From assembly GCF_029892045.1 (NCBI RefSeq), contig NZ_CP120368.1, positions 2,354,001-2,418,000 of the forward strand: DNA of 64,000 bases, written 5' to 3'. The translations under genes and the position numbers were made by a program. The stretch is from Sinorhizobium numidicum (GTDB lineage: Bacteria > Pseudomonadota > Alphaproteobacteria > Rhizobiales > Rhizobiaceae). The notes under the pieces are model-generated. The model made no database searches, was not told the origin of the DNA, and saw only the letters and a program-made list of their open reading frames with translations. Of this stretch, positions 1 to 64,000 are shown in pieces (positions within the stretch are counted from its first letter, which is position 1; each line of letters opens with the position of its first letter).

Positions 1-33
1 CTATGAGGAACGATCACATTTATGATCTAGCCC

Positions 34-942
34 TCACCGGTAGCCCGTCGCGTCCGCTTGCCTGCCCGCATCCATCACCTCGTCCATGTAGCGCCAGCAG
101 TCCGGCCGGGAGCCGTCGAGGTCGGTAAAGCCGTAGACTTGGGCAAGCCCGCCGCTCGAAAGCGACTGGCCGTTCCAGCGGGCCTTTTCCGGATCGGCGG
201 CAAGTGCCGCCACGGCGCGGCCGATGAAGCGCGGGCTTTCGGAGATGACGAAATGCGGCTGATGCGCGGTGGCGTCGCGCCAGTTTTCCTCGGTCACGCC
301 AAAGGCTTCCAGCATCATTTCCGAGCGCAACCAGCCGGGCGTGAGCGACACGGCGGTGGCGCCGTGGGGTGCGAGGTCCTTCGCATGCGCCCAGCCCATG
401 CGGTTTGCCGAGACCTTGGCGAGATCGTAGAAGGGCGAAAGCCGGTAGTGTTCAGCATTGTATTCGGCCGTCCCGTCCGTCACCTCGATCATCAATCCGC
501 CTCGCCGCTCGATCAGCAGCGGCAGCGCGTGATGCGCGGTGATCAGATGCGTGTCGATCGCGAGCCTCAGGATCTTGAGGCCGTTTTCGAGATTGTGGTC
601 CCAGACCGGCTTGTTCCACTCGAAGAGCTTCTCTCCGCCCCAGATGTCGTTGACGAGAATATCGAGCCGGCCCTCCTCGCGGCGGATACGCTCGACGAGC
701 GCCCTCACCTCCTCCGGCTTCAGGTGATCCACCTGCACGGCGATCCCCTTACCGCCCGCCGCGGTCACCAGCTCCGCCGTCTCCTCGATCGTCTCCGGCC
801 GCTGATAGTCCGATTGCTGAGTGCGCGTGGTGCGGCCGGTGACATAGACCGTCGCGCCCGCCGCGCCGAGCTCCACCGCGATCCCGCGGCCAGCGCCGCG
901 CGTTGCCCCGGCGACCAGCGCCACTTTGCCTTCAAGCGACAT
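34..942 (-). CDS. SDR family NAD(P)-dependent oxidoreductase (DHRS1-like)
   Basis: A 302-residue classical short-chain dehydrogenase. The N-terminal Rossmann motif GATRGAGRGIA binds the nucleotide, and the catalytic Tyr-x-x-x-Lys is seen as YDLAK. The usual NNAG motif is replaced by NDIWGG, a variant of the kind seen in DHRS1-like members. The substrate cannot be predicted. It is transcribed away from a TetR-type regulator 83 bp upstream, so that regulator is the obvious candidate to control it. The start is the first Met of the conserved core, with GGAGAAGAACC in front as a ribosome binding site. Confidence 0.88.
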   Translation of the reverse strand: MSLEGKVALVAGATRGAGRGIAVELGAAGATVYVTGRTTRTQQSDYQRPETIEETAELVTAAGGKGIAVQVDHLKPEEVRALVERIRREEGRLDILVNDIWGGEKLFEWNKPVWDHNLENGLKILRLAIDTHLITAHHALPLLIERRGGLMIEVTDGTAEYNAEHYRLSPFYDLAKVSANRMGWAHAKDLAPHGATAVSLTPGWLRSEMMLEAFGVTEENWRDATAHQPHFVISESPRFIGRAVAALAADPEKARWNGQSLSSGGLAQVYGFTDLDGSRPDCWRYMDEVMDAGRQADATGYR

Positions 943-989
943 GGTTCTTCTCCCTGAAAAATACTCTGGCCTTATTTCCGTCCGCTATA

Positions 990-1011
990 TATAAACGCTT
1001 ATTCGGTTATA
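990..1011. promoter_or_regulatory. Possible TetR operator in the SDR/tetR intergenic region
   Basis: An AT-rich imperfect inverted repeat with TATAA and TTATA arms about 12 bases apart lies between the divergent SDR and TetR genes. Its position would let one dimeric regulator control both promoters. This is inference from position and symmetry only. Confidence 0.3.
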
Positions 1012-1025
1012 AATAAAGGTGGAAA

Positions 1026-1607
1026 ATGCCCCGGCCAAAAACTCTCGCCGATGAAGAGGTGCTCGACGCGGCGCTCGCGATCATGCGCAAGAGCGGTCCG
1101 GAAGGCTTGACCTTCGCGGCGCTCTCCGCCGGCTGCGGCCTTTCCGCCTCCACATTGGTGCAGCGCTTCGAGACCAAGGCCCGGCTGATCCAGGCAGCGC
1201 AGCTGCAGGCCTGGGACCGGCTCGACCGGCTGACGGCGGAGCTTGCCGCCACCGCGCCCAAGACGCCACAAGGCGCCATCGCCCTGCTCGTCGGCCTTTC
1301 CGGCGATTATGGCGGCATCGAATCCTATGCGGATGATCTCCTGATCCTGCGCGAAGATCTGCGCGATCCCGCCTTGCGTGCCCGCGGCGCCGCCTGGCGT
1401 GATGTGCTCTCGGCGGCGATCGAGCGGCGCTTTGCGCGAGTGCCGGGGGCTCCTTCCGGCATCGGCCTGCTGATGGCCGCGCAGTGGCAGGGCGCGCTGC
1501 TCTGGTGGAGCTTCGACCCGCGCGTGCCGGTCACGGAGTTCGTCAAGCAAAGCCTCGAACGCTTCGTCGCCGCCCTGGTGCCGGGAGCTGCTGCCGTTGC
1601 TGGCTGA
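1026..1607 (+). CDS. TetR/AcrR family transcriptional regulator
   Basis: A 193-residue regulator. The N-terminal helix-turn-helix covers roughly residues 8-55 (LADEEVLDAAL, then GLTFAALSAGCGLSASTLVQRF). The C-terminal ligand domain is helical and unassigned. Divergent from the SDR gene at 34-942, the usual arrangement for a local repressor and its target. AAAGGTGGAAA precedes the ATG as a Shine-Dalgarno sequence. The effector is unknown. Confidence 0.88.
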   Translation: MPRPKTLADEEVLDAALAIMRKSGPEGLTFAALSAGCGLSASTLVQRFETKARLIQAAQLQAWDRLDRLTAELAATAPKTPQGAIALLVGLSGDYGGIESYADDLLILREDLRDPALRARGAAWRDVLSAAIERRFARVPGAPSGIGLLMAAQWQGALLWWSFDPRVPVTEFVKQSLERFVAALVPGAAAVAG

Positions 1608-1767
1608 CGATGATGTTGGTGGAGCGAGATGCGGGCGGAAATGCTCGCCGTCGGTCCCCTTCGCAGCATTCTCGCCGAAAAGAATTCCCCTTCTTCCTCG
1701 CCGATCGCGCCCTATAGTCATAGCCTAACTGCAACGACTGCTTCGGGCCAGAAGCCGGGAATGCCAT

Positions 1768-2442
1768 ATGGCGCTTACGCTTTATCTCCATCCGCTTGCC
1801 TCCTTCTGCCACAAGGTGCTGATCGCGCTTTACGAGAACGGCACGCCTTTCGAGGCAAAGCTCGTGGATCTGGCGGACGCGGATGAACATGCCCGCTTCC
1901 TCGATGTCTGGCCGGTCGGCAAGATCCCGGTGCTGCGCGACAGCGACCGCGACAGGACGGTGCCGGAGACCTCAATCATCATCGAATATCTCGACCGATA
2001 CTATCCGGGCCCAACGCCGCTGATCCCACGCGATGAGATCTTGGCGCTCGAAGCGCGGCTCTGGGACCGGTTCTTCGACCTCTATGTCCAGGTGCCGATG
2101 CAGAAGATCGTCACCGATACGCTGCGTGCCTCCGGCGAGAACGACCGGCGCGGCGTCACCGATGCGCATGCGGCGCTCGCCACGGCCTACGATCTCGCCG
2201 AACGGCAGCTCAAGGACAAGCGCTTTGCGATCGGCGAGAGCTTGACCATCGCCGATTGTTCCACCGCCCCCGCCCTCTTCTATGCCGGCATCGTCCTGCC
2301 TTTCGATGGCACGCATCCGCACCTCGCCGCCTATTTCGAGCGGCTTCTCGAGCGCCCTTCCTTCCAGCGCACGCTCTCCGAGGCGCGGCCTTATTTCCCG
2401 CTGTTTCCCTATAAGGATGCGATTCCCGCGCGGTTTCTTTGA
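1768..2442 (+). CDS. Glutathione S-transferase family protein
   Basis: A 224-residue cytosolic GST. The N-terminal thioredoxin-like domain (about 1-80) begins LTLYLHPLASFCHKVL and includes the cis-proline loop (KIPVL) and the ETSIIIEYL stretch that binds the glutathione gamma-glutamyl group. The C-terminal helical domain carries the conserved N-capping segment SLTIADCS. Length is normal for the family. The role is probably conjugation or peroxide detoxification, but subclass and substrate cannot be set from sequence. It stands alone between the TetR gene and an aldo/keto reductase on the same strand. Confidence 0.88.
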   Translation: MALTLYLHPLASFCHKVLIALYENGTPFEAKLVDLADADEHARFLDVWPVGKIPVLRDSDRDRTVPETSIIIEYLDRYYPGPTPLIPRDEILALEARLWDRFFDLYVQVPMQKIVTDTLRASGENDRRGVTDAHAALATAYDLAERQLKDKRFAIGESLTIADCSTAPALFYAGIVLPFDGTHPHLAAYFERLLERPSFQRTLSEARPYFPLFPYKDAIPARFL

Positions 2443-2526
2443 GAGCCGGTCGCACCCGCTTGCCGCTTGCTTTCGTCCCTTCACCCGCTACCCTTTGTGC
2501 CGACCAATCAGGGAAGGATCGAGACA

Positions 2527-3576
2527 ATGGAATATCGCCTGCTCGGCCGCTCCGGCCTCAAAATCTCGACGCTCACCATGGGAACGATGACGATCGGCGG
2601 CGGCGGCAAGTTCGCAGAGGTCGGCAATGTCGGGCTTGAGGACGCCCGCCGTTATGTCGATCTCTGCCTCGATGCCGGCGTCAACCTGATCGACACCGCC
2701 AATATCTATTCGACCGGCGCCTCGGAGGAGATCATCGGCGAAGTCCTCGGCGGCAAGCGCAAGAACGGCGTCCTCGTCGCCACCAAGGCGCGCTTCTCCA
2801 TGGGCCCGGGCCCAAACGAAGGCGGACTTTCGCGCCATCACCTGATCAGCGAATGCGAGGCGAGTCTTCGCCGGCTGAAGACCGACGTGATCGATCTCTA
2901 CCAGGTGCATGAATGGGACGGCCAGACGCCGCTCGAGGAAACGATGGAAACGCTCGACACACTCGTGCGGCAAGGCAAGGTGCGTTATATCGGCTGCTCC
3001 AACTATTCGGGCTGGCACATCATGAAGGCGCTCGGTATCAGCGCGCTCGAACACCGCCAGCGCTTCGTCAGCCAGCAGATCCACTATACGCTGGAGGCCC
3101 GCGAGGCCGAATACGAGCTGATCCCGATCTCGATCGACCAGGGCCTCGGCATTCTCGTCTGGAGCCCGCTCGCCGGCGGTCTGCTCTCCGGCAAGCACCG
3201 GAAAAATCAGACGCCGGAAGGCAGCCGCCAGCTCGCCGGCTGGAACGAGCCGCCGATCCGCGACGAGGAGCGGCTGTGGAAGATCGTCGACATGCTGGTG
3301 GCAATCGCGAGCGAGCGCAACGTTTCCGCCGCGCAGGTGGCGATCGCCTGGCTGATCGGCCGCAAGGCGGTCACCTCCGTCATCATCGGCGGGCGCACGG
3401 AGGCGCAGTTCCGCGACAACCTCGCCGCAGCACACCTCAAGCTTACCGACGAGGAACGGGAACTGCTCGACGCCGTGAGCTTGCCGCCGGTCATCTACCC
3501 CTATTGGCACCAGCTCTGGACCGCCAAGGACCGGCTCGGCGAAGCCGACCTCTCGCTGCTCGGACCGCATGTTTGA
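2527..3576 (+). CDS. Aldo/keto reductase
   Basis: A 349-residue NADPH-dependent AKR with a TIM-barrel fold. The catalytic tetrad is visible: Asp and Tyr in LIDTANIYS, Lys in VATKARF, and His in YQVHEWD. The C-terminal cofactor-binding part has VIIGGRTEAQ. The ATG at 2527 is preferred over an in-frame upstream start at 2467, because the family begins MEYRLLG and GGGAAGG lies 10 bases before it. Probably reduces aldehydes or ketones; the substrate is unknown. Confidence 0.9.
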   Translation: MEYRLLGRSGLKISTLTMGTMTIGGGGKFAEVGNVGLEDARRYVDLCLDAGVNLIDTANIYSTGASEEIIGEVLGGKRKNGVLVATKARFSMGPGPNEGGLSRHHLISECEASLRRLKTDVIDLYQVHEWDGQTPLEETMETLDTLVRQGKVRYIGCSNYSGWHIMKALGISALEHRQRFVSQQIHYTLEAREAEYELIPISIDQGLGILVWSPLAGGLLSGKHRKNQTPEGSRQLAGWNEPPIRDEERLWKIVDMLVAIASERNVSAAQVAIAWLIGRKAVTSVIIGGRTEAQFRDNLAAAHLKLTDEERELLDAVSLPPVIYPYWHQLWTAKDRLGEADLSLLGPHV

Positions 3577-3644
3577 GCTGAGTGGCCGTTTATTCACCCG
3601 GTGGACTGCCGTCAGTTCGAGTGAGTCGTTCCTGGCTGACGCTG

Positions 3645-3936
3645 CTGCCCTGCCGGGCATCTCCCTACAAGGGGAGATTGGGCCAGAAGCACCGATCTGG
3701 CGCGGGATGAGGAAAAGTGTGCGCGGTTTTCCGCCCGCATCCCGCGCTAACTTATTAGAATCGATCACGTTCATGATTTTAGGTCGATCCGACCTAAAAT
3801 CATCGTGATATGGCTGTTCCGAAGATCATACGCCGAAACCACCACACCCATCGATCGGAGCGAACATAGCCGATTGAGCGAGACGTCGCCGCTCGCCAAT
3901 CTCCCCCTTTGTGGGGGAGATGCCCGGCAGGGCAGA
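3645..3936. repeat. Inverted pair of CTGCCCTGCCGGGCATCTCC repeats
   Basis: The left arm (3645-3681) reads CTGCCCTGCCGGGCATCTCC. The right arm (3897-3936) is its near reverse complement, GGAGATGCCCGGCAGGGCAG. The copies lie about 215 bp apart and flank other palindromes. Confidence 0.75.
3702..3803 (+). repeat. GCGGGATGAGGAAAAGTG palindromic repeat (family 2, copy a)
   Basis: A hairpin at 3702-3745 pairs GCGGGATG with CATCCCGC. It is followed by TTAGAATCGATCACGTTCATG and a second perfect hairpin at 3773-3803 (GATTTTAGGTCG with CGACCTAAAATC). Near-identical copies occur at 22627 and inside the TfuA gene at 44366. Confidence 0.8.
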
Positions 3937-3974
3937 GGGGGGTTTTAGCGAGAACCGGCTTTTGGCGAGGTGCT

Positions 3975-5966
3975 TTACTGCCGTACCGCGCCGACTACCG
4001 TCTCGCCGAAGATCGCGCGTTGAAGGGGTGCCGCGAGCGTTTCCGCATAGGGCGTGGCGATATGGTGGCGATCGCGGAAGGTCAGTTTTCCGTCGATCAC
4101 CGCAGGGCAAGTCGTCTTGTTGCAGAAGAGATCGAGGGCATCGACGTAGGAGGCATTCGCCACCTCGGAAACGACCTTTCTCTCCGCCGCCGGGATCGTC
4201 TCCTCCACCGCTTCGCCGCGCGGCGTGTCGCAAACGCTGGTGCTTCTCTCCTGCCACAGGGCGCGCGCCACACATTTGTCGAGGTAGGATTTGTGTAACG
4301 GCACATCGCGAAGCAGAACGACATCGCTGCCGGCGCTTTCCAGTGTCTCGATCGACCGCTTGATACCCGCCGCCCAGTCCCGCACATCGATCTGGTGGCT
4401 GGATATGTAGTTGATGTCATTTCTGACATAGCTGGACGAATATTGTGAAAGGATCACGACATCCGGCTTCAGCGATGCGATCTCGCGGAACACCAGGCTC
4501 CTCCACTGGTCGCACTCGGCATAGTTTCTCATCAGCACCGAGTTCCAGGTCGAGACGCTTGCCGCCGAGCATGACGACTTGAGATAGGTAACGAGCCGCC
4601 ATCCGTTGTTTTCGACGATTTTCTTGAGCGGCGTCGACCAGTGATCGGCATGGGAATCGCCGAAGAGGACGATGGTCTTTTTCGGATTGGCGGCGCCGAA
4701 TTCACAGGCTTTCGGCTGGACCTCCTCCTTTTCGAGCACGCAGGTCGAATCGAACTCCCGCGCCGCCGATTTACGTTCAGCGCTTTGGAGGATGACGCGT
4801 TGTGACGAATCGAGGCTGTAAGTCGCCAAGGCGGCGCTGCCGGAGGCGAGCGTCGCGCCTGTCGCCGTGAGCAGCGCTGCCAGCCCCAGCGACCGGCTTG
4901 TCTTCGCCGCCAGCCAGCCGTTGTGGCGTATCGGGTTCTCAATGAAGTGATAGCTGAAGAGCGACAGGGCGAGTGTGACTGCGAGACAAAGAAGCCGATC
5001 CGTGATGGTCAGCTCCGGGTTTAGGATCCCGGCATAAACGATGACCGGCCAGTGCCAGAGATAGAGGGAATAGGAGAGCTTCCCGATCTGTTGCAACGGC
5101 TGCAAGGCGAGCACGGACCTCGGCCCGGCGCGGCCCTCATGCGCACCGCTGAGAAGCACCATCACCGTTCCTAGAACCGGCACCAACGCAATGGTCCCGG
5201 GGAACGGTATTTCTTCCGTCACGGTCAGGTAACCGGCTGCAATCGCGCCGAGCCCCAGCCAGCCCATGGCGGGCGAAAAGCGAAAGCGCCTTGCCCATTC
5301 CTGTGGAAAGGCCATCGAGGCGAGGCCTCCGAAGGCGAATTCCCATGCTCTGAATGGCGAGAAATAGAAGGCCCAGGGCTGGGATATGGCAGTCATTCGC
5401 CAAGAAGCAGCGAAGGAAATCGCGGCAACAACGGCGAGAAGAACGAAAAAACCGCGCTTGCCCGGACGAAACCGCGCAAAGAGCAGAAGAAGTGCTGGCC
5501 AGACCAGATAGAATTGCTCCTCGACCGATAGAGACCAGAAATGGATGAAAGGGTTGTTCGACGCGTCCGAGGCAAAATAGTCGACGGCCCAGCGGATGAG
5601 CCACAGATTGATGATGTAAGCGGAGGCGAAAAGCGATCCCTTGGAATAAAACTGCTGTTCGGACGGCGAAAGAATGAAGTAGCCAAAAAGCAGCGTCGTC
5701 AGGATGACGAAGAGCGAGGCCGGAAGCAGGCGGCGAGCGCGCCGGGCGTAAAAGCGCCAGAGATTGACGGTGCCGCTCTTCGCAATTTCCTGCTGCAGGT
5801 GGCGGGTAATCAGATAGCCCGATATGACGAAGAATATATCGACGCCGACGAAGCCGCCGGGCAATCCGGTCATTCCGAAGTGGAAGGCGACGACACCGGA
5901 AACTGCCAGGGCGCGCAGCCCTTCGATGTCCGGACGGAAGGTTCCTGGGGCTGCTTGTATACTCAT
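3975..5966 (-). CDS. Membrane acyltransferase (OafA/YrhL type) with C-terminal SGNH domain
   Basis: A 663-residue O-acyltransferase. Residues about 1-370 form the acyltransferase-3 membrane domain (start RPDIEGLRALAV, then GVDIFFVISGYLI), with about ten hydrophobic segments. After a linker, the C-terminal extracytoplasmic SGNH domain shows the catalytic Ser in FGDSHADHW and the Asp/His pair in DRHHIATPYAE. Proteins of this layout O-acetylate lipopolysaccharide or exopolysaccharide sugars. No polysaccharide genes adjoin it, so the acceptor is unknown. The TGA stop is followed by the repeat-filled region at 3577-3974. Confidence 0.92.
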   Translation of the reverse strand: MSIQAAPGTFRPDIEGLRALAVSGVVAFHFGMTGLPGGFVGVDIFFVISGYLITRHLQQEIAKSGTVNLWRFYARRARRLLPASLFVILTTLLFGYFILSPSEQQFYSKGSLFASAYIINLWLIRWAVDYFASDASNNPFIHFWSLSVEEQFYLVWPALLLLFARFRPGKRGFFVLLAVVAAISFAASWRMTAISQPWAFYFSPFRAWEFAFGGLASMAFPQEWARRFRFSPAMGWLGLGAIAAGYLTVTEEIPFPGTIALVPVLGTVMVLLSGAHEGRAGPRSVLALQPLQQIGKLSYSLYLWHWPVIVYAGILNPELTITDRLLCLAVTLALSLFSYHFIENPIRHNGWLAAKTSRSLGLAALLTATGATLASGSAALATYSLDSSQRVILQSAERKSAAREFDSTCVLEKEEVQPKACEFGAANPKKTIVLFGDSHADHWSTPLKKIVENNGWRLVTYLKSSCSAASVSTWNSVLMRNYAECDQWRSLVFREIASLKPDVVILSQYSSSYVRNDINYISSHQIDVRDWAAGIKRSIETLESAGSDVVLLRDVPLHKSYLDKCVARALWQERSTSVCDTPRGEAVEETIPAAERKVVSEVANASYVDALDLFCNKTTCPAVIDGKLTFRDRHHIATPYAETLAAPLQRAIFGETVVGAVRQ

Positions 5967-6315
5967 ACCGCTGATTGCATGTCTCTCAGGCGCCCCAGTT
6001 ATTCATCGCACGAACAATCTCGAAGGCAAAGCTTTTTTTAACGTGATGCAGCATTCTTTGCTGCAACGCAGCACATTTTGGAAAGGTGATCCTGGCCGAG
6101 AATATGGCGGTAATAAGGGTCTTTTCTCGATTTCTTCCCCATCAGTGCAGGCTCTGTCGCCCGTTTCCGGCCGCTAACCTCTTTCGCGCAGATCGACAAT
6201 GGCCGTCGAGCACCGCCGGCGCTGGCCGACGGAAGTACAATCCAGAATTGAACATAAACAATACCGCCCCTCCGGAAATTAAGGGGCTGGCGCGCGCGGC
6301 GTGGGCATTGCCAAA
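5967..6315. other. Intergenic region, no gene seen
   Basis: About 350 bp of lower GC than its surroundings, upstream of the acyltransferase and downstream of the aminotransferase. No convincing ORF or RNA gene is seen. It probably holds the acyltransferase promoter. Confidence 0.5.
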
Positions 6316-6319
6316 AAAG

Positions 6320-6356
6320 AAAAAAGGCGCGTCCATGGGCATGGCGCGCCTTTTTT
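6320..6356. terminator. Rho-independent terminator, symmetrical
   Basis: A GC-rich hairpin with GGCGCG and CGCGCC arms and an inner CCATG/CATGG stem. It is flanked by an A-run on the left and TTTTTT on the right, so it can work in both directions. It lies just past the 3' end of the aminotransferase gene, which is read on the minus strand. Confidence 0.85.
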
Positions 6357-6377
6357 ATCGCGATTGACAGCGACGGC

Positions 6378-7604
6378 TTACGCCGCCAGTGCCGCCTGGT
6401 CGCGGATCAGGTCCCCGAGCCGGCGGATGCCCTCGTCGATCATTTCGTCGTTGGCGCAGGAGAAACTCAAACGCAGCGTGTTTTCGCCGGAACCGTCCGC
6501 GAAGAAGGCGCGGCCCGGCACAAAGGCGACCTTGGCGGTCTGGATCGACTTCGCCAGCAATTCGGCGCCGTCCGTGCCCTTCGGCAGCGTCACCCAGACG
6601 AACATCCCGCCTTCCGGCTTGGTCCAGCTCACACCTGCCGGCATGTATTTTTCGAGCGCCGCCAGCATGGCGCTGCGGCGGTGCTTGTAGACCCTCTGGA
6701 TCTTCGCCACCTGCTGGTCGAAACCGCGCTTGGCGACGGTGCAGATTGCCATCTGGTTGATCGTCGAGGAATGCAGATCCGCCGCCTGCTTCATCAGCAC
6801 CAGTTTGCGGATTACCGGTGCGGCGGCGCAGACCCAGCCGACGCGAAGGCCCGGCGCCAGCGTCTTGGAGAAGCTGCCGCAATAGATCGTGCGCGTATTT
6901 TCGATGTCGCCCTTGCGGGCAATCTCCAGCGCCAGGATCGGCGGGATCGCCTCCCCGTCATAACGCAGCGACTGGTATGCCGCGTCCTCGATGACGGCGA
7001 TGTCGAGCTCTTCGGCAAGCGCAAGCACGCGCTCGCGGCCGGCGCGGTCCACCGTCTCGCCCGTGGGGTTGGCGAAATCGGCCGAAAGATAGGCGAACTT
7101 GACCCGGCCGCCTGCCTCGGCCGCCGTCTGGACGTAGGCTTCCGGCGTGCGGTTGCCGGAGGGGTTCAACTGATCGTAGGTCGGCTCATAGGCGTTGAAG
7201 GCCTGCAGTGCACCGAGGTAGGTCGGCCAGGTGACGAGCGCCGTATCATTCGGCGACAGGAACAGCTTGCCGAGATAGTCGAGCCCCTGCTGCGAACCGG
7301 AGGTGATGAAGATATTGTCGATTGTCGCCGGAATGCCGAGATCTGCCATCTGTTTGGCGAGCCATTCGCGAAGCGGGCGATAGCCTTCGCTGACTGAATA
7401 TTGCAGCGCGGCGCTGACGGATGGTCCGCCGAAGATTTCGGCATAGGCCTCTTTGAACTCGACATCCGGGAAAAGCGCGGGATCGGGAATGCCGCCGGCA
7501 AAGGAGATGATGTCCGGACGGTCGAGCAGTTTCAGAAGTTCACGGATTTCCGAGGCCTTCATCCGGCTCGAACGCGTCGCAAAAATGCTTTCCCAATCCA
7601 GCAT
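6378..7604 (-). CDS. PLP-dependent aminotransferase, class I/II (2-aminoadipate transaminase-like)
   Basis: A 408-residue fold-type I aminotransferase. The start MLDWESIFATRSSRMKASEIRE and the ISFAGGIPDP motif are typical of the LysN / 2-aminoadipate and broad-specificity aromatic/branched aminotransferase group. The PLP-binding Lys is in GSFSKTLAPGLRVGW, and the conserved Asn is in ANPTGE. There is no winged-helix domain, so it is an enzyme and not a MocR regulator. It is monocistronic and followed by a strong terminator at 6320-6356. The exact amino-group donor is uncertain. Confidence 0.88.
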   Translation of the reverse strand: MLDWESIFATRSSRMKASEIRELLKLLDRPDIISFAGGIPDPALFPDVEFKEAYAEIFGGPSVSAALQYSVSEGYRPLREWLAKQMADLGIPATIDNIFITSGSQQGLDYLGKLFLSPNDTALVTWPTYLGALQAFNAYEPTYDQLNPSGNRTPEAYVQTAAEAGGRVKFAYLSADFANPTGETVDRAGRERVLALAEELDIAVIEDAAYQSLRYDGEAIPPILALEIARKGDIENTRTIYCGSFSKTLAPGLRVGWVCAAAPVIRKLVLMKQAADLHSSTINQMAICTVAKRGFDQQVAKIQRVYKHRRSAMLAALEKYMPAGVSWTKPEGGMFVWVTLPKGTDGAELLAKSIQTAKVAFVPGRAFFADGSGENTLRLSFSCANDEMIDEGIRRLGDLIRDQAALAA

Positions 7605-7816
7605 GGCGGTTTCCTCGAGATTATTGGCGCGGGATCAGTGAAAGCCGTTTCCGCTCTATCCCGCCTTTCATTTTCAATTTTGAGGGACAGGATCACGCCG
7701 GCGAATTTATGTCAATATTATTGACCTATACCGCGCCGTTTTTGCCGCGTCGATAGCGGTATGGCGACAGGAACAGGCCCTCGCCCGCTCCTGGCTCCGA
7801 ATGCGGGAAGCTGCGA

Positions 7817-8458
7817 TCAGTTGCTGACAAATGCTGCGGCAACCGGCGCAACATGCGGCCAAACCTCGACGGCGCCGCGATAGATCATGTCGAGCGAGAC
7901 GTAGAGGATGATCGCCAGACCGACATAGGCGATCCAATGGTAGCGACCGAGCAGCCGGGCAATGAAGCTCGCTGCGACGCCCATCATCGCGATCGAAAGA
8001 ACGAGGCCGAAGACAAGAATCGACGGATGCTCGCGGGCGGCACCGGCAACCGCAAGCACGTTGTCGAGCGACATCGAGACGTCGGCGACGACGATCTGAG
8101 TTGCCGCCTGGGAAAACGTCTTTCTCGGGGCATTCGCTGCCTCGGCGCCTGCGATGGCGAGTTCATCGTGCCCGCCGGCGCGTAGCTCGCGCCACATCTT
8201 CCAGCAGACCCAGAGCAGGAGGAGCCCGCCGGCAAGCAAAAGCCCGATAATCGCGAGAAGCTGGACCGTAAAGATCGCAAGCACGATGCGAAGGACGGTG
8301 GCGGCAAGAATGCCGACCAGGATCGCCTTCTTTCTCTGCTCGATGGGCAGGCCGGCTGCGGCAAGACCGATAACGATGGCGTTGTCGCCGGCAAGCACGA
8401 GGTCGATGACAATGACCTGCATAAGCGCCAGCAACCCGGCGTAGCTAAAGATGTCCAT
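7817..8458 (-). CDS. TerC family integral membrane protein
   Basis: A 213-residue multi-pass membrane protein with about seven hydrophobic segments. The two family signature motifs with paired Asp/Asn are present: DLVLAGDNAIVI in the first helix and DVSMSLDNVLAVAG in the second half. TerC/YjbE-type proteins are linked to tellurite resistance and Mn export during membrane protein metallation. The metal here is inferred, not shown. No tellurite-resistance genes are next to it. Confidence 0.88.
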   Translation of the reverse strand: MDIFSYAGLLALMQVIVIDLVLAGDNAIVIGLAAAGLPIEQRKKAILVGILAATVLRIVLAIFTVQLLAIIGLLLAGGLLLLWVCWKMWRELRAGGHDELAIAGAEAANAPRKTFSQAATQIVVADVSMSLDNVLAVAGAAREHPSILVFGLVLSIAMMGVAASFIARLLGRYHWIAYVGLAIILYVSLDMIYRGAVEVWPHVAPVAAAFVSN

Positions 8459-8594
8459 ATGCGATAGTCCCCTTGAATGCCCGGGCGCGGGCGACGGTTA
8501 ACGCATAGTCATCCCCGGCCGTCGGATCAAGATCGCATGTGAGATCGTCAACGGTTCAGTCTCTTGCACATGCTGCAGGGCTCTCATCCAGGCG

Positions 8595-9290
8595 CTAATC
8601 CCCCGCCCCGTCTTCCGCGGTCAGCACGTGCGCTTCCCACTCGTCCCTCGGAATTTCAGTCCCAACCGAAAATTCAAACATGGCGACGCTCTTAATATCA
8701 GGTGCAACCTCGCATCTATATCTGATGTTGTACCAGTTTCCTTTGCTGCGAAGCGCGCCGCCAACGGCTTCGAGCACACGCCCGGCCAGGATCGTATCCG
8801 CCATGGCGTAGGCCACCAGAAAATCGGGCTCGAACTCGGCCTTCCAGTGATGAACCTGTTCCATTGCCTCGACATTGCAGAGCTGCACAATGCGCTCGCC
8901 GGTCGCCAGTTGCCACAATCCCTCGCGCGCTTTCTTGCTCCGGGGATCGGCCAATACCTTTGCGGAAAAGAACTGCGTCGCCCGGACCATCGCCGCCGGT
9001 TGGCGCGTCGTTTCGCTTCCTGACGATTGTGGCTGCGGCTCAGGTTCCTTCTTGATCGGTTCGGCTGGCTGAGAGGTGGCAGGCGGCTCGCTCGGCCTTT
9101 CGGCGATTGGAGGTGTCGCCGGCGTCTCGATTTGCTGAGGAGCAAGAAGCTCGACGGAAATCGCCTCTTCCTGCGGAGGGGGCAAACGACGCACGATCGG
9201 AAGGAGCGCCAACGACATGCCGGCGATCACATGCAGAGCGAGCGCTATTGCATGGTTCCTTAAATCGGAACGATTTAAGGATAAAACCAT
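8595..9290 (-). CDS. DUF930 domain-containing, membrane-anchored protein; start lies in a repeat
   Basis: A 231-residue protein if started at 9290. It has an N-terminal membrane segment (IALALHVIAGMSLALLPIV) and a Pro/Glu-rich linker (about residues 35-100). The C-terminal DUF930 domain (PRSKKAREGLWQLATGERI, then WYNIRYRCEVAPD) is a Rhizobiales family of unknown function. The layout resembles TonB/TolA, one anchor plus a periplasmic stalk. The first ATG of the coding frame, and about the first 14 residues, lie inside the RIME1-like repeat at 9249-9350. The next in-frame Met is at 9218, within the membrane segment. A start at 9290 therefore implies that the repeat supplied the initiation site. 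Confidence 0.78.
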   Translation of the reverse strand: MVLSLNRSDLRNHAIALALHVIAGMSLALLPIVRRLPPPQEEAISVELLAPQQIETPATPPIAERPSEPPATSQPAEPIKKEPEPQPQSSGSETTRQPAAMVRATQFFSAKVLADPRSKKAREGLWQLATGERIVQLCNVEAMEQVHHWKAEFEPDFLVAYAMADTILAGRVLEAVGGALRSKGNWYNIRYRCEVAPDIKSVAMFEFSVGTEIPRDEWEAHVLTAEDGAGD

Positions 9291-9350
9291 GCAGCAACTT
9301 AAAGCCTTACAGCGACCTTTGTGCGTCTGAAAAGACGCACGGCGCTGTAG
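9249..9350 (-). repeat. RIME1-like double-palindrome repeat
   Basis: A complete copy in reverse orientation: hairpin 2 (GCATGGTTCCTTAAATCGG with TTTAAGGATAAAACCATGC) is followed by hairpin 1 (TTACAGCG... with GTGCGTC/GACGCAC, ending CGCTGTAG). It overlaps the 5' end of the DUF930 gene. Confidence 0.88.
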
Positions 9351-9612
9351 TGCAATGCTCCACCAAGTCGTCCTCGGGTCCCGCCTATTCGTCTTCGTCC
9401 GCATTATGAAGCGACTATGCCGGCCGCCTTCCGGTCGACCGGGAAGATCTCGCAATGCACATGGCCAGGAACGAGCACGGCACGACATTGCCAGCGAACT
9501 GTTTTCATGGAAGCTTTCGGTAAAGGGAACACCCACATCTGATGTCGCGAAAGTTGCACAACCATGCGTTCGCAACAAGACTCCAGAGGAGAGCCGCAGG
9601 GAGGAACGACCT
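9291..9612. other. Divergent intergenic region, about 320 bp
   Basis: Apart from the end of the RIME1-like repeat, no gene or clear structure is seen between the DUF930 and methyltransferase genes. Promoters for both presumably lie here. Confidence 0.5.
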
Positions 9613-10221
9613 ATGCCGGAAGCCGAGGGCGATGAGACCGCCCTCTTCTACCGCGACAATGCCGCAACCTATGCGAACCGTGGCCGAAACGCGCCGACGG
9701 TGCGGCTCGATAAATTCCTCGCACGGCTGAAACCCGGCGCCTCCGTGCTAGAGCTCGGCTGCGGCGGAGGGCAGGACAGCGCCTACATGCTCACCAAGGG
9801 CTTCGAGGTGACGCCGACCGATGGCTCGCCGGAACTGGCAGCGGAAGCCACGCGCCTGCTCAACCGAAAGGTCGAGGTCGTCCGATTTGAAGACCTTTGC
9901 TGGCGCGAGGCATTTGACGGCGTCTGGGCCGAGGCCTGCCTGCTGCATGTGCCGCGCGCCGATCTGCCGGGCGTGCTCGCCCGCATCCGCGACGCTCTCA
10001 AAGGCGGCGGCGTATTTCATGCCAGCTTCAAGGCAGGCGAAGCGGAAGGCCGCGACGGTCTCGGACGTTACTACAACTATCCCTCGCGCGACTGGCTGAT
10101 GCGGCTGTTCGAAGATGCAGGCTGGATGGAGATCGCAATGAACGAAGCGGATGGTGGCGGCTATGACGGCAAGCCAACCCGCTGGCTGCATGTGGCGGCT
10201 GTCAAGCCGAGTTCACGCTGA
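9613..10221 (+). CDS. Class I SAM-dependent methyltransferase
   Basis: A 202-residue Rossmann-fold methyltransferase. The SAM-binding motif I is VLELGCGGGQDS, with the acidic motif II region TPTDGSPELA downstream. The post-motif WAEACLLHVPRADL matches the small UbiE/TehB-like class. The start at 9613 (MPEAEGD) has GGGAGGAAC 8 bases upstream; longer in-frame starts run into non-coding DNA. The acceptor cannot be inferred. Confidence 0.85.
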   Translation: MPEAEGDETALFYRDNAATYANRGRNAPTVRLDKFLARLKPGASVLELGCGGGQDSAYMLTKGFEVTPTDGSPELAAEATRLLNRKVEVVRFEDLCWREAFDGVWAEACLLHVPRADLPGVLARIRDALKGGGVFHASFKAGEAEGRDGLGRYYNYPSRDWLMRLFEDAGWMEIAMNEADGGGYDGKPTRWLHVAAVKPSSR

Positions 10222-10283
10222 GCGAAGTCATGATAAGGCCGGATGCCGATCCGGTCCGTTATGCCGCCAACCCTTTAAACCTC

Positions 10284-10385
10284 TCAGGCCTCACCCTCGT
10301 CAAAATAGGCGCAGACCAGCAAGAAGCAGATCGCGGCCAGGATCAGGAAATCGAAGAGAGCGAAGTGCTGCAGAATTGTCGTCAT
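10284..10385 (-). CDS. Small single-pass membrane protein, 33 residues
   Basis: A short ORF that a length-filtered annotation would miss. It starts MTTILQHFALFDFLILAA and continues with a hydrophobic helix, ending in the acidic tail DEGEA. A perfect AGGAGG lies 8 bases before the ATG, which strongly supports translation. The Phe/Leu/Cys-rich helix and acidic C-terminus suggest an inner-membrane micropeptide. I do not recognise a family. It lies convergent to the methyltransferase gene and downstream of the cyclase. Confidence 0.68.
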   Translation of the reverse strand: MTTILQHFALFDFLILAAICFLLVCAYFDEGEA

Positions 10386-10584
10386 TAACGCTTCCTCCTG
10401 CCACCAAATACATCTCAGCACGATTTGGTTTCATTCGGAAGAAAAATCGCAAAGTATTCTTTGGAATCACATAAGCCTGGAGCCCAGAATGCTTTGCGAT
10501 GCACAATTTTACTGTTGCGCTGCAATACACTGGTGCGACAACTCACGGTCACCTACCCTGCAGACACGCCGATCCATCCCGCCA

Positions 10585-11532
10585 TCAATGCCGCGCGCTG
10601 CGGCGGCCTAGAGTGATCCAACGAAGCCCAGCGGCGATCGCCAAACCGAGCAGCGGCCAGGCCGCCCAGAACTCGCCATGCCAGGAAAGAAGATTGACGG
10701 CGACAACGATCAATCCAGCAACGCCAAGTGCAGCAAGGCCGCGATCGATCCGCGTGGTCGTCCGTATCCAGCGGAGCGCCGCCAGCACTGCAAGGGCGAG
10801 CAGAGGCCAGACGGCCCAGAACTCGCCGCTCCAAGAAAGAACGTTTATGGCGACAATACCCGCCGCGATCACGACAAGAACGGCGAGCGGGCGGCCGTTT
10901 GCGCCCGACGATCGCGCGCGTGTCTCGGCGACCGCGTCAGCGCGTTCACCAGAAGAACCCTGTCGGCCCCAGGCGGCGGCGCGATCTGTCGGCATGGCCG
11001 CGTTTTCGGCAGCGCCGATCCGAACCGCATAGCTCGGAACGCCCTCTTCGATGTTCTTCACTTGGAGTTGCCCCAGAAATTCGAAACCGACAGCCACCTT
11101 GTTCCGGACCTGGTCGTAGACCGTGCTGGAGATCACGATTCCGCCCGCAGGCGCCGAGCTTTGCAGCCGGGCGGCGATATTGACGCCGTCGCCGTAGATA
11201 TCGTCGCCGTCGGCGATGACGTCGCCGAGATTGATACCGATGCGAAAGAGCATCCGCGCCTCGCTCGGGCGCTCGGCGTTCAAGCCGGCGAGTTCGTTCT
11301 GGACGTCGACCGCCGCCCTCACCGCCTCGACAACACTCGGAAACTCGGCGATCAGCCCATCGCCCCAGGTGTTGACGACGCGACCGCCATGCGCCTCGAT
11401 CAGCCGTCCCATGGCATCCCGGTAGAGCCTTAAGGTCGCAAGCGTACCCTCTTCGTCCGCTCCCATGAGACGCGAATAGTCCTGGACGTCAGCACAGAAT
11501 ATCGTCGTCAGCTTACGATGCAGTTCCGACAT
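10585..11532 (-). CDS. Class III adenylate/guanylate cyclase with duplicated C-terminal membrane hairpins
   Basis: A 315-residue protein. The cyclase domain (about 8-175) begins RKLTTIFCADVQDYSRLM, with metal-binding Asp14 and Asp58 (TWGDGL) and the GDGVNIAARLQ motif. The C-terminal third contains two tandem two-helix units, each with a near-identical core: SWSGEFWAVWPLL at about 233 and SWHGEFWAAWPLL at about 283. The cyclase domain is thus at the N-terminus and the membrane anchor at the C-terminus. Rhizobia carry many such cyclases. The signal sensed is unknown. Confidence 0.87.
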   Translation of the reverse strand: MSELHRKLTTIFCADVQDYSRLMGADEEGTLATLRLYRDAMGRLIEAHGGRVVNTWGDGLIAEFPSVVEAVRAAVDVQNELAGLNAERPSEARMLFRIGINLGDVIADGDDIYGDGVNIAARLQSSAPAGGIVISSTVYDQVRNKVAVGFEFLGQLQVKNIEEGVPSYAVRIGAAENAAMPTDRAAAWGRQGSSGERADAVAETRARSSGANGRPLAVLVVIAAGIVAINVLSWSGEFWAVWPLLALAVLAALRWIRTTTRIDRGLAALGVAGLIVVAVNLLSWHGEFWAAWPLLGLAIAAGLRWITLGRRSARH

Positions 11533-11904
11533 CGCTTATCCTCGCTGCTTTGACGTGCCGTGCAGAGGGTACTGCAGCGCCGTGCGTCTTTCAGACGCAC
11601 AAAGGGTCGCTGCAGCACTTTGAACTGCGGCAGGTTTTATCCTTAAATCGGAACCGATTTAAGGAACCATGCAGTGGGCCCAGAACATACAGGCTCCTGC
11701 ACAGTTCTCAAGGCATGACACAACCGGAATGCGCTGCTCTATTGCGCTTCCCACGACCTCACCCCCAGGCGGCACGACGCAAGCCCTTCCGTCCTTCGTA
11801 ATGCCGTTTGCTCGGAGAAACCCGCCGGTTGACTTCGATCGGTTCGGGCCTAGGTAGCGCTCGGTCATCGCGCAGTCCCAATCGATCCCAGGAGAGAATA
11901 AGCC
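11533..11904. other. Divergent intergenic region, about 370 bp
   Basis: It contains a RIME1-like repeat at 11572-11674. The remaining 230 bp hold nothing recognisable apart from AGGAGAGAA as the ribosome binding site of the downstream aldo/keto reductase. Confidence 0.5.
11572..11674 (+). repeat. RIME1-like double-palindrome repeat
   Basis: A full copy. Hairpin 1 begins CTGCAGCGCCGTGCGTC, with GACGCAC on the return arm. Hairpin 2 has CCTTAAATCGG with CCGATTTAAGG and ends CATGCAG. Confidence 0.88.
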
Positions 11905-12876
11905 ATGCACTACAGAACACTTGGTCGCACCGGTCTGCAGATCTCCGAAATCGGCTACGGCGCCTGGGGCATCGGCAATAGCGGCTGGCGAGGCGCAAAC
12001 GATGACGAATCGGTGCGCGCGCTGAACCGGGCCATCGATCTCGGCCTGAATTTCATCGATACAGCGCTCGGCTACGGAGATGGCCACAGCGAACGGCTCG
12101 TCGGCAAACTGCTCCGCGAGCGTTCCGAGACGATCTACGTCGCGACGAAGATCCCGCCGAAGAACAGGCTGTGGCCGGCGCGGCGCGGCACGCCCGTCGA
12201 GGAGGGGTTCCCCGCCGATCACGTCATCGCCTCTACCGAAACCAGCCTGCGCAACCTCGGCGTCGAGACCATCGACGTACAGCAGTTCCATGTCTGGTCG
12301 GACGAATGGGTCGGTGTCGGCGATTGGCAGCCGGCGATCGAGCGGCTGAAGCGCGACGGCAAGATCCGGTTTTTCGGCGTGTCGATCAACGACTACGAGC
12401 CGGACAACGCCCTTCAGCTGATCGAAACCGGCGTGGTCGACAGCGTTCAGGTGATCTACAATATCTTCGAGCAAAGCCCCGAAGAGCGCCTGTTTCCAGC
12501 CTGCTTGCACCACAACATCGGAGTCATCGCCCGGGTGCCGCTCGACGAAGGCGGTCTTACCGGGCAGATCCGCGCCGACTCCGTGTTCCCCGAGGGGGAT
12601 TTCCGCGCCAATTACTTTCGCGGCGAGCGCAAGCGGGAGGTCGAGGAGCGCGTGCGAGCCATCGTCGCGGACCTGGACATTGCTCCGGAGGCCCTGGCCG
12701 AAACGGCGCTTCGCTTCGTTCTCAGCCACCCGGCCGTGTCGACGGTCATTCCCGGGATGCGGTCCGTCCGCAACGTCGAGCGCAATTGCACCATCGGCGG
12801 CGGGCGCGGCTTGGGCGACCAGAAGCTCGCGGCGCTGCGTGCCCACAGATGGCCGCGCAACTTCTACCGCGACTAA
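11905..12876 (+). CDS. Aldo/keto reductase
   Basis: A 323-residue AKR starting [19 protein letters not shown]. The catalytic residues are Asp and Tyr in [11 protein letters not shown], Lys in VATKIPP and His in QQFHVWSD. The C-terminal cofactor motif is [18 protein letters not shown] lies 8-10 bases upstream. This is the second of three AKR genes in the window; they are too different to be recent duplicates. Substrate unknown. Confidence 0.9.
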
Positions 12877-13219
12877 AAGGTGTCATTCACATCACGCGCT
12901 TAACGCGAGGGCTTTAATTCCTCGCCTTTATCTGGTATCGCTTCGACGCGAAGAGCGTTGCTGCGTCGGGGTTCTATTTTGCCGTCGTAAATTCCGGTCT
13001 CATCCATTTTCACCCGTGCGTCGGACAGCAATTGCTGTCCGCGCATGATCATGTTCGTTGGGTGGTGGTCTGAGACCGGTTTGGCATTGTCAGAATGTGC
13101 CATGCGCAGCCCATCGCGTCTCAGCTCTTCAGCCACCCGAAACAACGCCACACCGTGTCCCCTGAGGGGATTCTCCGACCGCCGCCTCGGCGAACTTCCG
13201 AACGGAAGACCGAGACGGC
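12877..13219. other. Intergenic region with one weak small ORF
   Basis: About 340 bp between the AKR and DUF1062 genes. The only candidate is the minus-strand ORF at 12900-13151. Otherwise nothing is recognised. Confidence 0.4.
12900..13151 (-). CDS. Small hypothetical protein (weakly supported)
   Basis: An 83-codon ORF using a GTG start, with a second possible start at an internal ATG (MAHSDNAKPV). The translation is hydrophilic, ending KGEELKPSR, with no motif. AGGGGA is a possible ribosome binding site before the GTG. It is antisense to nothing else and fills the intergenic gap, but coding is not proven. Confidence 0.3.
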   Translation of the reverse strand: MALFRVAEELRRDGLRMAHSDNAKPVSDHHPTNMIMRGQQLLSDARVKMDETGIYDGKIEPRRSNALRVEAIPDKGEELKPSR

Positions 13220-13876
13220 ATGTGCACTCTTCTTCGGGTCCGATGGACCATCATCCCTCGAACTGCCCCCGAGCCGCGGCTCCCTTGCAGCGGTTGCGGA
13301 GGCCCAAGGCCCTTCCAATCGAGCGGTAAAATCAGGCTCAATGCCAATGGCAGAAAGCTCGACGCCTGGCTCATCTACAAATGCGCGACCTGCGACCGGA
13401 CCTGGAACCGGCCGATTTTCGAGCGCCAGAATGTTCGCGACCTCGACCAGGCGACATTGCAAGCGCTGCAATCGAATGATCCCGACTGGATACGCGCCCA
13501 GGCGTTCGATCTCGGCGCTCTCCGGTGGAAAACGCAAACTGTTGACGAAACCACCGATGTCGAACTTCGCAAAAGGCTGTTGAGCGAAGAGGACGGCTGG
13601 ACCGCACTGCGGATCGAACTCGCGGTGCCGCTGACGACCAGCCTGCGCCTCGACCGCCTGCTCGCGCGCGAACTCGGCGTCTCACGCTCGAAGCTTCAAG
13701 AGGCCTATGAAGAGAGAAAGCTGCGAACCGATCCACCGCATCGGGGCATCCTGCGCAGGCGGATCAAGGACGGCACGCATGTGACGATCGATCTTTCCAC
13801 CGAACTCGAAGACCGCTCGAAATGGAGAGCCGCAGTAACCGAAGGAAGCGATCGGGGATGGCTTTTTCGGAAGTGA
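13220..13876 (+). CDS. DUF1062 domain-containing protein
   Basis: A 218-residue protein of the DUF1062 family. The N-terminal part has two CxxC pairs (CSGCGG and CATC), so it probably binds a metal such as zinc. A central linker leads to a C-terminal segment (RLDRLLARELGVSRSKLQE) that resembles an S4-type RNA-binding helix-turn pattern. The function is unknown; a nucleic-acid-binding role is my inference from the zinc ribbon plus the S4-like segment. The start MCTLLRVRW matches the usual N-terminus of the family. Confidence 0.8.
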   Translation: MCTLLRVRWTIIPRTAPEPRLPCSGCGGPRPFQSSGKIRLNANGRKLDAWLIYKCATCDRTWNRPIFERQNVRDLDQATLQALQSNDPDWIRAQAFDLGALRWKTQTVDETTDVELRKRLLSEEDGWTALRIELAVPLTTSLRLDRLLARELGVSRSKLQEAYEERKLRTDPPHRGILRRRIKDGTHVTIDLSTELEDRSKWRAAVTEGSDRGWLFRK

Positions 13877-13904
13877 CGGTCAGACTTTTGATGAGCCGGT
13901 AGTT

Positions 13905-13930
13905 GGCCGGCCGGCGTTTGCCGGCCAGCG
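13905..13930. terminator. GC-rich hairpin after the DUF1062 gene
   Basis: The sequence GGCCGGCCGGCG-TTTG-CCGGCC forms a strong stem shortly after the stop codon. No T-run follows, so intrinsic termination is only possible, not certain. Confidence 0.35.
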
Positions 13931-14057
13931 CTCCTGCCGCACACGTTACACGCGTCTTCTTCAAACCCAACTTACCTTTACGGAACGGAAGCGCTTTTCG
14001 GCGGTTTGGACGCCGTACGTGCCAAGGAAAATCTGTCTGAAACTTTGGAGGTTCTCG

Positions 14058-14312
14058 ATGTTGAAAAAGGTGTTGATCGCGGCTGCCATGTCCGGAGCCT
14101 TTGCAAGCCCTCTGTTCGCCCAGGCCGATATCGTCTGCGATCAGGCGGCGATGACAAAATTGGAAACCGACGTCGGCCAGATCACGGACGCAATGAAGAA
14201 GGACTATGCCGAGAAGGAACTCGCTGCGGCCAAACAGGCCCTGGCGGCGAATGACACGGACACGTGCAAGACGCACATGTCGAACGCCATGAAGGGCAAC
14301 GACCCGATGTAA
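14058..14312 (+). CDS. Small secreted (periplasmic) protein
   Basis: An 84-residue protein with a clear Sec signal peptide (MLKKVLIAAAMSGAFASPLFAQA, cleavage after AQA). The mature part is helical and Lys/Ala-rich, with two cysteines (VCDQA and DTCKTH) that could form a disulfide. The ATG at 14058 is chosen because GGAGG lies 6 bases upstream and the signal peptide starts there. It resembles small periplasmic proteins common in rhizobia. Function unknown. Confidence 0.8.
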   Translation: MLKKVLIAAAMSGAFASPLFAQADIVCDQAAMTKLETDVGQITDAMKKDYAEKELAAAKQALAANDTDTCKTHMSNAMKGNDPM

Positions 14313-14400
14313 ATGGCCGGACCGACGGGCTGCGGGGCGATCATTTGGCTTCACCTTCACCGCCTGCCGCAGCCTTCGACGGACGTCCGTCGCCCCCGAG

Positions 14401-14500
14401 CTACAGCGTAGTGCGTCTTTTCAGACGCACAAAGGTCGCTGTAGAACTTTGAATTGCTGCATGTTTCCTTAAATCGGAACCGATTTAAGGAAACATGCAG
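14401..14500 (+). repeat. RIME1-like double-palindrome repeat
   Basis: A complete copy: CTACAGCG...GTGCGTC/GACGCAC, then CCTTAAATCGGAACCGATTTAAGG within TGCATGTTT/AAACATGCA. Confidence 0.9.
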
Positions 14501-14564
14501 CAGGTGCGGCGGGCGCCTCGCGACGACTTGGGAATCGGCCTCCCGCCTCCCGCGAGAACAAGAA

Positions 14565-14585
14565 AGCCGAGGCAAAGCCCCGGCT
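14565..14585 (-). terminator. Probable terminator downstream of ilvC
   Basis: On the minus strand, a 9-bp stem AGCCGGGGC with GCCTCGGCT and a TTT loop is followed by TTCTTGTT. It is placed beyond the repeat that follows ilvC, so the ilvC transcript would read through the repeat before ending. Confidence 0.55.
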
Positions 14586-14599
14586 CTCTTCATGCGTCG

Positions 14600-14704
14600 C
14601 TACAGCGCCGCGCGTCTTTTTCAGACGCGCAAAAGTCGCTGTAACCCTTTGACTAAATGCCTGATTTTATCCCTAAATCGGCTACGGTTTAAGGAATTAT
14701 GCAG
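14600..14704 (+). repeat. RIME1-like double-palindrome repeat abutting the ilvC stop codon
   Basis: A full copy with more divergence than most. It ends two bases before the stop codon of ilvC, so it forms the proximal 3' untranslated region of the ilvC mRNA. Confidence 0.87.
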
Positions 14705-14706
14705 GC

Positions 14707-15771
<1,065 letters not shown>

Positions 15772-15819
15772 CTAAGCCGCATACCCGGAAGGATTATGCG
15801 TCGCTGACAAGGTCCACCG

Positions 15820-16509
15820 CTACTCTTTCGTGCCGTAGAGCGTAAGAAAGGCATCGACTGCCCGCTCTGCCCTGCGGCTGAATTCCTTCTTCATTCCGCT
15901 CGCCTCTTCGCCGAGCAGCATCCGCAAATGCCAGTCGGAGACGACGAGCCCGTAGAGCGCGCCATAGGCCTCCTCCGCATCCTCGAAGGCGAGCAGCCCC
16001 GCCTTGCGCCCCGCTTCGAGCAGGGCTGCGGCTCTGCGGCCGATCTGCCGGCGTCCGCGCTCCTGCAACATATGGCCGAGCTTCGAACCCTCGCGGCTCG
16101 CCTGGCCGATCGCCAGCCGGTTGAGCGCCAGCGACACGTCGCCCGCAAGCACATCGAGCAGCTCCTTGGCGAAGGCGACCAGATGCCGGCGCAGGCTCGC
16201 AGCATTCAGCGCCTCGGCCGAAACGTCGAGCGTCCTGACCTTGCTCGCCTGGAAGCCGATCATCGCCGAAAGCAGCCCGTCGCGATCGCCGAACCACTTG
16301 TAGAGACTTTCCTTGGAGCAATTCGCAGCGCGCGCGACGCCCGCCGTCGTCAGCGCCTTCTCGCCGCCGTCGACGAGCAGCCTGAGCGCCTGCTCGAGCA
16401 CGACTCCCTGACGCTCCGTCAGGCCGCTCTCGGCACTTGCCTCTCTGCTCTCCAAGACGCTCTGCACTCGCTCCGCCGCTCCATCAGTACCGTACGGTAC
16501 GGTTCGCAT
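15820..16509 (-). CDS. TetR/AcrR family transcriptional regulator
   Basis: A regulator of up to 229 residues. The helix-turn-helix is at about 40-85 (LTTAGVARAANCSKESLYKWF). The C-terminal domain resembles AcrR/YcdC-like ligand domains. If translation starts at the ATG at 16509, the first codons overlap a perfect 14-bp palindrome. A GTG at 16467 is an alternative start that would leave that palindrome as untranslated operator DNA. It is upstream of ilvC on the same strand, 93 bp away, but a regulatory link to ilvC is not evident. Confidence 0.85.
   Translation of the reverse strand: MRTVPYGTDGAAERVQSVLESREASAESGLTERQGVVLEQALRLLVDGGEKALTTAGVARAANCSKESLYKWFGDRDGLLSAMIGFQASKVRTLDVSAEALNAASLRRHLVAFAKELLDVLAGDVSLALNRLAIGQASREGSKLGHMLQERGRRQIGRRAAALLEAGRKAGLLAFEDAEEAYGALYGLVVSDWHLRMLLGEEASGMKKEFSRRAERAVDAFLTLYGTKE
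16487..16500. promoter_or_regulatory. Perfect palindrome, likely TetR operator
   Basis: GTACCGTACGGTAC is perfectly symmetrical and lies at the 5' end of the tetR gene. That is the expected place for an autoregulatory operator. It argues for a downstream translation start, perhaps the GTG at 16467. Confidence 0.6.
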
Positions 16510-16577
16510 GTTCTAGTGCGAAGGCGGAGCAGCGTCAAGTGCGGCCACGAGAATTTTCGGAAGCTGAGAGGATGCTG

Positions 16578-17588
16578 TTATGACGTGGAGAAAGCACCGA
16601 GAGCCAACGCCGCAGTCCGATCATGAATCGAGCGACGATCGACGCCGGGCGCATCAATGCATATCTCAGCCTCATGCTTGCGCCCTGAGTCAGAGCACTC
16701 GCACAAAAAGACGTAGTGCCCAACCGTAGGTCCGAGCGGCTCGAAGGCACATCTCGGCAGGTATTCAGTCAGCCATTCGGAACATGGTTCGGACGGTGCT
16801 TCGAGGTCCGCTCCCCCGACAGTGATGACGACGGGCACGCGTATCTCTCTGAGACTCTCGGGCGTTAGGCCGCGTACGGTTGGTGCCGGTGCGCAAAGGA
16901 GCGCGGCTTTAATCCTGGCGTCCTTGTAGGATAACGACTGCCGCGCCCAGGAGGCGCGGAAGACGGCGCTTGTCTCAAGCAAAGGGCCGATTTTTGTTGC
17001 AAGGTCCGGAAATTCCCGCGGGCCGCTGCCCCAAGGCTGATCTCCCGCCCAGTCGAGAAACAGCGAAGTATCCGTGATCGCGCCCAGCAGCGAGAGAACG
17101 GTGTAGCCACCGAGCGAAAAGCCTGCCGCAAAGATATGGTCGAGATCGAGCCTTTCCGCAAAAGGCCCCTCGAGGACAATGCGATCCATCAAAACCGTGA
17201 GGTCACGCGAACGCTCCCACCAGCACAGGAAGCCTTCCGGGCGGTAGGGTTCCGTAGCCGTGTTGCCGTGGTGATCGACGCCGACTGCCACGAAGCCTTG
17301 CCTCGCCAGGCGCTGGCCGAGCCAGCCGAGCCCGGCGGCGGTTCCTCCCGTACCATGCGACAGCGGCACAACCGGATACAGGTCGCGGCGCCCTCCTAGG
17401 CGCGCATTGTCTATCACCTCGCCCGCGATGAACGAGGAGCCCGCTTGCGAGTTGGAACGAAAGTCTTTTTCAGCGTCATCGTCAGTTGGATACCATGCCG
17501 ACCAAGCAATGGGCCGAGAGCCATTGCCGGTCCAGTTCGGCCGGCTGCCGTCCTCTATTTTGCCCTTCGTGAAACCAACTCTAAGCAT
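16578..17588 (-). CDS. Alpha/beta hydrolase (dienelactone hydrolase / PAF-acetylhydrolase-like)
   Basis: A 336-residue serine hydrolase. The nucleophile elbow is GFSLGGYT. An oxyanion-region motif, VVPLSHGTGGTAAG, precedes it, and a C-terminal His is present in GPTVGHYVF. No signal peptide is obvious, so it is probably cytoplasmic. Related proteins are annotated as predicted dienelactone hydrolases, but no aromatic-degradation genes are nearby. The substrate is unknown. Confidence 0.82.
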   Translation of the reverse strand: MLRVGFTKGKIEDGSRPNWTGNGSRPIAWSAWYPTDDDAEKDFRSNSQAGSSFIAGEVIDNARLGGRRDLYPVVPLSHGTGGTAAGLGWLGQRLARQGFVAVGVDHHGNTATEPYRPEGFLCWWERSRDLTVLMDRIVLEGPFAERLDLDHIFAAGFSLGGYTVLSLLGAITDTSLFLDWAGDQPWGSGPREFPDLATKIGPLLETSAVFRASWARQSLSYKDARIKAALLCAPAPTVRGLTPESLREIRVPVVITVGGADLEAPSEPCSEWLTEYLPRCAFEPLGPTVGHYVFLCECSDSGRKHEAEICIDAPGVDRRSIHDRTAALALGAFSTS

Positions 17589-17611
17589 GGTCTGCCCTCA
17601 TTGAAGAGACA

Positions 17612-18460
17612 CTACCGCCAGTCGCGCACCGCGGCCTCTATGAACGTCGCCACCGCCGCGACGCTCGGCACGCGTGCCCTTTCGGGATGGATCATCAGAT
17701 AGACCGGACGATCCGCTACGCCTGCCGGTTCGTCTACGACCTCATACCGGGGATCTCGCCTTGCGGACAACTCGGGCAACATGACCTCGGCGCCGAGCGC
17801 GAGCGCTGCCTCGATCAGGATTTCCAGCTTGTCGGCGGTCAACGCTGCCCGCGCGTTCGGCCTTGCCCGGTCGAGCGCCAGCATTTCGGGGAGATGCGCA
17901 AGGGCGGCACCGTAGCGCACGACGGGATGTTCGCCCGACGGCAGTCCCGCCGGCCGGCAGAGGCGAAAGCGGATATCTCCCAGTCTCTTGATCCGCGTCG
18001 AATCCTCAGCCGTTCGGCCCAGACGAACCGCGATGTCGGTCTCCCGCCGCTCAAAGCTCAGTGGCTGATCGTCCGCCACCAGATCGAGCGTGATACCGGG
18101 ATGGCTGCGTTCGAGTCCGCCGAGCGCCGGCGCAAGAATGCGGGCGAGCACGAAGCCGACGCTGGTCACGCGCACATGGCCCTTCAGTTCCGCCGTTGCC
18201 CGCCTCAACGCCGCCATCGACAGCGCCGCCTCCTCCGATATCGTTCGCAGCCGGTCGAGCACCCTCGCGAGGATCGGCGTCGGCGCAAGCCGCCCGCCGA
18301 TCCGGTCGAACAGAGCCGCGCCGATCCGCCGCTCCAATGCCGCAAGGCGGCGGGCGGCCGTCGTCTGGTCGACCCCGAGCGAGCGTGCGGCCGCGCTCAG
18401 CGTCCTACCGCGAACGATATGGTCGAGCAATTCAAGATCGCCCCAGCTCTCTGCATTCAT
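17612..18460 (-). CDS. LysR family transcriptional regulator
   Basis: A 282-residue LysR-type regulator. The N-terminal winged helix (about 1-60) includes LDHIVRGRTLSAAARSLGVD and AARRLAALERRIG. The effector domain is the periplasmic-binding-protein-like C-terminal two thirds. It is divergent from an isochorismatase-family hydrolase with an 83-bp gap, the standard layout for a LysR regulator and its target. Confidence 0.9.
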   Translation of the reverse strand: MNAESWGDLELLDHIVRGRTLSAAARSLGVDQTTAARRLAALERRIGAALFDRIGGRLAPTPILARVLDRLRTISEEAALSMAALRRATAELKGHVRVTSVGFVLARILAPALGGLERSHPGITLDLVADDQPLSFERRETDIAVRLGRTAEDSTRIKRLGDIRFRLCRPAGLPSGEHPVVRYGAALAHLPEMLALDRARPNARAALTADKLEILIEAALALGAEVMLPELSARRDPRYEVVDEPAGVADRPVYLMIHPERARVPSVAAVATFIEAAVRDWR

Positions 18461-18543
18461 GCAGGCTCATCTCCGAAAAATTCGGATTAATCTGCGCCGG
18501 CGCAATGCATAAGGTCAAGGCTCCTGTCACCTATGGAGTTCCC

Positions 18544-19191
18544 ATGACGACCACCACCCTCTCCGCGACCACTGCTGCGACATACCCGGCCACCCTCTTT
18601 TCCCTCGCCGGCCGCGAACCGGTACCGCCGGCACTTTCCGAGGCGACGCTGATCCTTATCGACTACCAGAACGAATATCTCGCGGGGCCGCTCGCGCTCG
18701 TCGGCGCGGAGGCTGCCGTCGAGCGTGCCCGCGCCCTGCTCGCCGCCGCCCGGCGGGCCGGAACGAGGATCGTCCACGTCGCCCATAAGGGCGCCCCCGG
18801 TAGCTTCTTCGACCGCGCCGCCGAAAGGGGCGCCTTCATCGATACGCTCGCGCCGCTTCCAACCGAAGCGATCGTCGAAAAGCCGCGCCCGAATGCCTTC
18901 TCCGGCACCGCACTTGCCGATCTCGTCGGCCCCCCTGGCGCAAAGATCGCCGGCGCGAAGATCATCATCGCCGGTTTCATGACACACAATTGCGTATCCT
19001 CGACGGCGCGTGCAGCACTCGATCTCGGCTATGAGATCACCATCGCCGGCGACGCCTGCGCCACCCGCGACCTGCCGTTTGCGACGGGCATCGTCAGCGC
19101 GCGCGACCTGCACGTGGCGGAACTCGCAGCACTCGCCGATCGCCATGCCTGTGTCACCGATGTCGCGGCGCTCATCGAGCCGCGCCGCTGA
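18544..19191 (+). CDS. Isochorismatase-family cysteine hydrolase
   Basis: A 215-residue hydrolase with the catalytic triad of the family: Asp40 (LILIDYQNEY), Lys (VEKPRPNAF) and Cys in THNCVSSTARAA. Family members hydrolyse amides or vinyl ethers such as nicotinamide, N-carbamoylsarcosine or isochorismate; which one applies here is unclear. The ATG at 18544 has TGGAG 6 bases upstream. Another in-frame ATG at 18505 lacks such a site. Likely regulated by the divergent LysR gene. Confidence 0.87.
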   Translation: MTTTTLSATTAATYPATLFSLAGREPVPPALSEATLILIDYQNEYLAGPLALVGAEAAVERARALLAAARRAGTRIVHVAHKGAPGSFFDRAAERGAFIDTLAPLPTEAIVEKPRPNAFSGTALADLVGPPGAKIAGAKIIIAGFMTHNCVSSTARAALDLGYEITIAGDACATRDLPFATGIVSARDLHVAELAALADRHACVTDVAALIEPRR

Positions 19192-19396
19192 TTTCGATCG
19201 TGCGCTCCGGGGGCGGGACCTAAGCTGCTGGCCGAAATAGGCTTTCCGCCTCGGGCGGAGCCCGCCACACCGTCCTGCCGTGCCCTCCCCGGCGCACATT
19301 ACAAAAATATAATGATCTCAATGCTTTTCGCCGGTCGCGTTCACCTTTATTTTAATGACACGCATCGCCCGATCGGGGAGCAAGCTGAGCACGCGC

Positions 19397-20674
19397 ATGG
19401 GAAAAACGGCCCAGACGAGGGAAGACGTGACGGCGCGCAGTTTGGCGCCGCCCAATGTGACCGTCATTCCTGCGCCGGCGCCGCCTCGAAAGAGGCGCCG
19501 CTCGCGCCTTTGGGTCGCCGCCCCCGTCATCCTCGCCGTCCTCGGCGGAGGCTATTACGCCTGGAGCCAATACGGCTCGCAGCCGGCCGCGACGATGATC
19601 ACGGAGGTCGTCACGCGCGCCGATATCGAAAGCAGCGTGACTGCCGTCGGCACTCTCCACGCGATCAAATCCGTCGACGCCGGCGCTCAGGTGTCTGGTC
19701 AGTTAAAGTCGCTGCATGTCCAGATCGGCGAGAAGGTCGAGCAGAATCAGCTTGTCGCCGAGATCGATCCGGCCACCATCGAGAACAGGATCGAGATCGA
19801 CCAGGCCGAACTCGCCAATCTCGAGGCGCAGCTCGTGTCGAAAAAGGCGCAGCTCGTTCTGAAACAGGCGAATATCGAGCGTCAGCGCAATCTGGTCGCC
19901 AGCAACAGCGTCTCGCAATCGACGCTTGAGCAGGCCGTGGCCGACCATGTGGCGGCGAGCGCCGACGTGCACGCGATCGAGGCGCAGATCCGCAAGCAGC
20001 AGGCGGCGCTTGCCGGCGACAAGGTCGATCTCGGCTACACCAAGATCTATGCGCCGATGGCCGGCACGATCGTCGCCAACCCTGCCAAGGAAGGCCAGAC
20101 GCTCAACGCCAATCAGACCGCGCCGACGATCGTCACCATTGCCGATCTTTCGACGATGACGGTCAAGGCCCAGGTCTCCGAGGCCGATGTCGGCAAGCTG
20201 AAGATCGGCATGGACGCCTATTTCTCCCTCCTCGGTCAGCCGGGCAGACGCTTCACCGGCAAGTTGCGCCAGATCGAGCCGATGCCGGACACGGCAAACA
20301 ACGTCGTCCTCTATTACGCCCTCTTCGATGTTCCGAACCCGACCGGCGAACTGATGATGTCGATGAGCGCGCAGGTCTTCTTCGTTCAAGCCGCCGCCAA
20401 GAACGTGCTCGTCGTCCCGAGCGCAGCGATCAAAACCAGTGGCGAGCGCGCGCCGGGCACACCGGCGAAAACGGAAGTGACGGTCGTGACGCCTTCGGGC
20501 GCGACGGAAACCCGTGAGGTCGAGGTCGGTATCCGCAACCGCGTCAGCGCCGAAATCGTCAACGGCCTCGAGGAAGGCGAGCGCGTCGTCGTCGATACGG
20601 CCTCGGCTTCCACCGGCAACAGCGTGCGAAACACCCGCTCACTCCGCGGCCTGCGCATGCCGCGGATGTTCTGA
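19397..20674 (+). CDS. macA: MacA-type periplasmic adaptor of an ABC efflux system
   Basis: About 425 residues with one N-terminal transmembrane anchor ([19 protein letters not shown]), a lipoyl half ([20 protein letters not shown]) and an alpha-helical hairpin (about 120-200, [19 protein letters not shown]). The second lipoyl half, beta-barrel and membrane-proximal domains follow. It would bridge the MacB transporter and an outer-membrane TolC-like channel. It lies 8 bp before macB and is surely co-transcribed. A start at 19355 is possible in the same frame. No tolC-like gene is adjacent. Confidence 0.9.
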
Positions 20675-20682
20675 GCACGCCG

Positions 20683-22626
20683 ATGGCCGCCCTCATCTCG
20701 CTCAAGGATCTCAGCAAGACATTTTTCAACGGCGATCTTGCGGTCGAGGTCTTGCACAATATCTCGCTCGACATAGAGGCCGGCGAATTCGTCGCGATCA
20801 TCGGCCAGTCCGGCTCGGGCAAATCGACGCTGATGAACATTCTCGGCTGCCTCGATCAGCCGACCTCGGGCGACTACCTGATCGACGGCGAAAACGTCGC
20901 CGGTTTTAATGGCAACGAGCTCGCGGCGCTGCGCCGCCGCACCTTCGGCTTCGTCTTCCAGGCCTACAATCTGATCCCGACCGCGAGCGCGCAGGAGAAC
21001 GTCGAAGTGCCCGCGGTCTATGCCGGCGTGTCCGCACAGGACCGGCATGAGCGCGCGCAGGCGCTTCTCGAATCCCTGAAGCTCGGCGACCGGCTCGATC
21101 ATCGGCCAAGCCAGCTTTCCGGCGGCCAGCAGCAGCGCGTCTCGATTGCACGCGCCCTGATGAACGGCGGCCGCGTCATCCTTGCCGACGAGCCGACCGG
21201 CGCGCTCGACAGCCAGAGCGGCGAGGAGGTGTTGGCGCTCCTGCGCGAAATGAACGAGGACGGCCACACGGTGATCGTGATCACCCACTCGCGGGAGGTC
21301 GCCGAACAGGCTGACCGGCTGATCGAGATCCGCGACGGGCGCATCATTGCCGACCGCACGAAGAAGGGCCGCGCCAATCCGGACGCGGCGGTCGGCCTCG
21401 CCCAGCGCACGCGCGAGGGTTTCGCCGCGATTGCGGATGTCTCCGAAGCGGTGAAGATGGCGATGCGGGCGCTGCGCGCCAATCTCTTCCGCACGATCCT
21501 GACGCTGCTCGGCATCGTCATCGGCGTCGGCTCGGTCGTCGCCATGCTGGCGATCGGCACCGGTGCGCAGGATTTCGTGCTCAGCCGCATTTCCTCGATG
21601 GGCTCAGATCTTCTGCTGGTGCGCCCGAGCATGGCCAATTTCCGCGGCAGCGCGGGAGGAAGCAACGTGACGCTGGTGCCCGCCGATGCCGACGCAATTC
21701 TCGGAGTGCCGAATGTCGCCTTCGCCGTGCCGGAAATGACCACGACGGTGACGCTCCGGCGCGGCAATATCGACTATCAGACGACGGCCAACGGCACGGC
21801 GCCGCAATTCACCGAGGCGAAATCCTGGAGCATCGGCCGCGGCGAGTTCATTAACCGCAACGACATGGAAGGCTATGCGCCCGTCGCCGTTCTCGGCCAG
21901 ACCGTGGTCAAAACCCTGTTTGCGGACGGCTCCGATCCGATCGGCCAATACGTCCTCGTCAACAAGATCCCCTTCCAGGTGATCGGCGTTATGAGCGAAA
22001 AGGGCGCGACCGCCGGCGGCAACGATCAGGACGACGTCGTGCTCGTGCCGCTCACCACAGGCAGCATGCGCATCTTCGGCCAGCGCAATATCCGCACCAT
22101 CACCATCAAGGTCGAGGACGCCTCGGCGATCGACCTGACGCAGGAGCGGATACAGGCGTTGCTCAACGAACGCCACAAGAGGGAGGATACGCAGATCACC
22201 AACATGTCGTCGGTGCGCGAGGCCTTCACCGACACATCGAACACGTTGAAACTCTTCCTCGGCTCGGTCGCGGCGATTTCGCTGCTGGTCGGCGGCATCG
22301 GCGTCATGAACATCATGCTGGTGAGTGTCAGCGAGCGAACCCGCGAGATCGGCGTGCGCATGGCGACAGGAGCCCGCCAGCGCGACATCCTCGTTCAGTT
22401 CCTCGTGGAGGCGCTGGTCGTCTCTGCGATCGGCGGCGCGATCGGTGTCATTGCGGGCCTCGGAACCGGCGCTCTCGCAAAGTCCTTCGGCATGCCGGTG
22501 AGCTTCACTGGCGGGCCGGTGGCCCTCGCCTTTGCCTGCGCATTCCTCACGGGCTTGCTCTTCGGCTACCTGCCCGCCAGAAACGCGTCGCGGCTGCAGC
22601 CGGCGGTGGCGCTGAGCGCCGACTAG
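20683..22626 (+). CDS. macB: MacB-type ABC transporter, fused ATPase and permease
   Basis: A 647-residue protein. The N-terminal ATPase (about 1-230) has Walker [10 protein letters not shown], signature LSGGQQQR and Walker [13 protein letters not shown]. The C-terminal permease has one membrane helix ([21 protein letters not shown]), a large periplasmic domain (about 300-520) and three further helices ending in the FtsX-like segment ([21 protein letters not shown]). MacAB-TolC systems export macrolides, lipopeptides or siderophores; the cargo is not known here. The stop codon runs directly into a palindromic repeat. Confidence 0.94.
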
Positions 22627-22695
22627 AGCGGGATGAGGAAAAGTGCGCGCGGCTTCCCGCCCGCGTCCCGCTCTATTTATTAGAAACGATCACGT
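22627..22695 (+). repeat. GCGGGATGAGGAAAAGTG palindromic repeat (family 2, copy b)
   Basis: A hairpin of AGCGGGATG... with ...CGTCCCGCT, followed by TTATTAGAAACGATCACGTGA. It starts at the base after the macB stop codon and may act in 3' end formation. Confidence 0.8.
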
Positions 22696-22751
22696 GACGT
22701 GGGCGCGAACGCACGCTACAGCGCCGTCCGCTCGAGGCGGGACGGCGGCCC

Positions 22752-23318
22752 TCAGATTTCCAGCGCGCCCTCGATCAGTTCCCAGCGCTTGCCGTTCGAC
22801 TGCGACTGGCGTGCGAAATAGTTATAGGGCGTGCGGGACCAGTCCCTGACGGAATTGGTCAGATTGTCCAGCACGAGGTCGCCTTCACTGGTGCGGACAG
22901 TGAGCACGGTGTGGCCCTCCCCACGATAGCGGGCAACCGTCAGCAACAGTGCGGAAGCCGGCCAGCCGCGCTTCAGGAGCTCGCGCTTTTTGAGAATCGC
23001 GAAATCCTCGCAGTCTCCATAGGCCGTCGGTACGCGCCAGTCGTCGTCTCTGCCGACGGTAACCAGGTCGCTGCGCTCCTTGATGCGCGCATTAACGGTG
23101 CTGTTGACCTGCTTGAGCTCGCTGATCTTCTCCGGACGCAGGGCGACCGTCTTCTTGCCACCGCCCGTGCTGCACAATGTTGGTTCGCGGACACAGAATG
23201 AAGCGAAAGCCGGCGGCGCGAACGCCTTGCCGGCAGTCTTCATGGTTGTACCCGCATGCGCGGCGCCAGGGGCCGCAATAAGCAACAAAAAGACTGTCCG
23301 CGCGATGAAGCGTTTCAT
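22752..23318 (-). CDS. BTLCP (transglutaminase-like cysteine peptidase) secreted protein
   Basis: A 188-residue protein with a Sec signal peptide (FIARTVFLLLIAAPGAAHA). It carries the bacterial transglutaminase-like cysteine proteinase domain: Cys in GDCEDFAILK, His in GEGHTVL and Asp in LVLDN. LapG is the characterised member of this group and releases adhesins from the cell surface. No LapD or LapA-like gene is adjacent, so the substrate is unknown. The glycine-rich secreted protein immediately divergent is a neighbour worth testing. Confidence 0.87.
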   Translation of the reverse strand: MKRFIARTVFLLLIAAPGAAHAGTTMKTAGKAFAPPAFASFCVREPTLCSTGGGKKTVALRPEKISELKQVNSTVNARIKERSDLVTVGRDDDWRVPTAYGDCEDFAILKKRELLKRGWPASALLLTVARYRGEGHTVLTVRTSEGDLVLDNLTNSVRDWSRTPYNYFARQSQSNGKRWELIEGALEI

Positions 23319-23512
23319 GAGATTCCCCCGATGGTGGGCTTAAAGTCCCCGATCCGACGTAAAGACTAACTAGTACGGATTAATCCGGGGTTGATTAGCT
23401 CTAAATAGGGCATTGTTGTGGCGTTCTACTAATATTTCGTAAATTGACCACCTATAATTTTAAGTAGATCATCGAAATATTTCCTAAGTTTATATTCTTA
23501 TGGAGTTGATCA

Positions 23513-24442
<930 letters not shown>

Positions 24443-24513
24443 AGCCAAAGCGGAATAGAAACTCAGAAACTACCAAGCTGCTTATTCAAGTCATGCACCG
24501 GAGCAGCAATCTG

Positions 24514-24540
24514 GAGGGCGGTCCCGCAGGCACCGCCCTC
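24514..24540 (+). terminator. Hairpin terminator after the glycine-rich gene
   Basis: A perfect 9-bp stem, GAGGGCGGT with ACCGCCCTC around a 9-base loop, followed by TCCTTTG. The T-run is weak, but position and stem fit an intrinsic terminator. Confidence 0.6.
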
Positions 24541-24626
24541 TCCTTTGTGGACGTTGCTCCGTAACCCCTCATGATTCCTTCGGAACCGTCTGAAAAGACG
24601 CACGGCGCTCGAGGAGCAACTCGGAA

Positions 24627-24731
24627 CTATAGCGCCGTGCGTCTTTTCCGACGCACAAATGGTCGCTGTAGCACTTTGAATTGCTGCATGTTTTTACCCT
24701 TAAATCGGTTCCGGTTTAAGGAAGCATGCAG
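24627..24731 (+). repeat. RIME1-like double-palindrome repeat
   Basis: A full copy starting CTATAGCGCCGTGCGTC and ending AAGCATGCAG. A half-hairpin in the other orientation lies just upstream. Confidence 0.88.
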
Positions 24732-24869
24732 TAACGGCGCCGCTCGTCTCCGCTTCGGCGCCCTCGTTGGCGCGAGCGAAATACCCCGCAACGGACGAGA
24801 TGGCAACGCTGACAACTTTTCAGCAACTCCTCGCCCCGATAATGCCCTCGCAATCGAGGACCGAATCGG

Positions 24870-25580
24870 ATGGCCAAAGGCAGCACAAAGAGACGAAAGC
24901 GCAGCACGAGCCGGAAGGCTAGTCGGGGCGGCATGGCCCCGTGGTATCTGGCCGCCGCCGTCATTGTCGGCGGTATTGTCGCCTATGATCACCGGGGGCA
25001 AATCCACCATCTGCCCGGCGCGCCGGAAGTGATGGCGCTGCTTTCTCCGGCAGAGAAAGAGAAGAAGGTAAGAGCCGTGAGTGTGCCCGTCCGTCCGAGG
25101 GAACATACGGGCTCAATCGCGAGAAAGCCCGCCTTGGCTCCACCGGCACCCATCGAACGGCCGATGGACCAGCCGGCGGAGCAACCGGCCGCGCGGCTCG
25201 CCGACAGCAGCACCTTTTATTTCTGCGGCATTCGTCACGACAATTGCGTGATCGACGGCGACACTTTCCTCTTCAACGGCGAAAGAATCCTCATCGCCGA
25301 TATCGACGCGCCCGAAACCAAGCGGGCGAAATGCGACGAGGAGCGCTCGCGCGGCTCCTACGCCAAGACCCGGCTTCGGGAACTGCTGAACGCCGGCAAG
25401 TTCACCCTCGTTGCATCAAAGGACAGAGCGGGTGACGACGAAGCCGGCAAACCGCGCCTCGTCGTGAGAGACGGACGATCGCTCGGCGATGTCCTCGTCG
25501 CAGAGGGTCTCGTGAGAAAACGGATCGGCCGGCCCTTCTCGTGGTGCGGTCGGTCCACTACGGCGCCACGCGTCTATTGA
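24870..25580 (+). CDS. Thermonuclease (SNase-like) domain protein, membrane-anchored; 3' end inside a repeat
   Basis: A 236-residue protein. A basic N-terminus is followed by one membrane segment (APWYLAAAVIVGGIVAY), a Pro-rich linker, and an SNase-like OB fold from about residue 125. The domain shows VIDGDTFLFNG, catalytic Arg in RILIADIDAPE, Glu in CDEERSRG, and KPRLVVRDGRSLGDVLV. The last ten or so codons (GRSTTAPRVY) and the stop lie in the RIME1-like repeat starting at 25557. The original C-terminus was probably replaced by repeat-encoded residues after the usual WCG ending. Confidence 0.84.
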   Translation: MAKGSTKRRKRSTSRKASRGGMAPWYLAAAVIVGGIVAYDHRGQIHHLPGAPEVMALLSPAEKEKKVRAVSVPVRPREHTGSIARKPALAPPAPIERPMDQPAEQPAARLADSSTFYFCGIRHDNCVIDGDTFLFNGERILIADIDAPETKRAKCDEERSRGSYAKTRLRELLNAGKFTLVASKDRAGDDEAGKPRLVVRDGRSLGDVLVAEGLVRKRIGRPFSWCGRSTTAPRVY

Positions 25581-25716
25581 GACGCGCAAAGGCCGCTGTA
25601 AGTCGGTTCCGATCTACTGCATGGTTCCTTAAGTCGGAACCGATCTAAGGTAAAACCATGTAGCAGTTTACAGTGTTACAGCGACCTTTATGCGTCTGAA
25701 AAGACGCGCGGCACTG
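25557..25716 (+). repeat. Compound RIME1-like repeat with three hairpins
   Basis: Hairpin 1 (25557-25600, ACGCGTC/GACGCGC) is followed by hairpin 2 (25617-25663, CCTTAAGTCGG with CCGATCTAAGG). A second hairpin 1 in reverse orientation follows (25677-25716, TTACAGCG...GCGTC/GACGCG). It reads as two overlapping, oppositely oriented copies sharing one central hairpin. Confidence 0.85.
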
Positions 25717-25770
25717 GAAGGAATTATGCAGGCCCGCGTCTCGGATTAACCCGTGTGGCAGGAATCGTTC

Positions 25771-26679
25771 TCAGCCGTGGCTCGCGTGATCGGCAAGCAC
25801 CTCCCCGATCACCCGACGCGATTTTTCCACTTCGAGCGGATCGGTGCCCGGCATTTCGCCGGCGACGATCAGCGCCTTCCACAAAGTCCAGCCGCGGCCA
25901 CGCGCCCAGCTTGCCCTGTCGAGAGGAAGCGATGCGCGAAATGCCTCCCGGCTCCCTCCCTTGAACATCGTCCAGGCGATCGACAGGTCGCAAGCCGGAT
26001 CGCCGACAGCCGATGTGCCGAAGTCGATGACCGCATTCAGGCGGCCGTTTTCGACCAGAAGGTTGCCGGAGCTGACATCGCCGTGGAACCAGACGGGGGA
26101 GCCGGTCCATGTCGCGGCAAGCGCCGCCTCCCACACGGCACGCGCCGCATCGGTATCGATCTTGCCCTCGAGCGCCTCGAGAGCCCAGCGGGTCTCATGG
26201 TCGTAGACCGTCAACGATCCGCCGCGGAAGAAATTGTGCACGCCCGGCGGCGGCCCGCCATCCGCGTCGATCCGCTGCAGTGCGGCCAGGAATTCGGCAA
26301 GCGTCGTGGCAAACGCTGTCAGGTCGGCGACAGGCGCATGCGTCGCGATCTCGCCTTCGCGCCATTGGTAGACCGACCAATGCCAGGGATAATCCTCGTC
26401 CGGGCGGCCCATCGCCAGCGGAACGGGAATGGGAAGCGGCAGAAGTGGCGCGAGTTGCGGCAGCCAGCGCTGTTCCTTTTCCACCTGTAGCGCATAGGAG
26501 GCAGCGCTCGGCAGCCGCACGGTCATCCGTTCGCCGAGATGAAAGGTCCTGTTATCCCAGCCGCCGAACTTGACCGGCTTCACGGGCAGCTCCGCCCATT
26601 GCGGAAACTGCGCGGCAATCAACCGCCTAACGAGAGGCGTGTCGATATCGAGCTTGGTGGAGGATAGCGGGGGCATCAC
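25771..26679 (-). CDS. Aminoglycoside phosphotransferase-family kinase
   Basis: A 302-residue APH-fold kinase. The catalytic loop is WFHGDVSSGNLLV (His-Gly-Asp...Asn) and the metal-binding motif is VIDFGTSAVGDPACDLSIAW. The N-lobe has FGGWDNRTFHLG. Chromosomal members often phosphorylate small metabolites and need not confer antibiotic resistance. No partner gene gives a substrate clue. Confidence 0.85.
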   Translation of the reverse strand: MMPPLSSTKLDIDTPLVRRLIAAQFPQWAELPVKPVKFGGWDNRTFHLGERMTVRLPSAASYALQVEKEQRWLPQLAPLLPLPIPVPLAMGRPDEDYPWHWSVYQWREGEIATHAPVADLTAFATTLAEFLAALQRIDADGGPPPGVHNFFRGGSLTVYDHETRWALEALEGKIDTDAARAVWEAALAATWTGSPVWFHGDVSSGNLLVENGRLNAVIDFGTSAVGDPACDLSIAWTMFKGGSREAFRASLPLDRASWARGRGWTLWKALIVAGEMPGTDPLEVEKSRRVIGEVLADHASHG

Positions 26680-26771
26680 AACAATCGCTTTTCCAGTGCG
26701 GATCGCGCCGAGCTTGCACCAGAAACCTCAATTCGTGCAACCGCACCGATTATTTACGAGAGCAATCGTCT

Positions 26772-28040
26772 CTATCCTTCGACGCGCATCGTCTCCTTCT
26801 GCGTGATCAGGCGGGCGCTGTGCTGGCCGCTCAAATAGGTCCAAAGCCAGCTCCAGGCGACCGCGAAACGGCTGCGGGTGCCGATCAGGAAGTAGATATG
26901 GGCGATGCCCCAGATCCACCAGGCAAGCCCGCCCTTGAGCTTCACCCTGCCGAAATCGATGATTGCCGCACGCTTGCCGATGGTCGCAAGGCTTCCCTGG
27001 TGGCGATAGCGGAATGCTCCCGGTGCCGGCCTGCCCGCAAGCCGCGCGCGGATCACCCGGGCGACGAAGGCGCCCTGCTGCTTGGCGGCGGGGGCGATGC
27101 CGGGGACCGGTTTGCCGTCCTCCTGTTTGACCGAGGCGGTGTCGCCGATGACGAAGGTTTCCGGATGGCCCGGCGCCGTCAGGTCTTTCTCCACCAGCGC
27201 GCGGCCGGCACGATCCGCCTCGATGCCGAGCCATCTGGCGGCGGGCGAAGCCTGGACGCCGGCCGCCCAGACGAGCGTGCAACTTGGCAAGAAAGCGTCG
27301 CCGATTGCCACGCCCGCCTCGGTGCAATCGGTGACGGGCGTTCCCGTCAGCACTTCGACGCCAAGCTTTTCCAGCTCGCGGTGGGCATAGGCGGAAAGCG
27401 CTTCGGTGAAGGCGGGAAGGATGCGCGGTCCCGCCTCGACGAGCACGACCCGCGCCTTGCGTGTGTCGATCCGGCGGAACTCGTCCGGCAGCGTGCGATG
27501 CGCCATTTCGGCGATGATGCCGGCAAGCTCGACCCCGGTCGGCCCCGCCCCGATCACCGTGAACGTCAGCAGCGCGTCACGCTTGGCCGGGTCTTCTTCC
27601 AGCTCCGCCTGCTCGAAGGCGAGCAGCACGCGGCGGCGAATGGTCGTCGCATCCTCCAGCGTCTTTAGCCCCGGCGCCACTGGCGCCCATTCGTCATGGC
27701 CGAAATAGGCATGCGTTGCGCCGGTCGCCAGCACCAGCGTGTCATAAGCAATCGCTCGGCCGTTCGTCAGCGTCACGGTCTTAATGGCCGTGTCGACGCC
27801 CATGACTTCGCCAAGCAGCGTCGTCACCTCCGGCCGGTCGCGATAGAGATTGCGAATCGGCCAGGCGATTTCGGAGGTCGCGAGGATCGTGGTGGCGACC
27901 TGATAGAGCAGCGGCTGGAAAAGATGGTGGTTGCGCCGGTCGATCAGCGTCACCCGGACCGGTGCACCCTTGAGATCGTTGACGAGCTGCAGCCCGCCAA
28001 ATCCGCCACCGACAACGACGACATGATGTTTTTCCTGCAT
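26772..28040 (-). CDS. Type II NADH dehydrogenase / NAD(P)-FAD oxidoreductase
   Basis: A 422-residue flavoprotein of the NDH-2 type. The FAD-binding motif is VVVGGGFGGLQ, the NADH-binding motif VIGAGPTGVELAG, and the second FAD contact TFVIGDTAS. The C-terminal part has an amphipathic/hydrophobic stretch (WIWGIAHIYFLIG) that anchors it to the inner membrane. It would oxidise NADH and reduce quinone without pumping protons. It lies 110 bp from an Lrp-type regulator on the same strand. Confidence 0.9.
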   Translation of the reverse strand: MQEKHHVVVVGGGFGGLQLVNDLKGAPVRVTLIDRRNHHLFQPLLYQVATTILATSEIAWPIRNLYRDRPEVTTLLGEVMGVDTAIKTVTLTNGRAIAYDTLVLATGATHAYFGHDEWAPVAPGLKTLEDATTIRRRVLLAFEQAELEEDPAKRDALLTFTVIGAGPTGVELAGIIAEMAHRTLPDEFRRIDTRKARVVLVEAGPRILPAFTEALSAYAHRELEKLGVEVLTGTPVTDCTEAGVAIGDAFLPSCTLVWAAGVQASPAARWLGIEADRAGRALVEKDLTAPGHPETFVIGDTASVKQEDGKPVPGIAPAAKQQGAFVARVIRARLAGRPAPGAFRYRHQGSLATIGKRAAIIDFGRVKLKGGLAWWIWGIAHIYFLIGTRSRFAVAWSWLWTYLSGQHSARLITQKETMRVEG

Positions 28041-28150
28041 CGCTTTCCGCCTTGTTCGTTGAGGAGAACTGTCTGCTTCGACCGCGCCGTGGGCAAGCGC
28101 TCCTTCGGCATGGCTGCGTTGCGTTTGCGCAGACTTCTACGGATCGCGCT

Positions 28151-28615
28151 TTACTCCGCGTAGCCGACCGGCACCGCCGTGCCGCTTTTCAAGACCTCCA
28201 TCGAGATCGAGGCGGAAACGTCGAAAAGCTCCACCTTGCGCACGATCTGCTTATAGACCACGTCATAATGCTCGACCCGCGGCAGAACGACCTTGACGAT
28301 ATAGTCGTAATTGCCGGTCAGCCGATGCGCTTCGACGATCTCCGGAATGTCGCTGATCGCGCGGCGGAATTTTTCGATCCACTCATCAGAGTGGTGCGCG
28401 GTCTTGATGAGCGCGAAGACCGTTGTCGGCACCCCCATCTTCTCCCGGTCGAGCACGACGATGCGCCGCGCGACGTAACCCGCCTCCTCCAGCCGCTGAA
28501 TGCGCCGTGAACAGGCCGAAAGCGACAGGTTCACACGCTCGGCCAGATCGCTCATCGCCACGCTCGCATCCTCTTGAAGAAGCGTCAGCAGCTTCCGGTC
28601 TCTCTCATCCAGCAC
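28151..28615 (-). CDS. Lrp/AsnC family transcriptional regulator
   Basis: A 154-residue regulator. The N-terminal winged helix is DERDRKLLTLLQEDASVAMSD and continues through VNLSLSACSRRIQRLEE. The C-terminal RAM ligand domain contains RLTGNYDYIVKVVLPRVEHY. Such proteins sense amino acids. It is divergent from an aspartate/glutamate racemase-family gene at 28839, which it may regulate. Confidence 0.9.
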   Translation of the reverse strand: MLDERDRKLLTLLQEDASVAMSDLAERVNLSLSACSRRIQRLEEAGYVARRIVVLDREKMGVPTTVFALIKTAHHSDEWIEKFRRAISDIPEIVEAHRLTGNYDYIVKVVLPRVEHYDVVYKQIVRKVELFDVSASISMEVLKSGTAVPVGYAE

Positions 28616-28838
28616 GCCCGTAACTCCCCGCTAGCTGCCTCACTCGCGCCTTAGGTTTGCATCATTCACCATAAACGTGCAAAACTTTGGCGCAAAGCGC
28701 TTCAAACTCACTCATCAAAGCAAACGAATCCGGCGGAAGCCGGGCCATAATCCTATCAATGGAACGGGATCAGAAGGTGGCAACGCGCCTTTCTTCCACA
28801 GCGCGCTGACACCTGATCCACAACAAGGGAACGAGACG

Positions 28839-29558
28839 ATGGAAATGCGCAAGATCGGCCTTATCGGCGGCATGAGCTTCGAAAGCTCGGCGGTCTATTA
28901 TCGGATGGTCAATGAAGCCGTGCGCGAGCGCCTGGGGGCGCTGCATTCGGCGGAAGTGCTGCTGCATTCCGTCGATTTCCAGAAGATCGTCGACCTGCAG
29001 AAGGCCGGCCGCTGGGATGAAGCGGCCCGGCGCCTTTCCGATGTCGCCCGCGGGCTCAAGGCCGGCGGAGCTGATTGCGTGCTGATCTGCACCAACACCA
29101 TGCACCTGATCGCCGATGCGGTCGCGGCTTCGGTCGACGTGCCGCTGATCAACATCATCGACGAGACGGCTCTCCGCCTCAAGGCCGCCGGCCGCCGGCA
29201 GCCGCTGCTGCTCGCCACCCGCTATACGATGGAACATGGCTTCTATGCCGAGCGAATGAAGACGCACGGCATCGACCTGATGGTGCCGGACGCCGACGGC
29301 CGCACGCTGACCCACAACGTCATCTTCGACGAGCTCTGCGCCGGCAAGGTCTTGGATCGCTCGCGCGAGGCGCTGATCGCGCTGATCGAAAAGGCGAAGG
29401 CCGAGGGCGCGGACGCTGTCATTCTGGGCTGCACGGAAATCTGCCTGATCCTCGACCCGACGAATCTACCACTGCCGGGCTTCGATTCCACCGCCATCCA
29501 CGCCAAGGCCGCGGTCGAGTTCGCGCTTGGCGGCGGGACGGTCAGTCGCGCGGCTTGA
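28839..29558 (+). CDS. Aspartate/glutamate racemase family protein
   Basis: A 239-residue racemase of the YgeA type, starting MEMRKIGLIGGMSFESSAVY. The two catalytic cysteines are in LICTNTMH and ILGCTEICL. It interconverts L- and D-forms of an amino acid without a cofactor. The ATG at 28839 is supported by AAGGGAAC upstream and by the conserved N-terminus. The divergent Lrp regulator suggests amino-acid-responsive control. Confidence 0.9.
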   Translation: MEMRKIGLIGGMSFESSAVYYRMVNEAVRERLGALHSAEVLLHSVDFQKIVDLQKAGRWDEAARRLSDVARGLKAGGADCVLICTNTMHLIADAVAASVDVPLINIIDETALRLKAAGRRQPLLLATRYTMEHGFYAERMKTHGIDLMVPDADGRTLTHNVIFDELCAGKVLDRSREALIALIEKAKAEGADAVILGCTEICLILDPTNLPLPGFDSTAIHAKAAVEFALGGGTVSRAA

Positions 29559-29590
29559 CCGAACGATAACGCTGACCGCAGGCAAAATAG

Positions 29591-29607
29591 CGCCCGCGCC
29601 GCGGGCG
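29591..29607 (+). terminator. GC-rich hairpin after the racemase gene
   Basis: CGCCCGCG and CGCGGGCG arms lie about 30 bases after the stop codon and are followed by TTCTC. Possible weak terminator. Confidence 0.35.
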
Positions 29608-29685
29608 TTCTCAAATGCAATGGCGCGACCGCGGTCGAAATCCCGCGCACGACGCCGGCAGGTCGATGCTGCGGCCGGCCGCGCC

Positions 29686-29817
29686 CTATCGGCGCTGATA
29701 CATCAGCCCCATCGCAGCACCGAGAGCAATGCCGATAGTGATCCCGAGTGGAACGTTATCGAGCGCGGATCCTATGGCCGCGCCAACACCGATGCCGATT
29801 GCAATACCAATTGCCAT
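29686..29817 (-). CDS. Small glycine-zipper membrane protein, 43 residues
   Basis: A short ORF not found by length-filtered calling. It begins MAIGIAIGIGVGAAIGSALD and ends MYQRR. Two GxxxG-type hydrophobic helices are separated by DNVPLG. This pattern matches small rhizobial glycine-zipper proteins. No good Shine-Dalgarno sequence is seen before the ATG. An in-frame TTG further upstream, preceded by AGGCGGA, is an alternative start that would add 11 residues. Confidence 0.6.
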   Translation of the reverse strand: MAIGIAIGIGVGAAIGSALDNVPLGITIGIALGAAMGLMYQRR

Positions 29818-29855
29818 GAGCGTCGCGATACCACAGGCATGTGGCGACAATCCGC

Positions 29856-30260
29856 CTATGGCACCTCGTCATACTCCGCCCGCGCTTTCTGAATCGCCTC
29901 GTGGTTTTCGAGCGACCAGTCGACGAAGAGCTTGAGCAGGGTGAGGAACGACCGGCCGAGATCGGTGAGGCTGTATTCGACGCTCGGCGGCTGCGTCGGA
30001 TAGACGGTGCGGTTCAGATAGCCGTCGCGCTGCAGGTCGCGCAGCGTCTGCGTCAGCATGCGCTGGGAAATGTCGGGGATCAGCCGGCGCAACTGCGAGA
30101 AGCGCAAGGGCCCGTCGGCAAGCGACAGGATCATCAGCGAATTCCACTTGCCGCCGATATTGTCCATCACGTCGCGCACCGGACAATTGCCCATGTCCAT
30201 CGGCACGCCGCAGACGATTGCCACCCGCTTGCCTTTCACAGCGCCCGTCGCCTTGTTCAT
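29856..30260 (-). CDS. HxlR family transcriptional regulator (QorR/YtfH-like)
   Basis: A 134-residue winged-helix regulator. The family Cys is in NCPVRDVMD, followed by [12 protein letters not shown] and the HTH region [20 protein letters not shown]. Homologues such as QorR sense oxidants through the conserved Cys. It is divergent from a QorB-like quinone reductase, the same pairing as ytfH/ytfG (qorR/qorB) of enterobacteria, which supports that specific role. Confidence 0.88.
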
Positions 30261-30416
30261 GGCGGTACCCTTTCCGTAACCACAGCAGAAAAAACTGCCT
30301 CCTTTACAGCTCTTAGCAGATTACGGGATAAGAGCAACTCTCAAAAAGAGACCAGCATTCGACGTGAGCCCGCATACGGCGGACGAGGCTGGAAAGCGAA
30401 AGTGAAAGGAAAGATC

Positions 30417-31304
30417 ATGTCCGAAACATTGCTCGTGACCGGCGCCGCAGGCCAGCTTGGCAGGCTGGTGCTCGATGCGCTTCTCGCCTCCGGCAAGACC
30501 AAGCCGGCCGATATCATCGCCACCAGCCGCGACACCTCAAAGCTCGCCGACTACGCCGCCAAGGGCGTCATCACCCGCGCCGCCGACTTCGACGATCCGG
30601 CCTCGCTCGAAAAGGCCTTCGCCGGCGCCGACCGTATCCTCATCATCTCGACCGATGCTCTGGACCAGCCGGGAAAACGCCTGAGGCAGCATCTCAACGC
30701 CGTCGCAGCCGCCAGGAAGGCGGGCGCCAAGCACATCCTCTACACCTCGATGCCGAGCCCGGAGACTTCCGTGATCCCCTTCGCTCCCGATCATCTCGAA
30801 ACGGAGAACGCTATAAAGGCGACCGGCATTCCTTACACGATCCTGAGGAACGGCTGGTACATGGAAAATCTCTTCATGGCGCTACCGCATGCGCTTCACA
30901 CCGGGCAATGGTTCTCCTCCTCCGGCCAGGGCCGCCTCGCCCACCTCGCCCGCAGCGATGCCGCCGCGGCGGCTGCCGCAGCGCTGCAGTCCGGCTCGAC
31001 GGAAAGCCGCACCTATACGCTGACCGGTGCTGAACTGCGCTCGACCGAGGAGATCGCTACGCTCGTCGCCGAGGCGACCGGCAAGAAACTCGATGTCGTG
31101 CACATCTCCGACGAAGCGCTTGCCGGCGGTCTCGAGGGCGCTGGCCTGCCCGAGTTCCTGATCCCGATCGTCGTCTCCTTCGACAGCAACACCCGCGACG
31201 GCCATATCGGCATGGTGACCGCCCACGTAACGGCCTTGACCGGCAAGACCCCCGTCGGTCTCCCCGCCTTCCTCGAGGCGAACAAGGCCGCCCTCATCCA
31301 ATAA
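30417..31304 (+). CDS. qorB: NmrA-type NAD(P)H:quinone oxidoreductase (QorB-like)
   Basis: A 295-residue atypical SDR / NmrA-like protein. It starts MSETLLVTGAAGQLGRLVLD, with the nucleotide motif TGAAGQLG and a conserved YTILRNGWYMEN segment seen in QorB. The classical Tyr-x-x-x-Lys is absent, as expected for the subfamily. It probably reduces quinones with NADPH under redox stress. Start chosen at the ATG after AAAGGAAAG. The HxlR regulator is divergent. A terminator-like hairpin follows at 31332. Confidence 0.85.
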   Translation: MSETLLVTGAAGQLGRLVLDALLASGKTKPADIIATSRDTSKLADYAAKGVITRAADFDDPASLEKAFAGADRILIISTDALDQPGKRLRQHLNAVAAARKAGAKHILYTSMPSPETSVIPFAPDHLETENAIKATGIPYTILRNGWYMENLFMALPHALHTGQWFSSSGQGRLAHLARSDAAAAAAAALQSGSTESRTYTLTGAELRSTEEIATLVAEATGKKLDVVHISDEALAGGLEGAGLPEFLIPIVVSFDSNTRDGHIGMVTAHVTALTGKTPVGLPAFLEANKAALIQ

Positions 31305-31331
31305 TCTGAAGCGAAACAGCGATCGCAAAAC

Positions 31332-31366
31332 GAAGGGCCTGGCGGTGAATGCCGGGCCCTTCTGCT
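31332..31366 (+). terminator. Terminator after the qorB-like gene
   Basis: GAAGGGCC and GGCCCTTC arms around a 15-base loop, followed by TGCTTGT. The position right after the stop codon fits termination. Confidence 0.6.
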
Positions 31367-31409
31367 TGTATCGGCTCCTTTGAAGCGTATCATCAATCGG
31401 TCCGACGCC

Positions 31410-31505
31410 CGCATGTTTCCCTAAATCGGCGCCGATTTAAGGATAAAAACATGCAGCAATTCCAAGTGCTACAGCGGCCTTTGTGCGTCTGAAAGAGGCA
31501 CGGCG
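31410..31505 (-). repeat. RIME1-like repeat, hairpin 1 decayed
   Basis: Hairpin 2 is intact (CCTAAATCGGCGCCGATTTAAGG within GCATGTTT/AAACATGC). Hairpin 1 begins CTACAGCGG and shows GTGCGTC but loses symmetry at its outer end. Confidence 0.82.
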
Positions 31506-31575
31506 GCGCCGGCCGCCCTGTCGCCTCAGGGCACCGCCATCATGGAGATGCACAAGCTCGCTTGGAGGAAAGACG

Positions 31576-32187
31576 ATGATGCCGCCGATCGACTTTTGGT
31601 TCTCGATAGGAACCGCCTACACGTATTTTGCCGTCATGCGGCTGCCCGAGATTGCCGCAGAAGCCGAGGTGGAATTTCGCTGGCGTCCCTTCGACATACG
31701 CGCAATCATGATCGAGATGAACGATGTCCCATTCGCCAGCCAGCCGGTGAAGGCCGCCTATATGTGGCGCGACCTCGAGCGGCGCGCCGCGAAGGTCGGC
31801 TTGCCGCTGAGATTGCCGATCCCTTACCCCCTTGCCGAGTTCGAACAGGCAAACCGCGTCGCGGTGATCGCCGCCAGGGAAGGCTGGTGCCAGCCCTATG
31901 CTATAGCCACCTACCGCCGCTGGTTCGTCGACCGGGAACCTGCCGGCAGCGAGCCGAATCTCTCGGCCAGTATCCGGGAAGCGGGGCAGGAGCCCGCCCG
32001 TGTCCTGGAACTGGCGAACTCCGAAGGTGGCATTCAGGCCCTTGATGCTGCAACCCGCGAAGCGAAGGAACTCGGCATCTTCGGCTCACCGTCCTTCGTC
32101 ATCGATGGAGAGCTGTTCTGGGGGTATGATCGCCTGCAGGACGCGATCGACTGGCAGCGCAACCTCGATCACGCGACCCCAGGTTGA
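31576..32187 (+). CDS. DsbA-fold protein, 2-hydroxychromene-2-carboxylate isomerase-like
   Basis: A 203-residue thioredoxin-superfamily protein. It begins MMPPIDFWFSIGTAYTYFA, with Ser/Tyr positions in place of the CxxC of DsbA, matching the glutathione-dependent HCCA isomerase / kappa-GST class. The C-terminal motif GIFGSPSFVIDGELFWGYDR is diagnostic of that class. GGAGGAAAG lies 6 bases before the start. No naphthalene-degradation genes are near, so the real substrate is uncertain. Confidence 0.88.
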   Translation: MMPPIDFWFSIGTAYTYFAVMRLPEIAAEAEVEFRWRPFDIRAIMIEMNDVPFASQPVKAAYMWRDLERRAAKVGLPLRLPIPYPLAEFEQANRVAVIAAREGWCQPYAIATYRRWFVDREPAGSEPNLSASIREAGQEPARVLELANSEGGIQALDAATREAKELGIFGSPSFVIDGELFWGYDRLQDAIDWQRNLDHATPG

Positions 32188-32196
32188 GCTTCGGCC

Positions 32197-32254
32197 CTAC
32201 AGCGCCGTGCGTCTTGTTTTACCCTTAAGCCGGCGCCGATTGAGGAACATGCAG
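32197..32254 (+). repeat. RIME1-like repeat with internal deletion
   Basis: The start CTACAGCGCCGTGCGTC is joined to the end of the element (TTTTACCCTTAAGCCGG...GAGGAACATGCAG). The return arm of hairpin 1 and the spacer are missing. Confidence 0.75.
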
Positions 32255-32267
32255 CAGGGCGCCGCGC

Positions 32268-32693
32268 TCAAGATTTTGCGATCGTTTTCGGCCCCTCCGG
32301 TGCTGGCGCAGCCGACCTTCGGACAACCCTGCCCTCCTCGGCCTTGTAGAAGAACTGGCTTGCGACCAGCCAGCCCTTCAGCGGCCTGAGCGGCGGAATA
32401 CAGGTTAGCAGCATGAAGGGACCGGTGATGAGCAGATGCACCCAGAGGGGCGCGTTGTATTGCACCTCCAGCCAGACGCCGAGAAGCACGCTTGGCACGC
32501 AGGCGAAACAGATGACGAAGAAGGCGGGACCATCGGCGGGGTCGGCGAAGGAATAATCCAATCCGCAGACCTGGCACTCCCGTCGCAATTTCAGGAATCC
32601 TTCGAACAGATGTCCCTGGCCGCAACGGGGGCAGCGACCGCGTAACCCCGTCTGTAACGGCGAAAGGGGCGGCCAATCCTGATGTGAAGACAT
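32268..32693 (-). CDS. DUF983 domain-containing membrane protein
   Basis: A 141-residue protein. The N-terminal zinc-ribbon-like region has two CxxC pairs (RCPRCGQGHLF and ECQVCGLDYS). Two membrane helices follow (AFFVICFACVPSVLLGVWLE and LWVHLLITGPFMLLT). DUF983 proteins are linked to cytochrome oxidase assembly regions in alphaproteobacteria, though none is adjacent here. The start at 32693 has AAAGGAAAAACG upstream; longer in-frame starts pass through an AT-rich promoter-like region. Confidence 0.87.
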   Translation of the reverse strand: MSSHQDWPPLSPLQTGLRGRCPRCGQGHLFEGFLKLRRECQVCGLDYSFADPADGPAFFVICFACVPSVLLGVWLEVQYNAPLWVHLLITGPFMLLTCIPPLRPLKGWLVASQFFYKAEEGRVVRRSAAPAPEGPKTIAKS

Positions 32694-32926
32694 CGTTTTT
32701 CCTTTCAGAGGCGTTCGGACACGCATATCCGCAACAATTCGGAACATGCTCTCTTGAGCGCCGCACCTTTTCTCCAAACAGAGGAAAACATACAAAACAT
32801 ACAGCGTCAAATAATTGTATGCATATTCGCCTGCGACAATTGCGCCCGAAGACAGGCCCTGAAAGGCTGAGACCCTGAAAAGCTGGGACTGGCCCTGACG
32901 GACAAACCGCCTGCAGTCCTCTCGCC

Positions 32927-34324
32927 TTAAATTACAAGGTTCAACGCAGCCGGCGACTGAGCGAGCAGGTCGGCAATGACACGGAGGCTGCGCTGCAGCT
33001 CGGTCCGCGTCTCCGCGGCGCCGAGACCTAGCCGCACCGCCTCGGGCGGAGCAGAAAGCGCGAAGGCATCGCTTGCGACGACGGCGATTCCGGCTGTCCA
33101 CAGCCGGGCCGTGAACTCGCCGCGCGCCCACTCAAGCGGCAGCTTGAGCCAGAGGTGAAAGCCCTCGCGATCAGCAAGGAGGTGAGTTGCGGGCAGGCTC
33201 TCGGCCGCGATCTGCTGGCGCACGCCGGTTTCGGTGCGAATGGCGGCGAGCACCGCCTCCGCCGTACCATTCTCGATCCAGCACGTGGCAATTGCCGCCG
33301 AAAGCGGCGAGGCCATTCCGGCGGTGGCGCGAACCGCGCTCTCGAGGCGAACGGACCTCGTGGAGTCCGGCACGACGAGATAGGCGATCCGAAGCGCCGG
33401 CGACAGGCACTTGGCAAGGCCGGCTACGTGATAGACGAGATCGGGGGCAAGCGCGGCGAGCGGCGGCAGCGGGCTCGCCGGCAGCGCGCCATAGGCATCG
33501 TCCTCGATGATCGCGACGCCGTGCCTGCGGGCGATTGCCACGATCGCCTCCCGGCGCTCCAGCGGCAGCGTCGCAGAGGTCGGATTGTGAAGCGTCGGAT
33601 TGCAGTAAAGCGCCTTTGGCCGACGCGCGAGGCAGACCGCCTCGAACGCGTCGGGCAGGAGGCCCTTCTCGTCCATCGCAACGCCGAGGACTTCAATGCC
33701 GAGATGGGCGGCAAGTGACCGGAGACCCGGATAGGTCAGCGCCTCGGCGCAGATGCTGCCGCCCCCCGCCGCAAGCACGCTAAGGGTCGCAAGCAGCGCC
33801 CCTTGCGCTCCCGGACAGACCAGCACCCGGTCGGCCGGGATATCGCCGAGCCGCGGCTTTAGCCAGTTGGCGCCCGCAACCCTGTCCCGCCGGGCGCCGC
33901 CAGCCGCCTGATAGCGCATCAGCAGGCCTAAGCCCTGTTCGTCCTGCAAGGCGCCGATGTCGTCCCACATCCTCGTTGCAAGCGCCGGATCATCGAAAAG
34001 CGGCGGCAGGTTCATGCTCATGTCGACGAGCCCGCCCGAGGATGATCCGCCGGCGCTCCCGCGGCGCGCCCTCACATAGGTGCCCTGCCCGACCCGGCCC
34101 TCGATCAACCCGCGGCGGCGCGCTTCGTTATAGGCACGGCTGATGGTGGTGAAATCGATGCTGAGTGCAGCCGCAAGCGCCCGCTGCGGCGGCAGGCGTG
34201 CTCCATCCTGTAGCCGTCCGGCCGCAATGTCTGCGGCGATCTCGTCGGCGATCGCCAGATAGAGCGGTCCGCTCGCCTTGCGAAGCGCGGGCACCCAGGA
34301 AAGGCTCGCGCCATTCTTCTTCAT
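32927..34324 (-). CDS. MocR-type regulator (GntR winged helix fused to aminotransferase domain)
   Basis: About 465 residues. The N-terminal GntR winged helix (GPLYLAIADEIAADIAAGRL, then LPPQRALAAALSIDFTTISRAY) is followed by a fold-type I aminotransferase-like domain. Its PLP Lys is in HVAGLAKCLSPALRIAYLV and its Asn in CNPTLHNPTSAT. MocR/PdxR regulators bind PLP and control vitamin B6 or amino-acid genes. The pdxJ gene lies 178 bp away on the same strand, upstream of it. The start MKKNGASLSW at 34324 is preferred over an upstream Met at 34375. Confidence 0.87.
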   Translation of the reverse strand: MKKNGASLSWVPALRKASGPLYLAIADEIAADIAAGRLQDGARLPPQRALAAALSIDFTTISRAYNEARRRGLIEGRVGQGTYVRARRGSAGGSSSGGLVDMSMNLPPLFDDPALATRMWDDIGALQDEQGLGLLMRYQAAGGARRDRVAGANWLKPRLGDIPADRVLVCPGAQGALLATLSVLAAGGGSICAEALTYPGLRSLAAHLGIEVLGVAMDEKGLLPDAFEAVCLARRPKALYCNPTLHNPTSATLPLERREAIVAIARRHGVAIIEDDAYGALPASPLPPLAALAPDLVYHVAGLAKCLSPALRIAYLVVPDSTRSVRLESAVRATAGMASPLSAAIATCWIENGTAEAVLAAIRTETGVRQQIAAESLPATHLLADREGFHLWLKLPLEWARGEFTARLWTAGIAVVASDAFALSAPPEAVRLGLGAAETRTELQRSLRVIADLLAQSPAALNLVI

Positions 34325-34502
34325 CGACGAATCCCATTTAGGTAATGTATGGATATTGCATGGATGAAGGGGCATCGCAAGCAGCGACGCGCAACGAGTC
34401 GGAAGTGCGGGAGCCCGGCCTCTTTCAGCGTTCGCGTGAAATCAAGCCGCGATGTCTCTCATCCGGCCGGGAGGCCTCTTTTCGTTGTTGCCACTTTTGC
34501 CC

Positions 34503-35255
34503 CTACACCGCCTCGCCGCAGGCACGGCGGAAGCGGCGTACCGTTTCGGCCATGCCGTATTCGAGCGCATCGGCCGTCAGGCCATGGCCGATCGAGACTT
34601 CGGCAAGCGCCGGGATGTGGCTGGCCAAGAGCGGCAGATTGGCAACCGTCAAGTCATGGCCGGCATTCACGGCAAGGCCGAGCCCGATCGCGATCTCCGC
34701 CGTACGTCCGAGTTCGGCGGCGATCCGCTCGGCCTTTTCCTGATCGTCGTAGCAGCCGCCATAGGGCCCGGTGTAAAGCTCGATCCGGTCCGCACCGGTC
34801 TCCCTCGCAATCTTGAGCGCTTCCGGGTTCGGATCGCCATCGGCGAAGAGCGATACACGAAAACCCTTTTTCTTGAGCCGTCCGACCACATTGCCGAGCA
34901 GATTGTGGTTCTTGCGGAAGTCCCAGCCGTGATCGGAAGTCGCCTGCGCCGGATCGTCCGGCACCAGCGTCACCTGCTCCGGCTCGTGCCGCTCGACAAG
35001 CTCCAGAAACGCCTCGTTCGGAAAACCCTCCATATTGAATTCCGCTTCGGGAAATTCATCGTCGATGAGGTCGCGGATCGGCTGGAGGTCGGAAAAGCGG
35101 ATGTGGCGCTGGTCGGGGCGCGGGTGGACGGTCAGCCCGCTCGCCCCCGCCTGAAGCGCGATGCGGCCGAGACCGGTTACGGACGGCCAGGGAAGGTCGC
35201 GCCGGTTGCGCAGCATTGCGACAGCATTGAGATTCACGGACAGTTTTGCCGGCAT
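34503..35255 (-). CDS. pdxJ: Pyridoxine 5'-phosphate synthase
   Basis: A 250-residue TIM-barrel enzyme that condenses 3-amino-2-oxopropyl phosphate with deoxyxylulose 5-phosphate in the last step of de novo vitamin B6 synthesis. Signature regions are [43 protein letters not shown] and [10 protein letters not shown]. The start [10 protein letters not shown] at 35255 matches the family better than the Met at 35282. A PLP-type MocR regulator lies downstream; whether it controls pdxJ is untested. Confidence 0.95.
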
Positions 35256-35393
35256 ATCGGAACTTTCGGAGAGGCGGCCCAAGGTTGTACCAAGGAGCGT
35301 ATCATGACGTTGCCGCAGTTCTACCGCAGATTTTGCAAAACCGGAATCACCCTTGCCGGGTTTTGCTCGGTCGTTTTGACACCGCCGATTTAT

Positions 35394-35405
35394 GTTGATA
35401 TCAAC
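35394..35405. promoter_or_regulatory. Palindrome GTTGATATCAAC upstream of the DUF899 gene
   Basis: A perfect 12-bp palindrome 60 bp before the DUF899 start codon, in AT-rich DNA. It is a candidate operator. No dedicated regulator gene is adjacent. Confidence 0.4.
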
Positions 35406-35465
35406 GTTAATAGTTCACCGAAACAGGATGAGGCGCCAAGCGCCGAAACCGAGAGGAGAGCCATC

Positions 35466-36176
35466 ATGACAACGCAAGCCACACTCACGCCCGCAAAGGA
35501 ACTGGCGGCAAAGAATCGCGCCCGCTTTCCCAATGAGAGCGCCGAGTATCGACAGGCGCGCAACGCGCTTCTTGCCGAGGAGATCGAACTCAGACGCCAC
35601 ATCGAGCGGGTGGCGGAACGGCGCCGGCAATTGCCGCCGGGCGGTGAAGTGACGAAAGATTACCGGTTCGAAGGCGAAAACGGGCCGGTTGCCCTTGCCG
35701 ATCTCTTCGGCGACAAGGACACGCTGATCATCTACAGCTACATGTTCGGCCCTGAGCGCGAGAAGCCCTGCCCCATGTGCACCTCACTGATGGCATCCTG
35801 GGAAGGCAAGGTGCCGGACATCGAGCAACGCGTGGCGCTTGCCATGGTCGCCCGCTCGCCGATCGAGCGGCTGGTCGCGGCCAAGAAGGCGCGAGGCTGG
35901 AGGCAGTTGAAGGTCTACTCCGACAGCGACGGCAGCTTTACGCGCGACTATGTCAGCGCCGACGATGCCGACGTTCCCGCCTACACGGTCTTTACCCGCC
36001 GGGACGGCACGATCCGGCATTTCTGGAGCGCCGAAATGAGCAGCGAGATGGCCGATCCCGGACAAGACCCCCGCGACGCGCCGGATCCGGACCCGCTATG
36101 GACCCTGCTCGACACCACGCCCGAAGGCCGCGGCGCCAACTGGTATCCAAAACTCGAATATCCCAGCGCCGGCTAG
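35466..36176 (+). CDS. DUF899 family thioredoxin-like protein
   Basis: A 236-residue protein with an N-terminal helical region (ARNALLAEEIELRRHIERVAE) and a thioredoxin-fold domain containing KPCPMCTSLM, where the peroxiredoxin/AhpC-like Cys pair would be, and IYSYMFGPER. Family members are often annotated as thioredoxin-like or dithiol-disulfide isomerases. GAGAGGAGAG precedes the ATG. The frame is open further upstream to an ATG at 35304, but that would translate the GTTGATATCAAC palindrome. Confidence 0.85.
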   Translation: MTTQATLTPAKELAAKNRARFPNESAEYRQARNALLAEEIELRRHIERVAERRRQLPPGGEVTKDYRFEGENGPVALADLFGDKDTLIIYSYMFGPEREKPCPMCTSLMASWEGKVPDIEQRVALAMVARSPIERLVAAKKARGWRQLKVYSDSDGSFTRDYVSADDADVPAYTVFTRRDGTIRHFWSAEMSSEMADPGQDPRDAPDPDPLWTLLDTTPEGRGANWYPKLEYPSAG

Positions 36177-36177
36177 C

Positions 36178-36217
36178 CTACAGCGCCGTGCGGGTTCCGG
36201 TTTAAGGAACCATGCAG
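36178..36217 (+). repeat. RIME1-like repeat remnant
   Basis: CTACAGCGCCGTGCGG fused directly to GGTTTAAGGAACCATGCAG. Only the two outer ends survive, as from an internal deletion. Confidence 0.7.
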
Positions 36218-36552
36218 TGGCTGGATGGGATCGCGGCAAAGCATTCGCGGTCTGTGGCAAAGCGGTCAATCTCATCAAAGCTTTGTGCTTTAGCGCCTGC
36301 CGCCAATCCCCTCTCCTCGCCTGCGGCGAGAGCGGGTTGGCGGCAAGCCGCGCCCCCACCTGCGACGGCGAATGGCGACCCCTCGCCGAATCGATCCAAT
36401 TTCGCATCTTCTTTAGGAAAAGCTGACATTTTTTGTCTTCAAACCTGACAACCACCATTATTGGGCCTAAGTTTCGAATCAGGTTAAAGTTGCTTATTTT
36501 CGAAAACCGTCATTTGTTCCGGCACGCTGCCGCATCTTTCGGAGCCACATCG
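36218..36552. other. Intergenic region, about 330 bp
   Basis: It contains a short hairpin-rich repeat near 36300-36400 (CCTCTCCTCGCCTGCGGCGAGAG) of a type also seen near 51500, then AT-rich DNA that probably holds the promoter of the next gene. No gene is seen. Confidence 0.5.
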
Positions 36553-37656
36553 ATGACGCCAGCCGAAAGGCCCTGTGAGGAGACGATCCGGCTTGCGCTC
36601 GGCCGGATTCTTGACAGCAAGGACTTTCAACGCTCGGAGCGTCTGCGCGGTTTCCTCGCCTATGTGGTCGAAAAGGAATTGGCCGGCGAAGGCTCCCAGT
36701 TGAAGGGATACACGATCGCCGTCGATGTTTTCGGGCGCAGTCCGACCTTCAACGCCGACAGCGATCCACTCGTGCGTGTCCATGCCGGAAAGCTGCGCAA
36801 GCTGCTAAAGGCCTTTTACGAGGCAGAAGGTGTAGACGAGGAATGGCAGATCACCATTCCGAAGGGAACTTACGTCCCGGAATACCGACGATTGAGCCCG
36901 CGGACCTCCGGCAATATGGGTCCCTCGGCCGACCAGACCGGCGGGAGCCGTCGCGGGCGCCGGCCTTCATGGCAACCCGCCCCCCTCTCCTCGCCCTGGG
37001 CCGTGCTGAGTGTTCTGCCGCTTCTCCTTTTTGCGCCTCTGCCATCGCCGGAAATGACGCTCCATATCGACGCGGAGGCCAAGCTGGTCAACGGGTCGAT
37101 GGCCGCCCTCCGGGAGCTTCCATCCGTCAGCGTGAGGGTGATCGGCCCGGAGCACGAAGACACCAAGCGTTTCGCAGCGATGCTGCGCGAGGCCGCGCTC
37201 GGCCACAAGACACTTGCCCGGGCAAGCGCGGCCAACGACAGGCACACACCGGCCGCCAGTCAGGCACTGACATTTTCGATCACGCTCGCCTGGCATGACG
37301 CGCCGGCGCCCGGCATCCGCATCACCCTTTGGCACGAGGGCGAAGGCATCCCCTTACGGCATGATTTCATCGCGGCGGACCGGCTCGCGAGCGAACCCGA
37401 CATTCTTTACGAGAGCACTTCGCTTGCCGCACAGCTTTTTGCGCTCGACGGCGAGATCTACGCCCATGCTGCCCTCGAAGGCGTCCAAAGCGCGCTGATG
37501 CAATGCATGTCGGCAACCGCGCGCTACCGAAAGCTGCTGACACGCGGCAGCTTCCAAGAGGCCCTCGAGTGCCAGCAGAAGCTCGGACCTCTTAACGGCG
37601 ACGAACCATTCTTCATCATATCCGCCGACAGTCCGCTCAAGGTCATCGGTCACTGA
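36553..37656 (+). CDS. Hypothetical protein with winged-helix-like N-terminal domain and one membrane segment
   Basis: A 367-residue protein. The N-terminal 110 residues (FQRSERLRGFLAYVVEKEL, then YTIAVDVFGRSPTFNADSDP and VRVHAGKLRKLLKAFYE) match a domain that rhizobia often place before TPR or TolB-like sensor regions. A single membrane helix follows (about 140-160). The rest is probably extracytoplasmic and shows no family I recognise. Start at 36553 with GGAGCC upstream. A membrane-bound transcription-factor-like sensor is a reasonable inference. Confidence 0.68.
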   Translation: MTPAERPCEETIRLALGRILDSKDFQRSERLRGFLAYVVEKELAGEGSQLKGYTIAVDVFGRSPTFNADSDPLVRVHAGKLRKLLKAFYEAEGVDEEWQITIPKGTYVPEYRRLSPRTSGNMGPSADQTGGSRRGRRPSWQPAPLSSPWAVLSVLPLLLFAPLPSPEMTLHIDAEAKLVNGSMAALRELPSVSVRVIGPEHEDTKRFAAMLREAALGHKTLARASAANDRHTPAASQALTFSITLAWHDAPAPGIRITLWHEGEGIPLRHDFIAADRLASEPDILYESTSLAAQLFALDGEIYAHAALEGVQSALMQCMSATARYRKLLTRGSFQEALECQQKLGPLNGDEPFFIISADSPLKVIGH

Positions 37657-37797
37657 GGTGGAGCAAGTAGAAATGTCTTTCCGCCCGCAATAACTATTTT
37701 CCGCCCTACCCAGCTTCGCCCATCCAGCGCGGACCAGAGCAGGACCCGCAGTGGTCTGCCCCCGTCCGCATCGCTTCAAACAACGACTGAGGAGAGA

Positions 37798-38775
37798 ATG
37801 ATGACCACTCGCAGATCGGTACTCAAGGGAACGCTGTCCCTCATGCTGGCCGCCACGGCCATGACGACGCTCGCGCCGCTCGGCGCGGTCGCGAAGGCGC
37901 CGCAAATCAAGTCGCAGGCTCCGGGCTACTATCGCATCATGCTGGGCGACTTCGAGATCACCGCGCTTTCCGACGGAACGGTCAAGTTCCCAGTCGAATC
38001 GTTTTATGTCGGCCCCAAGGACGAGATTGCTGCGCTGCTCAACAAGGCATTCCTCGAGTCGCCGGTCGAGCTGTCGATCAATGCCTTTCTGGTCAACACG
38101 AATGACCGGCTGGTGCTTATCGATTCCGGCAGCGGTGGCTTCTTCGGCCCGACACTCGGCAAGCTCGTTCCCAACCTCGTCGCCGCCGGCTACCAGCCGG
38201 AGCAGATCGACGACGTCATCCTCACCCATGCCCATGTGGATCACCTGGGCGGCCTCGTTGCCGGGGAAAAGATCGTCTTTCCCAACGCGACGGTTCACCT
38301 GAACCAGCGCGATGCCGATTTCTGGCTGAGCTCTGCCAACCGCGACGCCGCACCGGAGGCGAAAAAGGACTTCTTCTCGATGGCCGTGCAGGCGCTTGCG
38401 CCTTACCGCGACGCCGGCCGGCTGAAAACCTTTGCCGACGGGACCGAGCCGGTGCCGGGCTTCAAGACGATCCTGCGTGCCGGCCATACTCCCGGCCATA
38501 GCGCGGTCGCCATCGAGAGCAAGGGCCAGAAGCTCGTATTCTGGGGCGACATCACCCACGGCGATGTCGTGCAGTTTGACGAGCCGGACGTGACGATCGG
38601 CTTCGACGAGGACCCGGCCGCGGCTGCAAGCGCGCGCGATGCTGCCTTCGCTGAGGCGGTCAAGGAGGGATACCTCGTTGCCGGCGCGCATACGCGTTTC
38701 CCCGGCATCGGCCATGTCGGCACGGACAGCGACAACTTCGATTGGGTACCGCTGAACTATAGCGCGACGCTCTGA
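37798..38775 (+). CDS. Secreted MBL-fold metallohydrolase (methyl parathion hydrolase/lactonase-like)
   Basis: A 325-residue protein. The N-terminus (MMTTRRSVLKGTLSLML) is a twin-arginine signal peptide ending near AVAKA. The metallo-beta-lactamase motif is THAHVDHLGG, with a second metal site in RAGHTPGHSAV and FWGDITHGD. The overall layout matches Tat-exported MPH-like hydrolases, which act on organophosphates or lactones. It probably acts in the periplasm. GAGGAGAGA precedes the two adjacent Met codons. Confidence 0.9.
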   Translation: MMTTRRSVLKGTLSLMLAATAMTTLAPLGAVAKAPQIKSQAPGYYRIMLGDFEITALSDGTVKFPVESFYVGPKDEIAALLNKAFLESPVELSINAFLVNTNDRLVLIDSGSGGFFGPTLGKLVPNLVAAGYQPEQIDDVILTHAHVDHLGGLVAGEKIVFPNATVHLNQRDADFWLSSANRDAAPEAKKDFFSMAVQALAPYRDAGRLKTFADGTEPVPGFKTILRAGHTPGHSAVAIESKGQKLVFWGDITHGDVVQFDEPDVTIGFDEDPAAAASARDAAFAEAVKEGYLVAGAHTRFPGIGHVGTDSDNFDWVPLNYSATL

Positions 38776-39118
38776 TCCGCGGTTCTCAGCGCCGCGCCCC
38801 TTCCGGACGCGGCGCCGAAACGCATTTGCCCGCGACATTGAGGGGTGTTCATTTCGGTGATTCGCGCTTACCGTGAACATGTGCGTTGGATTTTATGCCT
38901 GGTTGCTCAAGGGAGCACCGCACGTTCACGCGAACGCGCAAACAAGCTCCGGCTCGTCGACGTTGCACCCGCTTAAGGCTGCGATGATCGCTTAAGGGCC
39001 AGCACATTGGTCTGCAGTATCCGTGCCTTGCGCATGGTGTGCCTCACGGACAACAGGTATCGGCGGTTGCGGTCTGATGGATCGCAGTACGTCTAATCGT
39101 GCGAACGGGGGGCTTTGA
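38776..39118. other. Intergenic region, about 340 bp
   Basis: A GC-rich hairpin (GCGCCGCG with CGCGGCGC) at about 38789-38815 may terminate the preceding gene. The rest contains no gene I can support. GGGGGG lies just before the next start codon. Confidence 0.5.
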
Positions 39119-39802
39119 ATGTCGCAGGATTCAAGGAAGCACGCCGGCCTCGGGGAAGCGCCTGACCCTGTCGGCTTTCTGCCGAGGCTGTCGATTCCTT
39201 ACCATGGCTCGCAGGACCGGCTCGCGATTGCCGAGATGGCGGAGGCCTTCGGCGTGACCCACCGCACGCTTCATTTCTACGAGGAGAAGGGGTTGCTGCG
39301 GGCAGCGCGCCTCGGGCCGATGCGCGTCTACGGCGAGGCACATATCCGCCGCATGGCGGTGATCAATGCCTGCCGGGAAATCGACATGCCGATCGCCGCG
39401 ATCCAGGAACTGATGGCGGCCCTTAACGAGGCGGAAAGCCAGGCGGAGGCCGACCGCCTGTTTCTTGCCGCGCTGCAGTCGCGCCGCCGCGAGCTCGCCG
39501 CGCAACAATCCATCCTGCGCCGGCAGATGCAGCGGATCGCCGAGCTCCTGGAATCCGGATCGGCCGATGACGACGATGATCCGATCGCTGCCGCCGGGAA
39601 TGTTCACCTCTCGCCGATCGAAGCCGAATGCCTCGGCTTCATGGCCGAAGGCTACCCCGCCGCGCGCATCGCTCGACTGATGGACATGGAACTGACCGCC
39701 GCGCTGACGCTCGAATCCGGCATCATCCGCAAATTCGATGCCCACAACCGCTTCCAGGCCGTCGCCAAGGCCGGGCTGGCGGGCATGATCGCATCGGAAT
39801 AG
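39119..39802 (+). CDS. MerR family regulator with C-terminal LuxR-like helix-turn-helix
   Basis: A 227-residue regulator with two DNA-binding-like domains. MerR-type winged helix at about 33-105: IAEMAEAFGVTHRTLHFYEE and VYGEAHIRRMAVINACRE. A coiled region (105-145) and an acidic linker (SADDDDD) follow. Residues about 164-220 (LSPIEAECLGFMAEGYPAA, then FDAHNRFQAVAKAG) match the spacing of LuxR/GerE domains. No metal-binding cysteines of the MerR type are seen. The target genes are unknown. Confidence 0.82.
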   Translation: MSQDSRKHAGLGEAPDPVGFLPRLSIPYHGSQDRLAIAEMAEAFGVTHRTLHFYEEKGLLRAARLGPMRVYGEAHIRRMAVINACREIDMPIAAIQELMAALNEAESQAEADRLFLAALQSRRRELAAQQSILRRQMQRIAELLESGSADDDDDPIAAAGNVHLSPIEAECLGFMAEGYPAARIARLMDMELTAALTLESGIIRKFDAHNRFQAVAKAGLAGMIASE

Positions 39803-40121
39803 ATGCCGAGCGGGAACGTGAGGCCGCCGCTCTGAGGTCCGCAGCCTTGGATCACGGCTGACACGACTTGTTGCCATTGGTGATCAGTGATTGTACGGCC
39901 GGAGAGTTGTCTTCATCCATAGGCAGCAGTAGTATTTACTGGCAGCTGTGAACGTCTTCGTCGACAGGCTGCATGTTTTGCCATTGAGCTGCTTCTGACC
40001 GAACAGAAGAACCTCTCGTATTTCGAGGGGCCATACTCAGAAGCTTATTTTCGTCCGACGCCGCTCAGTGGCGCCTCCGCCGATCTGTATTGAATACGAA
40101 CGGATATATTGGGAGGAAAAA
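39803..40121. other. Intergenic region, about 320 bp
   Basis: No gene is seen. A small hairpin, CCTCTCGTATTTCGAGGGG, is present near 40012-40030. GGGAGGAAAA at its right end is the ribosome binding site of the lipoprotein gene. Confidence 0.5.
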
Positions 40122-40364
40122 ATGAGCAATCGCACGATAACTCTGATTCTCGCAGGCGGTCTCGCCCTGTCCGGCTGTGCCGGGACACCCCAGAGAGTAG
40201 CGGGAACCAATCCCGAATTCGGCTGCATCGCCGGAAGTGTCGGCGGCGCAGTCCTTGGCGGCTTAGTCGGCGCTACCATCGGCTCCGGAACCGGCCAGCT
40301 CGTGGCGGTAGGCACCGGCGTCGCGCTCGGCGGTGCAGCCGGCACCGTCTTGACCTGCAGGTGA
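40122..40364 (+). CDS. Small glycine-zipper lipoprotein
   Basis: An 80-residue lipoprotein. The signal peptide ends in the lipobox LSGC (Cys19), followed by a glycine-zipper domain (GSVGGAVLGGLVGATIGSGTG) that can oligomerise in membranes. A second Cys pair (GC at 35 and TC at the end) flanks the zipper. GGGAGGAAAA lies 1-2 bases before the ATG window, a strong site. It is 17 bp before the EF-hand gene and probably co-transcribed. Confidence 0.85.
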   Translation: MSNRTITLILAGGLALSGCAGTPQRVAGTNPEFGCIAGSVGGAVLGGLVGATIGSGTGQLVAVGTGVALGGAAGTVLTCR

Positions 40365-40381
40365 TTTGAGAAGGAACCCGG

Positions 40382-40738
40382 ATGATGGAAAGATTGGTTT
40401 TGGCTGCGGCATTCGCGCTCAGCCAGGTTGCTTTCGCCCTTGCGCAGGATCAATCCGCTGCAATGTACCAGGGGCAGATGGACCACCTCGACAGCAACAA
40501 GAACGGCGCGGTCGACCGATCCGAATACCAGGCCTTCATGACGACGGCCTTCGCGAACCTGGACAAGAACAAGGACGGCAGCCTGCGCTCCGACGAGGTG
40601 GCGCAGGTTCTGAACACGCAGCAATTTGCAGCCACCGACGCCAACCGCGACCGCAAGATCAGCCAGAACGAGTTCATGAACAGAGTGATGGCAGACTTCA
40701 GGACGGCCGACCGCAGCGGCGACGGCAGCCTGCAATAG
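40382..40738 (+). CDS. Secreted EF-hand calcium-binding protein
   Basis: A 118-residue protein with a signal peptide (MMERLVLAAAFALSQVAFALA). Four EF-hand loops are visible: DSNKNGAVDRSEY, DKNKDGSLRSDE, DANRDRKISQNEF and DRSGDGSLQ. The last stops inside the loop, lacking the final acidic ligand. It probably binds Ca2+ in the periplasm. Second gene after the glycine-zipper lipoprotein. Confidence 0.88.
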   Translation: MMERLVLAAAFALSQVAFALAQDQSAAMYQGQMDHLDSNKNGAVDRSEYQAFMTTAFANLDKNKDGSLRSDEVAQVLNTQQFAATDANRDRKISQNEFMNRVMADFRTADRSGDGSLQ

Positions 40739-40966
40739 CAATAGCTCACGCGGGTCCTTGCTCGCGTCTGATCCTTTAGCCGGCCTACCGCCTGACTTTT
40801 CTGCCGGATGGAGCAGAAGCATGGGCGCGGCAAAGCCCGAGCGCCAATACCTCTGGCGCCTGCGGACGCGCAGTCGAGGTGGGGGTAGTGCATGCAATTG
40901 CGCGCCCCTTTTTCGCTTAATGCTAAATCGGAGCGTGGGGCGATGAGCATCCCTTCTCGCTCTCAC

Positions 40967-41824
40967 CTAAGACGTTGCAACCATTCTCCGAAGAAAATCT
41001 TCGAAGCTCTCCCCGGTCCGGCCCGACACGACCTCGAAATCGGGGGAGACACCGGTGTAGCGCCCCTCGGAAATGGATTTGCACAGGCTCGAAAAGGCAT
41101 GCGGCCATGGATCCGCCATTTCCGCCCAGGCCCGCTGCAGGTAGTCCGCCGGCGAACAGGAAACGTAGTGCAACGGCATGTCGAAAACGCTGCTCGCGAT
41201 CTCGGCGATCTCCTCGAACGAATATGCTTTCGGCCCGGTCAGCGTATAGATTTTGCTGCCGCTGCTGTTTGAAGCGACGAGTGTTGCGAGCGCCTCCGCC
41301 ACGTCGTCGCGCGAGATCGGGGCGACACGCGCGGTCCCCACCGGCAGCGACAGTTCCCCGCTTGCGAATGCCGGCTGGAGCCAATTCGCAAGAATGAGAT
41401 CGGCATAAAGGCCGCACCGCACTATCGTCCACTCCACTCCGGAGCCGAGCAGCCGGCGTTCGGCGTCCCTATAGACCGGCGTGAAATAGAAGTTCGACGC
41501 TTCGTCGATATCGGTAATACTCGTGAAGACCACGTGCCGGACGCCGGCGGACGCCGCCGCCTCGATGACATTGGCGTGGTGGCGCATCACGGCGCGTGCA
41601 TCGCCATCGCTGGCGACGAAGACAAGCCGGTCAACGCCTTGAAAGGCCCGTTCGAGCTTCGCCCGGTCGTCGTAATTGGCGATCCGTATAGTAAAGCCGG
41701 CGGTTTGGACCTGCGTTGCCCTGGCGAGACTGCGCACCATCCCTGAGACGGCATGGCCCCGCTCGGAAAGCCGCCGCAACACGGCGCCGCCGACATAACC
41801 CGAGGCTCCCGTTACAAGGATCAT
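40967..41824 (-). CDS. NmrA-type NAD(P)-binding oxidoreductase
   Basis: A 285-residue atypical SDR. It starts MILVTGASGYVGGAVLRRL, with VTGASGYVG binding the nucleotide, and has the downstream TIVRCGLYADLI segment of NmrA/QorB-like proteins. It is related to the QorB-like protein at 30417 but clearly diverged. No regulator is adjacent. Substrate unknown. Confidence 0.85.
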   Translation of the reverse strand: MILVTGASGYVGGAVLRRLSERGHAVSGMVRSLARATQVQTAGFTIRIANYDDRAKLERAFQGVDRLVFVASDGDARAVMRHHANVIEAAASAGVRHVVFTSITDIDEASNFYFTPVYRDAERRLLGSGVEWTIVRCGLYADLILANWLQPAFASGELSLPVGTARVAPISRDDVAEALATLVASNSSGSKIYTLTGPKAYSFEEIAEIASSVFDMPLHYVSCSPADYLQRAWAEMADPWPHAFSSLCKSISEGRYTGVSPDFEVVSGRTGESFEDFLRRMVATS

Positions 41825-41862
41825 GGCCGCTCTCTCGACGAGATCATCTTCTCACGGCGCTA

Positions 41863-41953
41863 CTGCATGTTCTTAATCGGACCGATTTAAGAACATGCAG
41901 CGTTCAGAGTGTTACAGCGACCCTTGTGAGTCTGAAAAGACGCAAGGAGCTGC
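41863..41953 (-). repeat. RIME1-like double-palindrome repeat
   Basis: A copy in reverse orientation: TGCATGTTCTTAATCGG with CCGATTTAAGAACATGCA, then TTACAGCG...GTGAGTC/GACGCAAG. It is the last RIME1-like copy before the YcaO-TfuA operon. Confidence 0.84.
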
Positions 41954-42009
41954 GTCGCCGCCGGCACCGACATTATCGCCGCATGAGGCCGCGTTGCAAA
42001 CATACTCCC

Positions 42010-42702
42010 TCAGTCGCGATACCGCTGCGGCGCCAGCGCCATCGTTTGCGCATAGGTCAGCGGCGAACGGTTACCTGGCATGTTCTCGTCCAGCACCAAT
42101 GTCTTGATGTCGTCGGAGCGGACGTCAACGGCTATGACAGACTTGAGCTTGTCGATCTGCCAGACGGCGTAGCCAAGTTCAGGGACATATCCGCAATCAC
42201 ACCCGCACTCGCCGCCGAGAATTTCTCGCGGCTCTGTGGGCAAAAACATAATCTGCGGCTTAGGTAATTTGTAGCAATGGCCTTCGTAGGCGTAGCCGTA
42301 TATTACTCCAATACTCTTCAGATACTCTCCATCATCTCCGCAGCAACTATCTTTAATATTGACATGCACAGGCAATGAACAAACTTCGGAACCTATAAAT
42401 AAAGCTAACGTAACTTTTTCCCCTTTGGCGCCAATAATTGTGTCAGACAGGTATTCGGCAAAGACTTTCTTGACAGCCATTGCTGCTTCTTTATTATCAG
42501 TCCCCGTAGCGGTCTTGTTTGATAGCGCGGCTTCTAGCCGCTCATCGATTTCCCTCTCACTAATCGTGAATATCGGCCGGCAAGCAGCCGGCCGGCCATA
42601 TAATCGCACCTCGCCAGGACGATACGAGGCGTATTCTGGGTCAGGCAATGTGCCTGGAGGTATACCGGCGCCGACGCCGGGATTTCGACAACAATCGCTC
42701 AT
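42010..42702 (-). CDS. Cysteine-rich protein of unknown family in the YcaO-TfuA operon
   Basis: A 230-residue protein with ten cysteines: C4, C5, C41, C108, C120, C121, C143 and the cluster ECGCDCG at 166-170. I recognise no domain. There is no signal peptide or membrane segment. The DNA is noticeably lower in GC than its neighbours. AAGGAGGGAG lies 2-8 bases before the ATG, a very strong site, and the gene is 18 bp behind the metalloprotease. It is the last gene of the operon. Candidate roles are the substrate of the YcaO-TfuA pair or a metal-binding partner; neither is shown. Confidence 0.8.
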   Translation of the reverse strand: MSDCCRNPGVGAGIPPGTLPDPEYASYRPGEVRLYGRPAACRPIFTISEREIDERLEAALSNKTATGTDNKEAAMAVKKVFAEYLSDTIIGAKGEKVTLALFIGSEVCSLPVHVNIKDSCCGDDGEYLKSIGVIYGYAYEGHCYKLPKPQIMFLPTEPREILGGECGCDCGYVPELGYAVWQIDKLKSVIAVDVRSDDIKTLVLDENMPGNRSPLTYAQTMALAPQRYRD

Positions 42703-42720
42703 TTCTCCCTCCTTTATGAC

Positions 42721-43905
42721 TCACCTTGAACCGATGATCTCACGCCACACAAAATTGGTTTCCAGTCGTTCGGCCGCCGCGCCGTCCGCCTTGGCGATGA
42801 TGGCACTCGCTGCCTGCGCCAGGGTCAACGTGTTTGGGTCAAGCGTCCGCAGCGAGAGGGCAAGCGCCTGCCCGATCGCATCACGCGCTTCCGTCAGTGC
42901 CCGCTTAAAAATGAGCGGCTTGACCCTGAAAGCCTCCGCCGTCGCCTGACGAAACCGGTCGAATTCGTCCCGGGCCAGGTCTCGAAGATCGAAATCCAGA
43001 AGGCTACTGTCCGCGCAGCCATTCGCGACCAGATCGCGATGATAAAGATCGACGATACTGTCAAAAATGGCTCCAACGAAGGGAAGCGCACGATCGTGCA
43101 CTTCGCGAGTCACAGCGGACATTTGCCGGAAATTGGTAGCAACGCGGATCTGGGTCTCGGGACTCGTTTCAGCAAACCGGTTCAGTTCGTTATAGAGCAG
43201 CAGATTGCCTTTCGTTCGCCGAAGAAGCCGATCGATCGCGGAATCGAAATGCAGGAACGAAATGAGCGACACAGCGTCCGAAAAGGCCTCGGAGAACGAG
43301 AAGAAATCGTCGTCGCGCGATATCCCACTTGGAACACCTGTCTCGGACAGCATTATGAGGTGCCCAACTTCGTGAGCGATCGTATCAAAATTCAGTGCGT
43401 AAGGCCGTTTGATGCCACCGATGCCGGAACAGCCCAGTTCCAGAAAACCGTAGCCCGCCTGTGCGTTGTCCCAATCTACGAAAGCGACGATTTCGAGCCT
43501 TGGAAACGTCTGATCGAAGAACCACCGGATCGGTCGGCCGAGATAACTCCGCCAGATGTCGAGAACGAAACGCACGCAGGCGTAGGCGTGAACGGCTAGA
43601 AATGGCCGTGAGGCTGGATCCAGGTTGTCGAAATGGCGGTCCGGGCCCGGCCTTGCCGGCGGGCGCCTTGCCCCGTCGAACGGCGGAAACCGGTTGAAAC
43701 CATATGGCTGCTTATCGTAAACAGCATCCACCACATACATCGTCGGGTCACTGGGGCCCGCACCGATTTCATCGCGTGCTATCGACAGCCAGACCCGATC
43801 CGGCTGTTCATATCCGGGAATGAAGGGAGGTTGCGGGAATATCCAGAAGCGCGTGCCTAGGCGCACGTCGCCGGATTCGAGGGCATCGTCCCGAAGCAGA
43901 CGCAT
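42721..43905 (-). CDS. Thermolysin-like (gluzincin) metalloprotease family protein, unassigned
   Basis: A 394-residue protein. HEVGH (178-182) is the zinc-binding HExxH motif, and SEAFSDAVSL (205-214) sits where thermolysin has its third ligand (Glu of the NExxSD motif), so Glu206 is the likely third ligand. The predicted fold is therefore gluzincin. No signal peptide or propeptide is seen, suggesting cytoplasmic action, which is unusual for thermolysin relatives. Its position 35 bp after tfuA suggests leader-peptide cleavage or substrate processing. GGGGGAGG precedes the start. Confidence 0.82.
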   Translation of the reverse strand: MRLLRDDALESGDVRLGTRFWIFPQPPFIPGYEQPDRVWLSIARDEIGAGPSDPTMYVVDAVYDKQPYGFNRFPPFDGARRPPARPGPDRHFDNLDPASRPFLAVHAYACVRFVLDIWRSYLGRPIRWFFDQTFPRLEIVAFVDWDNAQAGYGFLELGCSGIGGIKRPYALNFDTIAHEVGHLIMLSETGVPSGISRDDDFFSFSEAFSDAVSLISFLHFDSAIDRLLRRTKGNLLLYNELNRFAETSPETQIRVATNFRQMSAVTREVHDRALPFVGAIFDSIVDLYHRDLVANGCADSSLLDFDLRDLARDEFDRFRQATAEAFRVKPLIFKRALTEARDAIGQALALSLRTLDPNTLTLAQAASAIIAKADGAAAERLETNFVWREIIGSR

Positions 43906-43940
43906 CGAACAATTGCCTCCCCCGATTAGAAATCCGGCAA

Positions 43941-44762
43941 TTACGGATTCAATTTATAAGTGTTCACTAAATTTGAGTCAATGCCGCTCGCCTCCAAGTC
44001 CCTGAGGAAGGTGTTCGTTGCGATCCAGCGATCGGGCACGCACCCGCTGCCCCGGTCCAAAAGCCCCGGCGCGCCCCTTAGCGCAAGAAGCGCATCACGC
44101 CTTTTCTGCCCTATGATTTCCTTCCGTAAGTCCTCTGAACTGTCTTCCCGCCACCCAGCAGCCCGCAAGACGGCATCGATAGTGCGCTCGCGAAAATTCA
44201 TATTTCGCGCCATTGTTGTGAGTTGGTCACGCTCGCCGGGCGTGATGATGTTGCGCCGCATCAGGGCCGAAAACGTCCGCTGCAGATCGATGTGCGAATC
44301 CGTCAACGGAAGAAAGCCGAGTTGCGGCGGTCCCGAATGGACGGCCACCGCATCGTCCGGAGCCAGGGCGGGATGAGGAAAAGTGTGCAACGGTTTTCCG
44401 CCCGCATCCCGCCCCAGAGCAAGCCGCCAGCGACGGTACCATCTGTAGATCAGGCCGACACCGATCATGCCGAACCCATCGAGTTCCGCCGCCCGGAGAG
44501 CGCCCATGCTGGCAGCCCCGATCACGACGATCCCTTGCGCCATCGCCCAGAGGATTTCCTTGTGCCGGACGGCGGGCCTGTCTTCGAATTGGCCGTCGAT
44601 CAGCACCATCGCACGTGGCCGGAAAGCATGGGCAGCAAGCAGTATGTCGCCCTGCGCAGCCGGCTGCAGATAAATGGCATCGAGAACCGCCTCTGCCTCG
44701 GCGAGACGCAGTGTCGGGCCAAGAAACACCAGGATCGGAGCTTGTTTGTTCGTATCGGTCAT
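43941..44762 (-). CDS. TfuA-like protein with in-frame palindromic repeat
   Basis: A 273-residue TfuA family protein. Recognised by VFLGPTLRLAEAEAVL at the N-terminus and the core IGAASMGALRAAELDGFGMIGVG. TfuA works with YcaO enzymes to install thioamides, probably supplying sulfur; it is known from trifolitoxin and thioamide pathways. Residues 117-133 are encoded by a 49-bp family 2 repeat (44366-44414), so an about 18-residue segment (GRDAGGKPLHTFPHPA) is inserted where family members run straight into the PDDAVAVHSGP region. It starts 4 bp after ycaO. Confidence 0.88.
   Translation of the reverse strand: MTDTNKQAPILVFLGPTLRLAEAEAVLDAIYLQPAAQGDILLAAHAFRPRAMVLIDGQFEDRPAVRHKEILWAMAQGIVVIGAASMGALRAAELDGFGMIGVGLIYRWYRRWRLALGRDAGGKPLHTFPHPALAPDDAVAVHSGPPQLGFLPLTDSHIDLQRTFSALMRRNIITPGERDQLTTMARNMNFRERTIDAVLRAAGWREDSSEDLRKEIIGQKRRDALLALRGAPGLLDRGSGCVPDRWIATNTFLRDLEASGIDSNLVNTYKLNP
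44366..44414 (+). repeat. Family 2 palindromic repeat inside the tfuA coding region
   Basis: GGGCGGGATGAGGAAAAGTG... with ...GCATCCCGCCC, almost identical to the intergenic copies at 3702 and 22627. It keeps the TfuA frame open. CCAG occurs at both edges and may be a target-site duplication. Confidence 0.88.
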
Positions 44763-44766
44763 CGGC

Positions 44767-46011
44767 TCACCGCAGTACGAAAAAGGGAGACGCGCCAGGA
44801 AGGATGGTTCTCACGCATTGCACGCCGGTTTCGCGATCAGCTCCCACCGGCACGGCCAGTATCGGCCCGAGCCGCGCGGATATCACCCTGTCCATCAGTG
44901 CGCCGAGATCGGCGACGGCTGCCGATTGAGCTGCTGTCGCGGGCCTTGCCGACGCATTATCGAGAATAAGTCGGCGGGCGTTGGTAACCACGGCATCCGT
45001 GCTCCTTCTGTAATGCAGCCTGGTCTGATCGTCACGAGCGCCCGAGATCGCGCCTGCCCGCGCCGAGAGCGCTTCCAGCATTGCGCTCGATGCTGCAGCG
45101 GCAAGGCTCGGGCCTGCCGCATAGCCCTCCGTCGGCAGGGCCAGGATCGGCTCACCTGGACCTGTCTCTATCGTCTGACACCAGACCACGCGGACATTTG
45201 CTGGCGAAGGGGCCAGCCACAGGGCAAAGGATATCCCGCAGGCACTGGCAACGGAGAGGATGTAATCAACCCGGTCGCCCAAGCCGGTGGGGGCAATCCG
45301 CATTCGGTCGAAGAAGCCGTGGGTGGCAAAAGCGCGCGCGAGGGCATCGCGTTCCAAGCATTCCAACAGGCCATGTAGGAACGCGCCATAGCCATTCATG
45401 TGGCAGGCGAGCCCCGTGGTCGTACGCATGAACAAGCCATCACCAGCCGGCGGCGGATCGGTGTAACAGGTATGCACCAGTTCCAGGGGAACCGGTTGCG
45501 TGCAGCCCGTCGCAACGTCGACACCGGTAATCCAGGGTATCCTCCTTGCCCGCCATCGCGCCCGGCGATCCGGCAGCAGGAAATTTTCAAATAGGCCCTC
45601 GGCGATTTCGAGTTCATCGGCCGTGGCAAGAAACGTCCGCTCCGGCGGAATGGCTTCGGCATAGTAGCGCTCGAGCGACTCCATGATCGCCCCTATCGCC
45701 GCCTCCGCTTTCGTCAGGCCTCGCCCCAAAGACGTGACTTCGGAAAATGCGTCGGGTCGAACGGCCTGGACGACCGGCAGGCCGATCCGGTCAAGCCCCG
45801 TCAGGTCACCGAGGCGGGTTATCAGCGCACGGCGACAGAGTGGCAGAGTCGCGGAGAGAGCGCGTTCGATATCTTCGGCGCCAGGATGATGTGAGAGCGA
45901 CGCGTACAGACCCGAGAGAATGGAGGCATGAAGATCGGCGAGAGCGCTGCCAGCCGCTCCCGGAGCGTTCGTCTTCCTGCCTTCGGCTTCACCGGTCGAG
46001 GACAACACCAA
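44767..46011 (-). CDS. YcaO family ATP-dependent cyclodehydratase/thioamidase
   Basis: A 414-residue YcaO protein. ATP/Mg-binding motifs are LGRGLTKAEAAIGAIMESLE (Glu111...Glu114, Arg115) and ECLERD (217-222), with a third acidic helix SSAMLEALSAR. YcaO enzymes phosphorylate a backbone amide to form azolines or, with TfuA, thioamides. The C-terminus ends soon after the VRTILPG motif and lacks the PxPxP tail of azoline-forming YcaOs, which fits a TfuA partner. Translation starts at a TTG or GTG close behind AGGAG, overlapping the end of the upstream gene by 23 bp, so the two are translationally coupled. Confidence 0.9.
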   Translation of the reverse strand: MVLSSTGEAEGRKTNAPGAAGSALADLHASILSGLYASLSHHPGAEDIERALSATLPLCRRALITRLGDLTGLDRIGLPVVQAVRPDAFSEVTSLGRGLTKAEAAIGAIMESLERYYAEAIPPERTFLATADELEIAEGLFENFLLPDRRARWRARRIPWITGVDVATGCTQPVPLELVHTCYTDPPPAGDGLFMRTTTGLACHMNGYGAFLHGLLECLERDALARAFATHGFFDRMRIAPTGLGDRVDYILSVASACGISFALWLAPSPANVRVVWCQTIETGPGEPILALPTEGYAAGPSLAAAASSAMLEALSARAGAISGARDDQTRLHYRRSTDAVVTNARRLILDNASARPATAAQSAAVADLGALMDRVISARLGPILAVPVGADRETGVQCVRTILPGASPFFVLR

Positions 46012-49000
46012 GCTCCTGCATCGAATGCCTGGCTCGCGTCAGCAGGGCCGTTGCGCCCTGGCCTTCGGCGATCTCGATAGCAGAGCGCAAGTCTGCAGCA
46101 ACCGCGTCCTCGTTCGCCCCGGCCTGCGCATGAAGGATGGCGCGACAGCGATGCAACTCCGCCAGCCAGTAGGCGTGGCCGGTCTCCTCGGCTTTTTCGA
46201 TCGCTTCGTTCGCAACATCGATCGCAGACTCCAACTTGCCGGCACGCCCTAGCAACGCGGCATGCATGCAAAGATAGATCGGCAGGTCGGCGACGGCCCC
46301 GAGGTCTCGCAGGAGCAGCAGCCCATCTTGGAACCTCTTATGTCCGCTCGCGAGACTGCCGCGATGCGCCTCCGCCCAGCCTCCAAAGAGAAGCGACAGC
46401 CCGGACAGGGATTGCATTTCGTGCTTCTTGGCAAAACTCGCCATTCGCTCCGAAACGTTGATAAGCCGTTCAAAGTCCTCGCGATAAAAGGCCGAGACAG
46501 CTTCCGTATCGAGCGAATGCGCCTTGCTGGGCGCATGCGATATTCGGTCAACAAAAGTGATCATTTTGGAAAGCGCCGCGTCCGATGCTTTCGTCTGCCC
46601 CGTCAACCACAAGGAAAGCGACAGTTGACCGAGAGCGCAGACCTTCGCGTCGTGTCCGCCGAACTCCGTCCGGCTTTTCTTCGCCGCCTGCTCGTTATAG
46701 AGCGCCAGGCCGGCTTCAATGGCGTCCTTGGTCTCCCGGTGCCGGCCGAGGTTGAAATCGATGGCCCAGATGCAATGATTGACCTGAAGTTGAATTTCCG
46801 GATCATCGGCCTTCGCCAGCATGGCCTGCACTTCCAGGGCACGGTCGTGCATGACGTGAAAGTCCGACCCCGTGAGCCACCAGCCCCAATAGATCGGAAA
46901 CCATTTGGACTGATCCTCCATCGGCTGCCGGCGGGCAATTTCCACGCCGTCTTCATAGAGCTTGCGGGCGGGCGGCGAGTTCAGCCCGACCAGTCCGGTC
47001 AGGATTGGTCCCAGTGCCGTAAGCGCCGAAAGCTGCAACGGCTCGACCGTATGCCCATCGCCCACTTGGTCGCAAAGTGCCAGGGCATGTTCGAGGTAGT
47101 GTCGCGCTTCGATCATCGCCGACCGGCTCGAATTCTCCTTTCCGGCCAGTATGAACAACTCGATCGCCTCTTTCAGAAGCCCTGCCCGCTCCGCGTGCTC
47201 GGCGAGCGCGCCGACATCGATCCAGGGAGCGATCCCGCGATTTTCGCGCACTGCAGCAAAGAGCCGCCGGTGCAACATCTGCCGCTGTTTCCGCAACAGG
47301 GCCTTGTAGATCGTCTCCTGGATCAGCACATGCCGAAAACCATAGGCGACGCGCCCGGGCGCCCTGATCCGCATCAGGAATCCCGTCTCGCAGAGCATAA
47401 CCGCAGCACTCGCGAGCGCCTTCTTTCCGAAATCGGGTAACAGGGCCCGTAGCACCGGCAAATTGACATGCGTGCCGGCGACCGCCGCCGCTCGCGCCAC
47501 CTCCCTTGCGGAGCCTAGGTGCTGGAGGCGGGCGTTCAATATGGCCTCGAACGCCGAAATCTGAGTAGGTTTGATGCTTTCCGACAGGCTTGTGGCGTCG
47601 GATCCGACATTTTCCGACACCCACTGGCAGATTTCCTCGATGAAGAGCGGAACGCCGCCGGATATTCTCTCCGTCACGTCGAAGAGCTCGGGAAGCATGG
47701 CCCGGCGATGCTCCGGCCACCTCGCCTCGATCGCCAATCTCGTCTCGTCGCGATCGAGGGGACGCAGCGACAGGCGCGTCGGATCGACAGCGTCCAGCCA
47801 ATCCGAGCGAAAGCCGAGGCGCGAGGTTACGACGAGCAGAACGGGAAATTGGTGGATGACCCGCGCGGCCTCGCCAAGCAGGTCCTCGGACGTGGGATCG
47901 ATCCAGTGTATGTCCTCGACCGCCACCACTACCGGGCCGTTTCGACAGACGGCTTCGAGAGCGCGAAATACGGCGCCGCGGGCCTTCTCGCGGATCATCT
48001 TCGGATCGTCGTGCGACAGGCGCTCATTTCGCCCTTGCGCCCCAAGGAGATAGGTGAAGAGGTCGATGACCTCCGGGTCGCTGATGCCGTTGCGCTGGAA
48101 CACTGTCGCCACCGTGGCAGCCGTCAGGCCCAGTTGCCCGCCGCCCCTCGACATTGCGCCGGGAAAACTGTGCATCAAAGGGTGAAGCGTCGAGCGAAAG
48201 CCGCCGGGCAGGCATTGGAAAAAAAACAGCTTCGATCGCCTGTCACGCGTCTTTCTGCGGATTTCCCGCAGCAGGCGCGACTTGCCGATCCCTGCCTGTC
48301 CTTCGATCAGGAGCAGCGCTCCACGACCGTCGAGAACGCCGTCCCAGCATTGGGCAATCGAATTGAGCTCGCGTTCGCGATCGATGAGCGGACCGCCGAG
48401 TCTTCCGAAGGCATAGAACCGGTCAACCTCCATCCGGTGGCCGAGCGCGCGCCAAACCTTTTCGGGCTCGGAGAAACCTTTGAGCACCTTGCTGCCTTGA
48501 AACACGAAGGCATGCGAGCGGCCCGCCAGATTTCGCGTGTCCTCGGACACCAGAACGCTGTTCGGCGCGGCGATCCCCTCGATCCGAGTGGCCATCGCGA
48601 GGGCGGCCCCGGTGACCGGCTCCTGAGTCCCGTTCTCTTCCGGTGCCTCGCGGACGAGAGCGATGGATGTCGCGATCCCGACGCGAACACACAAATCGTC
48701 GCGTCCCGCTTCTCGACCGACGCGCTTGCAGCCCTCGATGATCTTCAGCCCCGCCCGGATCGCGAGCGAGGCCGCGTCCTTCGCATCGAGTTCGATCGGA
48801 AAGAGCGCGACCCCGCCGTCGCCGGCCTCGTGCTGCATGACGCCCGAATGCGAGGTTATCGATTGTTTCGCAGCTCGCTGGAAGGCGGACATCAGGTCCT
48901 GATAATCCTCGATATCCATCACCTGCATGAGATCGGTCGACCCGACCAGATCGTAGCAAAGGGCGGTTACGATACGCCGCTCGCCGCCAGGCACGGATGA

Positions 49001-49066
49001 GCGGCCGGGGCGCTGTGCACGCTTGCCCGCTCCTCGTGGTGTGTTGATCCGGCTTTCGCGCAGCAT
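45989..49066 (-). CDS. Class III nucleotide cyclase - AAA/STAND ATPase - TPR regulator
   Basis: A 1025-residue multidomain protein. The cyclase domain (about 30-210) has metal-binding Asp39 (CYDLVGST) and Asp83 (AGDGGVALF). The NTPase (about 225-480) has Walker A GQAGIGKS (256-263) and Walker B-like VVVAVEDIHWID. A long helical TPR-like half follows to the C-terminus. It is the first gene of the operon and overlaps ycaO. Such proteins act as ATP-dependent signalling or transcription-linked switches. There is no LuxR-type DNA-binding domain, so the output is unknown. Both Asp residues for catalysis are present. Confidence 0.88.
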   Translation of the reverse strand: MLRESRINTPRGAGKRAQRPGRSSVPGGERRIVTALCYDLVGSTDLMQVMDIEDYQDLMSAFQRAAKQSITSHSGVMQHEAGDGGVALFPIELDAKDAASLAIRAGLKIIEGCKRVGREAGRDDLCVRVGIATSIALVREAPEENGTQEPVTGAALAMATRIEGIAAPNSVLVSEDTRNLAGRSHAFVFQGSKVLKGFSEPEKVWRALGHRMEVDRFYAFGRLGGPLIDRERELNSIAQCWDGVLDGRGALLLIEGQAGIGKSRLLREIRRKTRDRRSKLFFFQCLPGGFRSTLHPLMHSFPGAMSRGGGQLGLTAATVATVFQRNGISDPEVIDLFTYLLGAQGRNERLSHDDPKMIREKARGAVFRALEAVCRNGPVVVAVEDIHWIDPTSEDLLGEAARVIHQFPVLLVVTSRLGFRSDWLDAVDPTRLSLRPLDRDETRLAIEARWPEHRRAMLPELFDVTERISGGVPLFIEEICQWVSENVGSDATSLSESIKPTQISAFEAILNARLQHLGSAREVARAAAVAGTHVNLPVLRALLPDFGKKALASAAVMLCETGFLMRIRAPGRVAYGFRHVLIQETIYKALLRKQRQMLHRRLFAAVRENRGIAPWIDVGALAEHAERAGLLKEAIELFILAGKENSSRSAMIEARHYLEHALALCDQVGDGHTVEPLQLSALTALGPILTGLVGLNSPPARKLYEDGVEIARRQPMEDQSKWFPIYWGWWLTGSDFHVMHDRALEVQAMLAKADDPEIQLQVNHCIWAIDFNLGRHRETKDAIEAGLALYNEQAAKKSRTEFGGHDAKVCALGQLSLSLWLTGQTKASDAALSKMITFVDRISHAPSKAHSLDTEAVSAFYREDFERLINVSERMASFAKKHEMQSLSGLSLLFGGWAEAHRGSLASGHKRFQDGLLLLRDLGAVADLPIYLCMHAALLGRAGKLESAIDVANEAIEKAEETGHAYWLAELHRCRAILHAQAGANEDAVAADLRSAIEIAEGQGATALLTRARHSMQELGVVLDR

Positions 49067-49496
49067 GCACCACTCCCGCCGTCAGTGCGGTCCTCTTCTG
49101 ACGCGCAAATTCAGTCTAAGTAATTCCTCTTCCGCCTAATTGTTAAAACCGATGTTAGAAGAGGCATGCAGGGGAATATCGTGACCGCACCGCGCCCGTT
49201 CAGAAAGTTCTAACATAGGTGGGAAGCTGACCGTCGGATGAGCGAATGTCAATCGGCAGCAAGTTGCAACGCCCGCAGCCGTTCGACCTCCGCTTCCACT
49301 ACAATAGATCGCAGAGTGCGCCCCGCTTCTTCTCCGCGCCCGCGGCGGCGGGCTGCGGTGTCAACACGCCTGGGCACTGGATTGTTGCACGAATTGAGCG
49401 CAACCTTGAATGAGGGCGACGCAGTTCCCGGAATTGGGTCAGCCAGCGCTTCGGTCGAATGAACGCTCGGCATCCAGCTTGGGTCAGGAGGGGTCC
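49067..49496. other. Divergent intergenic region between the operon and the patatin gene
   Basis: About 430 bp. An AT-rich stretch at 49100-49170 is likely to contain the operon promoter. It includes a degenerate palindrome (CCTCTTC with GAAGAGGCATGCAG). No gene is supported. Confidence 0.45.
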
Positions 49497-51401
49497 ATGG
49501 CAGGCGCTCCCACGAAATATTGCGATCTGGTCATGAAAGGCGGCATTACCAGCGGCATCGTCTATCCGCATGCCGCTCTGGCGATTTCGAAAGACTATCG
49601 TTTCAAGAATATCGGCGGCACGTCTGCAGGGGCGATTGCGGCCGCCGCCTGCGCTGCGTCGGCGGTAGGCGACCGGCGTAAGCATGCGAAGGCGGCAATC
49701 GCCTATCCCGAAAGCCGCGTCGGTTTCGAGGGTTTGCGGGAGGTTGCAAAGGACCTTGCCTCGCCCGGTTTCATCTACGGCCTCTTCCAGCCCGCCGCCG
49801 GCGCGAGTCGGGCTTATCGGCTGATCGTCACCCTGGCAGGCAATACGGGCACGATGCGCAAGATGCTGGCGCTTCTCTCCGCCGTGGTGCTGATCGCGCC
49901 CATCGAAATGCTCCTGCTGCTGGCCGCGCTGCTGAGCCTCGGCTACGCCGTCGGAGGCCAGACGGGCGTGGCGGCCGCCGCCCTTCCGGCGATGATCTGC
50001 GCCTATCTCGGCGGCACCATCTTCGGGTTGTTCCGCGTTGCCCACGTGATGCGACGCAATTTTCTCGGATTGTGCACCGGTATGCCGCGCAAACGCCTGT
50101 TCCGGCGGCGGAAGGCGGCCTTGACCGATTCGCTGCACGAGACGTTGCAGACGCTTTCCGGCCAAGACGCCGACCAGCCGCTGACCTTCGGGGACCTCTG
50201 GAACGCCGAGCGCTACCCGAACGAGCCCGATTCCGAGCACGCTATCACCCTGAAAATGATCACGACGGGCGTTTCCCATCAGGAACCGCGCAGTCTGCCG
50301 TTCGAAAGCGGGCTCTTCTGGTTTCGGCGCGAGGAATTCGAAGCGCTGTTCCCGAAAGCTCTCGTCGACTGGATGGTGGCGAAGGCCGGAGAGCCGGTCA
50401 CCGTCGATGGCAGCGACTACTACCGCCTGCCGCACGGGCCGGACATGCCGGTTCTGGTCGCCACCCGCATGAGCCTCAGCTTTCCCCTCCTGATCAGTGC
50501 CGTGCCGCTGTACGAGCCGTCCTGGCCACAGCGACCGGCGGGCGTAGCTCCCCAACCGCCCGCCGATGAAAACGCTGCGCCGGAAGAACCCGAGCAGCAG
50601 ACCGTGATCGAAAGCACCGAGGCTTTGACGACAGGCGGCAGAAGGCAAAGGGCGAGACCCACGGGCTTTCGCATTTGCTGGTTCTCCGACGGCGGCATCA
50701 GCAGCAACTTCCCGATCCACCTCTTCGACCGCGCGCTGCCGCGCTGGCCCACCTTTGCCATCAACCTCGTCTACCCCGGCACCGCCGATGCCGGTACACG
50801 GCCGGATGTCTTCCTGCCGGAGGACAACAATCAGGGCTGGCAGCGGCACTACCAGCCGATCGCGCATCCTTCCGCGCTCCGCGAACTCTCCGGCTTCCTC
50901 TTCGGCATCGTCGCAACCATGCAGAACTGGCGCGATCTCCTGCAGTCGCGTGCACCAGGCCATCGCGAACGCATCGTGCATGTATCTCTGACGCCTCAGG
51001 AAGGCGGCATGAACCTCGACATGCCGAAGGAAATGCTTGCCGCCGTATCGCGCAAAGGCATAGAGGCCGGCGAGGCCTTCGCGCGCTTCTCCTTCGAGAA
51101 CCACTACTGGATCCGCTGGCGCAATCTCGCCTCCGCGCTCCAGCGGTATACGGTCGATATCGCTGAAAGCGACGCCTACCAGCCGAAGATTTCGGACTAC
51201 GCAGAGGCGTATGACCTCCCCCGGGACGCAACGGCGACGCCACCATCCTACCGCTTCAGGAGCAAGGCGGAGCGCGACGAGGCGGAAAGGCTTTTCGAGA
51301 AGCTCGCCGCCGAGGGCGGGACCTGGAGCGATCAAGGGCCGGACCTGACGAAGACGGCGCCGAAACCGCTGCCGCAAATGCAGATCATGCCGATCTATTA
51401 G
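49497..51401 (+). CDS. Patatin-like phospholipase with internal membrane segments
   Basis: A 634-residue protein. The patatin oxyanion motif is MKGGITSGIVYP, the nucleophile elbow GGTSAGA (Ser43), and the catalytic Asp is in SDGG (398-400). Between them, at about 120-183, lie two or three hydrophobic helices (KMLALLSAVVLIAPIEMLLL, then ALPAMICAYLGGTIFGLF), so the catalytic domain is split by a membrane insertion. AGGAGGGG is the ribosome binding site. It is divergent from the cyclase-ATPase gene. It probably hydrolyses membrane lipids; the trigger is unknown. Confidence 0.88.
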   Translation: MAGAPTKYCDLVMKGGITSGIVYPHAALAISKDYRFKNIGGTSAGAIAAAACAASAVGDRRKHAKAAIAYPESRVGFEGLREVAKDLASPGFIYGLFQPAAGASRAYRLIVTLAGNTGTMRKMLALLSAVVLIAPIEMLLLLAALLSLGYAVGGQTGVAAAALPAMICAYLGGTIFGLFRVAHVMRRNFLGLCTGMPRKRLFRRRKAALTDSLHETLQTLSGQDADQPLTFGDLWNAERYPNEPDSEHAITLKMITTGVSHQEPRSLPFESGLFWFRREEFEALFPKALVDWMVAKAGEPVTVDGSDYYRLPHGPDMPVLVATRMSLSFPLLISAVPLYEPSWPQRPAGVAPQPPADENAAPEEPEQQTVIESTEALTTGGRRQRARPTGFRICWFSDGGISSNFPIHLFDRALPRWPTFAINLVYPGTADAGTRPDVFLPEDNNQGWQRHYQPIAHPSALRELSGFLFGIVATMQNWRDLLQSRAPGHRERIVHVSLTPQEGGMNLDMPKEMLAAVSRKGIEAGEAFARFSFENHYWIRWRNLASALQRYTVDIAESDAYQPKISDYAEAYDLPRDATATPPSYRFRSKAERDEAERLFEKLAAEGGTWSDQGPDLTKTAPKPLPQMQIMPIY

Positions 51402-51419
51402 AGCAGATGAGACAGGCGA

Positions 51420-51540
51420 GTGGCCCTCATCCGGCCTGCCGGCCGCCTTCTCCCGGCAGGCGGGGCGAAGGTGACCCGCAGCAAGCGCCGGTGTTCAAAG
51501 CTCCCTCTCCCAGCCTGCGGAGAGAGGGGTGGGTAGGGCC
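51420..51540. repeat. Two short hairpin repeats after the patatin gene
   Basis: CCTCATCCGGCCTGCCGGCC with a CCCGGCAGGCGGGG return arm (51427-51468), then CCCTCTCCCAGCCTGCGGAGAG (51502-51530). Similar short repeats occur near 36300. Probably the transcript end of the patatin gene. Confidence 0.55.
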
Positions 51541-51544
51541 TCAA

Positions 51545-51648
51545 CTACAGCGCCGTGCGTTTTTTCAGACGCACAAAGGTCGCTGTAGAACTTTGAATTG
51601 CTGTATGTTTTCATCCTTAAATCGGTTCCGATTTAAGGAAAGATGCAG
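51545..51648 (+). repeat. RIME1-like double-palindrome repeat
   Basis: A full copy with CTACAGCGCCGTGCGTT/GACGCAC and CCTTAAATCGG/CCGATTTAAGG. It is the first RIME1-like copy on this side of the YcaO-TfuA region. Confidence 0.9.
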
Positions 51649-51664
51649 GAGGCAGCCCGGCGCA

Positions 51665-52311
51665 TCAATAGAGCCCGTCGCGCGTGCCCGTGTCGACGAT
51701 CGCTTGCATCTCCTCGACCGTCTCCGCCAGCTTTGCATGGGCAATCAGCATCTCCGCAAAGGATGGCAGGCGGCTGATATCGGGCCAGGCCTGCGGTTGC
51801 CACATGTTCGAGCGGACCATGCATTTCGGACAATGGGAAAGTACGTGAGAAATTTCGACGACCAGTGTTCCGGGCGCTTGCCGTTGACGATCGTCGCCTC
51901 ATGCAATTCGGCATCGCGAACGATGAGCGCTTTACCGGCCATCCGAAGCGTATGGGTAACGCCCGGGATGAGGAAAATCAGTCCGACGTTGGGATTGCCA
52001 AGAACATTGCGCAAAGTATCCAGCCGGCGATTGCCGGGCCGGTCCGGAATTGCGACGGTCTTCTCGTCCAACACCTTGACGAAGCCGGCGGGATCACCCT
52101 TCGGAGAAACGTCGAGCAGGCCATCGGCGCCGACCGATGCGACGAAGACAAAAGGCGAATGGGCGATGAAATGGCGAGCCTGTTCGTCAATCGTGCGCAA
52201 GACCTTGGCAATCGACCGTTCCGACGGCGGACCCAGCACCGTCCGCAACTGCTCCTCGCTCGTGACGATGTCTCGAAAACGATGCCGGAGACCGCTCCCG
52301 TCGTGCTGCAT
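51665..52311 (-). pseudogene. Frameshifted FMN-dependent PPOX-type flavoprotein
   Basis: Residues 1-150 in one frame are a pyridoxamine-5'-phosphate-oxidase-like domain (FVASVGADGLLDVSPKGDP, then NVGLIFLIPGVTHTLRMAG). After GKRPE the frame shifts near 51866-51872. The other frame continues LVVEISHVLSHCPKCMVRSN and runs to DTGTRDGLY at 51665. That tail (HCxKCMxRS) is the expected C-terminus of this subfamily. A single-base deletion, or a sequencing error, explains it. Without correction the product has a wrong 26-residue end. Confidence 0.82.
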
Positions 52312-52431
52312 GGTACCCGCTCCTCTCGCGTCGCCTCACTATGCCGCAACGCGTTGTGCCACCGCAATCCCGGGGAACGGCAACTTTTCCTTGTGGACGC
52401 GGCACCTGCCTCCGCTATAGTCGATCGCCGT

Positions 52432-52472
52432 CACAGCGACCGTTGCGCATTTGGAAAGACGCGCGGTGCTCC
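52432..52472 (-). repeat. RIME1-like hairpin 1 alone, in the lysE leader
   Basis: CACAGCGACCGTTGCGC...GACGCGCGGTGCTC. Only hairpin 1 is present, 19 bp before the start codon of the LysE gene, so it lies in its 5' untranslated region. Confidence 0.7.
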
Positions 52473-52490
52473 TCAAGAGGAACGAAAACA

Positions 52491-53123
52491 ATGCCGTCGA
52501 CCGGGTTGCTGATCACCTTTCTCATCACCACCGCCATTTTCGCCTATATTCCGGGGCCGGCCATGCTCTATGCAGCGGCCCAGACAATGGCGCGCGGCCG
52601 CTGGTCCGGCCTGATGGCCACCCTCGGTATTCATATCGGCGGCTATGCGCACGTCGCCGCTTCCGCTGCGGGACTTTCCGTCCTCTTTCACGCTGTGCCC
52701 ACACTCTATCTCGCCGTCAAATTGACCGGTGCCGCCTATCTCATCTGGCTCGGCATTTCCGTGTTCCGCGCCAAGGCGCAAGGACACATCGCTCTGCCCG
52801 AAGTCCAGGCGAAATCCGGCCAGCGCGCCTTGCTCGAAAGCATCATCGTCGAGGTTTTAAATCCCAAGACTGCGATCTTCTTCGTCGCCTTCCTGCCGCA
52901 GTTCATCGACGCCTCCGCGGCGCTTCCGGTCTGGGCCCAGTTCGTGGTTCTCGGAACGATCGTCAACCTGATGTTCTCGTCGGCGGACATTCTCTGCGTC
53001 GTGCTTGCAGGCGCGCTGATATCGAAGCTGAAGCGCTCAACGCGCGCCCAACGCCTCGTTCAGCGCGCCGGCGGCGCGGCCCTCGTCGGCTTGGGCGCCC
53101 ATCTCGCCTTGCAGAAGGGCTAA
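52491..53123 (+). CDS. LysE family translocator
   Basis: A 210-residue exporter with about six membrane helices. The N-terminal motif YIPGPAMLYAAAQTMARG and the central VEVLNPKTAIFFVAFLPQF are diagnostic of the LysE/RhtB group, which exports amino acids such as lysine, threonine or homoserine lactone. The start ATG has AAGAGG upstream. The leader carries a RIME1-like hairpin. Confidence 0.9.
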   Translation: MPSTGLLITFLITTAIFAYIPGPAMLYAAAQTMARGRWSGLMATLGIHIGGYAHVAASAAGLSVLFHAVPTLYLAVKLTGAAYLIWLGISVFRAKAQGHIALPEVQAKSGQRALLESIIVEVLNPKTAIFFVAFLPQFIDASAALPVWAQFVVLGTIVNLMFSSADILCVVLAGALISKLKRSTRAQRLVQRAGGAALVGLGAHLALQKG

Positions 53124-53310
53124 GGCGGCGAATTTTAACCCGACAATCGTCAATCGCTCAGTTGCGCACCTCGCGACGATGTAGCGGAAATGACGCCGGA
53201 GAGAATGCTGCCGTTGTGCTGCGTGCTACCACTGACCCTTCTCGCGTAGGCGCAATATGCCGCACCGAGCCGCGCCGCAATGCCGTCGATGAGCGAGGCA
53301 CGCGAAACCG

Positions 53311-53841
53311 TCACTCGGGCGGCAGCGGAATGAGTGGCCAGTTCGTGGTGATACCGGCTTGCACCGGGCGTTCCAGATAGGTCGAGAGAACCACAAAGCT
53401 TCGCGTACCCCTGACGCCCGGCAGAACGTAAAGCTGCGACAGAAATTGCTCCATTGCCTGCGCGTTCGCCGTCCGCACCTTCAACACGACGCAGGTATCG
53501 CCGGCGACTGAGTGTATCTCTTCCACTTCCGGAAAGGCCTTTAGCTTCATCATGCGCTGGCTCTTCCCCCAGCCATCGGCATCAACGTGGACGAAGGCCA
53601 GAAAGGGTTTTCCGACCGACGTCGCGTCGATGCGGGCCGCCGTCCCGATCAGCGCGCCCGCGGCCTTGAGGCGCTTGACGCGCTCATGCACTGCCGGGGC
53701 GGAGAGCCCGACGGCCTGCCCGATTTCCGCGTAGGTCAAGCGTGCATCCTCGGTCAGCGCTCCTAATATCTTTCGGTCGAAAGCATCCAGCGACCGGGCA
53801 GGCCTGTCGTTTAGCTGAACATCCTCTGTTTTTGAATTCAT
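53311..53841 (-). CDS. Lrp/AsnC family transcriptional regulator
   Basis: A 176-residue regulator. Winged helix: LDAFDRKILGALTEDARLTY and AEIGQAVGLSAPAVHERVKR. C-terminal RAM domain with HSVAGDTCVVLKVRT. It lies divergent from a RidA-family gene with a 67-bp gap, so it probably controls that gene in response to an amino acid. Confidence 0.9.
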   Translation of the reverse strand: MNSKTEDVQLNDRPARSLDAFDRKILGALTEDARLTYAEIGQAVGLSAPAVHERVKRLKAAGALIGTAARIDATSVGKPFLAFVHVDADGWGKSQRMMKLKAFPEVEEIHSVAGDTCVVLKVRTANAQAMEQFLSQLYVLPGVRGTRSFVVLSTYLERPVQAGITTNWPLIPLPPE

Positions 53842-53908
53842 TCGGCAAATCCCCCCTTTTTCTAATTTTCATATCATGATTTTAGAACATTACGAAAGGA
53901 TGTTCACC

Positions 53909-54295
53909 ATGAACGCTATCCCGAAAAACCCTACCGACGGAATCTATGCCGCCACGGCAGACTACGTGCATGCGATGGAAGTGACCGATCTCCGACGGCT
54001 GCTCTTCCTCAGCGGCACGATGGGGCTCGACGAGAATGGAAATGCTCCCGAGCGGCTCGAAGATCAGCTCGCTTTGATCTGGTCGAATATCCGGCGAATA
54101 CTGGCCGAAGCGGATATGACCGCCGACAACATCGTTCGAGTGACGAGCTACCTTCGAGACCGAAGTTTTGCGGAGGCCAACCAGAACGCACGTCTGGAAG
54201 CGCTTGGGATAAGGCGTGTCCCGACCACTGCCCTGGTCGTCGAAACTCTGGAGGCCGATTGGCTTGTGGAGATTGAAGTCATCGCCGCCGCCTGA
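53909..54295 (+). CDS. RidA family protein
   Basis: A 128-residue RidA/YjgF-like protein. The core LFLSGTMGLDENG, TADNIVRVTSYLRD and VPTTALVVETLEADWLVEIE fits the family, but the deaminase Arg (usually in the NxxSR/R105 position) is not evident, so imine-hydrolysing activity is uncertain. The start MNAIPKNPTDG at 53909 has AAAGGA upstream. Divergent from an Lrp regulator. Confidence 0.82.
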   Translation: MNAIPKNPTDGIYAATADYVHAMEVTDLRRLLFLSGTMGLDENGNAPERLEDQLALIWSNIRRILAEADMTADNIVRVTSYLRDRSFAEANQNARLEALGIRRVPTTALVVETLEADWLVEIEVIAAA

Positions 54296-54322
54296 CAAGG
54301 CCGGCAGCGTCACGGCAGCCCA

Positions 54323-54422
54323 CTAGAGCGCCGCGCGTCTTATCAGACGCGCAAAGGACGCTGTAGCACCTTGAATTTCTGCACGTTTTTATCCTTAAGT
54401 CGGCTACGATTTAAGGAACACG
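54323..54422 (+). repeat. RIME1-like double-palindrome repeat
   Basis: A full copy (CTAGAGCGCCGCGCGTC/GACGCGC; CCTTAAGTCGG/CGATTTAAGG) with a slightly decayed right end. It sits between convergent ridA-like and helicase genes. Confidence 0.85.
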
Positions 54423-54437
54423 CTTTAGGCGCGAAGA

Positions 54438-55565
54438 TCACCGCACGATTGTCAGCCGCTCGGCCGCGCGGGTGATGCCGGTGTAAAGCCAGCGTTCGCG
54501 CGTGTCGCGGAAGGCCCAGCTCTCGTCGAAGAGGACGACGTTGTTCCATTGCGAGCCCTGCGCCTTGTGTACCGTCAGCGCATAGCCATAGTCGAACTCG
54601 TCGTAGCGCTTGCGGGTGGACCAGGGGATTTCGCCCTCGACATCCTCGAAGGCCGCCTTCAACAGCTTGATCTTCGCCGCACCGCGATCCATGTCGTCGT
54701 CTTCCGGACGGATCATCAGGTTGATCCCCGGCTTCACCGTTTCTTTCGACGAGCTCATCACCTGCCAGAGCGAGCCGTTCAGGAGCCCCTTGGCAGGATC
54801 GTTGCGCAGGCAGACGAGCTTGTCGCCGGACTGCGGATATTCGCTGCTAAAACCTTTCAGCTCGCGCAGACGCTGGTTGTAGCGCCGCCGCGTCCGGTTG
54901 GTGCCGACGAGCACCTGATCGGCTTCCAGAACCAGCGGCTGCGTCACCTCGTTCTTGGAAATGACCTGCGCCGTGCCGTAGTCGCCCTGCATGATTTCCT
55001 TGCCCTCGCGCACATGCATGGCGAGCTGGATGATCGGGTTGTCCCGTGCCTGGCGATGGATATCGGTCAGGAGATAGTCCGGCTCCTGATTGGTAAAATA
55101 GCCGCCACCAGAAACCGGCGGCAATTGGCCGGGGTCGCCGAGCACGAGGATCGGCGTGCCGAAGCTCATCAGGTCCTTGCCGAGCGCCTCGTCCACCATC
55201 GAGCATTCGTCGACGATGATTAGCGCCGCCTTGGCGACCGGGCTCTGGCGATTGATCGAAAACATCGGCGCGATCGAGGTCTTGCCGGTTTGCTCGTCGG
55301 AAACCTCCTCCTCGCCGCGCGGCCGATAGATCAAGGAATGGATCGTCTTGGCGTTGCTGGCTCCTTTGGAGCGCAGCACCTGCGCCGCCTTGCCGGTGAA
55401 GGCGGCAAAGAGCACCTCGCCGTCCACATGCTCGGCGAAATGCCGGGCAAGCGTCGTCTTGCCCGTTCCGGCGTAGCCGAACAGGCGGAAGAGCGGCGAT
55501 CGGCCTTCCTTCAACCAGCGTGATACGGCCCTCAGGGCCTCGTCCTGTTGCGGAGCGAATTGCAT
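54438..55565 (-). CDS. RecD-like ATP-dependent DNA helicase (superfamily 1B)
   Basis: A 375-residue helicase of the AAA/RecD type. Walker A is GYAGTGKTTLA, motif II IIVDECSMVD, motif III VLGDPGQLPP and motif VI GYALTVHKAQGSQW followed by LYTGITRAAERL. There is no N-terminal extension as in RecD2. It probably acts in DNA repair or replication restart. It stands alone, without recBC-type partners. Confidence 0.92.
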   Translation of the reverse strand: MQFAPQQDEALRAVSRWLKEGRSPLFRLFGYAGTGKTTLARHFAEHVDGEVLFAAFTGKAAQVLRSKGASNAKTIHSLIYRPRGEEEVSDEQTGKTSIAPMFSINRQSPVAKAALIIVDECSMVDEALGKDLMSFGTPILVLGDPGQLPPVSGGGYFTNQEPDYLLTDIHRQARDNPIIQLAMHVREGKEIMQGDYGTAQVISKNEVTQPLVLEADQVLVGTNRTRRRYNQRLRELKGFSSEYPQSGDKLVCLRNDPAKGLLNGSLWQVMSSSKETVKPGINLMIRPEDDDMDRGAAKIKLLKAAFEDVEGEIPWSTRKRYDEFDYGYALTVHKAQGSQWNNVVLFDESWAFRDTRERWLYTGITRAAERLTIVR

Positions 55566-55898
55566 GACCCGCAGTGTCAGGATTCGGGCGCGCCGCGCAA
55601 GTCCGGATTTCCTTGTTCAAGCAACACTCCCGGGATACATGGCCCAAAGCCCATTTTTGTTCCGAGCGACAGCGGTTGCGCAAAATCTTCTACCGCTCCG
55701 AGGCCATCAATCGGTCTCAAGCGCTGTGTCTTGAGGTCCATTCTCTCGGCGAAGCAGCTCGATCATTTTTTTGCACTGCACCTTGAACCGGCACGGCCAG
55801 TGCTGGTAACCAGACTGTGGCTGCATACAGTGTGCACGCGCGCCGATGCTGCCATGCCTTCCTTGCCGGAAAATGCCTCCGGAGAATGCCCCGGGAGA

Positions 55899-56993
55899 AT
55901 GTCCTTGAAACCGGAACAGCCCGCAACGCCGACGCCGCTGGAGCATGCCGGTTTGGGGCGCCTGTCGCCGGTGTGGCAATGGTGCCTGCTCGCCGCCCTC
56001 TCCGTGGTTTTCGCCGCCGTCCTGGAAGCGGCGGGAATTCCTGCGGGCCTGCTGATGGGGCCGATGCTCGCCGGCGCGGTGATTGGCATGAACGGCGGCA
56101 CCATCCGGCTGCCGCGGCAATTGGTCTTCTGCGTGCAGTTCGTCCTGGCGATGATGATCGCGGCGTCGATGAGCCCGGCCCTGCTCGTGACGTTTTCCGG
56201 AAACTGGCCGCTTTTCCTCGCCGTCATTCTCTCCGTCATCGGCGTCAGCACACTTAGCGGCTGGATCATCACCCGGATGCGTATCCTGCCCGGCACCACC
56301 GCGATCTGGGGCTCCTCGGCCGGCGCCGCCTCCACCATGCTCTTGATGGCCGATGCCTACGGCGCCGATGCGCGGCTCGTCGCCTTCATGCAATATCTGC
56401 GCGTCGTCTTCGTCGCCAGCGCCGCGACGATGATCGCTCATCTCTGGGTAAGCGGCGCAGAGGCCGAGACCCCGACCCGCTGGTTTGCGCCGATCGCCGG
56501 CCTTCCCTTCCTGGCGACGCTCGCGGTCGGCATCCTCGGTGGCTTCCTCGGCAAGGTGCTGCGCGTGCCCGCCGGCGCCTTCCTCGTACCCTTTGCCATC
56601 GGCTCGGCGCTCAATATCACCGGCGCGCTGACGATCGAACTGCCGCAATGGCTACTGGCGCTTTCCTTCGCCATGCTTGGCTGGAATATCGGCCTCGGCT
56701 TTACACGAACGATCCTGACGCATGCGCGCCGCGCGCTGGTGCCGACGGTGATCTCAATTCTCGTGCTGATGTCCTTTTCCGGGCTCCTGGCGCTGCTCCT
56801 GATCAAGGCGGCCGGCATCGATCCGCTGACAGCCTATCTCGCCACCAGCCCCGGCGGCCTCGACTCGATCGCCGTCATCGCCGCCTCCAGCAATGTCGAC
56901 CTCTCCTTCGTCATGGCGCTGCAGACCGCCCGGCTGCTGATCATTACCCTGATCGGCCCGGCGCTCGCCCGTTTCGTCGCCGACCGAGTTTAA
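55899..56993 (+). CDS. AbrB family (duplicated) membrane protein
   Basis: A 364-residue multi-pass protein with about ten hydrophobic segments in two related halves: GIPAGLLMGPMLAGAVIGM in the first and GGFLGKVLRVPAGAFLVPFAIG in the second. Annotated in databases as membrane AbrB duplication (COG3180), a putative ammonia monooxygenase-like or transporter protein; despite the name it is not the DNA-binding AbrB. Start uncertain: in-frame Met codons at 55854 and 55899; the latter has CGGGAG close by. Confidence 0.83.
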   Translation: MSLKPEQPATPTPLEHAGLGRLSPVWQWCLLAALSVVFAAVLEAAGIPAGLLMGPMLAGAVIGMNGGTIRLPRQLVFCVQFVLAMMIAASMSPALLVTFSGNWPLFLAVILSVIGVSTLSGWIITRMRILPGTTAIWGSSAGAASTMLLMADAYGADARLVAFMQYLRVVFVASAATMIAHLWVSGAEAETPTRWFAPIAGLPFLATLAVGILGGFLGKVLRVPAGAFLVPFAIGSALNITGALTIELPQWLLALSFAMLGWNIGLGFTRTILTHARRALVPTVISILVLMSFSGLLALLLIKAAGIDPLTAYLATSPGGLDSIAVIAASSNVDLSFVMALQTARLLIITLIGPALARFVADRV

Positions 56994-57303
56994 GGCCATT
57001 CCACCCTAACCCTGGAAGATCGGCGTTCCCGCGGCGCGTCCGCCCGTGAATGAACTGCGCAGCACACAAACGATCGAAGAATCCTACAGCGCCGTGCGTC
57101 TTTTCAGACGCACAAAGTTCGCTGTAGCACTTTGAATTGCTGCATGTTTTTATCCTTAAATCCGGCTGCGATTTAAGGAAACATGCAGTAAGCGAAGTCG
57201 GCGCCCTCGTTCCTGCCGCAACCAGCACGAGCGGGGCGGGGAATAAATCCTCCCCCTCCCGTGTCTCATCCGAAGACGCTGAAATCCTGAGGAGGAATGT
57301 CCC
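56994..57303. other. Intergenic region with RIME1-like repeat
   Basis: About 310 bp. The RIME1-like repeat at 57084-57188 occupies a third of it. The rest shows nothing apart from GGAGGAATG as the next ribosome binding site. Confidence 0.5.
57084..57188 (+). repeat. RIME1-like double-palindrome repeat
   Basis: A full copy; CTACAGCGCCGTGCGTC/GACGCAC and TGCATGTTTTTATCCTTAAA with TTTAAGGAAACATGCA. Confidence 0.9.
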
Positions 57304-57678
57304 ATGAGAATGCTTCCATTAGCCATTGCCGTCTCCTTTGCCGCAACGGCCACGGCGTTCGCCGCGCCGCCGGTCAAGACCGTCGAGAGCGAAAAAGGCC
57401 CCGTTCTCGCCGCCGCGAACGGCATGACGCTTTACACCTACAGGGACGACCAGAAGGGCGTTTCCAGCTGCTATGATGCCTGCGCAAAGAACTGGCCGCC
57501 CTTCATGGTCGAAGGCAATGCTACCGCCGAAGGCGCCTATTCGATCGTCGAGCGAAAGGACGGCAGCAAACAATGGGCAAAGGACGGCATGCCGCTTTAT
57601 TTCTGGGTGAAGGACAAGAAGATGGGCGACATTACCGGTGACGGTGTGAAGGGCGAATGGGATGTCGCACGGCCGTAA
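57304..57678 (+). CDS. Secreted-repeat family protein (COG4315-type)
   Basis: A 124-residue exported protein with a Sec signal peptide (MLPLAIAVSFAATATAFAA). Two copies of the 'secreted repeat of unknown function' are visible: LAAANGMTLYTYRDDQKGVS-CYDACAKNWPPF and QWAKDGMPLYFWVKDKKMGD. GGAGGAAT precedes the ATG. It overlaps the following sigma factor gene, so the three genes form one operon. Confidence 0.88.
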   Translation: MRMLPLAIAVSFAATATAFAAPPVKTVESEKGPVLAAANGMTLYTYRDDQKGVSSCYDACAKNWPPFMVEGNATAEGAYSIVERKDGSKQWAKDGMPLYFWVKDKKMGDITGDGVKGEWDVARP

Positions 57679-58216
57679 CGGTCCGGACATGAGCGCGGGG
57701 GCTGAGGCGCCCGCGCCCGATGCTTTTGAAGAAGACGTCCTGGCCCTGGTGCCGGCGCTGCGGCGCTACTCGCGCAGCCTCGTGCGCTCCGATCCCGACG
57801 GCGAGGATCTGCTGCAGGATTGCGTCGAGAAGGTGCTGGCGCGCCGCGCGCAATGGCGCGGAGTGAACCTGCGCGCCTGGGCCTTCACCATCATGATCAA
57901 TCTCTATCGCAACCGCCACCGCCACAGCGCGCAGCACCCTGAAGTGGAGTTCGACGATGCACTCGGTCTCGTTGCCGAGGAAGCGGACACGGACCCGTTG
58001 GAGCGGCTGCGCCTCGAGCGAGCGCTTGCAAGGCTTTCGGCCGACAATCGCGCTGTGCTGATGCTCGTGGTGATCGAGGGCTACCGCTATCAGGACGTGG
58101 CCGAGATGATGGCGATCCCGATCGGCACGGTGATGTCGCGCCTGTCGCGGGCGCGTCGCCAGCTTGCCGAAGCGATGAAGGATGACAATGTAATCGCGTT
58201 GCGGAGACCGAAATGA
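57662..58216 (+). CDS. ECF RNA polymerase sigma factor
   Basis: A 184-residue sigma factor if started at 57662, or 175 if at 57689 (MSAGAEAP). Region 2 includes LVRSDPDGEDLLQDCVEKVL and RAWAFTIMINLYRN. Region 4 has LSADNRAVLMLVVIEGYRYQ and IPIGTVMSRLSRARRQL. The upstream start overlaps the secreted-repeat gene by 17 bp, and its ATGA stop overlaps the anti-sigma gene. A typical stress-responsive sigma/anti-sigma pair. Confidence 0.9.
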   Translation: MSHGRNGPDMSAGAEAPAPDAFEEDVLALVPALRRYSRSLVRSDPDGEDLLQDCVEKVLARRAQWRGVNLRAWAFTIMINLYRNRHRHSAQHPEVEFDDALGLVAEEADTDPLERLRLERALARLSADNRAVLMLVVIEGYRYQDVAEMMAIPIGTVMSRLSRARRQLAEAMKDDNVIALRRPK

Positions 58217-59022
58217 CGGATGAATTCAACACCGTCTCCGAAGATGAGCTCCACGCCTATGTCGATGGCCATCTGAGCCAGCCGGAACGGGGGCGCATCG
58301 AAGCCTGGCTGGAGAGGCATCCGGCCCGGGCGGAGGAGGTGCGTCAGTGGCAGGCGCAGACGGCGGCGCTGAAGCAGCACTTTGCGCCCTATGCCCGCAG
58401 CGACGAGGGCGATCGCTCGCTGATTTCGGCACGCCGGGCGACGGTCGCAGGCGCCGCGCCCTCCTCCCTCATGCTTCGCCGTATTGTCGCCGGCCTTCTG
58501 ATCTTTGCTGCAGGCGCTCTTGCCGGCTTCTACGGGCCGCGCCTCGTCGCGCCGGAACCTGCCGTCGTGGCAGACGGCGCCAGCGACTCCCTGCCCCGCC
58601 AGGCGCAATCGGCCTTCCTCGTCTACGCAAGCGAGGTGCGCCACCCGGTCGAAGTCGGCGCCGACCAGCAGGCGCATCTGGCAACCTGGCTCGGCAAGCG
58701 GCTCGACTATGCATTTAAGATCCCCGATCTCTCCCGGCTCGGCTTCTCGCTCGTCGGCGGCAGGCTGGTGCCGGTCAGCGGCAAGGCCGGCGCCATGCTG
58801 ATGTATCAGGACGAGAGCGGCCAGCGCCTGACCGTGCTCCTCGGCCGCAACCCGGGAAACCGCGAGACGAGCTTCCGCGTCGACAGTCGTAGCGGCATCG
58901 AGACCTTCTACTGGATCGATGAGGAACTCGGCTATGCCGTCACCGGCGAGGTGCCGCGTGACCTGCTGCAGAAGATCGCCAACGAATGCTACCGCCAATT
59001 CGAGGGGCCGACAGCCTCGTAG
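58213..59022 (+). CDS. Transmembrane anti-sigma factor
   Basis: A 269-residue protein. The N-terminal anti-sigma domain starts DELHAYVDGHLSQPERGRIE (no zinc-binding HxxxCxxC), followed by one membrane helix (MLRRIVAGLLIFAAGALAGF) and a periplasmic domain of about 170 residues. ATGA overlap with the sigma factor shows coupled translation. It would hold the sigma factor inactive until an envelope signal. The secreted-repeat protein upstream may be a target or sensor. Confidence 0.9.
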   Translation: MTDEFNTVSEDELHAYVDGHLSQPERGRIEAWLERHPARAEEVRQWQAQTAALKQHFAPYARSDEGDRSLISARRATVAGAAPSSLMLRRIVAGLLIFAAGALAGFYGPRLVAPEPAVVADGASDSLPRQAQSAFLVYASEVRHPVEVGADQQAHLATWLGKRLDYAFKIPDLSRLGFSLVGGRLVPVSGKAGAMLMYQDESGQRLTVLLGRNPGNRETSFRVDSRSGIETFYWIDEELGYAVTGEVPRDLLQKIANECYRQFEGPTAS

Positions 59023-59044
59023 GCGTGTGCCACCGTCCCCTCCC

Positions 59045-59434
59045 TCACCGCATCGGATCGTTCTCGATGACGATCGGCTTGCCGTGGGGCGTGGCCTCCG
59101 CTGCGCGCTGCCAGCTTTGGGTGAGCGCTTCGAGCGCCGGCCCGGAGGTGATGGAAAGCTCCGTCACCAGGCGGCTGAGTGCCGCCAGCCAGCAGTCGTA
59201 ATAGTCGCTGCCGTCCGCCTTGCGGCCGGGCTTGTAGAGTTCGGCCGAAAGCGCTTCGGCCCATTCGCTCCAGGAAAACACGCCCTGCTCATGGAGCCGG
59301 ACCGTCATCGCGAAGGCGGCCGCCTGCCAGGGTTCGGCAAAGACGGGATCGCGTTCCGGCGATTTCGGCAGGTCGGCCGACGCGACAAGCGGCGATCTCG
59401 TCTTAGACGCGCTCAAGATAGCTCTCCCAGGCAT
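59045..59434 (-). CDS. Nitrile hydratase accessory protein
   Basis: A 129-residue protein of the NHase activator (P14K/beta-like) family. Contains DPVFAEPWQAAAFAMTVRLHE and FSWSEWAEALSAEL, the same motifs as the N-terminal part of NHase beta. These small proteins deliver cobalt to the alpha subunit. It overlaps the end of the beta subunit gene by 32 bp, so it is the third gene of the operon. Confidence 0.87.
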   Translation of the reverse strand: MPGRAILSASKTRSPLVASADLPKSPERDPVFAEPWQAAAFAMTVRLHEQGVFSWSEWAEALSAELYKPGRKADGSDYYDCWLAALSRLVTELSITSGPALEALTQSWQRAAEATPHGKPIVIENDPMR

Positions 59435-60062
59435 CGATCGAGACGGTCAGTGTCGGATCCGCACTCTCGCCCCAGATCTCGCTGGCGCTAAACACCACCG
59501 TATAGAGCCATTGCGGATTCTCGCCCTCACCGTGAGCGTTATCGTCCGGAAAGACGAAGCTGCCCTGCACCGCTTCCACCACGCCCACCTTGGCGCGCGC
59601 ATAGCGCGGCAGGCGCGTATGGGTTTCCGGATGGAAATTCCTGGTGCGGACGGTTTCGCCGGCGACAAAACGCGGCGGCGCGTCGACCGCCCGGTCGCAA
59701 GGCCCGCCTCTTGCAAGCGCGCCCGCCACCATATCGGCCTTGAGCACGCGCTTCGGCTCACGCCCTTTTTCGAGCATCTGGCCGCCGTCGAGCTCGGCTT
59801 GCGTCACGAAGCCGTGCCGCTTCAGAAGCTTTTCCAGCGCCCGGATCCAGATCTCATAGTAGCTTGCCGCAAGATAGGTCGCCGGCGGCAGGGTTTCGCG
59901 CGCATGCCGGCTCTCGTCGATCGTCCAGGCACCGAAGGCGCCGCAAGAGAGCGTGATACCGAGCGCCCGCTTCTCCCATTCGGCGTGGAAACAGGGCTCG
60001 TCCTTTTCCGGCGCGACCGGCCCAAGGCCGTGCTGGCCGCCGAGATCATGCGGCCCGTTCAT
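59403..60062 (-). CDS. nthB: Nitrile hydratase subunit beta
   Basis: A 219-residue beta subunit. It starts [16 protein letters not shown], with [19 protein letters not shown] and the C-terminal SH3-like barrel ([20 protein letters not shown], then [13 protein letters not shown]). It pairs with the alpha subunit to hydrate nitriles to amides. The ATG overlaps the alpha subunit stop by 4 bp, so translation is coupled. Confidence 0.95.
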
Positions 60063-60703
60063 CGTGCGCCCACCGGCGAGAGAGCAAGCCCGGTGCCGAT
60101 CATCGCGTCGCGGGTAACGAGATTGGCAAGAGCGTTCTCGTCGAAACCGTCCGTGCCTTCAGGCCGCTCCGGCACGACGAGATAGCGCAGCTCCGCCGTT
60201 GAATCCCACACGCGGATCTTCTTCTCGGCCGGCAGCTCGAGCCCGAACTCGGCAAGCACGCCGCGCGGATCGATGACGGCGCGCGAGCGGTAAGCCGGCG
60301 CCTTGTACCAGACCGGCGGCAGGCCGAGCACCGCCCAGGGATAGCAGGAGCACAGCGTGCAGACGATGAGGTTATGCGTATCGGGCGTGTTGAACACCGC
60401 TCGCATGTGCTCGCCCTGCCGCCCGGTGAAGCCGAGGCTTGCGATCGCCGCGGTCGCGTCGCGCTTCAGCCAGTCGGCGAACTCCGGATCGCTCCAGGCC
60501 TTGGCAACGACGCGCGCGCCGTTCCTTGGGCCCACCTTCGTCTCGTAGGTCTCGACGATCGCGTCGATCGCCGCCGGATCGATCAGCCCCTTTTCCGTCA
60601 GCACCGTCTCCAGCGCCTTCACTCGCGCTTCCATATCGGTGAAGTGGTTGTCGTGATGGTGATGATCGTGACCTTCGCCATGGCCATGATGATGCTCTGA
60701 CAT
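60059..60703 (-). CDS. nthA: Cobalt-type nitrile hydratase subunit alpha
   Basis: A 214-residue catalytic subunit. The metal-binding motif CTLCSC (115-120) followed by [10 protein letters not shown] is the cobalt-type signature (Thr in place of Ser in iron types); two of the cysteines are expected to be oxidised. The N-terminus (residues 4-20) is exceptionally histidine-rich: [17 protein letters not shown], a natural metal-binding tag that could buffer cobalt. The gene leads an alpha-beta-accessory operon. No amidase is adjacent. Confidence 0.96.
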
Positions 60704-60746
60704 TCCGTGGCTCCTCTGCCGGAAAGGCGACCATTCTTAAGCACTA

Positions 60747-60849
60747 CTGCATGTATCCTTAAATCGTAGCCGATTTAAGGATAAAAACATGCAGCAATTC
60801 AAAGTGCTACAGCGACCTTTGTGCGTCTGAAAAGACGCACGGCGCTGTA
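60747..60849 (-). repeat. RIME1-like double-palindrome repeat
   Basis: A full copy in reverse orientation (CTGCATGTATCCTTAAATCG, with the return arm CGATTTAAGG, ATAAAAACATGCAG; then CTACAGCG ending CGCTGTA). It lies between the nitrile hydratase operon and the lysE gene. Confidence 0.9.
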
Positions 60850-60885
60850 AAGCGCTATTGCGTCTTTTCGACCATGCCGCGCCGC

Positions 60886-61479
60886 TTACTTGAGCATCGG
60901 CCAGAGGCTGACGACGAGCAGCACCGCCATGGTGATGTTGAACCATTTGAGCCGTGAAGGCTCTGAGAGCCACAGCCTGAGAGCCGAGCCGAAGCCCGCC
61001 CAGGTGGAGACGCTCGGCAGGTTGACGAGCGCGAAGACAAGACCGACGACAAGGACACTCAGCAGATAGCTGTCGCTGCTCGTGTAGGTGGCCATGGCCG
61101 AAACCGCCATCACCCAAGCTTTCGGGTTGACCCATTGGAATGCAGCCGCCTGCAGAAACGTCATCGGCGCAGCGCTCGCTCTGCCTTCGGCGAGCGAGCG
61201 CGAGGTGCCGATCTTCCAGGCGATCCAGACGAGATAGGCACCGCCGGCAAATTTCAGCGTCGTGTAGATGAGCGGCACGGAGTGAAGCAGCGCGCCGAGC
61301 CCGAGACCGACGGCAATGAGAAGAACGAAGAAACCGCCGCCGATGCCGAGCATGTGCGGGATGGTGCGCACGAAGCCGAAATTCACGCCGGAGGCGAAAA
61401 GCATCATATTATTCGGCCCCGGCGTGATTGAGGTCGTGAAGGCAAACAGGAACAGCGCCGAAAGCGTATCCAGTTGCAT
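60886..61479 (-). CDS. LysE family translocator
   Basis: A 197-residue amino-acid exporter. It starts MQLDTLSALFLFAFTTSITP, with the signature TSITPGPNNMMLFASG and the central FQWVNPKAWVMAVSAM. About six membrane helices. CGGAGGAAT is the ribosome binding site; longer in-frame starts pass through repeat DNA. It is the second LysE protein in the window and clearly a different subfamily from that at 52491. Confidence 0.9.
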   Translation of the reverse strand: MQLDTLSALFLFAFTTSITPGPNNMMLFASGVNFGFVRTIPHMLGIGGGFFVLLIAVGLGLGALLHSVPLIYTTLKFAGGAYLVWIAWKIGTSRSLAEGRASAAPMTFLQAAAFQWVNPKAWVMAVSAMATYTSSDSYLLSVLVVGLVFALVNLPSVSTWAGFGSALRLWLSEPSRLKWFNITMAVLLVVSLWPMLK

Positions 61480-61540
61480 GGATTCCTCCGAAAGCCGCGC
61501 CGCCGGATGCGGAGCGCGATAAGTTTCTTTTTGTCCTATG

Positions 61541-61580
61541 CTACAGCGACCTTTGTGCGTCTGAAAAGACACACGGTGTG
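61541..61580 (-). repeat. RIME1-like hairpin 1 alone
   Basis: CTACAGCGACCTTTGTGCGTC...GACACACGGTGT. Hairpin 2 is absent. Confidence 0.75.
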
Positions 61581-61682
61581 GCAGGACAGATAGGTCAACG
61601 TAGCTGACCCATATCCGATGACCAGCCAATTCTTGTCATGGTGACAAAACGAGTTTGGCAGCGGGCGCCTCGGCGGGATCTA

Positions 61683-61786
61683 CTGCATGTTTCCTTAAAT
61701 CGTAGCCGATTTAAGGATAAAAACATGCAGCAATTCAAGGCGCTACAGCGTCCTTTGCGCGTCTGATAAGACGCGCGGCGCTGTAG
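61683..61786 (-). repeat. RIME1-like double-palindrome repeat
   Basis: A full copy in reverse orientation, CTGCATGTTTCCTTAAATCG ... GCGCGTC/GACGCGC ... CGCTGTAG. Confidence 0.9.
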
Positions 61787-61808
61787 GTCACCGTAACAAT
61801 GTGAATTG

Positions 61809-61846
61809 CTGCATGGTTTCCTCAAAATCGGTTCCGAACCATGCAG
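61809..61846. repeat. Truncated RIME1-like hairpin 2
   Basis: CTGCATGGTTTCCTCAAAAT joined to CGGTTCCGAACCATGCAG; the return TTTAAGG arm is lost. Confidence 0.7.
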
Positions 61847-62038
61847 TAGACCCGCAGCTCCCAGAAGACGAACATGGCCAATATTCGCGAGGGCTTTCCC
61901 GAGGCGCATTCCGGACGGCGACCTGGAGAACGGCAGCAGCGTACTTGAGGTATGTCGACCAGTCATTCACGACGCAGACGCGCCGTGGCTGGATTCCTGT
62001 GACGAGCACAGGAATGAGGGTGATGGGGCGGCACCCCA

Positions 62039-62139
62039 CTGCATGGTTTTTTAAATCGGAACCGATTGGGACAAAACCATGCCGCAAGTCAAAGTGCTAC
62101 AGCGACTTTATGCGTCTGAAAAGACTCACTGCGGTGTAG
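62039..62139 (-). repeat. RIME1-like double-palindrome repeat
   Basis: A diverged full copy in reverse orientation (CTGCATGGTTTTTTAAATCG ... CGATTGGGACAAAACCATGC; ATGCGTC/GACTCAC; ends GGTGTAG). It abuts the stop codon of the Lys-rich small protein gene. Confidence 0.83.
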
Positions 62140-62367
62140 TCATTTGCGCTTTCGGGCAGCCTTCTTCTTTTCCGGCGCAGCCTCGGCGTTTGCCGCCTCG
62201 GCAGCTTCCTTTTCCAGCCTCAACTGTTTGAGACGTGCGGTCTTTTTCAAGCGCGCGGCCGCCTCCTGTTCGATGATCGCGCGCGACGCCAGCGTCGCCT
62301 GGTCGGCGCGATCAGTCGGATTCTTCTTTTCAGGCTTGAACAGGCGATTGCCTCCAGTATCCCGCAT
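62140..62367 (-). CDS. Small Lys/Ala-rich hypothetical protein
   Basis: A 75-residue, very basic, probably helical protein (KTARLKQLRLEKEAAEAANA, ending KKKAARKRK). GAAAGGAGAA precedes the ATG, a good ribosome binding site. It resembles short transcription-regulator-like hypothetical proteins common in rhizobia. The charge suggests nucleic acid binding; this is inference. The stop codon directly abuts a RIME1-like repeat. Confidence 0.7.
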   Translation of the reverse strand: MRDTGGNRLFKPEKKNPTDRADQATLASRAIIEQEAAARLKKTARLKQLRLEKEAAEAANAEAAPEKKKAARKRK

Positions 62368-62420
62368 GCCGAGTTCTCCTTTCCTGCAGCGCGCGCCAGT
62401 TAGGAGCGCGAAAAACCCTA

Positions 62421-62522
62421 CTGCATGGTTCCTAAAATCGGAACTGATCTAAGGATGAATCATACAGCAATTCAAAGCGTTACGGCGACTTTTGTGCGTC
62501 TTGGAGGACGCACGGCGTTGTA
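62421..62522 (-). repeat. RIME1-like double-palindrome repeat
   Basis: A diverged full copy in reverse orientation (CTGCATGGTTCCTAAAATCG ... GATCTAAGGATGAATCAT; GTGCGTC/GACGCAC; ends GCGTTGTA). Confidence 0.82.
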
Positions 62523-62542
62523 ACCATCGGCCGAAGCGCAAA

Positions 62543-62570
62543 ATAAAAAAGGCCGGGCGAACCCGACCTT
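62543..62570 (-). terminator. Rho-independent terminator for the cold-shock gene
   Basis: On the minus strand, GGTCGGG-TTCG-CCCGGCC is followed by TTTTTTATTT. A stable tetraloop hairpin with a T-run, 90 bp behind the csp stop codon. Confidence 0.85.
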
Positions 62571-62660
62571 CCTCATCACCTCAACCTGCCAGTGCCAGTA
62601 CATCCGTGGTCAAAGGCTGGGAGATGACAATCTCGTTGCATACGAGCTTGAGCATTACGC

Positions 62661-62870
62661 TCAGAGCGCGCGCAGGTTTTCCGCGGACGTCTTGCCCGAG
62701 CGGCGGTCCTGGGTGACCTCGTAGCTTACCTTCTGGCCGTCCTTGAGTGTGGACAGGCCGGCGCGCTCAACCGCCGAGATATGGACGAACACGTCATTCG
62801 TGCCGTCGTCCGGCTGGATAAAGCCGAAGCCCTTGGTGCTATTGAACCATTTTACCGTTCCAGAAGCCAC
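62661..62870 (-). CDS. Cold-shock protein (CspA family)
   Basis: A 69-residue OB-fold protein with RNP1 KGFGFIQ and RNP2 VFVHISAVE motifs. It binds single-stranded RNA and DNA and acts as an RNA chaperone. The start codon is GTG (encoding the Met before ASGTVKWFN), with AAAGGA 6-7 bases upstream. The long AT-richer upstream region could form a temperature-responsive leader. A terminator follows at 62543. Confidence 0.95.
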
Positions 62871-63187
62871 ACTGATATCCTTTCAATCGCTCATGGAAAA
62901 ACAACACCGCGTTTCCACGATGTATTACAACCGATTTTGTCAGGATTTTCGTGACGATGCGCCGAAGCGCAGAAACAAATATCGTCGATCAATATCGATA
63001 AACCCCTATTTAGTCCAGGATTGTGGTTCTTACAAGGCATCATCTATTTTTCTTTTTCCCCTTGGGTATCTGACGAGGCGATCGGAGGAACTCACGCGCA
63101 GCAGAGGTCCGCCCTCTTCCGCGCAATGGACATTTTGCGAGGAAATTTTAAATCTTTGAATATCGATCAACCGCAGGACCAATCCCA
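62871..63187. other. Divergent intergenic region, about 320 bp
   Basis: Lower GC than average, without a supported gene. It probably contains the leader and promoter of the cold-shock gene on one side and the promoter of the aldo/keto reductase on the other. Confidence 0.5.
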
Positions 63188-64000
63188 ATGCATGACCAGA
63201 TCCCGACCATCACCTTTCCGGACGGACGCAAGATTCCCGCGCTCGGCCAGGGCACCTGGCGGATGGGCGAAAACCGGACGAAGGCGGCGGAGGAAGTCCG
63301 CAGCCTGCAGTCCGGCCTCGACCTCGGCATGACCCTGATCGATACTGCGGAAATGTACGGCAGCGGCGCTTCCGAGCGTATCGTCGGAGAAGCGATCAAG
63401 GGCCGCCGCGATGAGGCCTTCGTCGTCAGCAAAGTGCTCCCCTCCAACGCCAGCCGTTCAGGCACCATCGCCGCCTGCGAGCGCAGTCTCAAAAATCTCG
63501 GCACCGACGATCTCGATCTCTACCTCCTGCACTGGCGCGGCGGTTATCCGCTTGCCGACACCGTCGCCGCCTTCGAGGAGTTAAAAAAGGCCGGCAAGAT
63601 CCGCGCCTGGGGCGTCTCGAACTTCGATGTCGATGACATGGAGGAACTGGAAACGGTGGCGGACGGCGGAAACGCCGCGACCAACCAGGTACTTTATAAT
63701 CTTGCCCGCCGCGGCATCGAATATGACCTTCTGCCCTGGTGCCGCGACCGCGGCATGCCGATTATGGCCTATTCGCCTCTCGACGAGGGCCGTCTGCTCC
63801 ACAATGCCGACCTGATTCACATCGCCAAGGCGCATCAGGCAACGCCTGCGCAGATAGCGCTTGCCTTCCTCAAGAGCCGGTCGGGTGTCATTTCCATTCC
63901 GAAGACCGGCTCCGCCGAGCGCGCCCGGGAAAACCGCGACGCCATGGACATCCATCTGACGGCGGAAAATTTGGCCGAACTCGACCGCCTCTTCCCGCCG
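63188..64000 (+). CDS. Aldo/keto reductase, partial (runs off the window)
   Basis: 271 codons are visible with no stop before the window ends. The tetrad residues are Asp and Tyr in LIDTAEMYG, Lys in VVSKVLP and His in LYLLHWRG; the cofactor site has [19 protein letters not shown]. Compared with the 270-290 residue AKR family it resembles, only a few residues are likely to be missing. The substrate is unknown. Confidence 0.9.

Follow-up and report, generated by a model that had tools for sequence, protein, structure and literature searches.

An operon of five minus-strand genes in the window, as we call the whole 64,000-nt stretch of the Sinorhizobium numidicum genome that was analysed, quite probably makes a thioamidated RiPP. 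A 230-aa protein would serve as precursor, a YcaO–TfuA pair would thioamidate it, a peptidase would release the product and a protein with a cyclase domain would regulate the pathway. What is new is the family of the precursor and its layout; the kind of system to which they belong is already known.

The initial annotation described five tightly packed genes on this strand; all the ORFs are present (Table 1), with a 23-bp overlap followed, in table order, by gaps of 4, 35 and 18 bp as computed from the ORF coordinates. The adjacent ycaO and tfuA genes both encode recognisable domains (Pfam scores of 157 and 127 bits, respectively). The 1025-aa protein combines a class III nucleotide-cyclase domain, which stays under the Pfam cut-off (19.2 versus 21.9), with AAA_16 (59 bits) and weakly matched TPRs. 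Pfam gave nothing at E ≤ 1 for the peptidase and the 230-aa protein, and an RRE domain is absent from the Pfam and NCBIfam results for the five operon proteins, a point against the RiPP reading.

Table 1. Positions of the operon genes and their parts within the window
Feature	Coordinates	Strand	Basis or predicted role
Cyclase-ATPase-TPR protein, 1025 aa	45989..49066	-	ORF and domain matches; predicted regulator
YcaO, 414 aa, TTG start as called	44767..46011	-	Predicted ATP-dependent backbone-thioamidating enzyme
TfuA, 273 aa	43941..44762	-	Predicted sulphide-delivering partner of YcaO
HExxH protein, 394 aa	42721..43905	-	Zinc metallopeptidase modelled with a thermolysin-like (M4/M36) fold; predicted role in core release
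HEVGH zinc motif, peptidase residues 178-182	43360..43374	-	Invariant alignment columns
Ten-cysteine protein, 230 aa, predicted RiPP precursor	42010..42702	-	Alignments and profile comparisons
Hypervariable middle of precursor, ~residues 38-129	42316..42591	-	Alignment
Conserved leader domain of precursor, residues 131-210	42073..42312	-	hhalign and structure model
Predicted single core, tail residues 211-230 (NRSPLTYAQTMALAPQRYRD)	42013..42072	-	Position where relatives bear tandem repeats

Conservation of the gene set and its enzymes

Of 30 named Rhizobiales loci, 29 contain all five genes in one order; a contig end interrupts the thirtieth. Precursor matches in 394 genomes of the same family numbered 38 (own genome counted); a TfuA match lies within 3 kb of 36 of these, and of the other two, one comes from a contig of 3.2 kb and one is an orphan remnant. 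The trio of ycaO, tfuA and peptidase was found again in more distant genomes (peptidase identity 37–53%). Given this ordered recurrence and the reappearance of the trio at a distance, the five-gene set is more than a chance association. The initial annotation had made its reading depend on the peptidase and ten-cysteine genes being kept beside ycaO–tfuA; the comparison was run, and both are conserved there. One locus with repeats of the unit GMNV (L131) has TfuA, peptidase and precursor together, with the sole YcaO match of the genome on another contig, and this separation counts against the thioamidated-RiPP reading.

Clustering of neighbouring genes covered 70 loci (31 window-type, 17 intermediate and 22 repeat-type). 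Leaving aside the five operon families and the small cyclase found in the repeat group, the widest further cluster appeared in 13 of the 70 loci, all window-type, and we dropped the idea of a conserved sixth gene (transporter, immunity or dehydrogenase). No exporter or immunity gene common to most loci was found, the widest candidate being an ABC-ATPase cluster (11 of 70), and this too counts against the RiPP reading. A GNAT gene was located by profile search beside 11 of the 22 repeat-type clusters; eight of these were checked and all eight confirmed. The same profile also matches window-type loci L003, L018 and L020, far from the operon.

In the peptidase, residues H178, E179, H182, E206 and D210 are invariant across 18 sequences, forming HExxH and a downstream ExxxD. 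Its structure model (pTM 0.87) has thermolysin as best Foldseek match (E = 4.7e-5, TM ~0.5), and the protein thus models as an M4/M36 (thermolysin-like) gluzincin peptidase. This identity came from fold comparison and not from profile search: against solved structures the peptidase profile gave weak angiotensin-converting-enzyme matches alone (E ~0.03).

The predicted regulator aligns with NCBIfam TIGR03903 over ~990 residues at 298 bits (cut-off 705.75); the alignment starts at model position 283, so the N-terminal part of the model is missing from the window protein. Of 60 large cyclases (a set redundant between two locus sources), 55 retain the first metal Asp and 5 have Glu instead; the second metal Asp and the transition-state Arg are present in all 60, but the Asn in just 3. 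Small cyclases keep the Asn in 20 of 21. We take these positions to have their catalytic motif roles. With so few large cyclases retaining the Asn, the view of the window cyclase as a normally active enzyme was rejected, and no cyclic-nucleotide signalling is claimed for the window operon. Counted by domain, a cyclase stands beside 17 of the 22 repeat-type clusters. As for the other five, L066 carries a TPR regulator that is related but has no cyclase domain, L126, L174 and L176 are cut, and no cyclase was found in the DNA examined for L131.

A probable long precursor with single or repeated cores

The remark in the initial annotation that no short precursor peptide is evident is correct as far as it goes; the missing precursor is probably a long protein, the ten-cysteine 230-aa one, as alignments of the family suggest. 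Its members, one of them listed from S. meliloti WSM1022, share a conserved N-terminus, a hypervariable middle, a conserved domain and a C-terminal tail. From one member to another, the overall length, the number of cysteines and the sequence of the middle vary. The shared domain stops right before the 20-residue tail. Homology of this leader domain between window-type and repeat-bearing proteins is given by hhalign with 96.8% probability (E = 2.3e-10, the match ending at residue 210) and, through the intermediate group, with E = 5e-14 and 8e-44. Two points speak against the RiPP reading here: it is out of the ordinary for a leader to span 130–210 residues and to contain a hypervariable insertion, and the structure model of the precursor is only moderate (pLDDT 70, pTM 0.60; the other four models 52–55). 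In addition, a Foldseek search of the PDB with the precursor-domain fold returned nothing at E ≤ 0.001.

Among 20 assessable distant precursors of the same class, 19 have tails made of tandem copies of a 4–6 residue unit, with one degenerate. The units include VSGAR (VSGAR/K), GMNAR (L097, L167 and L172), GANAR (L168), SGGKAY, RAVMAS, DLVGRS and GMNV (L131); GMNAR, GANAR and GMNV contain no Cys, Ser or Thr. Periods of 4, 5 and 6 residues are found in different members, in arrays of ~16–72 residues within precursors of 149–313 aa. The repeats are conserved as peptide: codons are scrambled and residues largely constant, as in L067 with 81 synonymous versus 0 non-synonymous codon pairs. A periodicity scan blind to precursor identity flagged 16 of 1110 ORFs of at least 100 aa, and 16 of 16 were these precursors. 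Counting against the reading, L129 of the repeat group has no repeats, just an Arg-rich tail, and L180 has just a loose repeat series.

The tail of the Rhizobiaceae form is wholly unlike the repeat tails. In the window protein it is single and conserved, without repeats, and includes Ser and Thr; naming residues 211–230 the core is therefore a prediction that rests on homology of position with the repeat-bearing tails.

Proposed chemistry and alternative readings

The leader domain, with the variable insertion ahead of it, would present the C-terminal core to the enzymes. YcaO would use ATP to activate a backbone amide in the tail, and TfuA would supply sulphide, by analogy from a ThiS-type carrier, so that the amide oxygen is replaced by sulphur; two ThiS-family matches above cut-off in the same genome are candidate carriers. 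After thioamidation the thermolysin-like peptidase would free the core. In repeat-bearing relatives it would cleave each unit once, on the N-terminal side of V, M or L (all bulky and hydrophobic), and so produce a short thioamide peptide in many copies; an adjoining GNAT enzyme may in some cases N-acetylate these. The cyclase-ATPase-TPR protein would regulate the operon.

Our first hypothesis was different: the 230-aa protein could be a stable functional protein in which YcaO–TfuA thioamidates a residue inside the conserved domain, as in McrA of methanogens. The domain 131–210 is the most conserved part of the precursor, and its motif YGYAYEGHC has an aromatic-Gly-aromatic arrangement with Cys at +7, the spacing of the McrA thioglycine site (LGFFGFDLQDQC) as given in PMC5589413. 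Both enzymes score highest, under cut-off, on models of McrA thioamidation (YcaO on TIGR03266, 113 bits versus 365; TfuA on NF033432, 156 versus 235.2), and PMC13063428 describes whole proteins such as uL16 as YcaO substrates. However, L081 has Ser in place of the motif's Gly, three members (L128, L129 and L131) lack the intact motif, and its Cys is not kept throughout the more distant groups. In the structure model the motif forms two strands with a turn, which would account for its conservation, and the repeats would be left without a reason; so weakened, this reading appears improbable to us. A further idea, that a cysteine-rich metal or redox protein is matured by YcaO–TfuA, takes up the ten Cys of the window protein and the emphasis that the initial annotation put on them. 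Cys number from 2 to 19 among the family matches listed, with none invariant in the distant alignments; the emphasis is thus less well supported, and the idea, largely refuted by these alignments, can hardly be entertained.

The initial annotation had proposed a system with a regulator that forms either thioamides or azolines. Of these, thioamide formation, with the cyclase-domain protein as regulator, fits best. Azolines or an amidine, with some other role for TfuA, are quite unlikely: other YcaO enzymes do such chemistry, Ser occurs in VSGAR and some other units besides the window tail with its Ser and Thr, and the regulator is akin to proteins of the TOMM kinase/cyclase family, but the units free of Cys, Ser and Thr argue against azolines and for thioamides. 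Moreover, the domain searches with the five operon proteins turned up neither an E1-like nor an ocin-ThiF partner, and TfuA accompanies thioamidation in the characterised thioamide systems of the literature consulted (the first TfuA, of trifolitoxin, not counted). Slightly less credible still is a short structural tail resembling pentapeptide repeats on a scaffold or regulator that is no precursor at all. L127 does score 17.2 bits on the pentapeptide family PF00805 (cut-off 20.2), and the repeat-type profile matches mainly the solved chains beta1, 6beta1 and loop designs, presumably engineered solenoids, with scores reaching 29 bits and the repeats as the aligned part. Against such a tail stand the change of period between members, arrays short for a solenoid, the entirely different tail of the Rhizobiaceae form, and the peptidase and TfuA genes that adjoin the precursor in the complete loci examined.

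Relation to known systems and significance

The nearest characterised analogue of the predicted RiPP pathway is thiovarsolin of Streptomyces varsoviensis (varA/varY/varT), which has a YcaO–TfuA pair in common with it. According to PMC6511847, the thiovarsolin precursor is repeating, its family has cores ranging from non-repeating up to five repeats, and the thioamide lies between Pro and Arg in an N-acetylated product, for which absorbance near 270 nm and loss of H2S served as signs of the thioamide; a thioamide directly before Arg and N-acetylation are predicted here. The same source describes an actinobacterial pathway with precursors from a 20–120 aa window, a heme-oxygenase VarO and no specific protease in the cluster. 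In contrast, the present system is alphaproteobacterial, with longer repeat-type precursors carrying a conserved domain, a thermolysin-like peptidase, a cyclase-domain regulator and other units. Core repeats of the APR/GPR type were not found, the units being different and the window tail single, and no VarO-like domain occurs among the five operon proteins.

The McrA thioglycine system (PMC5589413) supplies the best-scoring NCBIfam models for YcaO and TfuA; unlike it, the operon enzymes score under the equivalog cut-offs and have another gene neighbourhood and another proposed substrate. The TOMM kinase/cyclase (TIGR03903) and the peptide-modification cyclase (TIGR04510) share the cyclase-ATPase-TPR layout and, judged from the model names, an association with peptide-modification clusters. 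The window protein differs from the former in its missing N-terminal part and low score, and the latter is matched by the small cyclase of a relative only (55 versus 400).

A mining study of Rhizobium and Sinorhizobium (PMC8120280) put the number of TfuA-related clusters in Rhizobium at over 500, and the present operon type is probably among them. Precursors were sought there by RiPPER with its default window of 20–120 aa, so that a precursor of ~150–310 aa could have been overlooked; the main text of that paper, in its available part, has no description of a long precursor, thermolysin-like peptidase or cyclase. No published account of this architecture was found in the main texts of the open-access literature searched. 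For the Rhizobium TfuA clusters of PMC8120280, precursors were no more than guesses from short ORFs; here one conserved type gains a concrete candidate substrate.

A broader proposal, to which we give a little less than even credence, is that these operons constitute a separate alphaproteobacterial family of thioamidated RiPPs, with a leader carrying a single core (in Rhizobiaceae) or many cores of 4–6 residues, thermolysin-like maturation and cyclase-domain control. The multi-core products would be thioamide peptides of about five residues, often N-acetylated and produced in bulk within the cell, which act as signals, metal ligands or enzyme inhibitors and not as exported antibiotics; the window form would have arisen later, when the cores collapsed to one fixed product. 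If the thioamidated-RiPP reading is true, a conserved leader domain with interchangeable single or repeated cores would be a new precursor architecture. The peptidase would represent a class beyond the metalloproteases of a RiPP protease review, in whose available part no thermolysin-like class was found among them. The family would also offer a naturally varied set of short thioamide peptides, with relevance to the origin or collapse of multi-core precursors.

Operon layout and conservation

The open reading frames bear out five minus-strand genes at 42010-49066, and the packing is as tight as the initial annotation had it, with a 23-bp overlap followed by gaps of 4, 35 and 18 bp. In Pfam, YcaO and TfuA score well above cut-offs and the AAA ATPase is present, with the cyclase domain sub-threshold; the Pfam search gave no match for the peptidase or the last protein. 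The closest named homologues of both proteins are from Sinorhizobium, which makes Sinorhizobium/Ensifer, and with it Alphaproteobacteria, the probable source of the window. The nearest NCBIfam models for YcaO and TfuA are those of McrA-glycine thioamidation, both below equivalog cut-offs. TIGR03903 (TOMM kinase/cyclase) aligns to the large protein from model position 283, the N-terminal part of the model being absent. Among solved structures, 6xp8 is the sole match for TfuA (E 7e-22) and 6pe3 the top match for YcaO (E 2.8e-6).

A scan with YcaO yielded 30 distinct named loci in Ensifer, Sinorhizobium, Rhizobium, Chelativorans, Ferirhizobium and other Rhizobiales. The conserved co-occurrence proposed for checking was found by tblastn with the five proteins: all five genes keep the same order and strand in 29 of these 30 loci, picked by YcaO similarity, and the remaining one (L017) stops within the peptidase at a contig end. 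Among 394 sampled same-family genomes, a set not independent of the named loci, the last protein has matches in 38 (own genome counted) and TfuA in 123. TfuA lies within 3 kb of the last-protein match in 36 of the 38; the other two are a 3.2-kb contig (genome G473) and an orphan remnant (G512). This remnant, a 64-aa ORF matching just the C-terminal 61 precursor residues, is >100 kb from the nearest TfuA match and looks like a decayed precursor copy. In the class-wide sample the last protein occurs in 2 of 385 genomes, one being the genome under study. The operon is real and conserved.

The last gene is single-copy in its own genome, where YcaO and TfuA have two matches each. The second TfuA has no YcaO nearby; an ANTAR response regulator and NMT1-like binding proteins are among the products encoded around it. 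All seven of the other same-genus genomes in the sample also have two or three TfuA matches each. The second YcaO (404 aa, no adjoining TfuA) overlaps a 104-aa ORF, without matches in a Pfam search and itself overlapped by a TPR protein; the locus is possibly a separate YcaO peptide system.

Coordinates of the operon and of side features
Feature	Locus	Positions
Five-gene operon, minus strand	window	42010-49066
Hypervariable precursor middle	window	42316-42591
64-aa ORF	L084 (G512)	9498-9680
Second TfuA, own genome	L184 (G000:C1:1160000-1176000)	7643-8368
Second YcaO, own genome	L065 (G000:C2:2630000-2645000)	6872-10142
711-aa protein, own genome	L134 (G000:C2 about 2424 kb)	7964-10099
Sole YcaO match of G233	L189	G233:C5:85546-86493

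The last gene as predicted precursor

No short precursor peptide had been evident; we predict instead that the operon's own last gene, of 230 aa, encodes the precursor. Its 116 homologues range from 132 to 366 aa, with 2-19 cysteines among the sequences listed. In the 50-row alignment the start and the C-terminal part are conserved and enclose a hypervariable middle; among close relatives the middle varies in length and sequence while both flanks are fixed.

Around weaker matches, gene order is mostly retained as sequence similarity declines. An intermediate group (18 rows) has a single conserved C-terminal tail, PGKRSP..YA...MAHR.GRL, and a distant group (19 rows; 149-313 aa) has C-terminal tandem repeats. 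Two of the 22 repeat-type loci (L126 and L174) end ahead of the precursor; repeats are present in 19 of the 20 assessable, including L180, outside the alignment, with a looser hydrophobic-S/A-G-A-M/R series, and the exception, L129, has an Arg-rich tail only. YcaO adjoins TfuA in 21 of the 22. Locus L131 (G233:C1) holds TfuA, peptidase and a GMNV-repeat precursor together without YcaO; the sole YcaO match of that genome is on a different contig. Of 20 loci hand-picked from the TfuA match table (L167-L186), 12 have the peptidase; in the other eight the precursor search gave no match.

C-terminal repeat units, with synonymous:non-synonymous codon pairs in brackets (L171, L176, L128 and L098 are less strict arrays)
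Unit	Loci
VSGAR or VSGAK	L067 (81:0), L098 (35:6), L127 (84:0), L169 (76:0), L170, L171 (108:53), L173, L175, L176 (107:36), L179
GMNAR	L097 (61:0), L167, L172
GANAR	L168
SGGKAY	L066
RAVMAS	L128 (70:9)
DLVGRS	L130 (25:0)
GMNV	L131

A periodicity scan blind to which ORFs were precursors flagged 16 of 1110 ORFs (≥100 aa; 70 loci, all groups), and all 16 were precursors; the repeats of L131, L167 and L180 escaped it. Inside the arrays, codons vary and amino acids are held, although finding units by residue pattern caps the non-synonymous counts. Because the arrays are contiguous and differ in codons while holding residues, the natural reading is selection on the peptide rather than recent slippage.

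Profile comparison joined the 50-row alignment to the distant group over window residues 131-210 (probability 96.8%, E 2.3e-10), the intermediate to the distant group (98.2%, E 5e-14) and the 50-row alignment to the intermediate group (100%, E 8e-44). By these alignments, the leader domains of single-tail and repeat precursors are homologous. Since homology ends at residue 210, where the relatives' repeats start and the window protein has its 20-residue tail, residues 211-230 are the predicted core.

Peptidase and cyclase protein

HExxH and a downstream ExxxD are invariant in 18 diverse peptidase sequences. The fold of the AlphaFold2 model (pLDDT 84, pTM 0.87) matches that of thermolysin and of M36 peptidases (lowest E 4.7e-5, TM near 0.5, 11-12% identity). 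Thermolysin favours a hydrophobic P1' residue. Thermolysin-like cutting would give one cut per unit, before V in VSGAR and before M in GMNAR; GANAR, with no hydrophobic residue of that kind, is left unexplained. The available text of a RiPP protease review (PMC10885120) names metalloprotease families M1, M16, M61, M103, M50 and M79, not M4. In a 65-row peptidase tree, the window's group is a single clade with full support, and a branch separates it from the repeat group, with L128 placed beside the single-tail side on long branches; the tree is unrooted and so does not order single and repeated tails. Of the 398 genomes sampled across the phylum the peptidase profile matched 13, and of the 385 sampled across the class it matched 15, many of them weakly; the seven phylum-sample matches above 300 bits all come from the class to which the window belongs. 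At five weak loci (L132-L136) no YcaO or TfuA match was found; one of them, some 6 kb past the window, encodes a 711-aa protein (45.6 bits) without matches in a Pfam search.

The large cyclase form occurs in 30 of 30 window-type loci. Seventeen of the 22 repeat-type loci encode a cyclase-domain protein, a shorter kind in 15 of them and a large one in two; of the other five, L066 has a related regulator lacking the cyclase domain, three are cut, and none was found within the L131 DNA examined. At the positions that we take to serve metal binding and the transition state, large forms largely retain the metal residues and the Arg, and 57 of 60 lack the Asn. The built-in regulator of the initial annotation holds as a predicted sensor or regulator; with the Asn lost, cyclase output in the window's group appears doubtful.

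Chemistry and relation to described systems

Thioamide and azoline formation had both been proposed. Cys, Ser and Thr are absent from the GMNAR, GANAR and GMNV units; azoline formation therefore would not be the shared chemistry there, and thioamide formation is the likely one. TfuA is described as freeing sulphide from ThiS thiocarboxylate (PMC13185837), and ThiS-family genes were found in the own genome. Thiovarsolin has a repeating precursor with an APR unit, a thioamide between Pro and Arg, and an N-acetylated product (PMC6511847). The present loci offer an analogy: several repeat units have a small residue ahead of Arg or Lys, and GNAT acetyltransferase genes adjoin 11 of the 22 repeat-type clusters; eight of these were tested in Pfam and all eight were positive. 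At least two kinds of GNAT gene occur, next to either the cyclase or the precursor gene (L066, L067, L097, L127, L168-L173 and L175).

One study reports >500 TfuA-related clusters in Rhizobium, with precursors looked for with RiPPER (PMC8120280), whose default precursor range is given as 20-120 aa (PMC6511847); the repeat-group precursors (149-313 aa) and the window's (230 aa) are longer. A literature search, supplements aside, found no published description of the operon layout. The operon very likely encodes a RiPP system whose precursor family has gone unrecognised, and operons of this type likely carry out thioamidation.
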